Shown here: positions 1 through 42,697 of the stretch, piece by piece | How positions within the stretch are numbered: the first letter of the stretch is position 1 | How the letters are laid out: each line of letters starts with the position of its first letter | Source: an uncultured Eubacteriales bacterium | GTDB taxonomy: Bacteria; Bacillota; Clostridia; Oscillospirales; Oscillospiraceae | Direction of reading: 5' to 3' | DNA: 42,697 nucleotides | Assembly: GCA_949289455.1 (NCBI GenBank) | Contig: CASEOA010000075.1 | Location: 1 to 42,697 of the forward strand | Notes under the pieces: model-generated | The model's input: only the letters and a program-made list of their open reading frames with translations | Told to the model about the DNA's origin: nothing | Databases searched by the model: none | Position numbers and translations under genes: made by a program

Positions 1-1545
1 CCCTCCCCCCAGAGCGGCCAGTCCCCTGCCGCCGAGGAGGCCGTGGTGAGCAGGAACCAATACTCCAGCGGGCTGTATGATGTCACCCGCTCTTTGGAGC
101 GGTATCGCGTCACCCTGTCAGCCTTTGTAATCCTGCCCCTGGCGGCGGGGGCCGTCCTCTTCCTGTGGTATCTCCTGTGGCGCAAACACAAGGCCGTGGC
201 CGACCAGGCCATCGCCAGACTCACCGGCTGCCTGTGGCCGGAGATCAAGGTGGTCCTGTTTTTCCCCTACTGCGCCCTGGCCTTTTTTGCCCTGTATGTG
301 ACGGCCTGGCTCGTCCTGGGCCGGGGATTCTACGACCTGGTGCCCTACCTGCTGGTGCCGGTGGCTTTGTGGATGGGCTACCTCTATGTCAATGATCTGC
401 GGTACAATTTTGGCCGCATGAAGGCCAAAAGCCCCCTGGTGGCTCTGAGTCGGGCCGTCCGGGCCAGGGAGCTGCGCTACCCGGTGGGCCAGCGGCTCTG
501 CCGCCGCGGCGCCCTCCAGTTCCTGCTGTGCGTCCCCTTCTTCCTGTTCTGCGCCCTGGCGGCCCTGCTCCTCTTCGGGTATTGGATCAACGGCCTGCCC
601 ACCCTGCTGCTGATGCTGGCCGTGGTCGGGGCCGGGGTGGCCCTCATCGTGCTCCAGCTGCGGCTCATGGCCCAGAACCGGCAGGCCGCCGCCGATCTGG
701 ACCTGCTGCTGGACCGGGTGCTGGCGGCGGGCACCAGCCGGGCAGATCACACCCCCCTGCCGGCGGACTCCGACCTGCGGGCGGCTGCCGATAGCCTGGA
801 TCAGATGGAGACCCGGCTGCGGCAGGCGGTGGAGGAGCAGTTGAAGAGCGAAAAGCTGAAGCTGGAGCTTATCACCAACGTGTCCCACGACCTGAAAACC
901 CCCCTCACCTCCATGGTCAGCTATCTGGAGCTGCTGCGGCAGGAGGAGGGACTGCCCGACCATGTGAAGGACTACCTCCAGGTGCTGGACCAAAAGACCA
1001 AACGGCTCCAGGCCATGGTGCTGGACGTGTTCGACGTAAGCAAGGCGGCCACCGGCAACCTGAAAACCGATGTAAAGCCTATTGACTTCACAAAATTACT
1101 GCGGCAGACCCTGGCCGACCAGGACGAGGCCATCTCGGCCTCCCGTCTCACCTTTCGGGTGGAACTGCCCGGAGCGCCGGTGTATATCCTGGCCGACGGG
1201 GACCGGCTGTACCGGGTGTTCCAGAACCTGGTTCAAAACGCCCTGAAATACGCCCTGGAGGGCTCTCGGGTGTACCTGTCCCTGACGGTGTCCGGGAACA
1301 CTGCCACCGCCGCCCTGTCCAACACCTCCCGGGAGGAGCTGCCCCAGGGAGTGGACCTCACCGAGCGGTTCGTCCGGGGAGACCAGAGCCGCACCGACGG
1401 GGGCAGCGGCCTGGGCCTGTCCATCGCCCGCACCTTTACCGAGGCCTGCGGCGGCTCCTTTGCCGTCACCACCCAGGCCGATCTCTTTACCGCCCAGGTG
1501 AGCTTCCCCCTCACCGCCCGGCGGCCCCAGGAGGACACACAATGA
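1..1545 (+). CDS. Membrane sensor histidine kinase, 5' end outside the window
   Basis: This is the membrane sensor of a two-component system that autophosphorylates on a histidine. The frame is open to base 1 with no good ribosome site, so the true start lies upstream. The first possible start inside the window is GTG at 43, and residues are counted from there. About five hydrophobic segments (roughly 24-46, 68-92, 98-116, 156-182, 186-207) precede a dimerisation helix with the H-box SHDLKTPLTSM (phosphoacceptor His near 282). The ATPase domain follows, with an N-box NLVQNALKYA and the glycine-rich GGSGLGLSIA. The H-box style resembles VanS-like clostridial kinases. A partner response regulator would be expected just upstream and is not visible. 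The stop overlaps the next gene by 4 bases (ATGA), so the two are translationally coupled. The signal sensed is unknown. Confidence 0.93.
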   Translation, partial: PSPQSGQSPAAEEAVVSRNQYSSGLYDVTRSLERYRVTLSAFVILPLAAGAVLFLWYLLWRKHKAVADQAIARLTGCLWPEIKVVLFFPYCALAFFALYVTAWLVLGRGFYDLVPYLLVPVALWMGYLYVNDLRYNFGRMKAKSPLVALSRAVRARELRYPVGQRLCRRGALQFLLCVPFFLFCALAALLLFGYWINGLPTLLLMLAVVGAGVALIVLQLRLMAQNRQAAADLDLLLDRVLAAGTSRADHTPLPADSDLRAAADSLDQMETRLRQAVEEQLKSEKLKLELITNVSHDLKTPLTSMVSYLELLRQEEGLPDHVKDYLQVLDQKTKRLQAMVLDVFDVSKAATGNLKTDVKPIDFTKLLRQTLADQDEAISASRLTFRVELPGAPVYILADGDRLYRVFQNLVQNALKYALEGSRVYLSLTVSGNTATAALSNTSREELPQGVDLTERFVRGDQSRTDGGSGLGLSIARTFTEACGGSFAVTTQADLFTAQVSFPLTARRPQEDTQ

Positions 1546-2636
1546 AAAAGAGCCTGTGCTGCCTGCTGGCCATCCTGCTGCTGGCGGGGTGCGCCCCAAA
1601 GGAACCGGTCACCGACGCCACCGCCGCCCAGATCGGCGGCGCCGTGATCGACGCCCAGCCGGAGGAGTTCTGGGCAACCCTCCATTCCCTGTTTGCCGAC
1701 CAGGATCCGGAGGGGCTGTCCGCCTACCTGTCCACCGCCTACGGCCTCCCCCGGGAGGCCTGGGTGGACGGACTGGCTGTCTACTCCGAGGGCATGGCCG
1801 CCGGAGAGGTGGCGGTGATTCGGCTGGCCGACGGCTGGAACAAGGACGAGGCGGTACAGGCTCTATGGGACTATATAGATGGCAGGTTGATCGACTTTAC
1901 AGGCTACGCCCCCGAAGAGGCCGCCCTGGTGGAGGACGCCCTGGTGCTGGAGCAGGGCAGGTGGCTGCTGCTGGCCATCTGTCCCGACCCGGAGGCGGCG
2001 GAGTCCGCCTTCCGCTCCTTCTTCGAGACCGCCGGCCAGACCGTCCGGAACCCCGGCGGGGGCGGCCATGACAAGGTGGAGATGACCCTCTACGACACCG
2101 GCCCGGTGGTGGATGCCTACCGCTCCGGGGATACCTCTGCCCTGTCTGAGCTGGATCAGGCGGTGCTGAATGCCTGCGTCCAGGCCATGGATGAGGTGCT
2201 GACGGCGGACATGCCCCCGGCAGAACAGGAGCTGGCCATCCACGACTGGATGATCGACCACGCCGCCTATGATGAGACCGAGGCACTGCCCCACAACCAG
2301 CACCCCTACGGCCTGCTGGTGGAGGGTCAGGCCATCTGCATCGGGTACGCCAACACCTTCCAGCTATTTATGGACCTGCTGGACATCCCCTGCATCACCG
2401 TGGTCAGCGACACCCATGCCTGGAACCAGGTGCAGCTGGACGGGGAGTGGTACGGGGTGGACGTGACCTGGGACGACCCCATGGGCTCCTACGAGGACGT
2501 GCCCGCCGCCGGAGAGAAGGCCCACCACATCTATTTCAACGTCACCAGCGACTTCCTCCGGGAGAACAGACATGAGTGGAATGCGGACGGAGTGCCCGAA
2601 GCCACCGGTACCCGGTATGCCTGGCGGCCCTCCTGA
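1542..2636 (+). CDS. Lipoprotein with DUF4358-like and transglutaminase-like domains
   Basis: This is an exported lipoprotein. A signal peptide ends in the lipobox LLAGC, with the lipidated Cys at about residue 17. Residues about 25-165 resemble the uncharacterised DUF4358 module. Residues about 225-320 form a transglutaminase-like fold with a visible catalytic triad: Cys in GQAICIGYANTF, His in SDTHAWNQV and Asp in YGVDVTWDD. It could act as a cysteine protease, peptidase or amidase on the cell surface; the substrate is unknown. It overlaps the kinase stop by 4 bases, which suggests a sensing or effector role linked to that kinase. This link is inferred. The length (364 residues) suits a two-domain protein. 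Confidence 0.87.
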   Translation: MKKSLCCLLAILLLAGCAPKEPVTDATAAQIGGAVIDAQPEEFWATLHSLFADQDPEGLSAYLSTAYGLPREAWVDGLAVYSEGMAAGEVAVIRLADGWNKDEAVQALWDYIDGRLIDFTGYAPEEAALVEDALVLEQGRWLLLAICPDPEAAESAFRSFFETAGQTVRNPGGGGHDKVEMTLYDTGPVVDAYRSGDTSALSELDQAVLNACVQAMDEVLTADMPPAEQELAIHDWMIDHAAYDETEALPHNQHPYGLLVEGQAICIGYANTFQLFMDLLDIPCITVVSDTHAWNQVQLDGEWYGVDVTWDDPMGSYEDVPAAGEKAHHIYFNVTSDFLRENRHEWNADGVPEATGTRYAWRPS

Positions 2637-2680
2637 GCCCTGTCAACATCTTAAAGATTGATAAATTTTCTCCCGCCCCC

Positions 2681-2709
2681 TTTACAGCGGCGGCATTTTC
2701 CGCTACAAT
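2681..2709 (+). promoter_or_regulatory. Sigma-A promoter of ireB
   Basis: TTTACA at 2681-2686 and TACAAT at 2704-2709 are separated by exactly 17 bases. This places the transcript start about 25-30 bases before the ireB start codon and shows ireB is transcribed on its own. Confidence 0.75.
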
Positions 2710-2742
2710 GGGAACAGATTTCAACCGGGAGGTGTGACAGGT

Positions 2743-2991
2743 ATGGAGACAGATTATACCCGCAAATTCAGCATCCGTTACGACAAGGATCCTGAGATCA
2801 AAGAGGTACTGACCTCCGTATACAATTCCCTCCAGGAGAAGGGATATAACCCCATCAACCAAATCGTGGGCTACATCCTGTCGGAGGACCCCACCTATAT
2901 CACCAACTACAACAACGCCCGCTCCCTGATCCGCAAGCTGGACCGGGACGAGCTGTTGCAGGAGCTGGTGAAGCAGTACCTGAGGGATTGA
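2743..2991 (+). CDS. ireB: IreB family regulatory phosphoprotein (UPF0297)
   Basis: This is a small cytoplasmic protein of 82 residues. In Enterococcus its homologue is phosphorylated by the PASTA-domain Ser/Thr kinase IreK and affects cell-wall stress resistance. The sequence is family-typical from end to end: an N-terminal TxxFxI segment with a threonine-rich start ([10 protein letters not shown]), then [20 protein letters not shown] and [13 protein letters not shown]. The ATG at 2743 is chosen because GGGAGG lies 9 bases upstream; the GTG at 2734 overlaps that site. In many Firmicutes ireB is followed by ruvX and a DUF1292 gene. Here it stands alone between its own promoter and terminator. 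Confidence 0.95.
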
Positions 2992-2993
2992 GC

Positions 2994-3023
2994 AAAGAGC
3001 CTGCCGGTTTCGGCAGGCTCTTT
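2994..3023 (+). terminator. Rho-independent terminator of ireB
   Basis: A perfect 13-base stem (AAAGAGCCTGCCG and its complement) with a GTTT loop ends in TTT, three bases after the ireB stop. Confidence 0.85.
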
Positions 3024-3039
3024 CCATATTCAGCCGCAG

Positions 3040-3221
3040 GGGCGGGGCTCTGTCCCCGCCCGGCTGTACCGGGGCGGGAAACGTTCCGCTAGGCGGGTCT
3101 GGGACCCGCCCCTACGCAGGCGGCACGAGCTTATTCGTAGGGGCGATTATCAATCGCCCGACGTTCCGGTTTGGGAGACGTCACGCCGGGCGGGTCTGGG
3201 ACCCGCCCCTACGCAGACGGC
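3040..3221. repeat. Cluster of small palindromic intergenic repeats
   Basis: The 3024-3262 gap holds no gene. It contains four short hairpin-forming palindromes. GGGCGGGG pairs with CCCCGCCC at 3040-3061. GGCGGGTC pairs with GACCCGCC around a TGG loop at 3092-3110 and again at 3189-3207. GGGCGATT pairs with AATCGCCC around ATC at 3141-3159. The two GGCGGGTC units are 33-base near-identical repeats (3092-3124 and 3189-3221, one mismatch), each followed by CCCTACGCAG. The spacers share ACGTTCCG. The layout is REP-like and not CRISPR, because the units are palindromic and unevenly spaced. Confidence 0.8.
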
Positions 3222-3262
3222 GCAGGTTCCTCATCTTCACTCTCAACTCCCCACTCTCCACA

Positions 3263-3297
3263 AAACAAGGGCCTGCCGGTTTGGCAGGCCCTTGTTT
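3263..3297 (-). terminator. Terminator downstream of mreB
   Basis: A perfect 15-base stem (AAACAAGGGCCTGCC with its complement, five-base loop) ends in GTTTTG on the minus strand, 11 bases beyond the mreB stop codon. It could also catch plus-strand read-through. Confidence 0.85.
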
Positions 3298-3307
3298 ACG
3301 TTCCCAT

Positions 3308-4330
3308 TCAGTTCATCTGCTTGCGGCGGGACAGGTTAATGGTGCCGTCCTGCATGGAGTCCACGTCGTCCAGGCTCTTGCCGGTGCCGTAGGCCACGCA
3401 GGAGATGGCGTCGTCGGCCACATGGGTCTCGATGCCGGTATGGGACTCGATGAGCTTGTCAAAGCCCCAGACCAGGGAGCCGCCGCCGGTCATGCAGATG
3501 CCGTTGGTGGAGATATCGGCCACCAACTCAGGGGGCGTACGCTCCAGCACCCCGTGAATGGCCTCCAGAATGCGGGTGGAGACCTCCTCAAAGGCCTCAA
3601 TCATCTCGCTGGAGGACACGGAGAACACCCGGGGCAGGCCGGTCATCAGGCAGCGGCCCTTGATCTCCACGGTCTGCTCCTCGGGGCGGGGGAACACGCA
3701 GCCGATCTGCATTTTCAGCTCCTCGGCGGTACGCTCGCCGATGAGCACGTTGTGCTTGCGGCGGATATACTTCACAATAGCCTCGTCAAACTGGTCGCCG
3801 GCGATTTTGATGGAGGTAGATTCCACGATACCGGACAGGGAGATGACGGCGATATCGGTGGTACCGCCGCCGATGTCCACGATCATGTGGCCGTCGGGCT
3901 TGGCGATGTCGATACCGGCGCCGATGGCGGCGGCCACAGGCTCCTCAATGAGGTACACCCGCCGGGCGCCCGCCTGGATGCCCGCGTCGATAACGGCCCG
4001 CTCCTCCACCTCGGTGATGCCGGAGGGGACGCAGATGACGATGCGGGGCTTGAACAGCCGGAAAGAGGTGACCTTGCGGATAAACTCCTTCAGCATGCGC
4101 TCGGTCATGTCATAGTCGGAGATGACGCCCTCCCGCAGGGGACGGATGGCCACAATATTGCCGGGGGTACGGCCCAGCATCTGCTGGGCCTCGGTGCCCA
4201 CTTTAAGCAGCTTGCCGGTATTTTTGTCGATGGCCACCACGGAGGGCTCCCGCAGCACCACGCCCTTGCCTTTTACGTAAACCAGAATGGAAGCCGTACC
4301 CAGATCGATACCGATATCTTTACTGAACAT
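3308..4330 (-). CDS. mreB: Rod shape-determining actin-like protein MreB/Mbl
   Basis: This is a bacterial actin that forms membrane-bound filaments guiding lateral wall synthesis. At 340 residues it has the usual length. Visible motifs are phosphate-1 IGIDLGTAS (6-14), phosphate-2 DIGGGTTDIAVIS (about 149-161) and the adenosine loop TGGGS (about 280). GAGGTG lies ahead of the ATG. It stands alone without mreC, mreD or minCD, the arrangement of Mbl-type paralogues. Whether it is MreB or Mbl cannot be settled from this sequence. A promoter about 85 bases upstream leaves an untranslated leader with no recognised structure. Confidence 0.95.
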   Translation of the reverse strand: MFSKDIGIDLGTASILVYVKGKGVVLREPSVVAIDKNTGKLLKVGTEAQQMLGRTPGNIVAIRPLREGVISDYDMTERMLKEFIRKVTSFRLFKPRIVICVPSGITEVEERAVIDAGIQAGARRVYLIEEPVAAAIGAGIDIAKPDGHMIVDIGGGTTDIAVISLSGIVESTSIKIAGDQFDEAIVKYIRRKHNVLIGERTAEELKMQIGCVFPRPEEQTVEIKGRCLMTGLPRVFSVSSSEMIEAFEEVSTRILEAIHGVLERTPPELVADISTNGICMTGGGSLVWGFDKLIESHTGIETHVADDAISCVAYGTGKSLDDVDSMQDGTINLSRRKQMN

Positions 4331-4413
4331 ATCTGCACCTCAAGTTCTTACTCTATCTTAATCTTAGAATGGATGATTATTCCAAAAATATGGGTTTTGT
4401 TTGAATCTATTTT

Positions 4414-4442
4414 ATTATACAGAAGCCGGCCATCCATTTCAA
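4414..4442 (-). promoter_or_regulatory. Promoter of mreB
   Basis: On the minus strand TTGAAA (4442-4437) and TATAAT (4419-4414) are spaced by 17 bases. It sits between mreB and the comF stop, so mreB is transcribed separately from comF. Confidence 0.75.
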
Positions 4443-4496
4443 CGTAAATTTCCGCTAATTTTCTTACAAATCCTTGCCTTCCGCAGGGCAGAGCGA

Positions 4497-5153
4497 CTAC
4501 CGGGCCCGGGCCAGGGTGGCGCACACCACGTCGGAAGCCCCCATGGTGCGCAGCACACGGGCGCACTCCGACAGGGTGGAGCCGGTGGTCACCACGTCGT
4601 CGATGAGCAGCACCCGCTTCCCCGCCACCAGCTCCGCATCCACCGGCTGGTAGGCCCCCAGTACGTTGGCCCGGCGCTGGGCCTCCTCCTCCAGGCCGGA
4701 CTGGGGATCGGTGTCCCGCGCCTTCCGGAGGGTCTCCACCGCCACCTTCCCCAGGGCCAGGGCGGCGGCGCTGGCCAGCAGGAAGGCCTGGTCATAGCCC
4801 CGCTCCCGTTTCCGCTGCCGGGACAGGGGCACCCAGGTAATCAGGTCGTACTTCCCCTCCAGATGGTCATGGACGCACTGGGCCACCAGCGCGCCGTAAG
4901 CCTTGTGGTAGCCCCGCAGTCCGTGGAACTTATACCGGTGGATGGAGTCCCGCACCTTGTCCTGATACCGCAGGGGCGAGACGCACAGGGAGTAAAATTC
5001 CCCGCTCTGTTCCGCCTGGCCCTCCACCAGCCAGGGCAGCTCCCGCTGGCATTTGGCGCAGAGGTGGACCTCTCCCCTGCCCAGGACCCGCCCGCAAAAG
5101 ACACACTTGGGCGGGAATAGCAGATCCAGCAGCACCCCCAGCGGCCCGCTCAT
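4497..5153 (-). CDS. comF: ComF family phosphoribosyltransferase-like protein
   Basis: This is a ComF/GntX-type protein. In naturally competent bacteria ComF assists single-stranded DNA uptake, and elsewhere the role is unclear. Two CxxC pairs (Cys17/20 and Cys32/35) form an N-terminal zinc ribbon. The PRTase domain carries the PRPP loop VLLIDDVVTTGSTL (about 181-194) and the conserved RKRERGYDQA segment. At 218 residues it has normal length. Its ATG overlaps the stop of the upstream small gene (ATGA), so the two form one translationally coupled unit. No other competence genes are seen in the window. Confidence 0.93.
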   Translation of the reverse strand: MSGPLGVLLDLLFPPKCVFCGRVLGRGEVHLCAKCQRELPWLVEGQAEQSGEFYSLCVSPLRYQDKVRDSIHRYKFHGLRGYHKAYGALVAQCVHDHLEGKYDLITWVPLSRQRKRERGYDQAFLLASAAALALGKVAVETLRKARDTDPQSGLEEEAQRRANVLGAYQPVDAELVAGKRVLLIDDVVTTGSTLSECARVLRTMGASDVVCATLARAR

Positions 5154-5326
5154 TGCTGGTCCTCCGTGGGGATGGGGCCGTGCTCCTTCTCAAACTCCCG
5201 GATGCAGCTCTGGATCAGATAAAGGATCTGACCGCTCATGGAACGGCCCTCATAGGCTGACACATATTGGAGCTTGTCATGCAGTGTCTTATCGGTACGA
5301 ATACTGAGATGATTGGTCTTTTTCAT
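5150..5326 (-). CDS. Small ribbon-helix-helix (Arc/CopG-like) protein
   Basis: This is a 58-residue gene beginning MKKTNHLSIRTDKTLHDKLQ. A short beta-strand segment (NHLSIRTD) is followed by two helices (KTLHDKLQYVSAYEG and SMSGQILYLIQSCIREFEKE), which is the ribbon-helix-helix pattern of Arc/CopG DNA-binding proteins. An A-plus-six-G ribosome site lies about 7 bases upstream. The stop overlaps the comF start. It is probably a small transcriptional regulator. Whether it controls itself and comF is inference, supported by short tandem TTAGT repeats 55-70 bases upstream of its start (5381-5396). Confidence 0.8.
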   Translation of the reverse strand: MKKTNHLSIRTDKTLHDKLQYVSAYEGRSMSGQILYLIQSCIREFEKEHGPIPTEDQQ

Positions 5327-5481
5327 ATGCTCTGCCCCCCTTCATCTGTGGTAAGCAAAGCATATCTTATGCACAAAATCTTAGTTTAGTGTTAGTGCAT
5401 TTTTACGGCATAAAATTTCTAAAAAAAGAGAGGTGTTTCGCCCCGGAGAAAATAACCTGATAAGCCTCTTTGCGGGAAAGG

Positions 5482-5510
5482 TTGCCTTTTCCGTCACGCT
5501 CTGTTATAAT
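5482..5510 (+). promoter_or_regulatory. Promoter of the ATP-grasp gene
   Basis: TTGCCT at 5482-5487 and a perfect TATAAT at 5505-5510 with a 17-base spacer lie 58 bases before the start codon. The short CGGGCTTCGGCCCG palindrome just ahead of the gene (about 5537-5550) may form a leader hairpin. Confidence 0.75.
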
Positions 5511-5567
5511 GACGGCTGCTGAGTATGAGATATTTTCGGGCTTCGGCCCGTGTGCTGGAGGTACGTT

Positions 5568-6572
5568 ATGGGACTTTGGAGACTGGTTCGGGGCATGGAC
5601 CTGAAACGGATGAGAAAAACCGCCAAAGAGGTGGCCCACACCGCCCACCGGCCCACGCCGCTGATCTTCTGCGACATGGTGTGGTGCGGCCTGCACTATC
5701 AGGCCGGCTATCTGGACTACTCCCTCTTCCACTTCTGGGAGCTCAACGGCGCCCAGCGGGCCACCGTCCTCACCCGGGGCAAAAACAACCGCTATGTGGC
5801 CGCCCTCAACAGCCGCAAGGAGTGGAACACCTTTGACGTAAAGCCGGAGTTCCTTACCCGCTTCGCCCCCTATGTGGGGCGCAAGTGGCTGGATCTGGCC
5901 AACGCCACCCCGGAGCAGTTCCAGGCCATGGGCCAGGAGCTGGGCCGCTTCCTGGTCAAGCCCCGGGACGGCACCCACGGCGACGGGGTGGAGATCCTGA
6001 ACGCCGATCAGGTGGAGGACTGGGCCGCCCTGCTGGCCCGGCTCAAGGAGAACGGCCAGACCCTGCTGGAGGAGGTTATCCTCCAGCACCCCGACCTGAA
6101 CGCCATCTGGCCCGGCTCTATCAACACCCTGCGCATTGTCTCCCTGCTGAAGGACGGCAAGGCCCACGTGGTGGCCTCCTACCTGCGGGTGGGCAACAGC
6201 GACCGGCCGGTGGACAACTTCAACGGCGGCGGCATGGTGGTGCCGGTGGACAAGCAGACCGGCGTGATCCAGTGCGCCGCCCGGGACAAGGCGGGAGACC
6301 TCTACGAGCGCCACCCCGCCACCGGCGTCAAATTCCAGGGCTACCAGCTCCCCCTGTGGAGCGACATCCTCCAGCTGGTGCAGAACGCCGCCCAGGTGGT
6401 GCCCACCGTCCGCTATGTGGCCTGGGACGTGGCGGTGACCCCCACCGGCCCGGTGCTGGTGGAGGGCAACCAGTACCCTGGCCACGACATCTACGGCCTG
6501 CCAGGCCAGAATCCCAGCAAAATAGGGATGCTCCCCACCCTGGAGGCCATCGTGCCCCTGAGCAGTCTGTGA
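5568..6572 (+). CDS. ATP-grasp protein of the sugar-transfer-associated type
   Basis: This 334-residue cytoplasmic enzyme has an ATP-grasp fold. The middle holds the nucleotide-binding segment FLVKPRDGTHGDGVEIL and the hinge TLLEEVILQHP. The metal and active-site region includes GSINTLRIVSLL, FNGGGMVVPVD and VAWDVAVTPTGPVLVEGN. It matches the family called sugar-transfer-associated ATP-grasp, usually found in polysaccharide loci where it probably ligates an amino acid or similar group to a sugar carrier. No glycan locus is visible here, so the substrate is open. The ATG at 5568 is chosen for GGAGGT 5 bases upstream; the GTG at 5550 would overlap that site. It is a single-gene unit with its own promoter and terminator. 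Confidence 0.85.
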   Translation: MGLWRLVRGMDLKRMRKTAKEVAHTAHRPTPLIFCDMVWCGLHYQAGYLDYSLFHFWELNGAQRATVLTRGKNNRYVAALNSRKEWNTFDVKPEFLTRFAPYVGRKWLDLANATPEQFQAMGQELGRFLVKPRDGTHGDGVEILNADQVEDWAALLARLKENGQTLLEEVILQHPDLNAIWPGSINTLRIVSLLKDGKAHVVASYLRVGNSDRPVDNFNGGGMVVPVDKQTGVIQCAARDKAGDLYERHPATGVKFQGYQLPLWSDILQLVQNAAQVVPTVRYVAWDVAVTPTGPVLVEGNQYPGHDIYGLPGQNPSKIGMLPTLEAIVPLSSL

Positions 6573-6577
6573 CATTC

Positions 6578-6603
6578 GGCCCCGCCCGGCGGGGCCCTTT
6601 TTT
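6578..6603. terminator. Terminator between convergent ATP-grasp gene and nth
   Basis: GGCCCCGC and GCGGGGCC form an 8-base stem with a three-base loop, followed by CTTTTTT on the plus strand. The T run runs into the nth stop codon (6602-6604). Confidence 0.8.
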
Positions 6604-7249
6604 ACTCTCCGTCGGTTTTCTGGAAAAAGTCGCACCAGGGCCGGAGGGTGCAGTTCTGGCAGTCGGGCTTGCGGGCGGTGCACACCGCCCGGCCGTGGAG
6701 CACCATCCGGTGGCAGAAGTCGCTGGACTCCTCCGGCGGCAGAACCTGCCGCAGCTGGGCCTCGGTTTTCACCGGGTCCTTGGTGCCGTCGGTGAGGCCC
6801 AGCTTGCCGGTGATGCGGATGCAGTGGGTGTCTGCCACCACCACCCCCGGGGTGTGGTACACGTCCCCAAGGATCAGGTTGGCGGTCTTGCGGCCCACCC
6901 CGGGCAGCTTGAGCAGCTCTTCCATACTGTCAGGCACCACCCCCCCGTACACGTCAAGGAGCATCCGGGCAGAGGCCACGATATCCCGGGCCTTGGCCCG
7001 GAAAAAACCGGTGGAATGGATGTAGGTCTCCACCTCGGCCACATCGGCCTCCGCCAGGGACTCCAGGGTAGGAAACCGGCCGAACAGCCCCGGCGTGACC
7101 ATGTTGACCCGCTCGTCGGTGCACTGGGCGGACAGCCGGACGGCGAACAGCAGCTCATAGGGCTTGGGATATTGCAGGGAACACAGGGCGTCGGGATAGA
7201 GCCGCTTCAGCTCCTCCACGATGGCCAGAACGTCTTGATGGTCTTTCAT
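6602..7249 (-). CDS. nth: Endonuclease III (DNA glycosylase / AP lyase)
   Basis: This base-excision repair enzyme removes oxidised pyrimidines and cuts the abasic site. The helix-hairpin-helix motif LPGVGRKTANLI carries catalytic Lys121, and the catalytic Asp is Asp140 in VADTH. A C-terminal [4Fe-4S] loop has Cys190, Cys197, Cys200 and Cys206 in the exact C-x6-C-x2-C-x5-C spacing. At 215 residues it has normal length. It is monocistronic and convergent with the ATP-grasp gene. The ATG is supported by GAGGTGATCTC upstream on the minus strand. Confidence 0.97.
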   Translation of the reverse strand: MKDHQDVLAIVEELKRLYPDALCSLQYPKPYELLFAVRLSAQCTDERVNMVTPGLFGRFPTLESLAEADVAEVETYIHSTGFFRAKARDIVASARMLLDVYGGVVPDSMEELLKLPGVGRKTANLILGDVYHTPGVVVADTHCIRITGKLGLTDGTKDPVKTEAQLRQVLPPEESSDFCHRMVLHGRAVCTARKPDCQNCTLRPWCDFFQKTDGE

Positions 7250-7319
7250 GAGATCACCTCGTTAGACAATATAGCACACTGCGCCGAAAAAAACGAGTGG
7301 GTTTTTCCAAAGGTGACGA

Positions 7320-7348
7320 TTGTATTTTCCGGCGGCATCCGTTATAAT
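7320..7348 (+). promoter_or_regulatory. Promoter of glyA
   Basis: TTGTAT (7320-7325) and a perfect TATAAT (7343-7348) have a 17-base spacer. They lie 39 bases before the TTG start of glyA. No riboswitch or attenuator fits in the short leader. Confidence 0.75.
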
Positions 7349-7387
7349 AATTTAAATCGCTAAAATTTTGAAAGGTGGCGACAGAAA

Positions 7388-8629
7388 TTGGTCAAGGATA
7401 TCATGGAGTTTCTGACGGCCTCAGATCCTGAGGTGGGTCAGGCTGTCAAGGCGGAGTACGACCGTCAGCGGCGCAACATCGAGCTCATCGCTTCGGAGAA
7501 TTTCGTCAGCCCTGCGGTGCTGGCGGCGGCCGCCACGGTGCTCACCAATAAATACGCCGAGGGCTATCCCGGCAAGCGGTACTACGGCGGCTGCCAGTGC
7601 GTGGACGTGGTGGAGGATATCGCCCGGAAACGGGCTTGCCAGCTCTTCGGCGCCGACCACGCCAACGTGCAGCCCCACTGCGGCGCCAACGCCAACTACG
7701 CCGTATATCAGGCCCTGTGCAATGTGGGCGACACGGTGCTGGGCATGGATCTGGCCAACGGCGGACACCTGACCCATGGTTCCCCTGTGAACTTCTCCGG
7801 CAAAAACTACAAGATCGTGGCCTACGGCGTCAACGACCAGGGCTATATTGACTACGACCAGGTGCGGGATCTGGCCAAGAAGCACCAGCCCAAAATGATC
7901 CTTGCCGGCGCCTCCGCCTATCCCCGAATCATCGACTTCAAGACCTTTGCCGACATCGCCCATGAGGTGGGGGCCTACCTCTTCGTGGACATGGCCCACA
8001 TTGCCGGCCTGGTGGCCGCCGGGCTCCACCCCTCCCCCGTCCCCTACGCCGATGTGGTCTCCACCACCACCCACAAGACCCTCCGGGGCCCCCGGGGCGG
8101 CATGATCCTGTGTAAGGAGGAGCTGGCCAAGAAGATCGACTCCGCCATCTTCCCCGGCAGCCAGGGCGGCCCCCTGGAGCACATCATCGCCGCCAAGGCG
8201 GTGGCTCTGGGCGAGGCTCTGAAGCCTGAGTTCAAGACCTACCAACAGCAGATCGTCAAAAACGCCGCTGCCTTGGCCGACGCCCTGCTGAAGGAGGGCT
8301 TCGATCTGGTAAGCGGCGGCACCGACAACCACCTGATGCTGGTGGACCTGCGGCCCGCCCACCTCACCGGCAAGGAGATGGAGCACCGGCTGGACGAGGT
8401 GAACATCACCGTCAACAAGAACGCCATCCCCAACGACCCCGAAAAGCCCTTCGTCACCTCCGGCATCCGGGTGGGCACCCCCGCCGCCACCACCCGGGGC
8501 TTCAAGGAGGAGGACATGAAGGTCATCGCCCAGGTCATGTGGCGCACCGCCACCGACTTCGAGGGCAAGCAGGACCAGCTGCGGGACATGGTGGCCGGTC
8601 TCACCGCCAAGTACCCCCTGTACGATTGA
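7388..8629 (+). CDS. glyA: Serine hydroxymethyltransferase
   Basis: This PLP enzyme converts serine and tetrahydrofolate to glycine and methylene-THF, feeding one-carbon metabolism. Family motifs are complete: [15 protein letters not shown] near the N-terminus, [15 protein letters not shown], and the PLP-lysine segment [13 protein letters not shown] with Lys at about 230. At 413 residues it is typical. A TTG start at 7388 is chosen because AAAGGTGG lies 10 bases upstream. The only nearby ATG (7403) is 25 bases from any ribosome site, although it would also give a plausible family N-terminus. It is monocistronic. Confidence 0.97.
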
Positions 8630-8643
8630 TGGTTCTAAAAAAA

Positions 8644-8674
8644 GCTGCCGCGGAAGTCCCGCGGCAGCTTTTTT
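8644..8674. terminator. Bidirectional terminator glyA / SLOG gene
   Basis: A 10-base stem GCTGCCGCGG with its complement is flanked by A7 on the left and T6 on the right. It therefore works as a terminator on both strands and ends both convergent genes. The SLOG gene stop codon lies inside the T run. Confidence 0.88.
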
Positions 8675-9170
8675 ACGGATTGAGGATTTTCAGGGACAGG
8701 CCCTGCTTCATGGCGTAGGAGATGGTGTACATGGTCCCTCCCAGCAGCCCGTTGTACACGGCGATGAGGTGGGAGGCGTGGTCCACCAGGTAGCGGTCCC
8801 GGCGGAGCATACAGTCCCGGTCATATTTGCGCTGGACCATGGTCTCCAGGTCGCAGGCCGCCACCAAGGCGAAATACCGGTCCCGGTCCCGCTCGCTCCA
8901 GCGGGCGGCCTGGGTCTCGCAGGGGAGCACCGCTTCGATGGTGACATCAGGGTACCGCTCCCGCAGGGCCAGCACCGCCTCGCAGAAGTAGAAGTCTGCC
9001 CCCCGGGCCATGCCGCACAGGAAGTGCCGCATCCCCTTGCCGTAGGCCCCCTCCACCGCGGCGGCCAGCCGGTCCTTCAGATCCAGGCAGCGGGGGTCCC
9101 GCTCGTCCTCCCCCCAGGGCAGCTTCTCCGGCCTGTGGCCGGTAAAGCAGCAGCTGTTCTCCCGTCTCAC
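8673..9170 (-). CDS. SLOG-fold protein (YpsA/DUF1273-like)
   Basis: This small cytoplasmic protein has a Rossmann-like SLOG fold, a family thought to bind nucleotide-derived ligands. The N-terminus CCFTGHRPEKLPWG is diagnostic. The phosphate-binding loop CGMARGADFYFCE and a late segment GGTMYTISYA follow. The GTG at 9170 is preferred over the ATG at 9191, giving 165 residues. The promoter -10 box ends only 11 bases before that ATG, which would leave almost no leader. AGGGGGT lies 7-8 bases ahead of the GTG. The function is not established; B. subtilis YpsA affects cell division. Confidence 0.85.
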   Translation of the reverse strand: MRRENSCCFTGHRPEKLPWGEDERDPRCLDLKDRLAAAVEGAYGKGMRHFLCGMARGADFYFCEAVLALRERYPDVTIEAVLPCETQAARWSERDRDRYFALVAACDLETMVQRKYDRDCMLRRDRYLVDHASHLIAVYNGLLGGTMYTISYAMKQGLSLKILNP

Positions 9171-9202
9171 GGCCACACCCCCTGTTCCCATCTGATATTC
9201 CT

Positions 9203-9231
9203 ATTGTATGCGCTCTCCCGGGGAAAGTCAA
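9203..9231 (-). promoter_or_regulatory. Promoter of the SLOG gene
   Basis: On the minus strand TTGACT (9231-9226) and TACAAT (9208-9203) are spaced by 17 bases. The predicted transcript start falls within about five bases of the first in-frame ATG, which argues for the downstream GTG start. Confidence 0.75.
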
Positions 9232-9266
9232 TCAAAATTAGAACATTTGTTTTCATCAAAACTTCC

Positions 9267-9294
9267 TTGCAAATCAGTGTGAAATGTGTATAAT
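9267..9294 (+). promoter_or_regulatory. Promoter of the FMN riboswitch-ribU transcript
   Basis: TTGCAA (9267-9272) and TATAAT (9289-9294) have a 16-base spacer and lie about 25 bases upstream of the aptamer. Confidence 0.7.
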
Positions 9295-9317
9295 AAAAAC
9301 GGAAACTGAATGACTGT

Positions 9318-9440
9318 CTTCAGGGCAGGGTGAAACTCCCGACCGGCGGTATAGTCCGCGAGCCAGTTTGGCCGACCCGGTGGAATTCCGGGACCGACAG
9401 TGATGCGCTTGGGCGCAAAGTCTGGATGGAAGAAGACGTG
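9318..9440 (+). ncRNA. FMN riboswitch (RFN element)
   Basis: The aptamer carries the invariant RFN blocks in order: TTCAGGGCAGGGTGAAACTC, CCGACCGGCGGT, AGTCCGCGAGCC, GGTGGAATTCCGGGACCGAC and AAGTCTGGATGGAAGAAGA. FMN binding should lower expression of the riboflavin transporter behind it. Between aptamer and gene there is a 7-base hairpin (CTGAAGA/TCTTCAG, 9472-9491) with no T run directly after it. The ribosome site GAGGAG is near 9505. I cannot tell whether control is by transcription termination or by masking of the ribosome site. Confidence 0.96.
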
Positions 9441-9519
9441 CATCCCGTTGGCACGCTCCCATTGCGCCCCCCTGAAGAACGGCCTCTTCAGAGAGTAAGC
9501 GAATGAGGAGTGTTTTTTT

Positions 9520-10128
9520 ATGTCTCAGATTACATCCGCCCGGCGGCGGGTGAACACCCGGGCCCTGACGGTCACCGCCATGTTCTCCGCCGTAGCCTTT
9601 GTGCTCATGTTTTTGGAGTTCTCCATCCCCGTGGTCATCCCCAGCTTTGTCAAAATGGACGTGTCCGAGCTGCCCGCCCTGCTGGCCGCCTTCGGCCTGG
9701 GCCCCGTGTACGGCGTGGTGGTCTGCCTGGTGAAGAACCTGCTCCACCTGCTGGTGACCACTACAGGCGGCGCCGGCGAGCTGGGCAACTTCCTGCTGGG
9801 GGCCTGCTTCGTCCTCCCCGCCGGGCTGATCTACCACATGCGCAAGTCCCGGAAAAGCGCCATCCTGGGCGCCCTGGTGGGGGCCGTCATCATGGCTCTT
9901 ATGTCCATCCCGCTGAACTACTATATTACCTATCCGGTTTACTCCAACTTTATGCCCATTGACGCCATCCTGGAGATGTACCGGGAGCTGCGTCCCTCCA
10001 CCAACAGCCTGCTGGAGTGCCTGATGGTGTTCAACGCCCCCTTCACCCTGGCAAAGGGGCTTATCGACACCGCCCTCTGCTTCCTCATCTACAAGCCCCT
10101 CTCCCCCATCATCCACGGGAGACGGTAA
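9520..10128 (+). CDS. ribU: Riboflavin transporter RibU (ECF S component)
   Basis: This is the substrate-specific membrane subunit of an energy-coupling factor importer for riboflavin. It works with shared EcfA, EcfA' and EcfT proteins encoded elsewhere. At 202 residues with about six hydrophobic helices it fits the family. Typical RibU features are the N-terminal TRALTVTAMFSAVAFVLMFL helix, the conserved KMDVSELPALLAAFGLGP loop that contributes to riboflavin binding, and KNLLHLL. Its placement directly behind an FMN riboswitch confirms the substrate. GAGGAG precedes the ATG by about 9 bases. It is transcribed alone. Confidence 0.95.
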   Translation: MSQITSARRRVNTRALTVTAMFSAVAFVLMFLEFSIPVVIPSFVKMDVSELPALLAAFGLGPVYGVVVCLVKNLLHLLVTTTGGAGELGNFLLGACFVLPAGLIYHMRKSRKSAILGALVGAVIMALMSIPLNYYITYPVYSNFMPIDAILEMYRELRPSTNSLLECLMVFNAPFTLAKGLIDTALCFLIYKPLSPIIHGRR

Positions 10129-10133
10129 TCCCA

Positions 10134-10165
10134 ACGGCCTGCCCATCAGATGGGCGGGCCGTTTT
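10134..10165 (+). terminator. Terminator of ribU
   Basis: ACGGCC-T-GCCCAT pairs with ATGGGC-G-GGCCGT, followed by TTTTT, six bases after the ribU stop. Confidence 0.85.
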
Positions 10166-10179
10166 TCTCCCCCGGAAAT

Positions 10180-10219
10180 AGAACAATCGTTTGACTTTCA
10201 GCAGAGTCCGGTCTATGAT
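10180..10219 (+). promoter_or_regulatory. dinB promoter with overlapping LexA (SOS) box
   Basis: TTGACT (10191-10196) and TATGAT (10214-10219) with a 17-base spacer form the promoter. AGAACAATCGTTTG at 10180-10193 matches 12 of 14 positions of the Firmicute LexA consensus CGAAC-N4-GTTYG and overlaps the -35 box. LexA binding there would block polymerase, so dinB is probably SOS-inducible. The site is seen in the sequence; LexA control is inferred. Confidence 0.7.
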
Positions 10220-10251
10220 ATCGGTAAGAACAGCAACAAGGAGGGCGGGCC

Positions 10252-11490
10252 ATGGACCGGGTGATCCTGCACTGTGATCTGAACAGCTTTTACGCCTCCG
10301 TGGAGCTGCTGGAGCACCCCGAGCTTCGGAATCAGCCGGTGGCGGTGTGCGGCGACCCGGAGAGCCGCCACGGTATCATTCTGGCCAAAAACGAGCCCGC
10401 CAAGCGGTACAAGGTCCAGACCGCCGAAACCATCTGGCAGGCCAGGAAAAAATGCCCCGATCTGGTGCTCCTCCCCGCTCACCACTGGAAATACCGGGCA
10501 TATTCCCAAAAGATCAATCGTATCTATGAGCGATACACCGATCTGGTAGAGCCCTTCTCCATTGACGAGAGCTGGCTGGACGTGACGGGCACCCTACACC
10601 TCTTCGGCGGGGACGGCAAGGCGCTGGCCGATGAGATCCGCCGGGTGGTGCGTACCGAGCTGGGCCTCACTCTGTCGGTAGGGGTATCCTTCAACAAGGT
10701 CTTTGCCAAAATGGGCAGCGACTACAAAAAGCCCGACGCCACCACCCTCATCACCCGGGAGAATTATCAGGCCCTGCTGTGGCCCCTGCCGGTGACCGAC
10801 CTGCTCTTCGTGGGCAGGGCCGCCGCCCGGGTGCTGGCGGGCTACGGCGTGCGCACCATCGGGGACCTGGCCCGGTTTGACCGGAACAGCCTTGGGGCCA
10901 TTTTGGGCAAGGGGGGCTATACCCTCCACGACTATGCAACGGGAAAAGAACACGCCCCCGTGGTCCCGGCCCGGGATATGCCCGGCCCCAAATCGGTGGG
11001 CAACGGCCTCACCTACCCCCGGAACCTGGTGGGCTGGGCGGAGCTGCGCACCGCCCTGTCTGAGCTGGCCGACGAGGTAGCCGCCCGGCTGCGCAAGCAT
11101 GGATTGAAGGCCACCTCCCTTCAGCTCACCATCCGTGACCCCAAGTTCAAGGATATCTGCCGCCAGAAGCGGCTCCCGGCCCCCACCTATGTGTCCAGGG
11201 ACCTGACCCGGTGCGCCATGGAGCTGGCCCGGGCCGCCTGGCAGGAAAATGCCCCGGTGCGGGCCCTTACCATCACCGCCCAGAACCTGGTGGAGGAGGG
11301 GGACGCCGGAGAGCAGGTGGATCTCTTTGCCGCCGACGCCATTCCCCACCGGGACAAACTGGAGAAGCTGGAAAAGGCCATGGACTCCATCCGGGACAAG
11401 TACGGCCGGAAGGCCATCACCCTGGCCTCCTCCATCCACAGCCCCGGCAAGGACAACCGGGAGGACAGCCGCCTGCCCCCCGCCGACTGA
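10252..11490 (+). CDS. dinB: DNA polymerase IV (Y-family, DinB)
   Basis: This is a translesion DNA polymerase. The palm motifs are present: LHCDLNSFYASVE with the metal-binding Asp9, and SIDESWLDVT with Asp105/Glu106. A fingers-type segment YKVQTAETIWQARKKCP and a helix-hairpin-helix region (about 180-215) follow. The C-terminal little-finger domain is followed by a sliding-clamp motif QVDLF at 355-359. At 412 residues it has normal length. An AAGGAGGG ribosome site lies 7 bases before the ATG. It is monocistronic, with a LexA-type box over its promoter. Confidence 0.95.
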   Translation: MDRVILHCDLNSFYASVELLEHPELRNQPVAVCGDPESRHGIILAKNEPAKRYKVQTAETIWQARKKCPDLVLLPAHHWKYRAYSQKINRIYERYTDLVEPFSIDESWLDVTGTLHLFGGDGKALADEIRRVVRTELGLTLSVGVSFNKVFAKMGSDYKKPDATTLITRENYQALLWPLPVTDLLFVGRAAARVLAGYGVRTIGDLARFDRNSLGAILGKGGYTLHDYATGKEHAPVVPARDMPGPKSVGNGLTYPRNLVGWAELRTALSELADEVAARLRKHGLKATSLQLTIRDPKFKDICRQKRLPAPTYVSRDLTRCAMELARAAWQENAPVRALTITAQNLVEEGDAGEQVDLFAADAIPHRDKLEKLEKAMDSIRDKYGRKAITLASSIHSPGKDNREDSRLPPAD

Positions 11491-11590
11491 TCGGATGTGC
11501 TGCACGCCGTATTGTGGTTCTAAATATTATATAGATTTTGACCAAATCTCTGAAAACTTTTTAAGCAAACTGCTGTTTCTGTCCAGAGTT

Positions 11591-11618
11591 TTGACATGTT
11601 CCGGGTTTTGTCTATTTT
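11591..11618 (+). promoter_or_regulatory. Probable promoter of the radical SAM gene
   Basis: A perfect TTGACA (11591-11596) and TATTTT (11613-11618) are spaced by 16 bases, leaving a leader of about 70 bases. The rest of the 11491-11690 gap shows only a small AGCA/TGCT hairpin near 11658 and no gene. Confidence 0.55.
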
Positions 11619-11691
11619 CATAGGCGAAAAGAAACGGTATCATGGCACGTAAACAGAGCATTTTAGTGCTGCGAAAGGGGAACCTGAAACC

Positions 11692-13062
11692 ATGAATATT
11701 CCTGATAGCCTGAAGCGTTACGGACTGTCCAAAGTGTTTGACTACCTGGATAAAGACCCCATGAATAACATGCGTAAGGTTATGGATCTGGTCAATAAAT
11801 TCGCCGGCGATCAGCTGGACGTCCAGCGTAACGCTTTTGACAACGCCATCAACGACGTCAACTCTCCCTACCACAAGCTCATTGAGAAGGTGTGGACCGA
11901 GACCGACCCCGATGTGCTCAAGACCTTCTTCAACAACTTCTTCGTCAACGCCAACCTGGTGGGCTGGCCCAAGCAGGAGAAGCTGCGGGAGAAGTACGGC
12001 TGCAATATTCCCTGGGCCATCCTGCTGGACCCCACCTCCGCCTGCAATCTGCACTGCACCGGCTGCTGGGCCGCGGAATACGGCAACAAGCTCAACCTGA
12101 CCTTTGATGAGATCGACTCCATCATCACCCAGGGCAAAGAGCTGGGCATCTACATGTACATCTACACCGGCGGCGAGCCTCTGGTGCGCAAGAAGGACCT
12201 GATCGCCCTGTGCGAGAAGCACAACGACGCGGCCTTCCTGTCCTTCACCAACGCCACCCTCATCGACGAGGAGTTCTGCCAGGACCTGCTGCGGGTGCGC
12301 AACTTTGTGCCCGCCATCAGCCTGGAGGGCTTCGAGGAGGCCAACGACAGCCGCCGGGGCCAGGGCGTGTATGACAAGGTCACCAACGCCATGGCCCTGC
12401 TGAAGAGCCACAAGCTGCCCTTCGGCATCTCCACCTGCTACACCAGCGTCAACTACAAGGACATCACCAGCGAGGAGTTCTTCGACAAGATCATCGACCT
12501 GGGCGCCTACTTCATCTGGTTCTTCCACTATATGCCCGTGGGCAACGACGCCGCCCCTGAGCTCATGCCCAACCCCCAGCAGCGGGAGGAGATCTACCAC
12601 CGCATCCGCAGCCTGCGCAGCACCAAGTCCATCTTCGCCATGGACTTCCAGAACGACGGCGAGTATGTGGGCGGGTGCATCGCCGGCGGCCGCCGGTACC
12701 TCCACATCAACGCCAACGGCGACGTGGACCCCTGCGTGTTCATCCACTACTCCGACTCCAACATCCGGGAAAAGTCCCTGCTGGACTGCCTGCGCTCCCC
12801 CCTGTTCATGGCCTATCACGACGGCCAGCCCTTCAACGAGAACATGCTGCGCCCCTGCCCCATGCTGGAGAATCCCCAGTGCATTGAGAAGATCGTCAAG
12901 GAGACCGGCGCCCACTCCACCGATCCCCAGTCCCCCGAGACTGTGGATCACCTGACCTCCAAGACCCACCCCTACGCCGATAACTGGGCCCCCACCGCCG
13001 AGAAGCTGTGGGAGCAGTCCCACCCCTCCGCCTGCGCCGGCTGCGCTGGCTGCGGCAAATAA
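11692..13062 (+). CDS. Radical SAM protein with C-terminal cysteine cluster
   Basis: This 456-residue radical S-adenosylmethionine enzyme is of unknown reaction. The [4Fe-4S] motif CxxxCxxC is Cys118, Cys122 and Cys125 in SACNLHCTGCW, followed by the SAM-binding YIYTGGEPLVRKKDL. A SPASM-like region (about 325-405) has further cysteines in GGCIAGGRRYLHINANGDVDPC and in PCPMLENPQC, which suggests auxiliary iron-sulfur clusters. The protein ends in CAGCAGCGK, so Cys448, Cys451 and Cys454 are spaced like another cluster ligand set. An N-terminal helical domain of about 100 residues precedes the barrel. It has its own promoter and terminator. Many clostridia encode a relative; no substrate can be inferred from the neighbours. 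Confidence 0.88.
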   Translation: MNIPDSLKRYGLSKVFDYLDKDPMNNMRKVMDLVNKFAGDQLDVQRNAFDNAINDVNSPYHKLIEKVWTETDPDVLKTFFNNFFVNANLVGWPKQEKLREKYGCNIPWAILLDPTSACNLHCTGCWAAEYGNKLNLTFDEIDSIITQGKELGIYMYIYTGGEPLVRKKDLIALCEKHNDAAFLSFTNATLIDEEFCQDLLRVRNFVPAISLEGFEEANDSRRGQGVYDKVTNAMALLKSHKLPFGISTCYTSVNYKDITSEEFFDKIIDLGAYFIWFFHYMPVGNDAAPELMPNPQQREEIYHRIRSLRSTKSIFAMDFQNDGEYVGGCIAGGRRYLHINANGDVDPCVFIHYSDSNIREKSLLDCLRSPLFMAYHDGQPFNENMLRPCPMLENPQCIEKIVKETGAHSTDPQSPETVDHLTSKTHPYADNWAPTAEKLWEQSHPSACAGCAGCGK

Positions 13063-13075
13063 GCAAACAGCACAA

Positions 13076-13113
13076 AGGCGCGCCTGGGAATCCCTGGGCG
13101 CGCCTGTATTTTG
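13076..13113 (+). terminator. Terminator of the radical SAM gene
   Basis: AGGCGCGCC pairs with GGCGCGCCT across an inner GGGA/TCCC pairing, followed by TGTATTTT. Confidence 0.8.
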
Positions 13114-13143
13114 CCCTATTTTCCTGTCAGAAAAATAACATAC

Positions 13144-13172
13144 TTGACTTTTGGACTTTTAAGTGCTAAACT
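13144..13172 (+). promoter_or_regulatory. Promoter of the substrate-binding protein gene
   Basis: TTGACT (13144-13149) and TAAACT (13167-13172) have a 17-base spacer. The remaining leader of about 60 bases is too short for a T-box or other large riboswitch. Confidence 0.65.
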
Positions 13173-13235
13173 GCAAAATCAGTACAGGTATGTCTCTTGC
13201 TCCATACCCACACACACGAAAAGAGGTTTTGCCCA

Positions 13236-14279
13236 ATGAAGAAGAAGATTCTGGCCGGACTGCTCTCCGGTGCCATGGCCCTTTCCCTGACCGCCTGCGG
13301 CGGCGGTTCTGGCGGCACCGCCGACACCCCCTCCGGCAACAGCTCCACCCCCTCTGTCTCCGAGACTACCCCCGCCGCCTCTGAGACCACTCCCGTCAGC
13401 GGGGAGAGCTATACTGTGGGCATCTGCCAGCAGATGACCCATGACGCGCTGGACGCCGCCACCCAGGGCTTCAAGGACGCCCTCAACGAGAAGCTGCCCG
13501 GCCAGGTCACCTTTGAGGAGCAGGACGCCGGCGGCGAGTATGCCAACTGCGGCACCATCATGGACGGCTTTGTGGCCCAGGGCGTAGACCTGATCCTGGC
13601 CAATGCCACCTATCCCCTCCAGGCCGCCGCCTCCGCCACCGCCGATATCCCCATCCTGGGCACCTCGGTCACCGACTACGCCACCGCCCTGTCCATCACC
13701 GACTGGACCGGAACCGTGGGGGGCAACATCTCCGGCACCTCTGACCTGGCTCCTCTGGACCAGCAGGCCGCCATGCTCCAGGAGCTCTTCCCCGACGCTG
13801 CCAACGTGGGGCTGCTCTACTGCTCCGGCGAACCCAACTCCGTGTATCAGGTGGAGACCATCCAGGGCTATCTGGAGGAGATGGGCTACACCTGCACCCA
13901 ATACGCCTTCACCGATGTGAACGACCTGTCCTCCGTGGTCCAGACCGCCTGTGACGGCTCCGACGTGATCTATGTCCCCACCGACAACACCGCCGCCGCC
14001 AACACCGAGACCATCGCCAACGTGGTCATCCCCGCCGGGGTGCCCGTGATCGCCGGTGAGAGCGGCATCTGCTCCGGCTGCGGCGTGGCCACCCTGTCCA
14101 TCAGCTACTATGACATCGGCTACACCACCGGCGAGATGGCCGCCCAGATCCTCACCGGGGAGGCTGACATCTCCACCATGCCGGTAGAGTACGCCCCCAA
14201 CGTCACCAAGATGTACAACGCGGCCAACTGCGAGGCCCTGAACCTGACCATGCCTGAGGACTATGAGCCCATCGCCTGA
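13236..14279 (+). CDS. ABC transporter substrate-binding lipoprotein (TrpX/BMP-like)
   Basis: This is the extracellular ligand-binding protein of an importer. The signal peptide ends in the lipobox LSLTAC (lipidated Cys21), and a Ser/Thr/Pro-rich linker runs to about residue 55. Two periplasmic-binding lobes follow: YTVGICQQMTHDALDAATQG opens lobe 1 and DAANVGLLYCSGEPNS opens lobe 2. The fold is the family containing the predicted tryptophan binder TrpX. AAGAGG lies about 8-9 bases before the ATG at 13236. The permease and ATPase follow behind a terminator and a second promoter, so the binding protein is probably made in excess. The substrate is not proven. Confidence 0.9.
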   Translation: MKKKILAGLLSGAMALSLTACGGGSGGTADTPSGNSSTPSVSETTPAASETTPVSGESYTVGICQQMTHDALDAATQGFKDALNEKLPGQVTFEEQDAGGEYANCGTIMDGFVAQGVDLILANATYPLQAAASATADIPILGTSVTDYATALSITDWTGTVGGNISGTSDLAPLDQQAAMLQELFPDAANVGLLYCSGEPNSVYQVETIQGYLEEMGYTCTQYAFTDVNDLSSVVQTACDGSDVIYVPTDNTAAANTETIANVVIPAGVPVIAGESGICSGCGVATLSISYYDIGYTTGEMAAQILTGEADISTMPVEYAPNVTKMYNAANCEALNLTMPEDYEPIA

Positions 14280-14300
14280 CCGGCTCAGTGAAACAGCCCA

Positions 14301-14350
14301 ATAAAAGGGCGGAGAAGGGACTTCCCTTCTCCGCTCTTTTCTGGTATAAT
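14301..14350 (+). terminator. Intra-operon terminator followed by a -10 box
   Basis: GCGGAGAAGGGA pairs with TCCCTTCTCCGC, flanked by A4 and TCTTTT (14301-14341). A perfect TATAAT at 14345-14350 follows at once, although no convincing -35 box lies 17 bases upstream. It probably limits read-through from the binding-protein gene to the permease. Confidence 0.75.
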
Positions 14351-14385
14351 AGTAAGGATTCAATTCTATTTTTGGAGGCAGATCC

Positions 14386-15333
14386 ATGGACGTCCTGATC
14401 TCATTCATCAACTCCCTGCCCGGCGCCTTTGGGCAGGGATTGGCCTGGGGCATCATGGCCATTGGGGTGTATATCACCTTCCGCATCCTGGATGTGGCCG
14501 ACCTGACGGTGGACGGCTCCCTGGCCACCGGCGGCGCGGTGGCCGCCCTGTGCATCAGCCAGGGCTGGAACCCCTGGCTGGCCCTTCTGATGGCCATCCT
14601 GGCCGGCATGCTGGCCGGACTGGTCACCGGCGTGCTCCACACCGCCTGCGGCATCCCCGCCATCCTGGCCGGCATCCTGACCCAGCTGGCCCTCTACTCC
14701 ATCAACCTGCGCATCATGGCCATCGGCAGCGACGCCAAGACCAAGGCAACCCTGGCCCTCAGCGTGGACAAGCAGGAGCTGCTCATTTCCTCCCGGTATA
14801 TCCGGGCCCTGGATCTGACCAACCCCCTCTTCCTGCTGGTCATCCTCACCGTGGTGGTCATCGCCCTGCTCTACTGGTTCTTCGGCACCGAGCTGGGCTG
14901 CTCCCTCCGGGCCACCGGCGCCAATCAGGCCATGGCCCGGGCCCAGGGCATCAACACCAACTCCTGCAAGGTGCTGGGTCTGGTGGTGTCCAACGGCCTG
15001 GTGGCCCTGTCCGGCGCGCTGCTGGCCCAGTACCAGGGCAGCTCCACCGTGGATATGGGCCGGGGCGCCATCGTCATCGGCCTGGCCGCCGTCATTATCG
15101 GCGAGGTGCTGCTGGGCAAGGTGTTTCGCAACTTTGCCCTCAAGCTGCTCTCCGCCGTCATCGGCGCCATCATCTACTATGTGGTCATCACCCTGGTGCT
15201 CCGGCTGGGCCTGGAGTCCACCGACCTGAAGCTGCTCACCGCCCTGGTGGTGGCTCTGTTCCTCACCATCCCCTACTGGAAGGACAAATACTTTACCAAA
15301 ACCGTTCGGAAGGAGGTGCGCAGCAATGCTTGA
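14386..15333 (+). CDS. ABC importer permease (TrpY-like, branched-chain type)
   Basis: This integral membrane subunit belongs to the permease family of branched-chain amino acid and sugar-type importers. At 315 residues it has about eight hydrophobic helices. Typical segments are FRILDVADLTVDGSLATGGA near the N-terminus, HTACGIPAILAGILTQLALY, and the cytoplasmic coupling region GCSLRATGANQAMARAQGIN. GGAGG lies about 8 bases before the ATG. The last 8 bases overlap the ATPase gene. Together with its neighbours it forms a complete three-subunit importer resembling TrpXYZ. Confidence 0.93.
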   Translation: MDVLISFINSLPGAFGQGLAWGIMAIGVYITFRILDVADLTVDGSLATGGAVAALCISQGWNPWLALLMAILAGMLAGLVTGVLHTACGIPAILAGILTQLALYSINLRIMAIGSDAKTKATLALSVDKQELLISSRYIRALDLTNPLFLLVILTVVVIALLYWFFGTELGCSLRATGANQAMARAQGINTNSCKVLGLVVSNGLVALSGALLAQYQGSSTVDMGRGAIVIGLAAVIIGEVLLGKVFRNFALKLLSAVIGAIIYYVVITLVLRLGLESTDLKLLTALVVALFLTIPYWKDKYFTKTVRKEVRSNA

Positions 15334-16105
15334 GGTGCGCGACCTCTACAAGACCTTCAATCCCGGCACCATCAATGAGAAACAGGCCATGAACGGCCTG
15401 TCCCTCACCCTCAACGATGGGGATTTCGTCACCGTCATCGGCGGCAACGGCGCCGGCAAGTCCACCCTGCTCAACCTGGTGGCCGGGGTGTTCCCCCCGG
15501 ACAGCGGCTCCATCTCCATCGACGGCCAGGACGTGACCAAATTGCCCGAGCACAAGCGGGCCAAGTTCATCGGCCGGGTGTTCCAGGACCCCATGATGGG
15601 CACCGCCGCCACCATGGGCATCGAGGAGAACCTTGCCCTGGCCTACCGCCGAGGCAAGAGCCGGGGCCTGCGCTACGGCATCACCCATGCTGAGCGCAAG
15701 CTGTACCGGGAGAAGCTGGCCATTCTGGGCCTGGGCCTGGAGGACCGGATGACCAGCAAGGTGGGCCTGCTGTCCGGCGGACAGCGCCAGGCCCTCACCC
15801 TGCTGATGGCCACCCTCCAGAAGCCCAAGCTGCTGCTGCTGGATGAGCACACTGCCGCCCTGGACCCCAAGACGGCGGCCAAGGTACTGGAGACCACCGA
15901 AACCATTGTTCAGCGGGACCGGCTCACCACCCTGATGATCACCCACAACATGCGGGACGCCATTGCCCACGGCAACCGGCTCATTATGATGGACGCCGGG
16001 CGCATTGTGGCCGACATCCGGGGGGAGGAGAAGAAAAACCTCACCGTCCAGGATCTGCTGGACAAGTTCCACGTGGAGAGCGACCGGATGCTGCTGAGCG
16101 AGTAA
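15326..16105 (+). CDS. ABC importer ATP-binding protein (TrpZ-like)
   Basis: This is the nucleotide-binding subunit of the importer formed with the two upstream genes. At 259 residues it has Walker A GGNGAGKST (39-47), the signature LSGGQRQALTLL (about 149-160), Walker B KLLLLDEHTAALD and the switch histidine in LMITHNMRD. The start overlaps the permease stop by 8 bases, so the two are co-translated. Confidence 0.95.
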   Translation: MLEVRDLYKTFNPGTINEKQAMNGLSLTLNDGDFVTVIGGNGAGKSTLLNLVAGVFPPDSGSISIDGQDVTKLPEHKRAKFIGRVFQDPMMGTAATMGIEENLALAYRRGKSRGLRYGITHAERKLYREKLAILGLGLEDRMTSKVGLLSGGQRQALTLLMATLQKPKLLLLDEHTAALDPKTAAKVLETTETIVQRDRLTTLMITHNMRDAIAHGNRLIMMDAGRIVADIRGEEKKNLTVQDLLDKFHVESDRMLLSE

Positions 16106-16116
16106 AAAAACCTATT

Positions 16117-16153
16117 AAAAATGCCTGGGTACCGAGGTACCCAGGCATTTTTT
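16117..16153. terminator. Bidirectional terminator of the importer operon and coaX
   Basis: AAAAATGCCTGGGTAC pairs with GTACCCAGGCATTTTT over a CGAG loop. A and T runs on either side make it functional on both strands. The coaX stop is a few bases beyond it. Confidence 0.88.
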
Positions 16154-16157
16154 GTGT

Positions 16158-16943
16158 TTACAGCCGCTTGACTTCCTTTTCCCGCTCATAGATAATGCGC
16201 AGGCCGTCCAGCACCAGCTGGGGGTCCACCACGTCGATGAGGTCTGTGTTATCGGCCACCATCCGGGCCAGGCCGCCGGTGGCGATCACCTTCACGTCGG
16301 GTTCTCCCATCTCCGCCTTGGCCTGGCGGATCAGGTACTCCATAGCCCCGATGTAGCCCATCACCGCCCCAGCCTGGATCTGGCCCACGGCGGTGGTGCT
16401 TAAGACAGTGGCTGGCTTTACCAGCTCCACCCGGGGCAGCAGGGCGGTCTTTTGGAACAGGCCGTCAATGGACACCCTCACGCCTGCGGTAATGCAGCCC
16501 CCCAGGTAGACGCCATCCCGGCTCACCGCGTCCAGGGTGGTGGCGGTGCCGAAGTCCAGCACGATAAGGGGCGCGCCGTACTTGGCCATGGCGGCGATGT
16601 CCGCCGCCGCCCGGTCGGGCCCCAGCCGCTCCTCGCTGGCGCAGGGGACATAGGGCAGCCGGGGGTCCAGGCCGTCGTCCAGCACCAGGGGGGTCTTGCC
16701 CACATACTTCTTCATGGCGTTGGACAGGGTGTGCATCACCTGGGGCACCACCGAGCCGATGACCACGTCGTCGATCTGCGCCAGCGCCAGCCCGAACCGC
16801 TGGAAATACTGGCACACCAGCAGCCCCAGCTCGTCGGAGGTGCGGTCGCTGTTGGTCATGGTGCGGAAGCTGCCCTTCAGCTCCGCCCCCTCATAGATAC
16901 CGAACACCATATTGGTGTTGCCCACGTCAATCGCTAACAGCAT
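16158..16943 (-). CDS. coaX: Type III pantothenate kinase
   Basis: This enzyme catalyses the first step of coenzyme A synthesis, ATP-dependent phosphorylation of pantothenate, by the feedback-insensitive type III form. At 261 residues it has the ASKHA nucleotide-binding motif LLAIDVGNTNMVFG (Asp6), the pantothenate-site Asp in RLGPDRAAADI, the DFGTATTLDAV motif with the catalytic-site Asp, and GGCITAGV. It ends close to the terminator shared with the importer operon. It lies 18 bases downstream of the YfcE-like gene on the same strand, so the two are probably cotranscribed. Confidence 0.95.
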   Translation of the reverse strand: MLLAIDVGNTNMVFGIYEGAELKGSFRTMTNSDRTSDELGLLVCQYFQRFGLALAQIDDVVIGSVVPQVMHTLSNAMKKYVGKTPLVLDDGLDPRLPYVPCASEERLGPDRAAADIAAMAKYGAPLIVLDFGTATTLDAVSRDGVYLGGCITAGVRVSIDGLFQKTALLPRVELVKPATVLSTTAVGQIQAGAVMGYIGAMEYLIRQAKAEMGEPDVKVIATGGLARMVADNTDLIDVVDPQLVLDGLRIIYEREKEVKRL

Positions 16944-16961
16944 ACCTCTTCCCTTCCCTTC

Positions 16962-17429
16962 TTACACATGGCTGAGATAACACACCGCGCCGCCCTCTTC
17001 CAGCACGGCCACCCCGTAGCTGGCCTCCCGAAAGGAGCCCACCGAGCCGGGGTTGAGAATCCACAGGCCGTTCTCAAACTGGCACAGGGCCTCGTGGGTG
17101 TGGCCGAAGCACAGCAGCTTGGCGCCCGCCTCCCGGGCGGAGCGCACCGCCAGGGCCGGCGTGGTCTTTACATGGTGGATGTGGCCGTGGGTCATGAGGA
17201 TCTTCACCCCGTCCAGAGTGAACACCCGCTCCTCCGGCAGGTCGGGCCGCCGCCCATCGCAGTTGCCCGGCACATAGGTCAGGGGGATGTGGGGGAATTT
17301 GGCCGCCAACTCCTCGGCGTCCCGCACCAGATCCCCCAGATGGAAGATGCGATCCGGGCTCTCCAGCCGCACCGCGTCCTCCATATTGGCCACGTTGCCG
17401 TGGGAATCAGAAAAAATCAGGATTTTCAT
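16962..17429 (-). CDS. YfcE/MJ0936-type metallophosphoesterase
   Basis: This 155-residue calcineurin-like phosphodiesterase has all metal ligands in place: DSHG (Asp8, His10), HLGDLV, PGNCDG, THGHIHH and the final GHTHEA. Members hydrolyse phosphodiesters in vitro; the natural substrate is unknown. It is often found near rdgB/rph, but here it precedes coaX in a two-gene unit. The ATG is preceded by AGGAAGGTG. Confidence 0.93.
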   Translation of the reverse strand: MKILIFSDSHGNVANMEDAVRLESPDRIFHLGDLVRDAEELAAKFPHIPLTYVPGNCDGRRPDLPEERVFTLDGVKILMTHGHIHHVKTTPALAVRSAREAGAKLLCFGHTHEALCQFENGLWILNPGSVGSFREASYGVAVLEEGGAVCYLSHV

Positions 17430-17501
17430 AGGATCACCTTCCTGTCAGCGGCACATATAATGAGATGAAGGCCACTATATTTTAGAGATGGAGTTGATGG
17501 T

Positions 17502-17759
17502 ATGGACCGGCAAAAGGACAACATGGCCGCCCAGCTGCTGAAAAACAAAGCCCTGCTGGAGCAGGTGGTGCGCTCTGACGACGCCCAGCGGCTCATGGAG
17601 CTGCTCAACCAAAAAGCGGGCAATGGGCTGAAGGAGGCCGCTGACGCCGCCGCCCAGGGGAATCCCGCCGCCCTGCTGGGTATGGTACGCCAGGTGATGG
17701 GCACCCAGGAGGGGGCCAAACTGGTGGAGCGGCTCAATCAAACCGCCCCCAATCCATAG
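17502..17759 (+). CDS. Small helical protein, first of a three-gene set
   Basis: I do not recognise this protein of 85 residues. It is entirely helical in appearance, charged and leucine-rich (QLLKNKALLEQVVRSDDAQR), has no membrane segment, and carries an alanine-rich centre. The start is supported by GGAG 10-12 bases upstream. It is the first of three closely packed small genes ending in a protein with a hydrophobic tail. A TATAAT-like box at 17456-17461 lies upstream without a matching -35. The set may act at the membrane, but no function is assigned. Confidence 0.75.
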   Translation: MDRQKDNMAAQLLKNKALLEQVVRSDDAQRLMELLNQKAGNGLKEAADAAAQGNPAALLGMVRQVMGTQEGAKLVERLNQTAPNP

Positions 17760-17789
17760 CGGCAGTCCGAAGGGAAGGAGGGATGGCCC

Positions 17790-18188
17790 GTGGCGCAGCT
17801 GGAGGAACAACTCAACCAGATCCTGGGCGATCCCCAGGCTATGGAGCAGATCATGGCCCTGGCCCAGTCCCTGTCCGGCAAGGGGCAGGAACACGGGGAC
17901 CCTTCCCCGGAGCAGGACTCTCCCCAGCCGGAGGCCGAGAATGCCTCTCCCCTCTCCGCCCTGTCCGGGCTGGACCCCAGGCTGCTCCAGCTGGGGATGG
18001 GGCTTTTATCGGAATACTCCGCCCAGGACGACCGGAAAACCGCCCTGCTGGAGGCCCTGAAGCCCTTTCTCAAACGGGAGCGCCAGGAGAAAATCGACCA
18101 GGCCGTCCGGATCGCCCGGCTGAGCCGGGTGGTCCGGGCCGCCTTCCGGCTGCTGGGCGGAACGGGAGAGGAGGAGGCCCATGTATAA
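17790..18188 (+). CDS. Uncharacterised helical protein, second of the set
   Basis: This 132-residue protein was not assigned to a named family. Residues 1-30 are helical (EQLNQILGDPQAMEQIMALA) and residues 31-55 are a flexible Pro/Glu/Ser-rich linker. Residues 60-115 form a second helical block ending in a basic stretch (KPFLKRERQEKIDQAVRI). The opening motif ILGDPQAMEQIM resembles the GNPAALLGMVRQVM segment of the preceding gene, so the two may be related. The GTG start at 17790 follows AAGGAGGG by 8 bases. The end overlaps the next gene by 8 bases, which implies translational coupling. Confidence 0.8.
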   Translation: MAQLEEQLNQILGDPQAMEQIMALAQSLSGKGQEHGDPSPEQDSPQPEAENASPLSALSGLDPRLLQLGMGLLSEYSAQDDRKTALLEALKPFLKRERQEKIDQAVRIARLSRVVRAAFRLLGGTGEEEAHV

Positions 18189-18450
18189 CCGCTACATCCC
18201 CAACGGGACCTCCTTTACCCGGATTCCGGAGGAGGACGCCCCTCCGCCCCGGGAAGAGAAGCGCCCCCCGGAGGCGGGGGGCAGGCCGAAAACCGGGACA
18301 GTGGCCCAGCTGCTGAAAACCCTGAAGCTGGACCAGCTGGACAGCGGGGACGTGCTGCTGCTGCTCATCCTGCTCTTTCTCTTTCTGGAGGGGGATGATA
18401 TGGAACTGGTGATCACCCTTGCGCTGATTCTGCTGTTGGGTCTGAAGTAG
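18181..18450 (+). CDS. Small protein with hydrophobic C-terminal tail, third of the set
   Basis: This 89-residue protein begins MYNRYIPNGTSFTRIPEED and has a proline-rich central linker. It ends in two hydrophobic stretches, SGDVLLLLILLFLFLE and ELVITLALILLLGL, separated by the acidic GDD. It looks like a small tail-anchored membrane protein. I recall similar short proline-rich clostridial proteins with a DxGDxLLLLLLL block, but no function for them. It overlaps the preceding gene by 8 bases. Its last 38 bases overlap the 3' end of the convergent gene at 18413, and no terminator separates them. Confidence 0.78.
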   Translation: MYNRYIPNGTSFTRIPEEDAPPPREEKRPPEAGGRPKTGTVAQLLKTLKLDQLDSGDVLLLLILLFLFLEGDDMELVITLALILLLGLK

Positions 18451-19210
18451 CGGGGGTATGGAGCACCGTGCCGTCGGGCAGCACAAAACTGGCGTCCTGG
18501 GGCACCGGCCGCTCCACGGTGTAGGCGGACATACGGTAGACCAGCTGGTTGTCCAGCCGGGTTTCCGCTCCGGCCAGCAGGCCGTCGTCCACCGACACCC
18601 AGAACCGCTGCTCATAGCCCAGGCTGTCGGGGACCAGCTCCACAAAAATGCAGGCCGTCCCCTCCTTGTTTTCGTAGCCCGCGGAGGCAATGACCTCCAC
18701 GTCCAGGTCCAGCAGATCCTCATAGGTGGGAATGCGCTGGCCCTCCAGGTCGGCGGACCAGTCCTGTGCGGGGCCGGTGATCACCCGGCTGCTCCCCTCA
18801 TACCACAGCCAGAACCCCTCCTCCCCCACAATGGAGTGGCGGACGGTGCCGCCGGGGAGGGTGGCGGCGGTGTGGGTCCAGCCCCCGTCCACCCAGACCT
18901 CCGCCCGGGTGACGCCGCTTTCCCCTTCTCCCCAAAAATCCTCAATGGTCACCGTCCGGCCGTAGCTGTCCGGCCGGGTCAGGGTGCGCTCGATAACGTT
19001 CTGCACTGTCTGCGGGGTAATCTCCACCCGCAGAAAGCCGTCCGACAGCCCGGGGCTCTGGCTCTGGCTGGGGGCGGGGGTGGGCAGTTGGATGCGGGCG
19101 GTATCCGGGGCAAACAGGCCCAGCCCAAAGCTGGACAGCATGGCCACGGTGATGACAATGCCGATGAGCACCACCAGAATATTGCGATTACGCCGTTCTA
19201 TGGCACTCAC
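18413..19210 (-). CDS. Membrane-anchored exported protein of unknown function
   Basis: This 265-residue protein has one N-terminal transmembrane anchor (about 10-33), a Pro/Ser/Gln-rich linker (about 40-55) and a large extracellular domain rich in beta-type sequence with many Trp and Tyr (EGFWLWYEGSSRVI, YEQRFWVSVDDG). The domain layout resembles LolA/MucB-like lipoprotein-carrier folds, but this is only an impression. The start is unusual. GGGAGG directly abuts the GTG at 19210, too close for normal initiation, while an in-frame ATA lies 7 bases beyond it. It follows the TagO-like gene on the same strand after 31 bases. Confidence 0.75.
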   Translation of the reverse strand: MSAIERRNRNILVVLIGIVITVAMLSSFGLGLFAPDTARIQLPTPAPSQSQSPGLSDGFLRVEITPQTVQNVIERTLTRPDSYGRTVTIEDFWGEGESGVTRAEVWVDGGWTHTAATLPGGTVRHSIVGEEGFWLWYEGSSRVITGPAQDWSADLEGQRIPTYEDLLDLDVEVIASAGYENKEGTACIFVELVPDSLGYEQRFWVSVDDGLLAGAETRLDNQLVYRMSAYTVERPVPQDASFVLPDGTVLHTPATSDPTAESAQG

Positions 19211-19241
19211 CTCCCGGGACTGTGGGCCTGTGGGTTATGTC

Positions 19242-20333
19242 TCATTCTTCTTTGTCCTGGTGAGACTCCTGCTGTTCCCGTTCTTTACGGTTGTTGCTCA
19301 TAAAAATGCGCCCGGCGATGGCCCCAGCGAAGCACAGGGCCATCATCAGCAGCATGGCCTTCACCGGCCCGCTGGTGGTGAGCACCACGGCGGACAGGCC
19401 CAGGATACCGCTGATGATATAGAGCACCGCCACCGCCTGCTTCTGGTTAAACCCCATGTCGATGAGTCGGTGGTGCACATGGCTGCGGTCGGCGTGCATG
19501 GGGCTCTGCCCGTGGGCGATGCGGCGGATGAAGGCAAAGCAGGTATCAAAGATAGGCAGGCCCAGCATGAGGAAGGGCACCGCGAAGGAGATGATGGTGT
19601 AGAACTTGAACAGGCCCTGTACCGACACCACCGCCAGGATGAAGCCCAGGAAGGTGGAGCCGGTGTCCCCCATAAAGATTTTGGCGGGGTTCAGGTTGTA
19701 GGGCAAAAAGCCGATACACCCGCCGGCCAGGGCGGCCATGAGGATGGCGATCTCCCCCTCGCTGACCACCAGGGCAATGACCAGCAGGGTCATGGAGCTG
19801 ATGGTGGACACGCCGCAGGCCAGGCCGTCCAGCCCATCAATGAGGTTGACGGCGTTGGTGATGGCCACGATCCACAGCACGGTCACCGGGATGGACAGCC
19901 AGCCCAGATCCCAGTACAGGTCGGAAGAAAAGACGTTGGGGTTGGACAGGGTGTCGATGACGTTGCCCGACAGCACCGCCACCAGGGCGGCGCAGATCTG
20001 GATCACAAATTTCAGCTTGGCGCCCAGGGCATAGATGTCGTCCACAATACCCAGCACCGTGATGATGGTGGCTCCCAGCAGCATTCCACGCATGGGCTGG
20101 GTCAGGTCCAGAAAAATAAGCACGCTGAGCAGAAAGCCCAGGTAGATGGCAAGCCCCCCCATGCGGGGAATGGGGTGATCGTGCATGCGGCGGTTGTCCT
20201 TGGGCACATCCACCGCGCCCATCTTGAAGGCCAGGCTCTTGACCACAGGCGTGGCCACCAGCGCCACCAGGAAGGCCACCACCAGGGCGGCCACCACCAC
20301 GCCCATCAGGGGCAGCTCGGATATGATTGGCAT
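19242..20333 (-). CDS. tagO: Undecaprenyl-phosphate GlcNAc-1-phosphate transferase (TagO/WecA-like)
   Basis: This polytopic membrane enzyme transfers a sugar-1-phosphate, usually GlcNAc, to undecaprenyl phosphate, the first step of teichoic acid or other wall-glycan synthesis. At 363 residues it has about eleven hydrophobic helices and the family signatures: an Asp-rich GIVDDIYAL loop, AVNLIDGLDGLACG, FMGDTGSTFLG and the HVHHRLIDMG loop. The sequence is closer to WecA/TagO than to MraY. The charged C-terminal tail is cytoplasmic. AAAGGAG supports the ATG. It lies 21 bases downstream of trpS on the same strand, so the two may be cotranscribed. The exact sugar is not proven. Confidence 0.9.
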   Translation of the reverse strand: MPIISELPLMGVVVAALVVAFLVALVATPVVKSLAFKMGAVDVPKDNRRMHDHPIPRMGGLAIYLGFLLSVLIFLDLTQPMRGMLLGATIITVLGIVDDIYALGAKLKFVIQICAALVAVLSGNVIDTLSNPNVFSSDLYWDLGWLSIPVTVLWIVAITNAVNLIDGLDGLACGVSTISSMTLLVIALVVSEGEIAILMAALAGGCIGFLPYNLNPAKIFMGDTGSTFLGFILAVVSVQGLFKFYTIISFAVPFLMLGLPIFDTCFAFIRRIAHGQSPMHADRSHVHHRLIDMGFNQKQAVAVLYIISGILGLSAVVLTTSGPVKAMLLMMALCFAGAIAGRIFMSNNRKEREQQESHQDKEE

Positions 20334-20354
20334 AAGAATGATACTCCTTTTGGA

Positions 20355-21356
20355 TCAGCGGGGCAGAAAGCCCACCTTTTTGTACACCTTGCGCAGGGTC
20401 TTTTCCGCCACATAGGCAGCCCGCTCCGCGCCGGTGCGGTAGACCCCCTCCAGGTAGGCCTTGTCGGCCAGCAGACGCTGGGTCTCCTCCCGGATGGGCC
20501 GCAGCAGCTCCACCACGGCCTCCCCCACCACCGGCTTGAAGGCTCCGTAGCCCTTGCCCTCAAACTGAGCCTCAATGGCCTCGTAGCTCTCCCCGGTGAC
20601 GGCGGAATAGATGTTCATCAGGTTGGACACCCCGGGCTTGGCCTCCCGGTCAAACCGGACGCAGCGCTCAGTGTCGCTGTCGGTGACTGCCCGCTTGAAC
20701 TTGCGCATGATGTCCTCCGGCTTCTCCATCAAAAAGACGCAGCCCTCGGGAATGGACTTGCTCATCTTGGTGTCCGGCTGGTTCAGACTCATGACCCGGG
20801 CTCCCGCCTTGGGGATGTAGGGCTGGGGCACCTTGAACACGTCGCCATGGAGATGGTTGAACCGGTTGGCCACATCCCGGCAGATCTCCACATGCTGCTT
20901 CTGGTCCTCCCCCACCGGCACGAAGTCGGGCTGGTAGAGCAGGATGTCGGCGGCCATAAGGCAGGGATAGGTGAACAGGCCGGCGTTGATGTTGTCGGCG
21001 TGCTTGGCGGCCTTGTCCTTGAACTGGGTCATGCGGGAGAGCTCCCCGAACATGGTGTGGCAGGACAGCACCCAGCCCAGCTCGGCGTGCTGGTGGACGT
21101 GGGACTGGACAAAGATGGTGTTCTTCTCCGGGTCCAGACCGCAGGCGATGTAGGTTGCAATCTGGGTCAGGGTACGGCGGCGCAGCTCCGCCGGCTCCTG
21201 CCGCACAGTGATGGTGTGCAGGTCGGCCATGAACCAGTAGCAGTCAAATTGATCGGACAACTCCGCCCAGTTCTTGATGGCCCCCAGATAGTTGCCCAAA
21301 TGAAGGTCGCCGCTGGGCTGGATGCCGGACAAAAGGACTTTTTTCTCGTTTTCCAT
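20355..21356 (-). CDS. trpS: Tryptophanyl-tRNA synthetase
   Basis: This class I synthetase charges tRNA-Trp. It has the HIGH-like motif GDLHLGNYLGA (His19-Asn22), the catalytic-core segment YPCLMAADILLY, and KMSKS near residue 193-198. At 333 residues from the ATG at 21356 it is normal. GAGGTG lies 9 bases before that ATG, and a longer reading frame upstream would start inside the leader. The promoter is divergent from gltX. No T-box leader is present, which is unusual for a Firmicute trpS gene but not rare. Confidence 0.96.
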   Translation of the reverse strand: MENEKKVLLSGIQPSGDLHLGNYLGAIKNWAELSDQFDCYWFMADLHTITVRQEPAELRRRTLTQIATYIACGLDPEKNTIFVQSHVHQHAELGWVLSCHTMFGELSRMTQFKDKAAKHADNINAGLFTYPCLMAADILLYQPDFVPVGEDQKQHVEICRDVANRFNHLHGDVFKVPQPYIPKAGARVMSLNQPDTKMSKSIPEGCVFLMEKPEDIMRKFKRAVTDSDTERCVRFDREAKPGVSNLMNIYSAVTGESYEAIEAQFEGKGYGAFKPVVGEAVVELLRPIREETQRLLADKAYLEGVYRTGAERAAYVAEKTLRKVYKKVGFLPR

Positions 21357-21418
21357 GATAAAATACACCTCATAGGAGTGATTTCTTGCGGAAAGGGCCC
21401 AAGGCCCCATGTTTTATT

Positions 21419-21469
21419 ATCATATCATATCTAATTGCCCTTGACAATCCTTAGAAGAAAAAATAGAAT
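21419..21469. promoter_or_regulatory. Divergent trpS/gltX promoters sharing one -35 region
   Basis: For gltX (plus) TTGACA at 21441-21446 and TAGAAT at 21464-21469 have a 17-base spacer. For trpS (minus) TTGTCA at 21447-21442 and TATGAT at 21424-21419 also have a 17-base spacer. The two -35 boxes are the same heptamer TTGACAA read on opposite strands, so two polymerases could not occupy both promoters at once. Confidence 0.75.
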
Positions 21470-21502
21470 AGAATGATAAATTTGAAAAAGGAGTCTGTTC
21501 CT

Positions 21503-22987
21503 ATGGATATGAACTGGTTTGATGAGATGGAGGCCCGCATCCCCCACGACGGGGTGCGCACCCGCTTCGCTCCCTCCCCCACCGGCTATATGCATGTGGG
21601 CAACCTGCGCACCGCCCTGTATACCTGGCTCATTGCCCGCCATGCCGGCGGCAAGTTTATCCTGCGCATTGAGGACACCGACCAGGAGCGGCTGGTGGAA
21701 GGGGCCACCGAGGTGATTTACAACACCCTGCGCAAGTGCGGGCTGACCTGGGACGAGGGCCCCGACCTGGGGGGCCCGGTGGGACCCTACATCCAGACCC
21801 AGCGCCGGGATCTCTATGGCAAGTACGCCCACCGGCTGGTGGAACTGGGACAGGCCTACTACTGCTTCTGCGAAAAGACCGAATCCGAGGAGGACTCCGG
21901 CCAGTTTGACCGGGCCGCCGACCCCTGCCGGGGCCTGGACCCCCAGGCCGCCAAGGCCCGGGTGGAGGCAGGGGAGCCCTACGTCATCCGGCAGAAAATC
22001 CCCAACCAGGGCTCCACTACCTTCTCCGACGTGGTGTTCGGGGACATCACCGTAGAGAACGCCACCCTGGACGACCAGGTGCTCATCAAGCGGGACGGCC
22101 TGCCCACCTACAACTTCGCCAACGTCATCGACGACCACCTGATGGGCATCACCCACGTGGTCCGTGGTTCCGAGTACCTGTCCTCCGCCCCCAAGTACAA
22201 CCTGCTCTACCAGGGCTTCGGCTGGGAGGTGCCCACCTATATCCACTGCTCCCCTGTCATGCGGGACCAGCACAACAAGATGAGCAAGCGCAAGGGCGAC
22301 CCCTCCTACGAGGATTTGATCGCCATGGGCTACCTGTCCGAGGCGGTGGTGAATTACGTCACCCTGTTGGGCTGGTCTCCCCGGGGCGAGTACGCCGAGC
22401 GGGAGTTCTTCACCCTGGCCGAGCTGGCGGAGGTCTTTGACATCGGGGGCATCTCCAAGTCCCCCGCCATCTTCGACATCGAAAAGCTGAAATATTTTAA
22501 CGCCAACTACCTGCGCGCCCTCTCCCCCGAAGCCTTCTACGCCGGGGCGGAGCCCTATCTGAAAGAGGCGGTGAAAACCCCCGGTATCGACCGGAAGCTC
22601 ATCGCCCCCCTGGTGCAGCCCCGGTGCGACACCTGGCTGGACATCGCCCCCCAGGTGGACTTCTTCGACGCTCTGCCGGAATACTCCAACGAGCTGTACT
22701 GCCACAAGAAGATGAAAACCAACGAGGAAAACTCCCTGGAGGCCCTGGAGCAGGTGCTGCCGGTGCTGGAGGGCCTCACCGACTGGACCTATGACGCCAT
22801 CCACGACGCCCTCATCGGCCTGGCCCAGCGGCTGGAGCTGAAAAACGGCCGCATCATGTGGCCGGTGCGCACCGCCCTGTCCGGCAAGGCGGTGACCCCC
22901 GGCGGCGCGGTGGAGCTGTGCCACATCCTGGGCAAGGAGGAATCCCTCCGCCGCATCAAGCTGGGCATGGCCCAGCTGGCAAAATAA
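21503..22987 (+). CDS. gltX: Glutamyl-tRNA synthetase
   Basis: This class I synthetase charges tRNA-Glu, and tRNA-Gln as well in species lacking GlnRS. It has the HIGH-like motif APSPTGYMHVGNLRTALYTW (His31) and KMSKRKGD (Lys259-Arg263). At 494 residues it has typical length. The ATG at 21503 is chosen for AAAGGAG 9 bases upstream; the in-frame ATG at 21473 lies only 4 bases after the -10 box and would precede the transcript start. Whether it is discriminating is not decidable by eye. It is transcribed divergently from trpS. Confidence 0.96.
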   Translation: MDMNWFDEMEARIPHDGVRTRFAPSPTGYMHVGNLRTALYTWLIARHAGGKFILRIEDTDQERLVEGATEVIYNTLRKCGLTWDEGPDLGGPVGPYIQTQRRDLYGKYAHRLVELGQAYYCFCEKTESEEDSGQFDRAADPCRGLDPQAAKARVEAGEPYVIRQKIPNQGSTTFSDVVFGDITVENATLDDQVLIKRDGLPTYNFANVIDDHLMGITHVVRGSEYLSSAPKYNLLYQGFGWEVPTYIHCSPVMRDQHNKMSKRKGDPSYEDLIAMGYLSEAVVNYVTLLGWSPRGEYAEREFFTLAELAEVFDIGGISKSPAIFDIEKLKYFNANYLRALSPEAFYAGAEPYLKEAVKTPGIDRKLIAPLVQPRCDTWLDIAPQVDFFDALPEYSNELYCHKKMKTNEENSLEALEQVLPVLEGLTDWTYDAIHDALIGLAQRLELKNGRIMWPVRTALSGKAVTPGGAVELCHILGKEESLRRIKLGMAQLAK

Positions 22988-22997
22988 GAAAGTCATA

Positions 22998-23039
22998 TCA
23001 GCCCCTCTTTTACGCAACCTAGGGTAAAAGGGGGGCTTT
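22998..23039 (+). terminator. Terminator of gltX that also carries the ypeB ribosome site
   Basis: AGCCCC-TC-TTTTAC pairs with GTAAAA-GG-GGGGCT, followed by TTTTT. The ypeB ATG is at 23042, right after the T run. The only ribosome-site-like sequence for ypeB is the G-rich right arm of this hairpin. Confidence 0.75.
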
Positions 23040-23041
23040 TT

Positions 23042-24400
23042 ATGTCCAAATCGAGAAAACGGGCGGTGGCCGCCACCTTCCTGGCCGCCGCCTTTGTGAT
23101 CACCGCCGGGTTTGCCGTCCAGGGCCACGTCCAGGCGGCCCAATACCGCCGCCAACTGGACAACGGCTACCGCTACGCCTTTGCCCAGCTGGCCACCGCC
23201 ACGGGGGAGCTGGAGACTGCCCTGACCAAGGTGAGCCACGCCACCTCTCCCGCCCTGTTTGCCGCCCTGTGCGCCCAGGCCTACGCCCAGGCCCAGGCGG
23301 CCCAGGCCGCCCTGGGCCAGCTGCCCTACGGCAACGTGGAGCTGGAGCAGACCGCCGCCTTCCTGGCCCGGGTGGGGGACTATGCCATGTCCCTGGCCCA
23401 GGGCACCTCAGCGGAGCTGGTATGCACAGACGACCACCGGGCCACCCTGGCAGCCCTGGCGGACAACGCCCAGGACCTGGCCCTTACCCTGGAGACCCTG
23501 CAAGCCCAGCTGGCCGCCGGCGCTCTGGGGCCGGAGGGGCTGGAGGAGGCCACCGCCCGGCTGGCCGCCGCCGACGGCCAGGGGCAGGAGCTGGGGGGCT
23601 CCGCCTTCCAGAGCGTGGAGGCCGACTTCCCGGAGGTCCCCACCCTGATCTACGACGGCCCCTTCTCCCAGCACCTGGAGGGTCAGACCTGCAAAATGCT
23701 GGAGGGACTGCCCCAGGTCAACGAGTCCCAGGCCCGGGCGGCGGCGGCCTCCTTTCTGGACCTGCCCCAGGATATCTTTACCCTCACCGACCGAAGCCAG
23801 GGCAAGCTGCCCACCTACGGCTTTACCGCCCTGGTGGACGGAGGGCAGCTCTACGTGGAGGTGACCTGCCAGGGGGGCCAGATCCTGGAGCTGTTCACCT
23901 CCCGCACCCCGGGAGAGGCGGTGCTCAGCCGGGCAGAGGCCAGGGAGCTGGCCTCCGGCTTCCTGGAGCGGAAGGGCTTTGCCCACATGGAGCCCAGCTA
24001 TTCTCTGGAGCAAAACGGGGTGCTGTGGGTCCATTTTGCCCCGGTGGAGGACGGGGTGTACTGCTATCCCGATCTGGTGAAAGTGGCGGTGGCCCTGGAC
24101 ACCGGGGCGGTGTGCGGCTTTGAGGGGGCGGGCTATCTCACCCACCACGGGGACCGGACCTTCCCCTCCCCCGCCGTGGACCAGCAGACCGCCCAGGCCC
24201 TGGTGGACCCCTCTCTCACCGTCCTGTCCCACCAGCTGGCCCTCATACCCACCGGTGGTGAGTACGAGGTGTTCTGCCACGAGTTCAAGTGCCAGGCCGC
24301 CGACGGCAGCCATGTGCTCATCTACGTCAACGCCCAGACGGGCAAGCAGCAGAACATCCTGCTGCTGGTGGAGGATGAGAGCGGGACACTGGTGATCTGA
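23042..24400 (+). CDS. ypeB: Germination protein YpeB
   Basis: This protein of the spore inner membrane is needed to install or hold the cortex-lytic enzyme SleB; the two are mutually dependent. At 452 residues it has one N-terminal membrane helix (about 8-27), a helical alanine-rich domain (about 35-190) and tandem PepSY/YPEB-type domains in the C-terminal half (from about 225: VNESQARAAAASFLD, SRAEARELASGFLERKG). The length matches B. subtilis YpeB. In many sporeformers sleB sits immediately upstream, but here gltX does. The start is fixed by GGGGGG 6 bases upstream. A spore-specific promoter is not resolvable. Confidence 0.88.
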   Translation: MSKSRKRAVAATFLAAAFVITAGFAVQGHVQAAQYRRQLDNGYRYAFAQLATATGELETALTKVSHATSPALFAALCAQAYAQAQAAQAALGQLPYGNVELEQTAAFLARVGDYAMSLAQGTSAELVCTDDHRATLAALADNAQDLALTLETLQAQLAAGALGPEGLEEATARLAAADGQGQELGGSAFQSVEADFPEVPTLIYDGPFSQHLEGQTCKMLEGLPQVNESQARAAAASFLDLPQDIFTLTDRSQGKLPTYGFTALVDGGQLYVEVTCQGGQILELFTSRTPGEAVLSRAEARELASGFLERKGFAHMEPSYSLEQNGVLWVHFAPVEDGVYCYPDLVKVAVALDTGAVCGFEGAGYLTHHGDRTFPSPAVDQQTAQALVDPSLTVLSHQLALIPTGGEYEVFCHEFKCQAADGSHVLIYVNAQTGKQQNILLLVEDESGTLVI

Positions 24401-24410
24401 ACAAAAAGAC

Positions 24411-24438
24411 AGGGCCTGCCGCGGCTGCGGCAGGCCCT
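24411..24438. terminator. Terminator between convergent ypeB and the ABC exporter operon
   Basis: A perfect 12-base stem AGGGCCTGCCGC/GCGGCAGGCCCT has a four-base loop. On the minus strand GTCTTTTTG follows, so it mainly ends the exporter operon. Confidence 0.8.
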
Positions 24439-24460
24439 TGGTCTGTGCTCGGGGATGAAG

Positions 24461-26347
24461 TTATTCCAGTTCAAAGGCACCGGTGTACAGCTGATAGTAC
24501 AGGCCGTGCTGGTTGATCAGGTCCTGATGGTCGCCCCGCTCCACGATACGCCCGTGGTCCAGCACCATGATGGCGTCGGAGTTGCGGACGGTGGACAGCC
24601 GGTGGGCGATGACGAACACGGTGCGGCCGCACATCAGGGCGTCCATGCCCCGCTGGACAATGGCCTCGGTGCGGGTGTCGATGGAAGAGGTGGCCTCGTC
24701 CAGGATCATCACCGGGGGATCGGCCACAGCCGCCCGGGCGATGGCGATGAGCTGCCGCTGGCCCTGGGACAGGTTGGCCCCGTTGCCGGTGAGCATGGTG
24801 TCGTAGCCCTGGGGCAGACGGCGGATGAAGTCGTCGGCGTTGGCCAGGGCGGCGGCGGCCTCCACCTCCTCGTCGGTGGCGTCCAGGTTGCCGTAGCGGA
24901 TGTTCTCCCGGACGGTGCCGGTGAACAGGTTGGTGTCCTGGAGCACGATGCCCAGGGAGCGCCGCAGGTCGGGCTTGTGGATGTCGTTGATGGAGATGCC
25001 GTCGTACTGGATCTTGCCGTCGGCAATGTCGTAGAACCGGTTGATCAGGTTGGTGATAGTGGTCTTGCCCGCGCCGGTGGCTCCCACAAAGGCCAGCTTC
25101 TGGCCGGGCTTGGCAAAGAGGGAGATGTCGTGGAGGATGGTCTTATCCTCCTCGTAGGCGAAGTCCACATGGTCGAACCGTACGTCGCCGGCCAGCTTGG
25201 TGTATTTGTAGCTGCCATCCTCCTGGGGCACCTTCCAGGCCCACAGGTTGGTGCGCTGGGTGGTCTCGTGGAGGACGCCCTCTTTGTCGAAGGACACGTT
25301 CACCAGGGTGACCTTGCCGTGATCCTGCTCCACCGGCTCATCCATCAGATCAAAGATCCGCTGGGCGCCGGCCAGAGCCATAACCACCGAGTTGAGCTGC
25401 TGGGAGATCTGGCTGATGGGGTTGGACAGGCTCTTGGACAGCTGGAGGAAGGTGGCGATAACACCCAGGGTGATGCCGGAGCCAATGCCGCTGAGGGCCA
25501 GAGCGCCGCCGGCCATGGCGATGATGACATACTGGACGTTGCCGATGTTGATGAGGATGGGCATGAGGATGTTGGCGTATTTATTGGCCTTGTCGGCGCT
25601 CTCAAAGAGGGCGTCGTTCACCTTGTTGAAGCCGGCCTGGGCCTCTTCCTCATGGCAGAAAACCTTGACCACCTTCTGGCCGTTGATCATTTCCTCAATA
25701 TAGCCGTTCAGGTCGCCCAGCTTTACCTGCTGGCGGACAAAGTAGCGGCCGCTGCGGCCTGCCAGTACCCGGGTCACAAAAAGCATGCAGATGATGCACA
25801 GAATGACCACGCCGGTGAGTAGCAGGTCGGTGGTGATCATACCGATGAAGGCCACAATAATCATCATCAGGGAGTTGATGACCTGGGGAATGCTCTGGGA
25901 GAACATCTGACGGAGGGTATCCACGTCGTTGGTGTAGACGCTCATCACGTCGCCGTGGGCGTGGGTGTCAAAATACTTGATGGGCAGTTCCTGCATGTGG
26001 CCGAACAGGTCGTCACGGATCTTTTTCTGGACGCCCTGGGAGATGACCACCATCAGGCGGTTGTAGGCCAGAGCGCAGATGGTGCCCAGCAGGTACAGAC
26101 AGCCCATCATCAGCAGGGCCTGGATCAGTCCGTCAAACACCGGATTGTCCATTGCCAGCAGAGGGGTGATATAGTCGTCGATGAGGGAGCCCAGGAACAG
26201 GGAGCCGGACACCGAGGCGATGGCGCTGACCAGAATACAGATCAGGACCAGGATGAACCGGAAGCCATAGCCCTTCCCCACATAACTCATCAGCCGGCCA
26301 ACCGTATGGGAACGGTTGACAGGAGCGGTTCTCTTCTGCTTACTCAT
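24461..26347 (-). CDS. ABC exporter subunit with intact nucleotide site
   Basis: This half-transporter of 628 residues has an N-terminal six-helix exporter membrane domain (about 40-325) and a C-terminal ATPase domain. Its motifs are canonical: Walker A FVGATGAGKTTITNLI, signature LSQGQRQLIAIARA, Walker B PVMILDEATSSIDTRTE with the catalytic Glu, and switch His in IAHRLSTV. It contributes the active catalytic residues to a heterodimer with the upstream gene, which has altered residues. The ATG at 26347 follows GGGAGG by 8 bases and overlaps the upstream stop by 8 bases. Substrates of such MarR-linked heterodimers are often drugs or toxic metabolites, but the actual one is unknown. Confidence 0.93.
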   Translation of the reverse strand: MSKQKRTAPVNRSHTVGRLMSYVGKGYGFRFILVLICILVSAIASVSGSLFLGSLIDDYITPLLAMDNPVFDGLIQALLMMGCLYLLGTICALAYNRLMVVISQGVQKKIRDDLFGHMQELPIKYFDTHAHGDVMSVYTNDVDTLRQMFSQSIPQVINSLMMIIVAFIGMITTDLLLTGVVILCIICMLFVTRVLAGRSGRYFVRQQVKLGDLNGYIEEMINGQKVVKVFCHEEEAQAGFNKVNDALFESADKANKYANILMPILINIGNVQYVIIAMAGGALALSGIGSGITLGVIATFLQLSKSLSNPISQISQQLNSVVMALAGAQRIFDLMDEPVEQDHGKVTLVNVSFDKEGVLHETTQRTNLWAWKVPQEDGSYKYTKLAGDVRFDHVDFAYEEDKTILHDISLFAKPGQKLAFVGATGAGKTTITNLINRFYDIADGKIQYDGISINDIHKPDLRRSLGIVLQDTNLFTGTVRENIRYGNLDATDEEVEAAAALANADDFIRRLPQGYDTMLTGNGANLSQGQRQLIAIARAAVADPPVMILDEATSSIDTRTEAIVQRGMDALMCGRTVFVIAHRLSTVRNSDAIMVLDHGRIVERGDHQDLINQHGLYYQLYTGAFELE

Positions 26348-28079
26348 CCTCGCTGCCTCCCTTCGTCTGGGACTCATAGATTTCGCGGTAAATGTCACAG
26401 GTCTGGAGCAGCTCCTCATGGGTGCCCATGGCGGCGATCTTGCCGCCGTCCATCACCAGGATCTTGTCGGCGTCCTCAATGGAGGAGATACGCTGGGCGA
26501 TGATGAACTTGGTGGTCTCGGGGATCTCCTCCCGGAAGGCCTTGCGGATAAGGGCGTCGGTCTTGGTATCCACGGCGGAGGTGGAGTCGTCCAGAATGAG
26601 GATCTTGGGTTTTTTCAGCAGGGCCCGGGCGATACACAGCCGCTGCTTCTGGCCGCCGGACACGTTGGAGCCGCCCTGCTCGATGTGGGTGTCGTACTTG
26701 TCGGGGAACTCCTGGATAAAGGGGTCGGCCTGGGCCAGCTTGCACACCCGGACCATCTCCTCGTCGGTGGCCTCCTTGTTGCCCCAGCGCAGGTTCTCCT
26801 TGATGGAGCCGGAGAAGAGCACGTTCTTCTGGAGCACCATGGCCACCTGCTCCCGCAGGGTCTCCATGTCGTAGTCCCGTACATCCACGCCGCCCACCAG
26901 CACGCGGCCTTCGGTGGCGTCATACAGGCGGGGAATGAGCTGCACCAGAGTGGTCTTGGAGGTACCGGTACCGCCCAGGATACCCACGGTCTCACCGGAA
27001 CGGATGGTGAGGTTGACGTCCTTCAGGCACTCCTTGGTGGGGTCCTTGGCATAGCTGAAGCTGACGTTCTCAAACACCACGGAGCCGTCCTTCACTTCCC
27101 GGACGGGATTGGGGCCGTTCTTCAGGTCGCTCTCTTCGTTGAGCAGCTCAATGATCCGCTCGGCGGAGGCCCGGGAAATGATGATCATCACCAGCACCAT
27201 GGACAGCATCATCAGGCTCATGAGGATCATCATGATGTAGCTGAACATGCTGGTCAGCTGGCCGGTGGTCAGCTGGCCGCCCACCACCAGGTTGGCGCCC
27301 AGCCAGGACACGGTGAGCATACAGGCGTAGACGCAGATCTGCATCAGAGGCATATTGAAGGCCACGATCTTCTCGGCCTTGGAGAAGTCCATATAGATCT
27401 CGTTGGATACCTTGCCGAACTTCTCCTTCTCGTGATCCTCCCGGACGAAGGACTTCACCACCCGGATGCCCAGCAGGTTCTCCTGCACCACGTTGTTCAG
27501 CCAGTCGTACTTCTTGAACGCCCGCTCAAAGAGAGGATGGGCGGACTTCATGATGATCAGCAGGCCGACGGCCAGGATGGGGATGACAATCAGGAAGATC
27601 AGGGCCAGCTGGGGGTTGATGGTAAAGGTGAGCACCCAGGCGCAGATGAGCATGATGGGGCAGCGCACCGCGATGCGGATGATCATCATAAAGGCCATCT
27701 GGACGTTGGTAACGTCAGTGGTCAGGCGGGTGATAATGCCGCCTGTGGAGAATTTATCAATGTTGGCAAAGGAAAACTTTTGTACACTTTCATACATATC
27801 CCGCCGCAGGTTGCGGGAGAAGCCGGTGGACGCCCGGGCGGCAAACCGGCCGGACAGAGCGCCCAGCAGCAGGGCGATAAGGGCCATGGCCACCACCGTC
27901 AGGCCGTATTGCAGGATGTGGGCCATGCTGCCCGCTTTGACGCCCTCATCCAGCAGCTTTCCGGTCATCATGGGGATCAGTACGTCGAAGGCCACCTCAC
28001 CGATGACGAAAATGGGGGTGAGGATGGTGTCCCGCCAGAACTCCTTGATGCAGCTGGTCAAGCCGCGCTTTTTCTTCAT
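26340..28079 (-). CDS. ABC exporter subunit with degenerate nucleotide site
   Basis: This is the partner half-transporter (579 residues), with a membrane domain to about residue 300 and then an ATPase domain. Three catalytic positions differ from consensus. Walker A reads GGTGTSKTT (Ser in place of the Gly before Lys). Walker B ends LDDSTSAVD (Asp instead of the catalytic Glu). The switch position is Gln in IIAQRISS instead of His. The signature VSGGQKQRLCIARA is intact. This asymmetry is the mark of heterodimeric exporters such as BmrCD and TM287/288. The end overlaps the next gene by 8 bases. GGAGGGAACC lies ahead of the ATG. Confidence 0.93.
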   Translation of the reverse strand: MKKKRGLTSCIKEFWRDTILTPIFVIGEVAFDVLIPMMTGKLLDEGVKAGSMAHILQYGLTVVAMALIALLLGALSGRFAARASTGFSRNLRRDMYESVQKFSFANIDKFSTGGIITRLTTDVTNVQMAFMMIIRIAVRCPIMLICAWVLTFTINPQLALIFLIVIPILAVGLLIIMKSAHPLFERAFKKYDWLNNVVQENLLGIRVVKSFVREDHEKEKFGKVSNEIYMDFSKAEKIVAFNMPLMQICVYACMLTVSWLGANLVVGGQLTTGQLTSMFSYIMMILMSLMMLSMVLVMIIISRASAERIIELLNEESDLKNGPNPVREVKDGSVVFENVSFSYAKDPTKECLKDVNLTIRSGETVGILGGTGTSKTTLVQLIPRLYDATEGRVLVGGVDVRDYDMETLREQVAMVLQKNVLFSGSIKENLRWGNKEATDEEMVRVCKLAQADPFIQEFPDKYDTHIEQGGSNVSGGQKQRLCIARALLKKPKILILDDSTSAVDTKTDALIRKAFREEIPETTKFIIAQRISSIEDADKILVMDGGKIAAMGTHEELLQTCDIYREIYESQTKGGSEDE

Positions 28080-28156
28080 AGGGTTCCCTCCTTAGGATGT
28101 TGCTCGTGGGCCCGGCCGAAGCCGCACCACACACGGTAAGCCGCCCCAGGGACGGC

Positions 28157-28591
28157 TTACAACAGGTTTTGCTTGAGTTTTTCCACCGTGGCCAGGAACT
28201 GCTGAATCTCCTCCTGGGTCAGGCCCTGGGTAAGCAGGCATTCCACACTGTCGATCCGCTCCATGACCTGCTGGAACAGGGCGTCCGCCTTGGGGGTGGT
28301 GACCACCTGCTTGAGCCGGGCGTCCCGCTCCACCGCCTGCCGGATAATGAACCCCTGGGCCTCCAGCCGCTTGAGCAGCCGGGAGGCCGTGGACCTCCGG
28401 ATGTAGAAGGCCTCTTCAATGTCCTTCTGGCAGATCTCCTGGTCCCGGTTCTGGGCCAAAAAGCCCAGTACCTTCACCTGCATCTCGGTGAAGTCGTCCC
28501 CGTCCCGCGTACCTGCCGACTCCAGCACCTTACGCCGCAGAAGATTGGACAGGGCCTTGATCTCGTAGCCAAGGTGACGTTCCTGCCGCAT
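28157..28591 (-). CDS. MarR family transcriptional regulator
   Basis: This 144-residue winged-helix repressor has the helix-turn-helix CQKDIEEAFYIRRSTASRLLKRLE and a wing with the conserved RDARLKQVVTT. It is the first gene of an operon with the two exporter halves, so it probably represses them until a ligand binds. An imperfect inverted repeat inside its own promoter is the likely operator. A 77-base gap to the first exporter gene contains a hairpin (GTAAGCCG/CGGCTTAC, 28136-28160) without a T run. AAAGGAG lies before the ATG. Confidence 0.92.
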   Translation of the reverse strand: MRQERHLGYEIKALSNLLRRKVLESAGTRDGDDFTEMQVKVLGFLAQNRDQEICQKDIEEAFYIRRSTASRLLKRLEAQGFIIRQAVERDARLKQVVTTPKADALFQQVMERIDSVECLLTQGLTQEEIQQFLATVEKLKQNLL

Positions 28592-28620
28592 TCCTTCATC
28601 TCCTTTGTTTGTGCTGTCTT

Positions 28621-28650
28621 CAGTTTAGTTCCTTTGCTAACTGTTGTCAA
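28621..28650 (-). promoter_or_regulatory. marR promoter with probable operator
   Basis: On the minus strand TTGACA (28650-28645) and TAAACT (28627-28622) have a 17-base spacer. CAGTTAG and CTAAACTG form an imperfect inverted repeat across the spacer and -10 box (28621-28643), well placed for MarR autorepression. The promoter is seen; operator use is inferred. Confidence 0.7.
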
Positions 28651-28730
28651 TGCGCATCATTCACAAAAGCAACTGTCCGGTACAAGATCATTTCTGTATC
28701 CAAAGCGCATGGCCCTGGGGCGGGCAAAAA

Positions 28731-28760
28731 CAGCGCGCGCCAAAGCCATGGCGCGCGCTG
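28731..28760 (-). terminator. Terminator of the sigma factor / membrane partner operon
   Basis: CAGCGCGCGCC pairs with GGCGCGCGCTG over an eight-base loop, with TTTTTG following on the minus strand, about 20 bases past the gene end. The rest of 28651-28730 holds nothing recognisable. Confidence 0.85.
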
Positions 28761-28778
28761 CAAGTACCACAATTCAAT

Positions 28779-29882
28779 TTACGATAGCTGGACAGGAATC
28801 CTGGTCCCGTTCAGCAGGATATAATCTACCTGCTCCAGATCCAGCGGCTGGGCAAACAGCGTATATTCCACGCCGTCCCCATCGGTGTTGCTGTCGCTGA
28901 AGCTGTCATTGTCCCAGCTCAGCACCGTTCCGTCCCTGAGCACCACACGCACATCTCCGGCGCAGGGTATCTGGAACTCCACATCGGAGAGCTCATCGTA
29001 GTTGGGTTCCCCCTCTGTCTCATACCACGCCGTCAGGCTGAGAGGGGACAGCTCCAGCCGGTTCACGTGGACCGTGAACTCCGACAGATCGCTGTGCCAG
29101 CTCATGCCCTGGCAGTCCAGGGACACAACAGAGCTCTCATAGTGAGTACCGATATCAAAGGTAAACTCCCCGCTGAAAATCTCCCGGTAGATCTTGTCCG
29201 GGCTCTGGACCCAAAGGCCATGAATGGTGAGGGTCTTGGCAATATTGTCGTTGAAGCACAGGTCCGTGCCGGGCTGCTTGGTCAGGATCAGCACCACCTC
29301 TTTTTTGTTGTCGGTGGGGTCCTCATCGGGCATCCAGTTCAAGTACTGGTTGTAGCCATACATGTGGTAGGCGCTGAAATCATATTCGATGGATTCCCCA
29401 GTCTTATCCCCAAACAGCTGGTAATACCCCTCCGTATCCTCGTCCAGGTCAGGCAGAACGGTGCCCTCGGGGGCCTCCACCCGCAGGCGGAGATAGTAGA
29501 CATTGCGGTCCGCCAGAGCTGCCACCGGTGTGATAGTGGCCCCGTTGCTAGTTACGCCCCCCTCGAAGGTCATGCCCACCTGGTCGATGGCCGTGATCTG
29601 GCCCTCCGAGAGAGTACCCTCTGTCCCGGCAAAGAAGGCCCGGAACAGGTCTCCCGCGCCCATCACGTGGCCTACCGCCAGGGCGGAGACCGACAGCGCG
29701 CAGACCGCGGCGGCCACCGCCAGCAGCCGGAAGGGCCGCACCTTCTTTTTGCGGGGCACGGCGCCCACCGCCCGCTCCATCGTCAACTGCTTGATCCGCT
29801 TTGGGTCATAATACGCGCCCCCGCCCAGCTCCATCTCCTCCGGGACGCAGTGGTCCAACAGGTCGGAAATATTACGCTTCAT
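28779..29882 (-). CDS. Membrane protein paired with the ECF sigma factor (DUF4179-like)
   Basis: This probable anti-sigma or signalling partner has 367 residues: a cytoplasmic N-terminus (about 1-50), one transmembrane helix (about 52-72) and a long extracellular domain of beta-rich sequence. The region from about 75 resembles the DUF4179 module common in clostridial sigma-linked membrane proteins (GQITAIDQVGMTFEGGVTSN, YYLRLRVEAPEGTVLPD). The ATG at 29882 is chosen for AAGGAGG 8 bases upstream; that site lies inside the sigma gene. It overlaps the sigma gene by 11 bases. No zinc-finger anti-sigma motif (HxxxCxxC) is present, so a direct anti-sigma role is unproven. Confidence 0.85.
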   Translation of the reverse strand: MKRNISDLLDHCVPEEMELGGGAYYDPKRIKQLTMERAVGAVPRKKKVRPFRLLAVAAAVCALSVSALAVGHVMGAGDLFRAFFAGTEGTLSEGQITAIDQVGMTFEGGVTSNGATITPVAALADRNVYYLRLRVEAPEGTVLPDLDEDTEGYYQLFGDKTGESIEYDFSAYHMYGYNQYLNWMPDEDPTDNKKEVVLILTKQPGTDLCFNDNIAKTLTIHGLWVQSPDKIYREIFSGEFTFDIGTHYESSVVSLDCQGMSWHSDLSEFTVHVNRLELSPLSLTAWYETEGEPNYDELSDVEFQIPCAGDVRVVLRDGTVLSWDNDSFSDSNTDGDGVEYTLFAQPLDLEQVDYILLNGTRIPVQLS

Positions 29883-30423
29883 ATACAAAGCCCTCCTTCA
29901 ACAGCGATCCTTTCAGCTTTTCCCGGCCCCGCCGCAGCCTGGTCTTGACGGTGGAGCCGTTCATGCCCATGGCCAGGGAGATCTCCTCCACTGTCTGGGC
30001 GTAATAGTAGTGGCGGAAGAAGATCTCCCGGTCCTGGGGCGACAGGCTTTCCAACGCCTTCCGCACCAGCTGCTGCTCCTCATCCCGTTCCAGAGCACCA
30101 TAGCAGTCGCCCCCGGCCGGCAGTTCCAACCCGTCCTCTTCCAGGGGCAGAGTCTTGCCCATCTGGCGGAGTTTGTTTTTGGACGTGTTCCGGGCAACCG
30201 CGCCCAGCCAGCTTTTGACCCGCCCGGGCTCCAGCTGTTCTGCCTGTCGCCAGGCCGCCAGAAACACGTCGGAAACCACCTCTTCCCCGTCCTCCTGGGA
30301 CATGTGCCCCCGGAGGATATTCCAGACCACCGCGGAGACATAGGGAATATAACGATCCATCAAAGCCTCCAGTCCGGCAGGGTCTCCGGCCCGGAGCTTT
30401 TGTAGTATTTTGGTTTCATTCAT
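29872..30423 (-). CDS. ECF-type RNA polymerase sigma factor
   Basis: This 183-residue sigma-70 family factor has regions 2 and 4 only. Region 2 includes LMDRYIPYVSAVVWNIL and EEVVSDVFLAAWRQ, and region 4 is SPQDREIFFRHYYYAQTVEE followed by an HTH (ISLAMGMNGSTVKTRLRRGR). It is cotranscribed and overlapping with the membrane partner. Its own promoter is unclear: GAAACC on the minus strand (about 30502-30497) resembles an ECF -35 box and could indicate autoregulation, but a clean -10 is not seen. Confidence 0.93.
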   Translation of the reverse strand: MNETKILQKLRAGDPAGLEALMDRYIPYVSAVVWNILRGHMSQEDGEEVVSDVFLAAWRQAEQLEPGRVKSWLGAVARNTSKNKLRQMGKTLPLEEDGLELPAGGDCYGALERDEEQQLVRKALESLSPQDREIFFRHYYYAQTVEEISLAMGMNGSTVKTRLRRGREKLKGSLLKEGFVYEA

Positions 30424-30505
30424 AGGCCATATCTCCCGCTATTCTTTGAAAGCCGCTTTCACCTATCATATAACAAAATCCCTTTCTGTGGTTTCGGAGG
30501 GACGC

Positions 30506-30560
30506 AAAAAATGGGCCCGCTGCGTGATTTCGCAACAGGCCCATGGGCTCATTTTTTCTG
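30506..30560 (-). terminator. Terminator of the uridine phosphorylase gene
   Basis: An imperfect stem (GGGCCTGTTGCG with CGCAGCGGGCCC) has a loop of six bases and is followed by ATTTTTT on the minus strand, just past the gene end. Confidence 0.75.
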
Positions 30561-30564
30561 TTCT

Positions 30565-31326
30565 CTACCGGTCCCCCCGGATGAGCAGCTTTACCGCCTC
30601 GATTCCCACCTCCAGGGCGGCGGACAGGTCGTGGCTCTCTTCCTGGTCCAGGCCGGCGGCCTCCCGCTCCTGGTTCCAGATCACATGGAAGCAGGCCCCG
30701 CACCGCACCCCCAGTGCGGCGGCGCAGCAGAACAGGGCCGCCGACTCCATCTCGGAGGCCAGCACCCCCAGCCGCTTCCAGGCCTCCCACTTGTACAGCA
30801 GCTCCTGGGCCACCGGCATCCGGGCCGGGCTGTGCTGGCCGTAAAAGGAGTCCTTGCTCTGGACCACTCCGGCGTGCCAGGGCTTGCCCAGGCGTTTGGC
30901 CGCCTGCACCAGGGCCTCCTGCACCACATAGTCTGACACGGCGGGAAACTCAATGGGGGCGTACTCCCGGCTGGTGCCCTCGTGGCGCACCGCCCCGGTG
31001 GCGATGACCACGTCGTCGCTCTTCACCGGCAGGGCGATGCCACCGCAGGTGCCCACCCGGATAAAGGTGTCCGCTCCGATGTTGTGGAGCTCCTCCATGG
31101 CGATGACCGCCGACGGCCCGCCGATGCCGGTGGAGCACACGCTCACCTTCTCCCCCAGCAGGCTGCCGGTATAGACGGTGAACTCCCGATTGCTGCCGAT
31201 CCTCACCGGGTTGTCAAAATAGGCCGCGATCTTCTCGCAGCGGCCGGGATCGCCGGGTAGGAAGCAATACCGGCCCACATCACCGGGCTGGCATTTGATA
31301 TGGAATTGTAGCGTCCGCTCTTGCAC
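30565..31326 (-). CDS. udp: Uridine phosphorylase
   Basis: This nucleoside phosphorylase of the PNP/UDP family converts uridine plus phosphate to uracil and ribose-1-phosphate. Phosphate-site residues lie in [14 protein letters not shown] and RVGTCGGIA, and the nucleoside-site signature is [11 protein letters not shown]. The segment [20 protein letters not shown] is more like uridine than purine enzymes. The start is the GTG at 31326, with AAAGGAGG 7 bases ahead, giving 253 residues, the same length as E. coli Udp. It is a single-gene unit. A purine or broader specificity is possible. Confidence 0.9.
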
Positions 31327-31363
31327 GAAGAGGCCTCCTTTCTCTGCTGGCTGTTCCAGTTTG

Positions 31364-31392
31364 ATTATACCACAGCAGGTATGGCTCCACAA
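31364..31392 (-). promoter_or_regulatory. Promoter of udp
   Basis: On the minus strand TTGTGG (31392-31387) and TATAAT (31369-31364) have a 17-base spacer, 37 bases before the GTG start. This rules out a longer open frame that begins inside the promoter. Confidence 0.7.
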
Positions 31393-31430
31393 GATGCACA
31401 AACAGGGCTATAAAATGTAAAGATTTGTTG

Positions 31431-31459
31431 TTGCTTTTTCCTGCGGCCGCTTTTAAAAT
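31431..31459 (+). promoter_or_regulatory. Promoter of the exported protein gene
   Basis: TTGCTT (31431-31436) and TAAAAT (31454-31459) have a 17-base spacer, about 77 bases before the start codon. A short GGCCCCGCGCC/GCGGCC-rich leader follows. Confidence 0.6.
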
Positions 31460-31536
31460 AGACTTGCCCGGCCCCGCGCCGGGACGCCGCTGCTCTAGCG
31501 GCCGACCTATCTGTCAGAATCATAGGAGGCACGACC

Positions 31537-32232
31537 ATGAAACGGGCTGTCCTGCTTACGGTGCTGGCCCTGGTCTGCGGGCTGTCTCTGGGTCTGATCA
31601 TCGGCATTGGGATGGGCTCCACCACCCAGGCCCAGGCCACCGCGCTTTCGGCCATCGCCACCGCCGATCTCAACCGCGGCAACCGCTACGCATCCCCGCC
31701 CGCGGCGGAGGCCGTTCTGGACGCCGCCGACGACCAGCTCCTGCTGGAACGGGCGGGTCAGGTACTGGAGGCTCTGAAGGCCCAGGACTATGCTGCCCTG
31801 TCCGGGCTGGTTCACCCGGTGCACGGCGTCACCTTTACCCCATATTCCACCGTGGACTCCAGCTGTGACCTGGAGCTCAACCGGCGGCAGATTGCTGCCC
31901 TGGGCTGGGATGATACCACCTACCTGTGGGGCGTGTCCGACGGCTCCGGCGACCCCATCCAGATCACCGGGGCCCAGTATTTCCAGCGCTATGTATTCAA
32001 TGCAGACTACACCACCGCCCCCAACGTGTCGGTGGATCAGGTGGGCATCAGCGGCAACGCCCTGGAAAACGTGGCTGAAGCGTACCCGGAGGGCCGGTTT
32101 GTGGAGTATTGTTTCCCCGGCATCGACCCGGAGCTGAACGGCTTTGACTGGTGTTCCCTCAAGCTGGTATTTGAGGTATGGGAGAACCAGTGGTACCTGG
32201 TGGGGATGATCCACGGAGAGTGGACTGTGTGA
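31537..32232 (+). CDS. Exported protein of unknown function
   Basis: This 231-residue protein has an N-terminal signal or anchor helix (about 4-27) with no lipobox Cys. The mature part has a helical section (about 55-85: VLEALKAQDYAALSGLV) and then a conserved-looking domain with HPVHGVTFTPYSTV, LWGVSDGSGDPIQ, NALENVAEAYPEGRFVEYCF and WYLVGMIHGEWTV. I do not recognise a named family, although similar domains occur in secreted proteins of other Firmicutes. The ATG follows AGGAGG by 8 bases. It is a single-gene unit with its own promoter and terminator. Confidence 0.82.
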   Translation: MKRAVLLTVLALVCGLSLGLIIGIGMGSTTQAQATALSAIATADLNRGNRYASPPAAEAVLDAADDQLLLERAGQVLEALKAQDYAALSGLVHPVHGVTFTPYSTVDSSCDLELNRRQIAALGWDDTTYLWGVSDGSGDPIQITGAQYFQRYVFNADYTTAPNVSVDQVGISGNALENVAEAYPEGRFVEYCFPGIDPELNGFDWCSLKLVFEVWENQWYLVGMIHGEWTV

Positions 32233-32264
32233 CCGCAAGGTCAATCAAACAGACTTGTCACCCT

Positions 32265-32301
32265 GGCGGGGGCCGCAGATGCGGCTCCCGCCGCTTTTTT
32301 G
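32265..32301 (+). terminator. Terminator of the exported protein gene
   Basis: GGCGGG-GGCCGC pairs with GCGGCT-CCCGCC over AGAT, followed by GCTTTTTT. Confidence 0.85.
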
Positions 32302-32312
32302 AAAACACCGTC

Positions 32313-32341
32313 TTGCATAATATGACAGTATAGGGTAATAT
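32313..32341 (+). promoter_or_regulatory. Promoter of trkAH
   Basis: TTGCAT (32313-32318) and TAATAT (32336-32341) have a 17-base spacer, leaving a leader of about 50 bases. The leader holds a small ACGGAA/TTCCGT hairpin but is far too short for a c-di-AMP (ydaO) riboswitch. Confidence 0.65.
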
Positions 32342-32397
32342 GTGTCTGAACGCATACGGAAGCTTTTCCGTTTTAATTCCGAAAGGATGAGTGCAGT

Positions 32398-33789
32398 TTG
32401 AAAATTATCATTGTGGGCGACGGCAAGGTGGGCTTTACCCTGGCCGAGCATCTCTCCCAGGAGGAGCACAACGTTACTGTCATCGACACCAGGGACGACG
32501 CCCTCCGCCGGGCCTCCGAGGCCCTGGATGTGATGTGCGTCAAAGGCAACGGCGCCTCCATCTCCGCCCTGATGGAAGCGGGGGCCCACTCCGCCGACGT
32601 GATCATCGCCGCCACCAGCATGGACGAGGTCAATATGATCTGCTGCCTGACCGCCAAGCAGCTGGGGGCCAAGTTCACCATCGCCCGGGTGCGCAACGTG
32701 GAGTACGCCATGGATCTGTCCAAGCGGAAGAAGGAGCTGGGTATCGACCTGGCCATCAACCCGGAGAACGCCACCGCCGTGGAGATCTCCCGGCTGCTCC
32801 GCTTCCCTACCGCCACCAACATTGAGACCTTCTGCCGGGGCCGGGTGGAGCTGATGGGCTTCCGGGTACGGGAGGGGGATTTTATGGCCGGTCAGCCCCT
32901 GTCCGCCCAGGACGGCAAGATCCGCAACCTGCCCATGCTCATCTGCGCCGCCGAGCGGGAGGACGGCGAGGTGGTCATCCCCGACGGCTCCTTCACCCCC
33001 CAGGTGGGGGACCGGCTCTACCTGGTGGGCCAGCCCGCCGGCCTCAACGCCTACTTCCGCCTGCTGGGCCGCCACACCTCCAGGCTCCGCTCCGTCTTTA
33101 TCGTTGGCGGTGGGCGCATCTCCCACTATCTCACCGCCATCCTGCTCAAGCTGGGCATGCGGGTGAAGATCGTGGAGCGGGACATGGACCGCTGCCTCCA
33201 CCTCAGCGACGTGCTCCCCCAGGCCATGGTCATCCATGGAGACGGCACCGACCAAGATCTGCTGGAGGAGGAGAACGCCATGGCCTCCGACGCATTTATC
33301 TCCCTCACCGACCGGGACGAGGACAATCTCATCATCTCCCTCTACGCCGTACAGCAGGGGGTGACCAAGGTGGTGGCCAAGTCCAACCGGCAGAACTACG
33401 CCGGTATCGCCCACGCCGCCGGCCTGGACAGCATCATCTCCCCCAAGCTCATTACCGCCAGCCAGATCCTCCAGGTGGTCCGGGGCATCCAGAACTCCAA
33501 GGGCAGCGTCATGACCGCTCTGTACAAGATCTGCGACGGCCACGCTGAGGCCCTGGAGTTCATCGCCAACGAGACCACCCACAACCGCGGGGTGCCCCTG
33601 AAGAATCTGCGGCTGAAAAAAGGTATCCTCATCGCCGTGCTGGTTCATGAGGGGCAGATTATCATCCCGGACGGTTCCTCCTCCATCACCGCCGGCGATA
33701 CCGTGATTCTGGTCTCCCGCAACCACGGCATCCTGGATCTCAACGATATTTACGACGAATCCATGCTGGATCTGGGGGCTGTGCAATGA
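32398..33789 (+). CDS. trkA: Trk potassium uptake regulatory protein TrkA
   Basis: This cytoplasmic NAD/nucleotide-binding gating subunit belongs to the Trk potassium channel. At 463 residues it has the double arrangement RCK_N-RCK_C-RCK_N-RCK_C. The first Rossmann motif is IIIVGDGKVGFTLAEHL at the N-terminus and the second is FIVGGGRISHYLTAILLK near 236. The C domains may bind ATP/ADP or c-di-AMP. The start is a TTG at 32398, with AAAGGA 10 bases upstream; no ATG or GTG fits. The stop overlaps trkH by 4 bases (ATGA). Confidence 0.95.
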   Translation: MKIIIVGDGKVGFTLAEHLSQEEHNVTVIDTRDDALRRASEALDVMCVKGNGASISALMEAGAHSADVIIAATSMDEVNMICCLTAKQLGAKFTIARVRNVEYAMDLSKRKKELGIDLAINPENATAVEISRLLRFPTATNIETFCRGRVELMGFRVREGDFMAGQPLSAQDGKIRNLPMLICAAEREDGEVVIPDGSFTPQVGDRLYLVGQPAGLNAYFRLLGRHTSRLRSVFIVGGGRISHYLTAILLKLGMRVKIVERDMDRCLHLSDVLPQAMVIHGDGTDQDLLEEENAMASDAFISLTDRDEDNLIISLYAVQQGVTKVVAKSNRQNYAGIAHAAGLDSIISPKLITASQILQVVRGIQNSKGSVMTALYKICDGHAEALEFIANETTHNRGVPLKNLRLKKGILIAVLVHEGQIIIPDGSSSITAGDTVILVSRNHGILDLNDIYDESMLDLGAVQ

Positions 33790-35222
33790 ATCTCAGACTT
33801 GTCCTGAAGGTCACCGGAAAGACCCTCATGGTGGGGGCCATTTCCATGCTCATCCCCATGCTGGTGAGCCTGCTCTACCGGGAGGACCCCACCCCCTTCC
33901 TCATCACCATCCCGTTGATGATGGTGGCGGGCTTCCTCCTCTCTCTGCTGAAAAGCGACGATCACTTTTTCCCCCGGGAGGGGTTCTGTGCCGTGGCCCT
34001 GATCTGGCTGCTGATGGGGGCCTTCGGCGCGCTTCCCTTCTACTTCAGCGGCTACTTCCCCTCTTACATCGACTGCTTCTTTGAGGCGGTGTCCGGCTTT
34101 ACCACCACCGGCTCCTCTATTCTGACGGCGGTGGAGCCCCTGCCCTACGGTATCCTGTTCTGGCGCTCCTTCACCCATTGGCTGGGAGGCATGGGGGTAC
34201 TCATTCTCACCATCGCCCTGCTGCCCAGCCTGGGCGCCCGCACCCTCCACCTGATGAAGGCGGAGAGCCCCGGCCCGGTGGTGAGCAAGCTGGTGCCCAA
34301 GAGCAGCCAATCCTCCAAGATCCTCTACGGTATTTACTGCGGCCTCACCATCATCCAGGTGCTCTGCCTGCGTCTGGCTGGCATGCCCTGGTTCGACTCC
34401 ATCGTCAACTCCTTCGCCACTGCCGGCACCGGCGGCTTCGCCATCAAAAATAGCTCCATTGCCGCTTACGGCAGCCCCGCCATTGAAATCATCATCACCA
34501 TTTTCATGCTGCTGTTCTCGGTGAACTTCTCCCTGTATTTCCTCATCCTCTGCGGGAAGGTGCGCCAGGCCCTGCGCAGCGACGAGCTGCGGTTCTTCCT
34601 GGCGGTGGTGGCGGTGAGCATCCTGCTTATCACCATCAATATCAGCTCCCTCTACGATACTCTGGGCGAGTCTATCCGCCACGCCGCCTTCCAGGTGGGC
34701 ACCGTCATCTCCACCACCGGTTTCGCCAGCACCGATTTCAACCTGTGGCCGGAGTTCTCCCGGGTGCTGCTGGTGCTGCTCATGTTCATCGGGGCCTGCG
34801 CCGGGTCCACCGGCGGCGCCATCAAGTGCTCCCGGGTGCTCATTCTCCTCCGGTGCATCCGCCGGGAGATCCGGCAGGTCATCCACCCCAGGGCGGTCAA
34901 CGTGGTCAAGCTGGACGGCCGGGTGCTGGACGAGACCAGCCTGCGGTCGGTCCACATCTTCTTTGCCGCTTATATGCTCATCACCATGACGGCTACCCTG
35001 CTGATCTCGGTGGACAACTACTCCTTCGGCACCACCTTCACCGCCGTGGTGGCCTGCATCGGCAACATCGGCCCCGGGTTGGAGCTGGTGGGCCCCATGG
35101 GCAACTTCTCCATCTTCTCCGGCTTCTCCAAGCTGGTGCTCTCCCTGTGCATGATCATCGGCCGCCTGGAGATCCTGCCTATCCTAGTACTCTTTAGTGG
35201 TAATGCATGGAAACGTTCCTGA
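33786..35222 (+). CDS. trkH: Trk-type potassium channel subunit TrkH
   Basis: This membrane pore subunit imports K+, gated by TrkA. At 478 residues it shows the four-repeat M1-P-M2 design. Selectivity-filter loops are visible as SGFTTTGSSIL, FATAGTGGFAIKN, ISTTGFASTDF and a late VACIGNIGPGLELVG. The glycine-rich CAGSTGGAIKCSR segment near the centre is also family-typical. It overlaps trkA by 4 bases. The C-terminus ends in a short cytoplasmic tail, and the length is normal. Confidence 0.95.
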   Translation: MNLRLVLKVTGKTLMVGAISMLIPMLVSLLYREDPTPFLITIPLMMVAGFLLSLLKSDDHFFPREGFCAVALIWLLMGAFGALPFYFSGYFPSYIDCFFEAVSGFTTTGSSILTAVEPLPYGILFWRSFTHWLGGMGVLILTIALLPSLGARTLHLMKAESPGPVVSKLVPKSSQSSKILYGIYCGLTIIQVLCLRLAGMPWFDSIVNSFATAGTGGFAIKNSSIAAYGSPAIEIIITIFMLLFSVNFSLYFLILCGKVRQALRSDELRFFLAVVAVSILLITINISSLYDTLGESIRHAAFQVGTVISTTGFASTDFNLWPEFSRVLLVLLMFIGACAGSTGGAIKCSRVLILLRCIRREIRQVIHPRAVNVVKLDGRVLDETSLRSVHIFFAAYMLITMTATLLISVDNYSFGTTFTAVVACIGNIGPGLELVGPMGNFSIFSGFSKLVLSLCMIIGRLEILPILVLFSGNAWKRS

Positions 35223-35243
35223 CCCATCAGTTTAGCTTTGTGG

Positions 35244-35280
35244 AAAGCGTCAAATCTAAGGATTTGGCGCTTTCTTTTTT
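35244..35280 (+). terminator. Terminator of trkAH
   Basis: AAAGCG-T-CAAATC pairs with GATTTG-G-CGCTTT over TAAG, followed by CTTTTTT. Confidence 0.85.
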
Positions 35281-35288
35281 GATTAGAC

Positions 35289-35317
35289 TTGCCAAAATGT
35301 ACGGTATGGTTTATGAT
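35289..35317 (+). promoter_or_regulatory. Promoter of hppA
   Basis: TTGCCA (35289-35294) and TATGAT (35312-35317) have a 17-base spacer, 67 bases before the start codon. Confidence 0.7.
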
Positions 35318-35384
35318 ATAGCTGTCTGAAAAAGCGGGGAGCCCTTGCGCGGCAAGTTTTTCCCGAAAAAAAGGAGTTGGAACC

Positions 35385-37496
<2,112 letters not shown>

Positions 37497-37502
37497 ATCC
37501 AT

Positions 37503-37536
37503 AAAAAATGGAGCTGCCTAGGCAGCTCCATTTTTT
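37503..37536. terminator. Bidirectional terminator of hppA and the metallopeptidase gene
   Basis: This is an essentially perfect palindrome: AAAAAATGGAGCTGCC with GGCAGCTCCATTTTTT around a two-base centre. Convergent genes end on both sides. Confidence 0.88.
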
Positions 37537-38101
37537 ATGTACGCTCCATATTGCGCATCCGGTAGATCAGCGCTCCCCCCTGTTCCTTCAGCCAGGACCG
37601 GCGGGCCTTGTAGTCGGGAATTACTCTGGCTACTTCCGCCCAGAAGGCCGCCGAGTGGTTCATATGTCTGCGGTGGCACAGCTCATGGACCACCACATAG
37701 TCCGCTATCTCCGGCGGACACAGCATCAGCAGGCAGTTGAAACTGAGATTACCCTGGGAAGAACAGCTTCCCCACCGGGATATCTGGTTTCGGATGGTAA
37801 TCCTGCCGTAGCTCACCCCCACCAGCGGAGCAAATCGGGCCACCCGGGCGGGGATATCCTCCATAGCCCGATTTGCCAGTTCCTCCACCTCATGCCGGGT
37901 GAAACCAGGGAAGGCGCTCTGCCGCCGGGCCTCCATTTTGGCCAGGTGGTCGGCAATCCAGCCCTCCTTCTCCCGCAGAAAGCGGCGGATGGCGTCCTCC
38001 GGCAGACCCAATGGTGCCCGCACCACCACCGTCAGGTCCTCACGGACCTCCAGGGCTATGGTTTTTCGCTGGCTGCGGATAATTTGGATATCTCTCTTCA
38101 T
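37535..38101 (-). CDS. YgjP-like metallopeptidase domain protein
   Basis: This 188-residue protein has the zincin motif VVHELCHRRHMNHSAAFW (HExxH read as HELCH, with a downstream His). The family (YgjP, DUF45) contains predicted zinc-dependent peptidases, sometimes linked to restriction or DNA-repair loci. The N-terminal half has a WIADHLAKM helix and the conserved VSYGRITIRNQISRWGSCSS strand. The ATG at 38101 follows AGAGGAAG closely; a longer frame upstream runs through the rubrerythrin terminator and is not credible. No signal peptide is seen. The function is unproven. Confidence 0.88.
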   Translation of the reverse strand: MKRDIQIIRSQRKTIALEVREDLTVVVRAPLGLPEDAIRRFLREKEGWIADHLAKMEARRQSAFPGFTRHEVEELANRAMEDIPARVARFAPLVGVSYGRITIRNQISRWGSCSSQGNLSFNCLLMLCPPEIADYVVVHELCHRRHMNHSAAFWAEVARVIPDYKARRSWLKEQGGALIYRMRNMERT

Positions 38102-38121
38102 AAGCTTCCTCTTGGTATGAT

Positions 38122-38157
38122 AAACGTGCCCGCCACTTTGCAGCGGCGGGCACGTTT
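38122..38157 (-). terminator. Terminator of the perR-dfx-rbr operon
   Basis: AAACGTGCCCGCC pairs perfectly with GGCGGGCACGTTT over a ten-base loop. It lies 9 bases after the rubrerythrin stop, though the minus-strand T run is short. Confidence 0.75.
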
Positions 38158-38165
38158 CAACTTGC

Positions 38166-38699
38166 TCAGTAATTGATAGCGCGGATCTCGAAATAGGCCT
38201 GGGGATGAGCGCACACGGGGCACACATCAGGGGCCTCTTTGCCAAAGTGGATGTGGCCACAGTTGCGGCACTTCCACATATACTCGTCGTCCCGCTTGAA
38301 CACCACGCCCTCTTCCAGGTTCTTCAGCAGGGTCAGATAGCGCTCCTCGTGCTCCTTCTCAATCTTGAGCACACCCTCAAACAGGAAGGCCAGCTTCTCA
38401 AAGCCCTCCTCCCGGGCAGTATCGGCCATCTCCCGATACATCTGGGTCCACTCTTCATTCTCACCGGCGGCGGCAGCCTTCAGATTGGCCTTGGTGTCGC
38501 CAATGCCATTGAGCTCCTTGAACCACAGCTTGGCGTGCTCCTTCTCGTTACCGGCAGTCTCCTCAAAGATGGCCGCGATCTGTTCGTAGCCCTCCTTCTT
38601 GGCCTTGCTGGCAAAGTAGGTGTACTTATTGCGGGCCATGCTCTCTCCGGCAAAGGCTTTCCAGAGATTGGCCTCAGTTTTGCTGCCTTTCAGTTCCAT
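38166..38699 (-). CDS. rbr: Rubrerythrin
   Basis: This non-haem di-iron peroxidase detoxifies hydrogen peroxide in anaerobes. At 177 residues it has a ferritin-like four-helix domain with the iron ligands in [28 protein letters not shown] and [15 protein letters not shown]-terminal rubredoxin-type [Fe(SCys)4] site follows ([20 protein letters not shown]). The ATG at 38699 is chosen because AAAGG lies 9 bases ahead; the first ATG at 38708 would touch that site. It is the last gene of the PerR-controlled operon. Confidence 0.95.
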
Positions 38700-38739
38700 A
38701 ACGTCCATCCTTTCTCAATCCAATTTTTAAACTAGGGCC

Positions 38740-39126
38740 TTAGCCCTCGCCCTTCCAAATCCCGTGGAGGTTGCAGATCTCATAGGCCTCCACCTTGTCA
38801 CCCCGGCAGAAGGTTTTCAGCTCAGGGGCGTCGCCAGGCTTGGGGAACTTCATGGTGACAGTGTCGCCGTCCACCACAGCGATCATGGTGATATAGTGTT
38901 CGGGGAGCATAGGATGCTCAACCCCGCCAACCTTCACGGTGACAGAACTACCACTGCCATGGGCGGTTTTCTCCACCACGGGGACATGCTTCTCCACAGC
39001 GGCGTCGGTGGTGTTGGGGGTAACCTCCTCCATCTTCTGGCCGCAGCACATGACGGGCACGCCCTTGTCAACGACCTTGAAAACGACATTGCCGCAGTGG
39101 GCGCAACGATACAGCTTGAACTCCAT
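38740..39126 (-). CDS. dfx: Superoxide reductase (desulfoferrodoxin)
   Basis: This enzyme reduces superoxide to peroxide without making oxygen, feeding rubrerythrin next door. At 128 residues it has a desulforedoxin-like center I (CAHCG with MCCGQ) and the catalytic center II. Its ligands are His in EKHVPVVE, His and His in VEHPMLPEHYITMI, and Cys/His in ICNLHGIW. The ATG at 39126 follows AAAGGAAG by 7 bases. Spacing to rbr is 40 bases, with no terminator between. Confidence 0.95.
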   Translation of the reverse strand: MEFKLYRCAHCGNVVFKVVDKGVPVMCCGQKMEEVTPNTTDAAVEKHVPVVEKTAHGSGSSVTVKVGGVEHPMLPEHYITMIAVVDGDTVTMKFPKPGDAPELKTFCRGDKVEAYEICNLHGIWKGEG

Positions 39127-39184
39127 AACAATACTTCCTTTCTTGTTCAGTCGCATTATATTTTATCCAACATATAAAACCGAT

Positions 39185-39568
39185 TCAATGAGTTTGCTTG
39201 CAGTTGACGCAGGTCCCGTGAAAAATCAATTCATGGCCGCTGACGTCATGGCCGCTGGCCAGCAGGGCCTGCTGATCCAACGCGGGGTCATAGGGTAGCT
39301 CCAGGTCAAATACGCCGCCACAGGTCTGACAGCGGAAATGGGAGTGGGGCTCCACATTAGCGTCATACCGTTCCACCGGGAAGGCCATCCGGGTAATCGC
39401 CCCCTCGTCTGCCAGCAGGTTCAGGTTCCGGTATACCGTGCCTAGGCTCAGACTGGGGTTTTCCGGCTTCAGCCATTGATATACCATCTCCGCTGTGGGA
39501 TGCTGGTCGGTGTTCCGCAGAGTCTCATAGATCAGTTCCCGCTGACGGGAGTAGCGCTTGCCGTTCAT
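39185..39568 (-). CDS. perR: PerR-type Fur family repressor
   Basis: This 127-residue peroxide- or iron-sensing repressor has a winged helix (PTAEMVYQWLKPENPSLSLGTVYRNLNLL) followed by a metal site with His-rich EPHSHFRC and two CxxC-type structural zinc pairs (CQTCGG and CVNCKQTH). The Asn/Asp and His pattern fits PerR better than Fur, in keeping with the peroxide and superoxide genes it heads. The ATG at 39568 is preceded by GAGGTGG. A palindromic Per-box lies just downstream of its promoter, implying autoregulation. Confidence 0.9.
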   Translation of the reverse strand: MNGKRYSRQRELIYETLRNTDQHPTAEMVYQWLKPENPSLSLGTVYRNLNLLADEGAITRMAFPVERYDANVEPHSHFRCQTCGGVFDLELPYDPALDQQALLASGHDVSGHELIFHGTCVNCKQTH

Positions 39569-39594
39569 GTGCCACCTCACTTCCATTTCTTAAT

Positions 39595-39609
39595 CAGTAA
39601 TCATTACTG
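39595..39609 (-). promoter_or_regulatory. Per-box operator
   Basis: CAGTAAT-C-ATTACTG is a perfect 7-1-7 palindrome matching the PerR box architecture (core TAAT-N-ATTA of TTATAAT-N-ATTATAA). It sits at about +1 to +15 of the predicted perR transcript. Confidence 0.8.
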
Positions 39610-39617
39610 TTATTGAT

Positions 39618-39646
39618 ATAATATCAGAAGTACTCTCAAAATGCAA
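39618..39646 (-). promoter_or_regulatory. Promoter of the perR-dfx-rbr operon
   Basis: On the minus strand TTGCAT (39646-39641) and TATTAT (39623-39618) have a 17-base spacer, immediately upstream of the Per-box. Confidence 0.72.
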
Positions 39647-39697
39647 GTGTTTTTTCTAAAATTAAAAAAATTTTTGCCGCCTTAACTTATTTTATCT

Positions 39698-39781
39698 CTA
39701 TCCCGTCATGTCCCCTCGCTCCATAGCCTCTTGGAGCTTTTTCAACGCTTTTTTCTCAATGCGAGAAACATAGCGACACGC
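39698..39781 (-). pseudogene. sigK: C-terminal fragment of sporulation sigma factor SigK
   Basis: A 27-residue frame reads ACRYVSRIEKKALKKLQEAM and then ERGDMTG before TAG. YVSRIEKKALKKL is the hallmark end of region 4.2 in mother-cell sigma-K proteins (intact ones read GISRSYVSRIEKxALKKL). The frame is closed on its N-terminal side by TAG at 39784-39782, exactly where the mobile DNA starts. The missing rest of sigK should be on the right side of the element, beyond this window. Related factors SigE, SigG and SigF end differently (SYISRLEK or QVSRLEK). The assignment rests on this short motif. Confidence 0.72.
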
Positions 39782-39800
39782 CTATTGTAAACGATGCCCT

Positions 39801-41378
39801 CTAAGAAATCGCCTCCAGCTCGTGGAAGCGGAATTTGATGATGATCTCTTTTTCCTCGGTCAGCTCCACCCGTTCGATGAGGCTGACCAGCAATTCCCGA
39901 CTGGTCAGTGCCGAGTCCAGAAACTGTTTCACCAGCGCTTTGGCTTTTTCTTCGGTGTTTACCGATTGCTTTGCCTGTTCCTCTAAGCTCTTCAGCCGAT
40001 CTTCCAGAACTGTGCGGTCCATCTTGACCTTCTGATAGATGCGCTGAAAGTCCTCTTCGGATAGCAGGCCATTCAGCCGGTCCATGTACATCTGATCCAG
40101 ATTGGTAGTCAGAGCAGTGATTTTGGATTGCAGCGCTTGCATCTCCACTTCACAGCTGGACGCCTTGCTGGCGTTCTCCACAGCTTCTTCAGCGATTGGG
40201 CGCAGCCGGTCAGGATTCAGATAGGCTTGGCAGACCTCTCGCACCTTGGCAAGCACGGCTTCATTCACCGTTTCTTCCTTGATGGAATGACAAGTGCAAA
40301 CGCCAGCTTTAGTGAAGCGTTGGTAGGTTCGGCAGACAAAGAACAGGCGATCCTCACCAGCAGCATTCTTGCGGTTGAGTACCGCCATGGGATAGCCACA
40401 CTCGTGACAGAAAATCAGCCCTTTTAGCAAGAAGTCGTAGGTTCGGCTTCGGGTGTGCTTGCGGCTGTTTACCAGCATCTGCACTTTCTGAAAGGTCTCC
40501 GGGTCAATGATCGGCTCATGCGTTCCTTCTACTACGACCCAGTTTTCCGGTGATTGCCTCAGACATTTTTTGGATTTGTAGCTGATCTTCACCATGCGTC
40601 CCTGCACCATATTACCGATGTAGGTCTCGTTTTTCAGCATTTCGGAAATGCGCTCGCTACTCCATAAGCCGGTGTAAGGGCCAGGGGTTCCAACCTTCCA
40701 ACCGCAGTAGGTGGCTGGTGTGGGGACACCTTCTTCGTTGAGTGTAGTCGCAATCTTGCGGCAGCTCATACCTGAAAGAGCCAGGGCAAAAATCCGCCGC
40801 ACTACCGGAGCCACTTCCTCGTCAATGACGATCTTGTTTTTCTCGGTTGGGTGCATCTTGTACCCATACATGGGCTTGCCGCCGATGAACTGCCCCTTCC
40901 GTTGCTTATCTCGCTTGACACTTTTGATCTTCTTGGAGATGTCCTTCGCGTACATGTCGTTCATGATGGCACGGAATGGGGTGATGTCGTTGGCTATGGA
41001 GTCTACGCCAGTGTCGATGCCGTCCAGCAGGGAAATATACCGCACCCGATGTTCCGGAAAGTACCGCTCCATATAGTGACCGGTCATGATATAATCGCGG
41101 CCCAAACGGGAAAGGTCCTTGGTGATGACCATATTGACCTTTTTAGTTTCAATGTCGCCAATCATCCGCTGGAAGCTGGGACGGTCAAAACTGGTGCCAC
41201 TCCATCCGTCATCTACATAAGTATCGAAGACGGACAGGCGGTGCTGCTGAACAAACTCTCGCAGCAAAGATTCCTGGTTCTGGACACTCTGGGATGGTCC
41301 TTCGTTTTCATCCTCCTTTGATAGTCTGATGTATAAAGCCACATGGTAATCCATGGGGTTGCTTATCTCTAAGTACAT
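39801..41378 (-). CDS. Large serine recombinase (SpoIVCA-like position)
   Basis: This 525-residue site-specific recombinase has a catalytic resolvase domain at the N-terminus with nucleophile Ser20 in ALYIRLSKEDE. Further motifs are VDDGWSGTSFDRPSFQRM and ITKDLSRLGRD. A recombinase domain (about 165-290, KGQFIGGKPMYGYKM) is followed by a zinc ribbon (CHECGYP with later Cys in VCTCHS) and a C-terminal coiled coil (about 390-495). The start at 41378 follows AGGAGGT by 5 bases. It ends 20 bases from the sigK fragment, the position of a recombinase beside its own attachment site. It probably excises or inserts the element. The gene is intact. Confidence 0.92.
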   Translation of the reverse strand: MYLEISNPMDYHVALYIRLSKEDENEGPSQSVQNQESLLREFVQQHRLSVFDTYVDDGWSGTSFDRPSFQRMIGDIETKKVNMVITKDLSRLGRDYIMTGHYMERYFPEHRVRYISLLDGIDTGVDSIANDITPFRAIMNDMYAKDISKKIKSVKRDKQRKGQFIGGKPMYGYKMHPTEKNKIVIDEEVAPVVRRIFALALSGMSCRKIATTLNEEGVPTPATYCGWKVGTPGPYTGLWSSERISEMLKNETYIGNMVQGRMVKISYKSKKCLRQSPENWVVVEGTHEPIIDPETFQKVQMLVNSRKHTRSRTYDFLLKGLIFCHECGYPMAVLNRKNAAGEDRLFFVCRTYQRFTKAGVCTCHSIKEETVNEAVLAKVREVCQAYLNPDRLRPIAEEAVENASKASSCEVEMQALQSKITALTTNLDQMYMDRLNGLLSEEDFQRIYQKVKMDRTVLEDRLKSLEEQAKQSVNTEEKAKALVKQFLDSALTSRELLVSLIERVELTEEKEIIIKFRFHELEAIS

Positions 41379-41399
41379 GCCATACCTCCTGAGATAAGC
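41361..41399 (-). repeat. Inverted repeat around the recombinase start
   Basis: GCTTATCTC (41361-41369) and GAGATAAGC (41391-41399) are a perfect 9-base inverted repeat separated by 21 bases. The loop contains both the AGGAGGT ribosome site and the ATG of the recombinase. In the mRNA it would form a hairpin around the initiation site. Confidence 0.65.
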
Positions 41400-41414
41400 G
41401 GCCATTCATCGATA

Positions 41415-41549
41415 TTATTGTATCGTGACTTTTCCATATCCGGCAAGGATGCGGCGAAGATACAGCCGAAAGGACTCTTCCAGAAGCTCCGGCAGTGCTC
41501 TCTCGGCTGACTCAAAAACACAACGTACAACAGGGGCGTTTTTCAGCAT
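41415..41549 (-). CDS. Small element protein upstream of the recombinase
   Basis: This 44-residue protein beginning MLKNAPVVRCVFES has the leucine-rich helix LPELLEESFRLYLRRILA. Very short proteins of this style often precede serine recombinases in clostridial mobile elements; I know of no function for them. AAAGGAGG lies 8 bases before the ATG at 41549. A longer frame beginning at 41774 crosses a terminator and is not real. The stop is 36 bases before the recombinase start, so the two are probably cotranscribed. Confidence 0.7.
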   Translation of the reverse strand: MLKNAPVVRCVFESAERALPELLEESFRLYLRRILAGYGKVTIQ

Positions 41550-41626
41550 GGTATCATCCTCCTTTACGATATAGAAAAGAATATGTGTAAATCCGCTAAG
41601 CATTGCCTGTCCATTGAAAAAGGCAT

Positions 41627-41656
41627 AAAAAAATCGCCACCCGTTCGAGTGGCGAT
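41627..41656 (-). terminator. Terminator after the 106-residue gene
   Basis: ATCGCCAC pairs with GTGGCGAT, followed on the minus strand by a run of seven T. It separates the integrase-side genes from the recombinase-side genes. Confidence 0.82.
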
Positions 41657-41665
41657 GAGAGTTGC

Positions 41666-41986
41666 TTACGAAATAGAGGAAGCATTTGCACAGACTGCGT
41701 CCCAATCGGATACACCATATCCTCGCATAGAATCCGCTGCGATCAAAACAGCGAATACAAAGGGACGAATCCACTCGTCGCTGGCGCTGCTGAGGATGGA
41801 TTGTATGTTCAAGTCATCATCCAGCTGTAAGCGGATTTGGAGAAGCTCTTTTTCGGTTTGAAACAATGCCGCAAATTCGTTTGGGGCTTCCTCCTCGATA
41901 GAGAACGTCTGTGAACTGTGCAGGATTTGTGTTGCTTGTTGGTATAGGGCGGTAGTACTGAAATCGTGAATATCCGGTAATTTCAT
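41666..41986 (-). CDS. Uncharacterised mobile-element protein
   Basis: I do not recognise this 106-residue protein. It looks helical and acidic, with no membrane segment. Notable segments are LYQQATQILHSSQTF, NEFAALFQTEKELLQIRLQL and a C-terminal FVFAVLIAADSMRGYGV. It starts 6 bases after the integrase gene ends and is preceded by AAAAGGAG, so it is part of the same transcript. It could be a small regulator or excision accessory of the integrase, but there is no sequence evidence for either. Confidence 0.68.
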   Translation of the reverse strand: MKLPDIHDFSTTALYQQATQILHSSQTFSIEEEAPNEFAALFQTEKELLQIRLQLDDDLNIQSILSSASDEWIRPFVFAVLIAADSMRGYGVSDWDAVCANASSIS

Positions 41987-41991
41987 GGTTT

Positions 41992-42639
41992 TTACTCCTT
42001 TTCAAGAATCGTGTTGATGGTTTCGGAACTTTTCAGTTTGGTTGAAAAATCAAGGTGGACATATAAATCCGCAGTCGTTTGATAGGTACTGTGTCCCAGC
42101 CACTGCTGCACTTCCAGCAATGGAACCCCAGAGGAAATCAAAATCCCGGCACAGCTATGTCGCAGATCATGAAACCGTATCTTCCGCAGGTTATTTTTCT
42201 GCAAAAAAGACTGAAAGCGGCGGCTCAACTGATCGGGGCGGAAAGGGACACCTCTCTCGTCCAAGCAAAGCCAACCGCGTTCCTGTTGATACCGGCGTAA
42301 TAGGGGGAGTATATTTTCTGGAATGGGTAAGGTCCGATAACTCGCCTTTCGCTTCAATACTTCCCGGCTGTGCACTTTGCTTTTTCCATGCAAAGACGTT
42401 TGCGTGACGGCGCAGCGGACAGAGAGCAATTTGTGCTCTAAATCCAGTGCTTCCCAGCGAAGTCCCAGGACCTCACTGCGCCGCAGACCGAATACAAGAG
42501 CCAACGCCACAGGAAGCTCCAGAGTTTGTCCATGGAGTAGATTCAAAAGCTGGGAAGTGAGCCCTTCCCAAAAAAACGGACATGAAAATGCCGAAAAAAA
42601 CGGAATGAATCGTTGAGTTTCTGCGAGATGCTCGTTCAT
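41992..42639 (-). pseudogene. Tyrosine recombinase, 5' truncated
   Basis: Only the catalytic half of a phage-type integrase remains (from about residue 27: LTSQLLNLLHGQTLELPVAL). Catalytic residues are present: Arg in FGLRRSEVLGL, His and Arg in FHDLRHSC, His in LGHSTYQTT and Tyr in ADLYVH. The arm-binding and core-binding domains (about 150-180 residues) are missing. The first 25 residues (MNEHLAETQRFIP...) do not resemble an integrase and are probably the end of an inserted sequence whose ATG happens to be in frame. This fragment cannot be an active integrase as it stands. Confidence 0.8.
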
Positions 42640-42697
42640 GCTGCCTGAGCCGCCAGGAGGTTGGCCTCAAACTGCGATGGAGACAGCCAATCCAGGG
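42636..42697 (-). pseudogene. C-terminal end of an IS3-family-like transposase, cut by the window edge
   Basis: A 19-residue tail LDWLSPSQFEANLLAAQAA and stop (42638-42636) resembles the end of IS3-family OrfB or integrase-core transposases (HSALGYLSPxxFE). It continues past the window edge. Its stop overlaps the ATG of the truncated integrase. Between it and the integrase core lie two copies of AAAAAAACGGA (42570-42580 and 42594-42604), possibly near the IS end. The short length limits certainty. Confidence 0.5.

Follow-up and report, generated by a model that had tools for sequence, protein, structure and literature searches.

sigK encodes the last mother-cell sigma factor in spore formation. 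In the window, i.e. the complete 42,697-nucleotide stretch of DNA from an uncultured Eubacteriales bacterium (Oscillospiraceae) analysed here, a short fragment resembling the end of SigK lies next to a large serine recombinase (LSR) gene. A preliminary description had interpreted this arrangement as a skin-like element splitting sigK away from its middle, which raises the question whether the gene is really interrupted here and how it could be restored. We consider it highly probable that the window carries the 3’ end of sigK together with one end of an excisable LSR element, and that regulated excision rejoins the gene. The features of the locus are compiled in Table 1.

Table 1. Features of the sigK locus in the window.
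Feature	Position	Strand	Remark
sigK 3’ end RYVSRIEKKALKKLQEAMERGDMTG and stop codon	39775-39698	-	25 codons from RY, plus stop; native SigK begins at about the Tyr-Val codons
Inferred crossover dinucleotide GT, in Val codon	39768..39769	-	Sole bases common to both ends in all compared elements
Element-derived attachment-site arm CATCGTTTACAATAGGCGTGTCGCTAT, with in-frame TAG	39770..39796	-	Conserved in relatives; mirrors the arm behind 5’ halves
PerR/Fur-type regulator, host gene behind sigK	39185..39586	-	Also follows intact sigK in G018
Large serine recombinase (LSR), 534 aa	39801..41405	-	Resolvase, Recombinase and zinc-ribbon domains; no internal stop
Small ORF, 44 aa MLKNAPVVRCVFESAERALPELLEESFRLYLRRILAGYGKVTIQ, candidate directionality factor or regulator	41415..41549	-	Conserved before LSR
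Promoter-like motif GGACAGGCAA-N17-CATA	41582..41612	-	Ahead of small ORF
Tyrosine recombinase ORF (Phage_integrase, 215 aa), element cargo	41992..42639	-	Kin in G119, L091 and L092 elements

On the minus strand, the 27 codons between an in-frame TAG and the next stop codon are open; they read AC and then the first peptide of Table 1. A 37-aa query containing the fragment scored 42.2 bits on the fragment versus 23.4 bits on the next best match, SigE, and the intact SigK proteins of same-genus genomes have a C-terminal end much like it. This agrees with the earlier assignment as a fragment with SigK signature and a stop codon at its boundary. The number of 27 SigK residues was correct only with respect to the open codons: native SigK accounts for about 23–24 residues, since the R and the preceding residues stem from the attachment arm of the element. 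Likewise the element has the lower GC content that had been described (0.47–0.52 versus about 0.57–0.66 in most of the window), but the drop starts already at about 38.5–39.5 kb, ahead of the element boundary. The LSR is intact and located on the same strand as the fragment, however at a distance of 25 bp instead of 20. The nearby ypeB gene is present (23042-24397), but its product scores only 290.4 bits, below the curated cut-off of 303.55.

Searching the genome, a draft of 111 contigs and 84% completeness, with the model TIGR02846 we detected no intact SigK; the matches were SigE, RpoD, SigF, a split SigG and one unidentified match (C11). A complete sigK elsewhere, which would have refuted the proposed split, was therefore not found in this draft, and neither was the 5’ half, the truncated partner that had been predicted. 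The contig end falls inside the element, and we infer that the missing half would lie beyond it. We also considered the fragment as the tail of another sigma factor and rejected this, as each of the genome’s other sigma factors SigE, SigF, SigG and RpoD has its own C-terminus. The same observation speaks against the view that sigK is not split at all and that the locus merely reflects a misassembly or the tail of another sigma-factor gene. A fragmented and incomplete draft with a contig ending within the element leaves some room for misassembly, but the same junction is present in many separate assemblies, including the single-contig genome G119 and records titled Flavonifractor plautii ATCC 29863, Oscillibacter sp. 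ER4 and Pseudoflavonifractor sp. 60. We regard this explanation, already contradicted by the relatives, as scarcely credible.

In the sibling genome G018 an uninterrupted sigK is located ahead of the same PerR, desulfoferrodoxin and rubrerythrin genes, so that the comparison with an uninterrupted relative suggested earlier reveals an empty site within the same genus and in the same gene neighbourhood. In 18 of the 22 family genomes whose LSR shares at least 59% identity with that of the window, a sigK 3’ fragment lies directly behind the LSR; at the other four loci it is absent. Of these genomes 20 were searched for the remainder of the gene: a sigK 5’ half was found in 11 and a middle piece in four, ending at model position 213–217, and neither of the two in five. 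ISRSYV occurs at all 22 listed junctions, and where relatives share the LSR clade of the window, their sigK 5’ half stops at SRSYV. The elements of the relatives show attachment-site inverted repeats and shared cores, and joining at GT restored the reading frame in 7/7 correctly framed elements as well as in G119 (eight in total). One locus (L133), in which both ends are present, was left out of the joined set. Elements at this site (site C) with both ends joined measure 5.3–21.8 kb. For LSRs at least 50% identical, the 3’ fragment was present at 30 of the 44 named loci and a 5’ half facing the LSR at five; at 37–42% identity each arrangement was found at only one of 35. The five loci with the LSR facing the 5’ half were read as having the LSR at the other element end and not as reversed insertions, because GT is not a palindrome. 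In other genomes intact sigma-K was distinguished from SigE by the start of the TIGR02846 alignment, and only the SigE of G000 was checked with its own model. G001, whose sigK looked split at first, was counted as undetermined since the gene runs off its contig.

Halves, cores, inverted repeats, rejoined frames and the LSR clade in the relatives, together with the empty site, thus bear out the skin-like interpretation, without a sequence comparison to SpoIVCA. The element sits in sigK and splits it, and its recombinase adjoins a gene half. Rejoining of the halves in frame at a short core, a further property of skin-like elements, is met in the eight elements of relatives, while the 5’ half of the window’s own gene is missing.

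The insertion site of the window is located at about residue 212 of the 229 in SigK, while two other sites in the genus lie at about 66 and 111. Each of the three has its own LSR clade, those at sites A and B being different from the clade of the window; the tree was a quick one with long-branch warnings and only the per-site clades were used. The proposal of a different attachment site in the same gene is supported by the position, the separate LSR clade and the 5’ halves ending at the same codon. In several genomes, including one assembled as a single contig, two elements are present in sigK, which leaves the gene in three pieces. Joining the three pieces of the doubly interrupted gene in G119 yields a SigK identical to an intact one at 196 of 229 positions.

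The recombinase meets the criteria for an LSR of the phage-integrase type (Resolvase domain with conserved serine, Recombinase domain, zinc ribbon). Ser29, presumably the catalytic serine, is invariant in 16/16 aligned sequences, and dN/dS of the LSR ranges from 0.012 to 0.133 (11 pairs). The unannotated small ORF opens the apparent LSR operon. It has no Pfam or NCBIfam match and shows a dN/dS of 0.67 when the window is compared with its closest relative; a function of the 44-aa protein as directionality factor for excision may be possible, this role being inferred. After clustering of the ORFs from 38 element pieces, without annotation, clusters represented in at least three pieces were the LSR (37), a small protein (7), a 112-aa ORF (5), a tyrosine integrase (4), an ABC ATPase (4) and a 260-aa protein (3), leaving the LSR as the only component common to most. 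LSRs of at least 48% identity occur in 8 of 80 listed viral-contig loci (L167–L174), some with sigK pieces (L169, L170, L171, L173). As the remaining element ORFs are unannotated, these data neither establish a phage origin nor rule it out.

The strict form of the promoter-like motif ahead of the small ORF has two copies in this genome, at the small ORF–LSR operon and before ylbJ, and the motif is common to the LSR operon, ylbJ and yqfC. One strict match was at an unrelated ORF, the reversed pattern gave two matches, and the loose motif was present in only 20 of 45 LSR operons. The scores of YlbJ and YqfC are below their model cut-offs. The SpoIIID consensus is WWRRACARNY, for which a literature search gave no support. 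As far as the accessible parts of the literature go, both ylbJ and yqfC depend on sigma-E in B. subtilis as well as in C. difficile, and SpoIIID of B. subtilis represses both but activates spoIVCA (PMC517825). The shared motif therefore leaves the part of SpoIIID unsettled.

We propose that the LSR inserted the element into sigK, with the crossover at the GT of the Val codon in SYVSR. The 5’ half would then run into element DNA with an early stop, and without excision the gene would give a sigma-K that lacks the end of region 4.2, the part recognising the -35 sequence. In the mother cell, a sigma-E-type promoter, perhaps together with SpoIIID, would activate the small ORF–LSR operon, and the LSR together with a directionality factor, maybe the 44-aa protein, would recombine both attachment sites. 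The element would then exit as a circle, rejoining sigK in frame. Excision as well as its cell type and timing are inferred, and since no excision was observed, an ordinary integrative element has to be considered as well. Such an element would use a conserved stretch of sigK as attB and break the gene without regulated excision, leaving a host that does without sigma-K or has ceased to sporulate. The presence of a tyrosine recombinase gene in addition to the LSR fits this view, as do LSRs 92% and 98% identical to that of the window beside non-sigK DNA (L115 and L128). Median dN/dS, however, is 0.100 for split sigK 5’ halves versus 0.119 for intact genes; judged by these substitution rates the split halves are as constrained as intact sigK, although the low values could also mean recent insertion. 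Strong purifying selection on split halves and LSRs, the frame restored in every joined element, the SigK joined from three pieces in G119, the motif shared with ylbJ and yqfC, and the fact that SpoIIID, SigE and SigF are still encoded here all argue against an ordinary element, which we consider unlikely.

An excisable element would resemble skin of B. subtilis, which is likewise inserted in sigK, carries its LSR (SpoIVCA) and rejoins the gene by excision. As described in the available text of the cited studies, the skin recombinase gene is under sigma-E and SpoIIID control (PMC5025042, PMC517825), to which the motif inferred for the window may correspond, and skin recombines at AATGA (PMC10745906). 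This core resembles site B of the relatives (core AAATG), whereas the window’s site lies about 100 codons further on, and the prophage-like skin comprises 48 kb, well above the joined site-C elements. For skinCd of C. difficile, the same partial sources name the LSR CD1231 and the directionality factor CD1234; like the window it has a sigK site of its own, inverted-repeat half sites and a small partner (72 aa) without database similarity (PMC5025042), a role for which the 44-aa protein is only a candidate in the window. In contrast, its LSR is constitutive and only the partner is mother-cell specific, while small ORF and LSR of the window look like one operon. Sigma-K of C. difficile has no pro-sequence (PMC5025042), unlike SigK here, which has an N-terminal hydrophobic stretch, its pro-sequence status being inferred. 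In the B. cereus group, sigK insertions (island IV; AH820, J7, J62) occupy several positions and were excised in sporulation where tested; those of AH820, J7 and J62 lie at nucleotide 423, unlike the near-3’ site of the window (PMC10745906). The accessible portion of that work reports no near-3’ insertion, double insertion or host from the present family. The gin element, which interrupts gerE in Bacillus cereus ATCC 10987, has another target, although this too is a mother-cell gene; according to the part of the source at hand it is similarly short, lacks prophage genes, and encodes an LSR (GirC) along with GirX as a small directionality factor (PMC5595907).

A further LSR interrupts the forespore gene sigG in this genome and in seven relatives. 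Since the DNA of the forespore is passed on, this element would need loss, re-insertion or flip-back in each spore cycle; the sigG halves of this genome have an inverted layout which, unless it reflects misassembly, would allow a reversible flip instead of loss. It is conceivable, though doubtful at present, that in these gut Clostridia DNA rearrangements lock the late sigma factors of both spore compartments, with up to two independent elements acting on sigK and a third LSR lineage on sigG. Where two elements are present in sigK at once, sigma-K would need two separate excisions. The gene seems to be a repeated target of insertion: within one genus it has three or more attachment sites, each used by a separate recombinase lineage, and more than one element can accumulate in a single sigK. 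Whether they are parasites or selected developmental switches can be tested across siblings with intact, singly and doubly split genes. By inference, genome-based prediction of sporulation in this family can miss sigK or call it a pseudogene.

The sigK 3' fragment of the window reads RYVSRIEKKALKKLQEAMERGDMTG followed by a stop codon and is preceded by an in-frame TAG. It matches the intact SigK C-termini of the same genus, which read GISRSYVSRIEKKALKKLEEAMEA in G017, with G019 and G010 closely alike, and GISRSYISRIEKKALKKLEAAMEGRT in the sibling genome G018. This confirms the fragment noted in the preliminary description behind a stop codon at the boundary. The adjoining intact large serine recombinase (LSR) was also found as described: an ORF of 534 aa with LSR domains, 25 bp away. 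The element had further been called lower in GC; its GC content indeed lies below most of the window, but the drop begins slightly ahead of the boundary. The sigK of G018 is uninterrupted, and behind it on the same strand come the genes for PerR (82% identical), desulfoferrodoxin (92%) and rubrerythrin (94%), with a gap of ~2 kb between sigK and PerR. The same three genes come after the fragment in the window, so that the fragment occupies the position that the end of a whole sigK has in the sister genome.

A complete sigK elsewhere in the host genome G000 would have spoken against a split gene. A profile search with TIGR02846 found no intact SigK in this draft (2.25 Mb, 111 contigs, 83.9% complete), the matches being SigE, RpoD, SigF, a split SigG and one unidentified on contig C11. 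The truncated partner expected elsewhere was not found in the draft either, which lacks the sigK 5' half; the window makes up the entire contig C75 and ends inside the element. The earlier interpretation as a skin-like element splitting sigK is supported in its main lines. Two other ORFs were seen in the element: one of 106 aa without a match in Pfam, NCBIfam or PHROGs, and, near the contig end, a tyrosine recombinase ORF, which gives the sigK element a recombinase besides the LSR and has relatives in the elements of genome G119 and loci L091 and L092.

Coordinates of sigK, sigG and recombinase features in the genomes and loci compared
Feature	Genome or locus	Contig	Position	Strand
sigK 3' fragment	G000	window	39775-39698	-
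LSR	G000	window	39801-41405	-
106-aa ORF	G000	window	41666-41986	
Tyrosine recombinase ORF	G000	window	41992-42697	
sigK piece	G119	C1	1133687-1134020	
sigK piece	G119	C1	1144957-1145254	
sigK piece	G119	C1	from 1167010	
sigG half	G000, L009	C99	1150-857	-
sigG LSR	G000, L009	C99	3077-4531	+
sigG half	G000, L009	C99	4541-5047	+
sigG half	G022, L283	C29	~8310	
sigG half	G022, L284	C13	~8117	
Unrelated DNA beside LSR	L115		after 11602	
Unrelated DNA beside LSR	L128		after 754	

We looked for the other half of sigK in relatives. Among 150 genomes of the family, 22 including G000 carry an LSR that shares 59% identity or more with that of the window; outside these the best identities were 42% and lower. 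A sigK 3' fragment stands directly behind the LSR in 18 of the 22. None was found in this position at L020, L032, L036 and L037; L032 is a flipped element, and its 3' fragment sits at the opposite end. The TIGR02846 search at E 1e-20 covered 20 of these genomes (G000 and G020 were left out): 11 contain a sigK 5' half ending at model position 213–214 and four a middle piece ending at 213–217, and neither was detected at this threshold in the remaining five. All 22 sigK junctions inspected read ISRSYV and then pass into element DNA, where a stop codon soon follows.

The commonest form of this attachment site (site C, around residue 212 of 229) is ATCGTTTACAATAGGCG-N-GCTATGT on the 3' side, and the 5' side reads TATGTATC(C/G)CGC...CTTAATGTAAACGAT. 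The two sides form the arms of a single inverted repeat, which is what an LSR attP would be expected to show. Across all elements compared end-to-end only GT is common to both ends; the shared stretch is GTATCGCG in G188 and GCTATGT in L091 and L101. Joining at GT gave an open SigK frame in 7 of 8 elements in the first round, with element sizes of 5.3–9.8 kb, and the eighth (G119, 21.8 kb) also did so once correctly framed. Residues identical to the intact SigK of G017 numbered 200/229 in G109, 150/229 in G188, 134/224 in L091, 165/228 in L104 and 116/221 in L119, as well as 112/165 and 63/119 in the partial proteins of L101 and L130, whose joins begin from sigK middle pieces. L133, with both ends, was left out of the joins.

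LSR dN/dS ranges from 0.012 to 0.133 (11 pairs). The median for split sigK 5' halves is 0.100 (value obtained for 19 of 21 pairs), for intact sigK 0.119 (6 pairs) and for mixed pairs 0.124 (28 pairs). By these ratios split sigK is constrained like a working gene, although a recent insertion could give the same pattern.

As long as the element stays in place, sigK would encode a sigma-K that lacks the last part of region 4.2. We propose that the LSR and a direction-giving partner would act on the two half sites and restore sigK, which was not observed. Directly before the LSR lies a short ORF, 44 aa long in the window and without a match in Pfam or NCBIfam. Under a strict pattern, 39 of 47 loci have a related ORF, and comparable ORFs can be seen at several of the eight loci without a match; dN/dS of the short ORF lies between 0.10 and 0.67 (11 pairs), the latter value coming from the pair that includes the window. 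Upstream of the window's ORF we noticed the motif GGACAGGCAA-N17-CATA. A loose form is present in 20 of 45 operons; shuffled sequences have it in 1.3% and random windows in 1.8% of cases. The strict form gave 7 matches in five genomes versus 2 for the reversed pattern: four before ylbJ (G000, G017, G018, G002), one before yqfC (G017), one before the window's LSR operon and one at an unidentified ORF in G018. Both proteins were named by NCBIfam below cut-off (YlbJ, a partial protein, 223 of 304.65 bits; YqfC 73.9 of 77.8 bits). According to the portions available of two studies, ylbJ and yqfC belong to the sigma-E genes of both B. subtilis and C. difficile (PMC517825, PMC3789822), and B. subtilis SpoIIID represses both and activates the skin recombinase gene spoIVCA (PMC517825). 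For this reason the motif speaks for the mother cell, but not for one or the other direction of SpoIIID action. Going by this promoter-like motif, excision, itself not observed, is likely timed to the mother cell. SpoIIID is encoded in G000 (109.6 bits, cut-off 111.5). Within the genus, GGACA(A/G)AC occurs upstream of sigK in many cases, and we take its GGACA to resemble a SpoIIID box.

In a quick tree of 54 LSR sequences, those of site A (4), site B (9) and sigG (7) form one clade each, with support of 100, 100 and 98, and a single clade (support 96) takes in the site C LSRs (20), five flipped LSRs and another of 41% identity. Where LSRs from sites A and B matched that of the window, their identity to it was 21–26%. 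Window-type LSRs occur in many metagenome bins and in records titled Flavonifractor plautii ATCC 29863, Oscillibacter sp. ER4 and Pseudoflavonifractor sp. 60. A scan returned at least 79 loci. Among the matches listed, a strict pattern detected a 3' fragment behind 30 of 44 LSRs of at least 50% identity and a 5' half facing 5 of 44; for LSRs of 37–42% identity each was detected in 1 of 35. At four of the misses (L108, L110, L123, L125) the fragment is visible by eye, and at L130 it follows 2 kb further on; among the same 44, the L098 contig ends too early to show it and L095 is unresolved. The other two misses, L115 and L128, have unrelated DNA, not sigK, beside LSRs that share 92% and 98% identity with that of the window; their bins carry the names Erysipelotrichaceae and Spirochaetales. 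Either the insertion site is of a second type or the binning is in error.

Outside the sigK finding, sigG is cut at FSTYGVPM/IVGEIRR (cut at the slash) by an LSR clade of its own, at the same position in G000 and seven relatives. The LSR is immediately followed by the 3' half in G000, G018, G004, G092, G022, G087 and G023; in G153 the half comes 3.1 kb after the LSR. Rejoining gave a 256-aa SigG in all four cases tried, identical to the intact SigG of G013 at 235 (G018), 232 (G004), 232 (G000) and 200 (G153) of 256 residues. In G000 the halves are mutually inverted, so recombination would flip rather than excise; with a single draft contig we cannot rule out a misassembly. In G022 the halves lie mid-contig on two different contigs, and the element must therefore be very large or the region rearranged. 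As far as the available part of one paper goes, such elements lie in mother-cell genes, and that cell dies (PMC4191935). A split forespore gene poses a different problem because forespore DNA is inherited. No paper on a sigG insertion turned up among the open-licence papers searched.

Insertions at differing positions in sigK are known from B. subtilis, C. difficile, the B. cereus group and an Alicyclobacillus phage (PMC5025042, PMC10745906, PMC13141910), at nucleotide 423 in three strains of the B. cereus group (PMC10745906), to the extent that these sources were accessible. Titles and abstract beginnings of open-licence papers revealed no insertion at site C, no double insertion and no sigK elements in these hosts.

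Among 20 genomes of the window's genus including G000, sigK is intact in four, split in 11 and undetermined in five (G001, G003, G005, G008, G012). Seven are split at site C (G000, G002, G006, G007, G011, G013, G016), three at site B (G004, G009, G014) and one at site A only (G015). Site A loci are L072, L073, L074 and L101; those of site B, which lies at ~residue 111 and has core AAATG and arms TGTGAGGATAG / CTATCCTCACA, are L049, L053, L054, L056 and L077–L081. Sites can also be combined within one gene. The genome of G119 is one contig of 4.31 Mb (100% complete) with sigK in three pieces; joined at GT and at AAATG, which the middle piece has as AAACG, these gave a protein of 229 aa that agrees with the intact SigK of G017 at 196/229 residues. 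Pieces bounded by both B and C were also found in G064, G065 and G132 and at L130, L131 and L173, the last a viral-contig record, and site A (~residue 66) is combined with site C in G002, G011 and L101. These stacked insertions in one sigK are the point that we would put first to a specialist.
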